DNA of 6,297 nt, taken from JAFGIT01 sp016929465 [NCBI: Candidatus Coatesbacteria bacterium] (GTDB lineage Bacteria; B130-G9). The DNA lies in assembly GCA_016929465.1 (NCBI GenBank), contig JAFGIT010000286.1, positions 1-6,297 of the forward strand. The letters run 5' to 3'. Both the position numbers and the translations under genes were made by a program. The notes beneath the pieces are model-generated. The model did not search any database and was not told the origin of the DNA. It saw only the letters and a list, made by a program, of their open reading frames with translations. Positions 1-6,297 of this stretch are shown piece by piece; positions within the stretch are counted from its first letter, which is position 1, and every line of letters begins with the position of its first letter.

Positions 1-2238
1 AAAGAGACCGAGGTCCATCCTCAAATTCGTTCCGACGAATACTCGGGGGATGCTTATATAGTCAAGGGATTTCGCCGGACAGTTTCCGAGGGAGCGAAGA
101 CTCTCTATGATCTCTGGGCCAAGAAAGCCATATACAGGGTGGATACTGGGACGAACGACGCATCTGAAAAATTCCATTTACTCGAGGACGTACTCCCGGC
201 GAGCACGTACTTCGGTGAGGGGGACGAGCGGGTCTCGTTCAGCGCGGACGAAGGCAGATACGACCCCGAGTCCGACAATCTAGTGCTTCGCGGAAATGTC
301 ATGGCGATGCTGGAGACCGGCCTGACGCTGAAGTGCGACGAGGTTAGATTCAGCAGGTCCGAGATGGTCGCCTCGAGCGATAGCCTCGTTGTGATCTCCG
401 GGGAGGGGATCCATTTTCAAACAAGGGGCTTCGTTGCCGATCTCGTCCTGAAGGAGGTGTTCTTCCCTTCGAGGATATATCTCACTGGAAATTCAACCCC
501 GACTCGGCTGCTAAATTTGCTTTCCAACGACGATGCGCCATCTGGATCAGGGGAAGCATTGGAGGACGGTTTCTACTTGACTGCCGATCAGATGTTGTTC
601 GGAGCCAAGACGCGCGTCGCAGAGCTCAATGGTGACATTTCCATAGAGTCAGGAGACTACGAGGTTCACGCTGAGCAGCTCAAGCTCGGCTGGAAGGAAG
701 AGCCCAGGGAGATCGAATGGGGGGAGCTGCATGGGCTGGTTCTCGTCAAGACCGCCGACGGCTCAATTGGTTGCGACTACGCCGAATATAAGGAGGGGCT
801 TCTTCGCCTGAAAGGAATGCCGCTATTCATTCGCGATTTCGACCGGCTCGAGGGTCTGTTCGAGGATGATTGTTCCAAAGGAACCAGTGAACCTCATTGG
901 GCGACTATCTTCTCGAGTCTGATGAGTGAAAAGGAAGCAGATGGGGAGGTGTCTTTCTATGGAACCAGGGCGAGATTCTTCATGTTTCGCTCGGCCGCGA
1001 GCTACCTCGGATGCACCACCTTGAGCGGCAGGGAGTTCCGCTTCGAGGAGGAGCCCGGCCGGCTTCACGTGATTGACGACGTGGACCTCACGCTCAGCGA
1101 CATTCCGGGGATTGCAGACTCGTCATCGGAGAGAAGCGTTCATATCACATCAGATTCTCTCGACTATGATACGAAAGCAAAAGGAGCACTTTTCACGGGA
1201 GATGTGAATGTCCGCAGTCTCAGCGACTCGATTGACTCGGATACGCTTTTCATAAAGCTAGCGGATTCTGGCGACGAGGGCGTGCAGGTCGAGTCGCTCG
1301 AATTCGACGGCTCTGTCGAGGCCTTGCTCTCGATACCATCAGATTCACCCGAATCCGACGGCGAGCCCAGGATCGCCTATCTCTCATCCGACAGGCTAAC
1401 AATAGACACCGCGACGCGCGAGGCGGTTTGCTCCAGCAATGTCTCTATGCACTCGGAGGACCGCTCCTTGAGCTGCGATGAACTCCGCTTGACTATGTCG
1501 GAGGGGATGTCCGATGTCGAGGAGCTGGTCGCATCCGGAGAGGTCGTCCTGGAGAGCGAGGGGAGAATCGCGACTGGCGGGAAACTCGTTTATGATGTCA
1601 ATAGAGAGACGGCAGAACTGACGCGACAGCCCAAGGTGTGGTACGGTGAGAATGTAATGCTTGGGCGCAAGGTGGTCTATGATCTCAAGACGGGTAATCT
1701 TGGGCTGGTCGATAGCGTCCGGGGTGTGTTCTACAATGAGAAGGAGCTCGAATTGGGAAGCATGGGCGATGATGCAGGTGGAAATGACAATCGGGATGGT
1801 TCCGAATTCTCTCTTTCCGATTCAATCCGGCGCCCAGGCAAGGTCGAGCTTTCCGCTGACAAGCTGGATTACAACGATGAGACGATGGAAGGCACGTATT
1901 CCGGCAACGTCGTCGTTCGCAAGGGAGACGCTATCTTCAACGCGGACAGCGTGAGGATGGTGGGAGACGCAGCCACGGGAGAAGTCCAGACACTCGAGGC
2001 GATAGGTGATGTCCGGGTCCAGGACGGCAACCGCGTGTTGCGTGCCGATCGCGCGACATATTACGAGAGCGATCAGAAGGTGGTTCTTGACGGGAGCCCG
2101 AAGATATACGAGTTTGGAAAAATAATCACGAGAGGTGCGGTGGTCACACTACACCTCGGGTCCAAGGAATACGAGATACAGGGCGACGATGACGCCAGGA
2201 TCAAAACTACTTTGTTTGTTCCTGAGAAGGACAAATGA
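1..2238 (+). CDS. lptA: LptC-LptA (OstA) multi-domain LPS transport bridge protein, 5'-partial
   Basis: Probable periplasmic part of the Lpt machine that carries LPS from the inner-membrane LptBFG pump towards LptD. The frame is open from base 1, so the true start, and any signal peptide or membrane anchor, lie upstream. The GTG at 139 falls inside a conserved domain and is not a credible start. Numbering codons from base 1, residues about 17-165 read as an LptC domain: YIVKGF, then WAKKAIYR, FSADEGRYDPESDNLVLRGNV, and a closing segment GFVADLVLKEVFF. OstA/LptA-like modules follow at about 190-280, 380-560 and 613-735. Their recurring pattern is (S/T)(A/S)D.L.YD....G...G(N/D)V, best seen in SADKLDYNDETMEGTYSGNV. 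A divergent stretch lies at 285-375, and Asp/Gly/Ser-rich linkers lie near 176-188 and 585-612. E. coli LptC and LptA are each under 200 residues, so this protein of at least 745 is far longer. The stop overlaps lptB, which supports the role. The family is firm; module limits are by eye. Confidence 0.88.
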   Translation, partial: KETEVHPQIRSDEYSGDAYIVKGFRRTVSEGAKTLYDLWAKKAIYRVDTGTNDASEKFHLLEDVLPASTYFGEGDERVSFSADEGRYDPESDNLVLRGNVMAMLETGLTLKCDEVRFSRSEMVASSDSLVVISGEGIHFQTRGFVADLVLKEVFFPSRIYLTGNSTPTRLLNLLSNDDAPSGSGEALEDGFYLTADQMLFGAKTRVAELNGDISIESGDYEVHAEQLKLGWKEEPREIEWGELHGLVLVKTADGSIGCDYAEYKEGLLRLKGMPLFIRDFDRLEGLFEDDCSKGTSEPHWATIFSSLMSEKEADGEVSFYGTRARFFMFRSAASYLGCTTLSGREFRFEEEPGRLHVIDDVDLTLSDIPGIADSSSERSVHITSDSLDYDTKAKGALFTGDVNVRSLSDSIDSDTLFIKLADSGDEGVQVESLEFDGSVEALLSIPSDSPESDGEPRIAYLSSDRLTIDTATREAVCSSNVSMHSEDRSLSCDELRLTMSEGMSDVEELVASGEVVLESEGRIATGGKLVYDVNRETAELTRQPKVWYGENVMLGRKVVYDLKTGNLGLVDSVRGVFYNEKELELGSMGDDAGGNDNRDGSEFSLSDSIRRPGKVELSADKLDYNDETMEGTYSGNVVVRKGDAIFNADSVRMVGDAATGEVQTLEAIGDVRVQDGNRVLRADRATYYESDQKVVLDGSPKIYEFGKIITRGAVVTLHLGSKEYEIQGDDDARIKTTLFVPEKDK

Positions 2239-3089
2239 CAGAGGCTCTAATTAGGGGATCAGAATTGAGGATGGATCAGGAAGCGGATTCTCGGAGCGAG
2301 GCTGTCGATTCCCGGAGGGAGCTTGGGCGACTTGGCGACGAGGCCGAGGCGAAGTCCATGGACTCTCGGGACCGCCTGCGCTGCGTGGACCTCGTAAAGC
2401 GCTATCACGGGCGGACCGTCGTCAATCGGGTCAGCCTCGAGGTCGAGAGAGGAGAGATAGTCGGCCTATTGGGGCCGAATGGCGCCGGCAAGACCACGAC
2501 GTTCTATATGCTCGTCGGCCTGGTTAAGCCTGACGAGGGCACCGTTCTTCTCGGGGACGAGGATATGTCAGGGCTTCCGGTCTATGCGCGCGCGAGAAGG
2601 GGTGTTGGTTACCTGCCGCAGGAGGCGTCCATCTTCAAGCGGCTTTCGGTGCGAGACAACATCAGGATCATCCTGGAGGGGAGACGCCTCTCGAAAAAGG
2701 ACGTTGAGGAGCGAATTGACGAGCTACTTACGCTGCTGGATATAACGCACATCGCGAGCTCGATGGGCTACACTCTATCCGGCGGGGAGAGGAGACGAGT
2801 CGAGATAGTCCGAGCTCTTGCGCTGTCGCCGTCTTTCATGCTTCTGGATGAGCCTTTCGCGGGAATAGACCCGATCGCGATAATCGATCTCCAGAATATC
2901 GTGCGGAAGCTCAGGTCTCTAAAGATCGGCGTGCTGATCACCGATCATAATGTAAGGGAGACCTTGAAGATTACGGATCGAGGGTTCATAATAGATGAAG
3001 GTAAAATAATTAAGTCTGGTGATCCATCGGCAATTGCGAATGACGAGCTCGTAAGGAAGATCTACTTGGGCCATGATTTTGACTTGTAA
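2235..3089 (+). CDS. lptB: LptB, ATPase of the LPS export ABC transporter
   Basis: Cytoplasmic ATPase that, with the LptF/LptG membrane pair (not in this window), powers LPS extraction from the inner membrane. All ABC motifs are intact: Walker A GPNGAGKTT (80-88), Q-loop YLPQE (Q129), signature LSGGE (181-185), Walker B FMLLDEP with catalytic E206, and H-loop H238 in ITDHNV. The C-terminal end YLGHDFDL resembles the usual LptB ending. The sequence GPNGAGKTTTFYMLVGL and the phrase FAGIDPIAI are typical of LptB rather than of other ABC ATPases. The ATG at 2235 overlaps the previous stop (ATGA) and has GAGAAGGA just ahead. It gives 284 residues, with a charged N-terminal extension of about 41 residues before the usual domain. 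LptB is normally near 240 residues, so the in-frame ATG at 2358 (243 residues) is a serious alternative start. Confidence 0.95.
   Translation: MTEALIRGSELRMDQEADSRSEAVDSRRELGRLGDEAEAKSMDSRDRLRCVDLVKRYHGRTVVNRVSLEVERGEIVGLLGPNGAGKTTTFYMLVGLVKPDEGTVLLGDEDMSGLPVYARARRGVGYLPQEASIFKRLSVRDNIRIILEGRRLSKKDVEERIDELLTLLDITHIASSMGYTLSGGERRRVEIVRALALSPSFMLLDEPFAGIDPIAIIDLQNIVRKLRSLKIGVLITDHNVRETLKITDRGFIIDEGKIIKSGDPSAIANDELVRKIYLGHDFDL
2346..2360 (+). promoter_or_regulatory. Possible internal ribosome site and alternative lptB start
   Basis: GAGG at 2346-2349 lies 8 bases before the in-frame ATG at 2358-2360, a normal Shine-Dalgarno spacing. Starting here would give an LptB of 243 residues beginning MDSRDRLRCVDLVKRY, matching the usual family length. 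The overlapping ATG at 2235 also has a ribosome-site-like sequence, although its spacing of about 4 bases is short. Sequence alone does not decide between them. Confidence 0.4.
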
Positions 3090-3112
3090 TCGATCGGGAA
3101 GGCGGTAGCTCA

Positions 3113-4618
3113 TTGGCTGACAATTCACTCAAGGGGCACAAACTATCTGCGCGTCTTGATCTCCGCCTGACACAGAAATTGACGCTGACCCCTCAAATGC
3201 GCCAATCTCTCGAGATGCTTCAGATGAACGTTCTGGAGCTACAGCAGCAGCTGTTGGCAGAGCTGAGCGAGAATCCGCTTCTCGAGGAGGTCATGGATTA
3301 CGAGCGGGCGCCTGACGAGGATGTTAGTCCAGATCACGATCCAGACCATGACTCGCTCGATGAGGTGATGTCGCTGCTTATGAAGCGCGGCACCGACCTC
3401 GATCCCGAAGAAGACGAGTTCCGTGCGCCTGTCGTCGAACGCTGGAAGGGTGATAGCGACGTCGTTGATCCCACGGTCTATGAGCGAGTGCTCTTCAGAC
3501 GCGAAAATCTCACCGATCATCTCCTCAGTCAGCTCCACTTCGCCAGGCTATCGGAGCGTGACTTCGAGGTCGCGGAGAGGATCATAGGGAACATCGATTC
3601 TGACGGCTTCCTGCGGGCATCGGTCCAGGAGATCGCGAAGAACGCGGACGCAAAGGTCGAGGACGTAAAGCAGATACTCCGGCTGGTTCAGGAGTTCGAT
3701 CCCCCCGGCGTAGGGGCGAGAGACCTCAAGGAGTGCCTCAAGATACAGCTTCGTCACCTATTCGCGGAGCATGAGCTTCACACGAATTCGGACCCATTTC
3801 CGGAGCGGCTTCGTGTTCTGGTGCTCAGGGCCGTAGAGAAGCATTTTGACTTGCTAGTGGCCCATAAGCATCCTGAGCTCAGAAAAGCGCTCCGGATAAG
3901 CGAGACGACCCTCAAGAGCATTGTGGAGTTGATCGAGACGCTGGAGCCCAGGCCGGGAAGCGGCTTTGATCTCGATAGAGGCATCCCGATCGTCCCGGAC
4001 GTATATGTCGTGAAGCGCGGCCCGGGATTCGTCGCCATGCTCAACGAGCACAAATTGCCCAGACTAAGGATTGTGGGGAATTACGAGGGTAATTTCGGGG
4101 CAGATGAGTTGGGGCAGAAAGAGCGGGAGTTCATTAGGCAGAGGGCGGCCCGGGCAAACTGGGTCATGAAGAGCATAGCACAATGGAAGACCACATTGCT
4201 TCGTGTCGCTGAGGTGATTGTAAAATTCGAGACGGAATTCTTCCAGAAGGGCGCTTTGTATCTGAAGCCACTAAAACTTACCGATGTCTCTGCAGAGCTC
4301 GAATTGCATGAGACTACGGTGGGTAGAACAGTCTCCAACAAGTTCATCGATACCCCTCGCGGCTTATTCGAGATGAAGTACTTCTTTCACCGAGGGCTCG
4401 ATACTGCGAGCGGGACGTCGGTATCGTCGATAACGGTCAAGCAGCTTATCAAGGAGTTGATCGACAAGGAGCGATGTGATTCGCCCTACAACGATCAGCA
4501 GATATCTGACATGCTAGCAGAGAGAAGGATCAAGATATCAAGGAGGGCGGTGGCAAAGTACCGTGAATCTTTAGGGATACCGCCATCACATTTAAGAAAA
4601 CGCCAAAACATGACGTAA
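3113..4618 (+). CDS. rpoN: RNA polymerase sigma-54 factor RpoN
   Basis: Sigma factor that directs RNA polymerase to -24/-12 promoters; open complex formation needs an AAA+ activator. Region I (about 16-62) is present: RLTQKLTLTPQMRQSLEMLQMNVLELQQ..LSENPLLEE. An acidic region II linker follows (about 63-117, rich in Asp/Glu). The core-binding region (about 118-310) shows NIDSDGFL and FDPPGVGARDLKECL. The DNA-binding part has the helix-turn-helix LTDVSAELELHETTVGRTVSNK (389-410), then TPRGLFEMKYFF. The RpoN box SRRAVAKYRE (476-485) recognises the -24 element; it differs from the common ARRTVAKYRE at two positions. The length of 501 residues is normal. The start is TTG at 3113: a stop at 3080-3082 closes the frame upstream, no ATG or GTG lies between it and the TTG, and GGGAAGGCGG (3096-3105) serves as ribosome site. 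It lies 23 bases after lptB, probably in the same transcript. Confidence 0.97.
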   Translation: MADNSLKGHKLSARLDLRLTQKLTLTPQMRQSLEMLQMNVLELQQQLLAELSENPLLEEVMDYERAPDEDVSPDHDPDHDSLDEVMSLLMKRGTDLDPEEDEFRAPVVERWKGDSDVVDPTVYERVLFRRENLTDHLLSQLHFARLSERDFEVAERIIGNIDSDGFLRASVQEIAKNADAKVEDVKQILRLVQEFDPPGVGARDLKECLKIQLRHLFAEHELHTNSDPFPERLRVLVLRAVEKHFDLLVAHKHPELRKALRISETTLKSIVELIETLEPRPGSGFDLDRGIPIVPDVYVVKRGPGFVAMLNEHKLPRLRIVGNYEGNFGADELGQKEREFIRQRAARANWVMKSIAQWKTTLLRVAEVIVKFETEFFQKGALYLKPLKLTDVSAELELHETTVGRTVSNKFIDTPRGLFEMKYFFHRGLDTASGTSVSSITVKQLIKELIDKERCDSPYNDQQISDMLAERRIKISRRAVAKYRESLGIPPSHLRKRQNMT

Positions 4619-4625
4619 ATATCGC

Positions 4626-4670
4626 CGCTCGCCTTGATCAAGCGAAGCCGCTTGATGACTCCGGTGAGCG
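4626..4670 (+). promoter_or_regulatory. Two-part RNA hairpin in the rpoN-hpf gap
   Basis: The inner stem is a perfect 8-pair hairpin, ATCAAGCG (4637-4644) with CGCTTGAT (4649-4656), closed by the 4-base loop AAGC. The outer stem pairs CGCTCGCC (4626-4633) with GGTGAGCG (4663-4670) using one G-U pair. An internal loop of 3 and 6 bases separates the two. No run of T follows (the next bases are CGGTCCATTG), so it is not a standard intrinsic terminator. It could be an mRNA-processing or stability element, or a partial attenuator that sets hpf level separately from rpoN. The pairing is seen directly; the function is inferred. Confidence 0.6.
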
Positions 4671-4703
4671 CGGTCCATTGAAAACTCCGGGGAGAGTTGT
4701 GGG

Positions 4704-5270
4704 ATGAATATCACTTTTGTCAGTCGCCATTACGAGCTCAACACTACTCAGAAGTCTTTCATAGAGAGCAAACTAAAGTCTGTTCGTGAGCGGTACTTCG
4801 ACAAGCGACTTGACGTTCAGGTTGAGCTAACATCCGAGAAATCCAGGCAGCGCTGCGAACTGAATGTGCGCAGCGATAGGTTTCAGGAGCAGCTCCGAGT
4901 CGAAAGCCACGATATGCAGCAGTCCATAGTTGAGGCCATCGAGAAGCTCGAGATGATCCTTCGAAAACGGCATGACAAACAAGTCAACCGAAAGCGCGTC
5001 GAGAAGAGAGAGCAGACGGAGACACAGGTCGAGGCAGCGCTCGAGGCTCCGACTGATGAAGTTGGCGAGGAAATCGCGCCGGTCGATTTGCCGGAGATCA
5101 TCGAGACCGGAGCCAAGCCTTCGAAGCCAATTACTGTTACCGAGGCAGCGATGCTTCTGCAGGAGTCTGGAGACCAATTCATAGCCTTCAGGGACGCAAG
5201 TGAGAATGAATTCGCCGTGCTCTTCCGGCGTCAGGACGGCAAACTGGGATTACAGCGGCACGGTAGTTGA
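4704..5270 (+). CDS. hpf: Long-form ribosome hibernation promoting factor HPF
   Basis: Binds the 30S subunit in the mRNA/tRNA channel and, in the long form, drives 70S ribosomes into inactive 100S dimers during slow growth. Residues 1-93 form the S30AE/RaiA-type domain: MNITFVSRHYELN, the basic helix around KSVRERYFDKRL, and the C-terminal helix SIVEAIEKLEMILRKRHDK. A charged linker (about 94-139) leads to a small C-terminal dimerisation domain (140-186) with KPITVTEAAMLLQESGDQFIAFRDA and VLFRRQDGKLGL. These correspond to the family's usual KPM..EEA......FFVFR.A and V.YRR.DG..GLI. At 188 residues it is a long-form HPF, unlike the roughly 95-residue HPF beside E. coli rpoN. The ATG at 4704 has CGGGGAGAG upstream (4688-4696). 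It sits 85 bases after rpoN, behind a stable hairpin. Confidence 0.93.
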   Translation: MNITFVSRHYELNTTQKSFIESKLKSVRERYFDKRLDVQVELTSEKSRQRCELNVRSDRFQEQLRVESHDMQQSIVEAIEKLEMILRKRHDKQVNRKRVEKREQTETQVEAALEAPTDEVGEEIAPVDLPEIIETGAKPSKPITVTEAAMLLQESGDQFIAFRDASENEFAVLFRRQDGKLGLQRHGS

Positions 5271-5271
5271 G
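5256..5271 (+). promoter_or_regulatory. Candidate sigma-54 (-24/-12) promoter for the PTS genes
   Basis: CGGCACGGTAGTTGAG matches the sigma-54 consensus YTGGCACGrNNNTTGCW with exact spacing. GGCACG is perfect at the -24 element, followed by a purine, and TTG is perfect at the -12 element. The mismatches are the T before GG, the final C of TTGC (A here), and the last W. The lost C of the -12 GC pair is a real weakness. The site covers the last codons and stop of hpf. Transcription would start near 5281, about 70 bases before the EIIA start codon. No activator-binding site was recognised. Confidence 0.33.
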
Positions 5272-5316
5272 CCCGCTCGGGCCGCTATGATGTGCTTTAC
5301 TGACCTCGATGGAGTC

Positions 5317-5346
5317 CTCCTCTCGCTAATGGTCTCGAGTAGGGAG
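5317..5346 (+). promoter_or_regulatory. Ribosome site of the EIIA gene within a possible masking hairpin
   Basis: AGGGAG (5341-5346) lies 7 bases before the ATG at 5354 and is a good Shine-Dalgarno sequence. Its GGAG (5343-5346) can pair with CTCC (5317-5320), while CGAG (5336-5339) pairs with CTCG (5322-5325). The result is a broken 4+4 stem with a 10-base loop. The ribosome site is clear; the masking structure is weak and only suggestive. Confidence 0.4.
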
Positions 5347-5353
5347 TAGCAAC

Positions 5354-5788
5354 ATGATTGGTGTACTGATCGTCTCGCATGGTTTATTGGCGGCGGAATT
5401 GCTCAAGACTGCGGAGAAGATCGTAGGCCCACAAGAGCAGGTGAAGGTTCTCTCAACGAGCGGAAGAAAGCAGAGGCATCAGCTGCGGGATGAGGTCAAG
5501 ACACTAATCGATTCGCTTGATACGGGAGAGGGCGTTCTCGTCATGACCGATTGCCCGGGGGGCACCCCAGCGAATATCTCTCTCGATGCTGCCCGAGGAG
5601 AGCGAAACGTGAGAGTCCTTTGTGGGATCAACCTCCCGATGCTCTTGACTCTGGTCGAGAGATTGCAGGGCAAGACAATTGATGAGATAGCGGCGTCGGC
5701 TCTTTCTGCCGGCAAGGCAACCGTCTGCGATCTCACGGACATGATGAAGGCTCGGGCTTCTGAGAGCAAGGATAGCAAGCCCCAATGA
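5354..5788 (+). CDS. PTS system mannose-family EIIA component
   Basis: Cytoplasmic phosphocarrier of the mannose/fructose/sorbose (Man) PTS family: it accepts phosphate from HPr and passes it to EIIB. The fold signature is complete. The N-terminal strand MIGVLIVSHG holds the likely phosphorylated histidine H9 (SHG, matching THG in E. coli ManX). VLVMTDCPGGTPANIS (61-76) supplies the conserved acidic residue D66 and the GG(S/T)P turn, and GINLPMLLTLVERL (91-104) matches GVNIPML. The length of 144 residues fits a free-standing EIIA rather than the fused EIIAB of E. coli ManX. The ribosome site AGGGAG lies 7 bases before the ATG. The stop overlaps the EIIB start (ATGA), so the two are probably translationally coupled. 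It may serve sugar uptake or, if no permease follows, a regulatory phosphorelay; the window ends too early to tell. Confidence 0.93.
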   Translation: MIGVLIVSHGLLAAELLKTAEKIVGPQEQVKVLSTSGRKQRHQLRDEVKTLIDSLDTGEGVLVMTDCPGGTPANISLDAARGERNVRVLCGINLPMLLTLVERLQGKTIDEIAASALSAGKATVCDLTDMMKARASESKDSKPQ

Positions 5789-6294
5789 GCATTCAGCTCG
5801 TTCGACTCGATGATAGGCTGATCCACGGTCAAGTAGTAGCAGGCTGGGTGAAGTCGCTGATGCTGAAGGGTATCGTCGTCATCGACGATGAAGTTGCTCA
5901 GAGTCCCTTTCAGGAGAGCCTGATGAGGATGGCGGTGCCCGAGGGCATCGATGTGGAGGTCTTTGCATCTGACAGCTGCAACGGTCTCTATAAGAGACTC
6001 GAGCAATCTTCGAAGAAGACCATCGTCTTGTTCTCTCAAGTTTCTGACATATTCAAGCTCTTTATGAACAAGGCCTTCCCGCTCCACGCTTTGAACCTGG
6101 GAGGCGTAGGCTTCACAGAGGGCAGAGAGCAGCTTGCGGAGTCGCTCTTTCTTTCGCCAGAGGAGATCCAGATGCTGGCCGACCTGGCAAACGCGGGCGT
6201 TTATATCGAGCTCCGCCCCACGCCCTTCGATCGAGCACATAGCTTTCACGAGCTCCTGAAGCTCCGAGATGCAAGGCTGATTTCAGAGGGATAG
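5785..6294 (+). CDS. PTS system mannose-family EIIB component
   Basis: Takes phosphate from EIIA on a histidine and gives it to the incoming sugar bound by the EIIC/EIID permease. The N-terminal motif VRLDDRLIHGQVVAGW carries the active-site histidine H14, as in the RIDDRLIHGQV loop of E. coli ManX. Further marks are VVIDDEVAQSPFQESLMRMAVP (31-52) and the LNLGGVGF loop (103-110), the counterpart of INVGGM. The C-terminal segment (129-144) reads as the usual final helix and strand. The length of 169 residues is normal for a single EIIB domain, and the protein is complete, ending in TAG. Its ATG overlaps the EIIA stop, with AAGGA (5768-5772) upstream. An EIIC/EIID pair would be expected downstream in a transport operon, but only three bases remain. 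The substrate cannot be inferred. Confidence 0.94.
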   Translation: MSIQLVRLDDRLIHGQVVAGWVKSLMLKGIVVIDDEVAQSPFQESLMRMAVPEGIDVEVFASDSCNGLYKRLEQSSKKTIVLFSQVSDIFKLFMNKAFPLHALNLGGVGFTEGREQLAESLFLSPEEIQMLADLANAGVYIELRPTPFDRAHSFHELLKLRDARLISEG

Positions 6295-6297
6295 AAG

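Follow-up and report, generated by a model that had tools for sequence, protein, structure and literature searches.

A single gene joining LptC to several OstA modules directly before lptB, a probable membrane-anchored Lpt bridge with a gene-fixed number of modules

The gene order in Escherichia coli is lptC-lptA-lptB-rpoN-hpf. The locus described here raised the question of whether LptC and LptA can be made as one polypeptide and, if so, whether the number of modules in the Lpt bridge is then fixed by a gene. The window analysed (6297 nucleotides) is the whole of contig C6 of a 3.19-Mb draft assembly (G000; 423 contigs, 86% complete, 3.5% contaminated), and it opens with one uninterrupted reading frame on the plus strand (1-2238), which encodes 745 amino acids, is open at its 5' end and stops at 2238. 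As the window is the entire contig and the frame begins at its edge, the start codon has been lost. The frame was assigned as an lptC-lptA fusion gene of 745 codons with its 5' end missing, on the basis of the open reading frame, Pfam and NCBIfam profiles and a complete relative of 769 amino acids. On the same strand follows lptB (2235-3089; TIGR04406, 350.6 bits against a cut-off of 240), the start of which overlaps the stop of the fusion gene, so that the latter adjoins lptB as is expected of lptA. Pfam matches then identify rpoN (sigma-54; 3113-4618) and hpf, of the ribosomal S30AE family (4704-5270), with two PTS genes also downstream.

The OstA/LptD_N family PF03968 matched the 745-residue frame in three stretches with 128.6 bits (cut-off 20.4), and the LptA equivalog TIGR03002 scored 131.8 bits summed over three stretches (cut-off 71.7). 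LptC was recognised by PF06835 (41.2 bits against a cut-off of 21, residues 19-153) and by the equivalog TIGR04409 (55.4 bits against 38, residues 66-155). The chain departs from the norm of both proteins: LptC is ordinarily a separate protein of about 190 residues, here with OstA modules in the same frame, and LptA a free periplasmic single domain, here represented by three OstA stretches joined to LptC. A first-pass annotation had proposed a single frame joining an LptC-like domain with about three OstA/LptA modules, at least 745 residues long and lacking its N-terminus, and these matches above curated cut-offs bear it out; Pfam and NCBIfam gave three OstA stretches, not one. The chain had also been called very long; longer ones of the kind occur elsewhere (906 and 918 residues). 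NCBI models would label a protein of this kind LptC or LptA; what differs is the architecture, the domains themselves being known. The N-terminal domain of LptD has an OstA domain and fold in common with the chain, but the barrel is absent from the latter, and an LptD fragment was rejected as an identification, no barrel family (PF04453 or PF19838) being matched in the chain and LptD being encoded elsewhere. Carriage on a plasmid was rejected as well, there being no tblastn match among 72,556 plasmid records.

The gene sits at a contig edge, as might be expected of an artefact of assembly or frame, but the join is internal to the contig and recurs in relatives. Four genomes of the phylum, all of one family, were examined, namely the source and three relatives with completeness of 83, 94 and 95% (G001, G002 and G003, the last being the one at 83%). 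In G001 the fusion gene is complete (769 amino acids, 49% identity to the window chain); a HIT-domain gene precedes it, an S1-domain gene stands farther upstream, and lptB-rpoN follows directly. G002 contributes a 615-residue frame cut at its 5' end (42% identity) and a 190-residue N-terminal piece on another contig, and from G003 comes an N-terminal stretch of 288 residues, truncated at the 3' end. As G001 and G002 are independent genomes with the same module order, the fusion is not an assembly join, and these relatives refute the artefact, leaving it next to no probability. The two G002 pieces (L116:2-571 and L115:5675-7522) share an overlap of about 27 residues in which they resemble each other without being identical, and could possibly reflect strain variation or a second, incomplete copy. 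The G001 chain has an N-terminal hydrophobic helix at residue 9 (hydropathy 2.74), also visible in the N-terminal pieces of G002 and G003; the corresponding region is missing from the window frame. In an LptB plus RpoN tree of 39 rows, made by a quick method, the window grouped with G001 and G002 on a branch of 1.27, with no near phylum.

The modules were delimited on an AlphaFold2 model made with nine sequences (mean pLDDT 74.1, pTM 0.61; with five sequences 64.0 and 0.57), the boundaries being our own reading of its strand list. The LptC domain comes first (residues 18-163, window 52-489; all modules on the plus strand), identified by PF06835, TIGR04409 and a fold match to 6mjp_C, and in the model it appears to be followed by three full OstA modules and one half. 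OstA-1 (residues 191-364, 571-1092) was recognised by an iterated profile match (192-285) and its strand pattern; it is absent from the three single Pfam stretches, and no PDB alignment row falls on it alone. It carries an insertion (residues 280-335, 838-1005) modelled as partly helical with low confidence and present in G001 and G002. A half module of four strands follows (residues 381-445, 1141-1335), supported by those strands and by positions 1-44 of PF03968 at 1141-1281, and then OstA-3 (residues 457-579, 1369-1737; PF03968 with 45.7 bits at 1381-1695, and strands). OstA-4 (residues 613-737, 1837-2211) is the most LptA-like, with 55.4 bits for PF03968 and a sequence match to the LptA chain 8onu_A (E 6.3e-6). 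The divergent segment of the first-pass annotation consists of OstA-1 with its insertion at about 280-335 together with the half module at 381-445. An OstA profile whose seeds were segments from this fusion family, and which was then iterated on retrieved loci, matched at 78-156 (inside LptC), 192-285, 379-440, 459-567 and 614-729, of which the last two are expected by construction as both overlap the profile seeds.

Using VIA-align, residues 16-156 of the predicted model were superposed on Vibrio LptC (6mjp_C; Z 14.7, 130 aligned, rmsd 2.6), residues 376-563 on the N-terminal region of LptD (4q35_A; Z 15.4, 164 aligned, rmsd 2.8) and residues of about 376-522 on LptH/LptA (4uu4, 2r19_B; Z 13.9). 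From the last of these, the half module and the first part of OstA-3 occupy the place of one LptA jellyroll. A continuous groove had been anticipated, and here the prediction goes part of the way: strands follow one another throughout residues 339-579, and 376-563 align with the LptD jellyroll, but the structural blocks are parted by stretches with pLDDT below 50 (166-188, 287-323 and 584-604). With these breaks the model does not amount to one continuous groove along the whole chain, which is a possibility only. With Foldseek, the whole model reached a TM of at most 0.21 against LptD entries and target TM values of 0.5-0.7 against single LptA and LptC chains. Strand alternation, used as a groove test, was without signal in each of five segments, the observed value being attained by between 274 and 1682 of 2000 shuffles; as long strands bend across two sheets, this result was treated as uninformative and lends no support. 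Two cysteines, Cys 258 and Cys 338, flank the OstA-1 insertion and are conserved in 4/4 and 3/3 covering rows; they perhaps form a disulfide.

Identity to G001 peaked in LptC (87/139) and OstA-4 (77/125), with OstA-3 next (66/123); OstA-1 (70/174), the half module (22/65) and the insertion (19/56) were less conserved. Such conserved ends and variable middle would fit partner-binding ends with a spacer between them.

Whether the chain is the entire bridge depends on the other Lpt parts of these genomes. In profile searches no free lptA or lptC was found in the source genome or its three relatives, in line with the expectation that separate copies would be lacking; these are draft genomes in which a gene could be missed. 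In the source genome PF03968 (E up to 1) matched only the fusion chain, an 839-residue LptD on C111 and a 439-residue TPR-OstA protein on C385. This LptD is a separate gene, with barrel families at 107.3 and 81.6 bits. The same three kinds of OstA protein are present in G001 and G002, and pieces of them in G003. LptC scored above the cut-off in G000 and G001 in the fusion chain only, and the N-terminal piece in G002, with 19.1 bits, fell short of the 21 required. Two candidates for free components were rejected: a second LptC on C62 (11.4 bits, under the cut-off, inside an unrelated-looking repeat protein), and a 216-residue frame with an OstA match in G003, which proved to be the TPR-OstA protein, reduced by a contig edge to its C-terminal half.

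LptF and LptG are likewise joined, in one frame of 818 amino acids in the source genome (L126:1166-3622, on C395). Its LptF half matched TIGR04407 at residues 4-398 (383.9 bits, cut-off 230) and its LptG half TIGR04408 at residues 461-815 (412 bits, cut-off 240). Fused LptF-LptG also occurs in G001 (816 amino acids, L172:2529-4979) and G002 (818 amino acids, L173:139-2595); for G003, at its 83% completeness, no LptF or LptG match was among those listed.

The chain could be an anchored LptC with only a built-in stretch of bridge, the span being completed by a missed LptA or by the TPR-OstA protein, in which case its length would not be fixed by the gene. The draft state of the genomes speaks for this, as does the occurrence of the TPR-OstA protein (433-440 amino acids) in G000, G001 and G002, G003 retaining the C-terminal half beside the end of a contig. 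However, none of the four genomes of the phylum yielded a free LptA, the chain already exceeds one E. coli LptC-LptA pair in OstA modules, and the TPR-OstA gene stands, by eye, beside genes like those of type II secretion or pili and away from lpt genes. We therefore regard a bridge completed by a further piece as unlikely. The TPR-OstA protein, a third OstA protein besides the chain and LptD, carries one C-terminal OstA domain (L118:1992-3311 in G000; also at L128, L132 and L131), and the neighbours of its gene look, by eye, like an ATPase of type II secretion or pili and a membrane protein.

We consider it likely that LptC and LptA in one polypeptide form a membrane-anchored Lpt bridge with a module number fixed by the gene. 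By analogy with E. coli, the N-terminal helix, seen in the complete G001 relative and presumed for the window protein, would anchor the chain in the inner membrane; the LptC domain would dock on the LptB2FG exporter, in which LptF-LptG is here one chain, and would receive lipid from the permease. The 3.5 OstA modules would lengthen the beta-taco groove so that it spans the periplasm, OstA-4, the last of them, handing the lipid to the separate LptD. With the module number fixed by the gene, LptA oligomers would not be needed; judged by this anatomy, the chain would set the length of the bridge and take over their part. Against this stand the 86% completeness of G000, from which a free lptA could be missing, the pTM of 0.61, the three breaks with pLDDT below 50, the absence of signal in the strand alternation test, and the conserved TPR-OstA protein, which could add an OstA unit.

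The anchored bridge of fixed length would probably carry LPS or a similar lipid. The same machine could serve another lipid, as the available text of PMC10353723 describes an Lpt-like system in Borrelia, which is without LPS; but LptB, LptF, LptG, LptC and LptA all score above equivalog cut-offs here and LptD is recognised by Pfam, and a different cargo seems rather improbable. The chain might also be a precursor, cut into LptC and LptA pieces at the low-confidence linkers (166-188 and 584-604, both under a pLDDT of 50). The sequences of these linkers vary among relatives, however (8/25 and 14/32 identical to G001), and no processing is known, which makes a cut precursor very improbable; the chain presumably acts uncut.

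As for the length of the uncut bridge, its 577 beta-taco residues, divided by about 135 per LptA jellyroll (2r19_A), correspond to 4.3 units by our arithmetic. According to the available text of PMC10863985, one LptA measures about 4 nm and LptC-LptA-LptD with a single LptA about 15 nm; that of PMC5575297 puts the E. coli machine, with one LptA, at 16 nm and the periplasm at 21 nm. The bridge studied here would then measure about 24 nm (15 + 2.3 x 4). As a wider and more tentative proposal, which we hold possible rather than probable, the Lpt machine may have been consolidated in this family, and in parallel elsewhere, into LptB, LptF-LptG, an LptC-OstA chain of gene-fixed length (with a groove of about 17 nm before LptD, by our arithmetic) and LptD, so that the gene would be a ruler of the periplasm and the bridge could open only at its LptD end or at LptF.

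With LptC and LptA of E. coli the chain shares the LptC and OstA/LptA domains, the predicted beta-taco fold and the gene order. It differs in being one chain with 3.5 OstA modules, whereas in E. coli LptC and LptA are separate and the number of LptA monomers is unknown according to the available text of PMC10094684 and PMC10863985; that of PMC7237710 likewise states the LptA number per bridge as unknown. Natural bridges with a fixed module number thus make the question of LptA count testable: in a covalent bridge the count is constant within each lineage, so that it can be compared with the width of the periplasm and altered by deletion of modules. The chain also tests models in which the bridge must part between LptC and LptA, which is impossible here unless it is cut, and a single-chain permease and bridge may ease structural work. 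No paper on a natural LptC-LptA or LptF-LptG fusion was found by phrase search, or by broader searches of titles and abstracts; subscription literature was mostly outside their coverage, and an earlier description is possible. The available text of three papers on Lpt beyond proteobacteria (PMC5007114, PMC10353723, PMC8871954) mentions no such fusion.

The LptC-OstA chain is not unique to the source family, and unrelated lineages have it too. A survey covered at least 80 lptB loci from named organisms, and 69 of those listed had at least 1.8 kb upstream. Among the matches listed, an LptC/OstA-like frame lay upstream of lptB in 28 of the 69, and none was detected by the iterated profile in 41; the 28 comprised at least two separate frames in 23 loci, one short frame in two and one long frame in three (L047 and L058, from Acidobacteriota MAGs, and L088, from a Cetobacterium MAG). 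In L047 and L088, Pfam matched LptC as well as OstA. The 920-residue frame of L058 was not counted as an LptC-OstA chain by Pfam: it gave five iterated-profile matches, but Pfam found OstA only, and the N-terminal part looks over-extended.

LptC and OstA above Pfam cut-offs in one frame before lptB were also found in G221 (700 amino acids), G079 (729), G085 (680) and G025 (906), and G294, of the same phylum as G221 and G079, has a chain as well by Pfam (748). In G221 and G079 the chain precedes lptB-rpoN and an hpf-like gene, as in the window, and the upstream S1 and HIT genes are common to G221, G001 and G002; however, the chains of G221, G079 and G294 are only 15-18% identical to the window chain and largely lack the insertion at 280-335. 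L047 (721 amino acids) and G085, which groups with it, have LptC and OstA in one frame directly before lptB, but their OstA modules are more diverged (TIGR03002 with 59.6 and 68.4 bits, under the cut-off of 71.7). The chains of L088 (918 amino acids) and G025 likewise hold LptC/OstA modules in one frame directly before lptB, but are longer, with 9 and 10 profile matches below E 0.01; L088 reached 47.6 bits for TIGR03002, under the cut-off. Our guess from the gene neighbourhood is that G025 is fusobacterial. Two genomes carry two adjacent long LptC/OstA-like frames, of 576 and 658 amino acids in G112 (L167:1768-5471) and of 657 and 812 in G019 (L206:1658-6066); each pair is perhaps a long bridge in two pieces.

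The co-occurrence of fused permease and fused bridge was followed in 68 genomes, all preselected for an LptF/LptG match and searched for LptF/LptG, LptC and OstA. Fused LptF-LptG was present in G000, G001 and G002, which are one family, and in G079 (773 amino acids), all with an LptC-OstA chain, that of G002 apparently lying in its two contig pieces. Among the matches listed for 145 genomes, a fused permease was also found in G085 (790 amino acids), which has the chain, and in G087, G089 and G107 (933, 810 and 854 amino acids), where LptC and LptA are separate. Three of the six fused-permease lineages thus also have a fused bridge, among the matches listed and with the last four genomes picked by eye; no p value is attached. 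Further LptC frames with OstA matches among the 68 were those of G025, G019, G029 (one OstA) and G007 (LptC under the cut-off), and the long LptC frames of G042, G068 and G049 were not counted as chains. G025 differs from the source in that its LptF and LptG are separate genes; a single LptF-LptG frame there was rejected, as a TAA separates the two. Another kind of Lpt fusion, with an OstA-like match behind the permease domain of an LptF/LptG-like protein in one frame, was seen in G052 (L215:1781-4048, 755 amino acids) and at L100:2-3172 (1056 amino acids).
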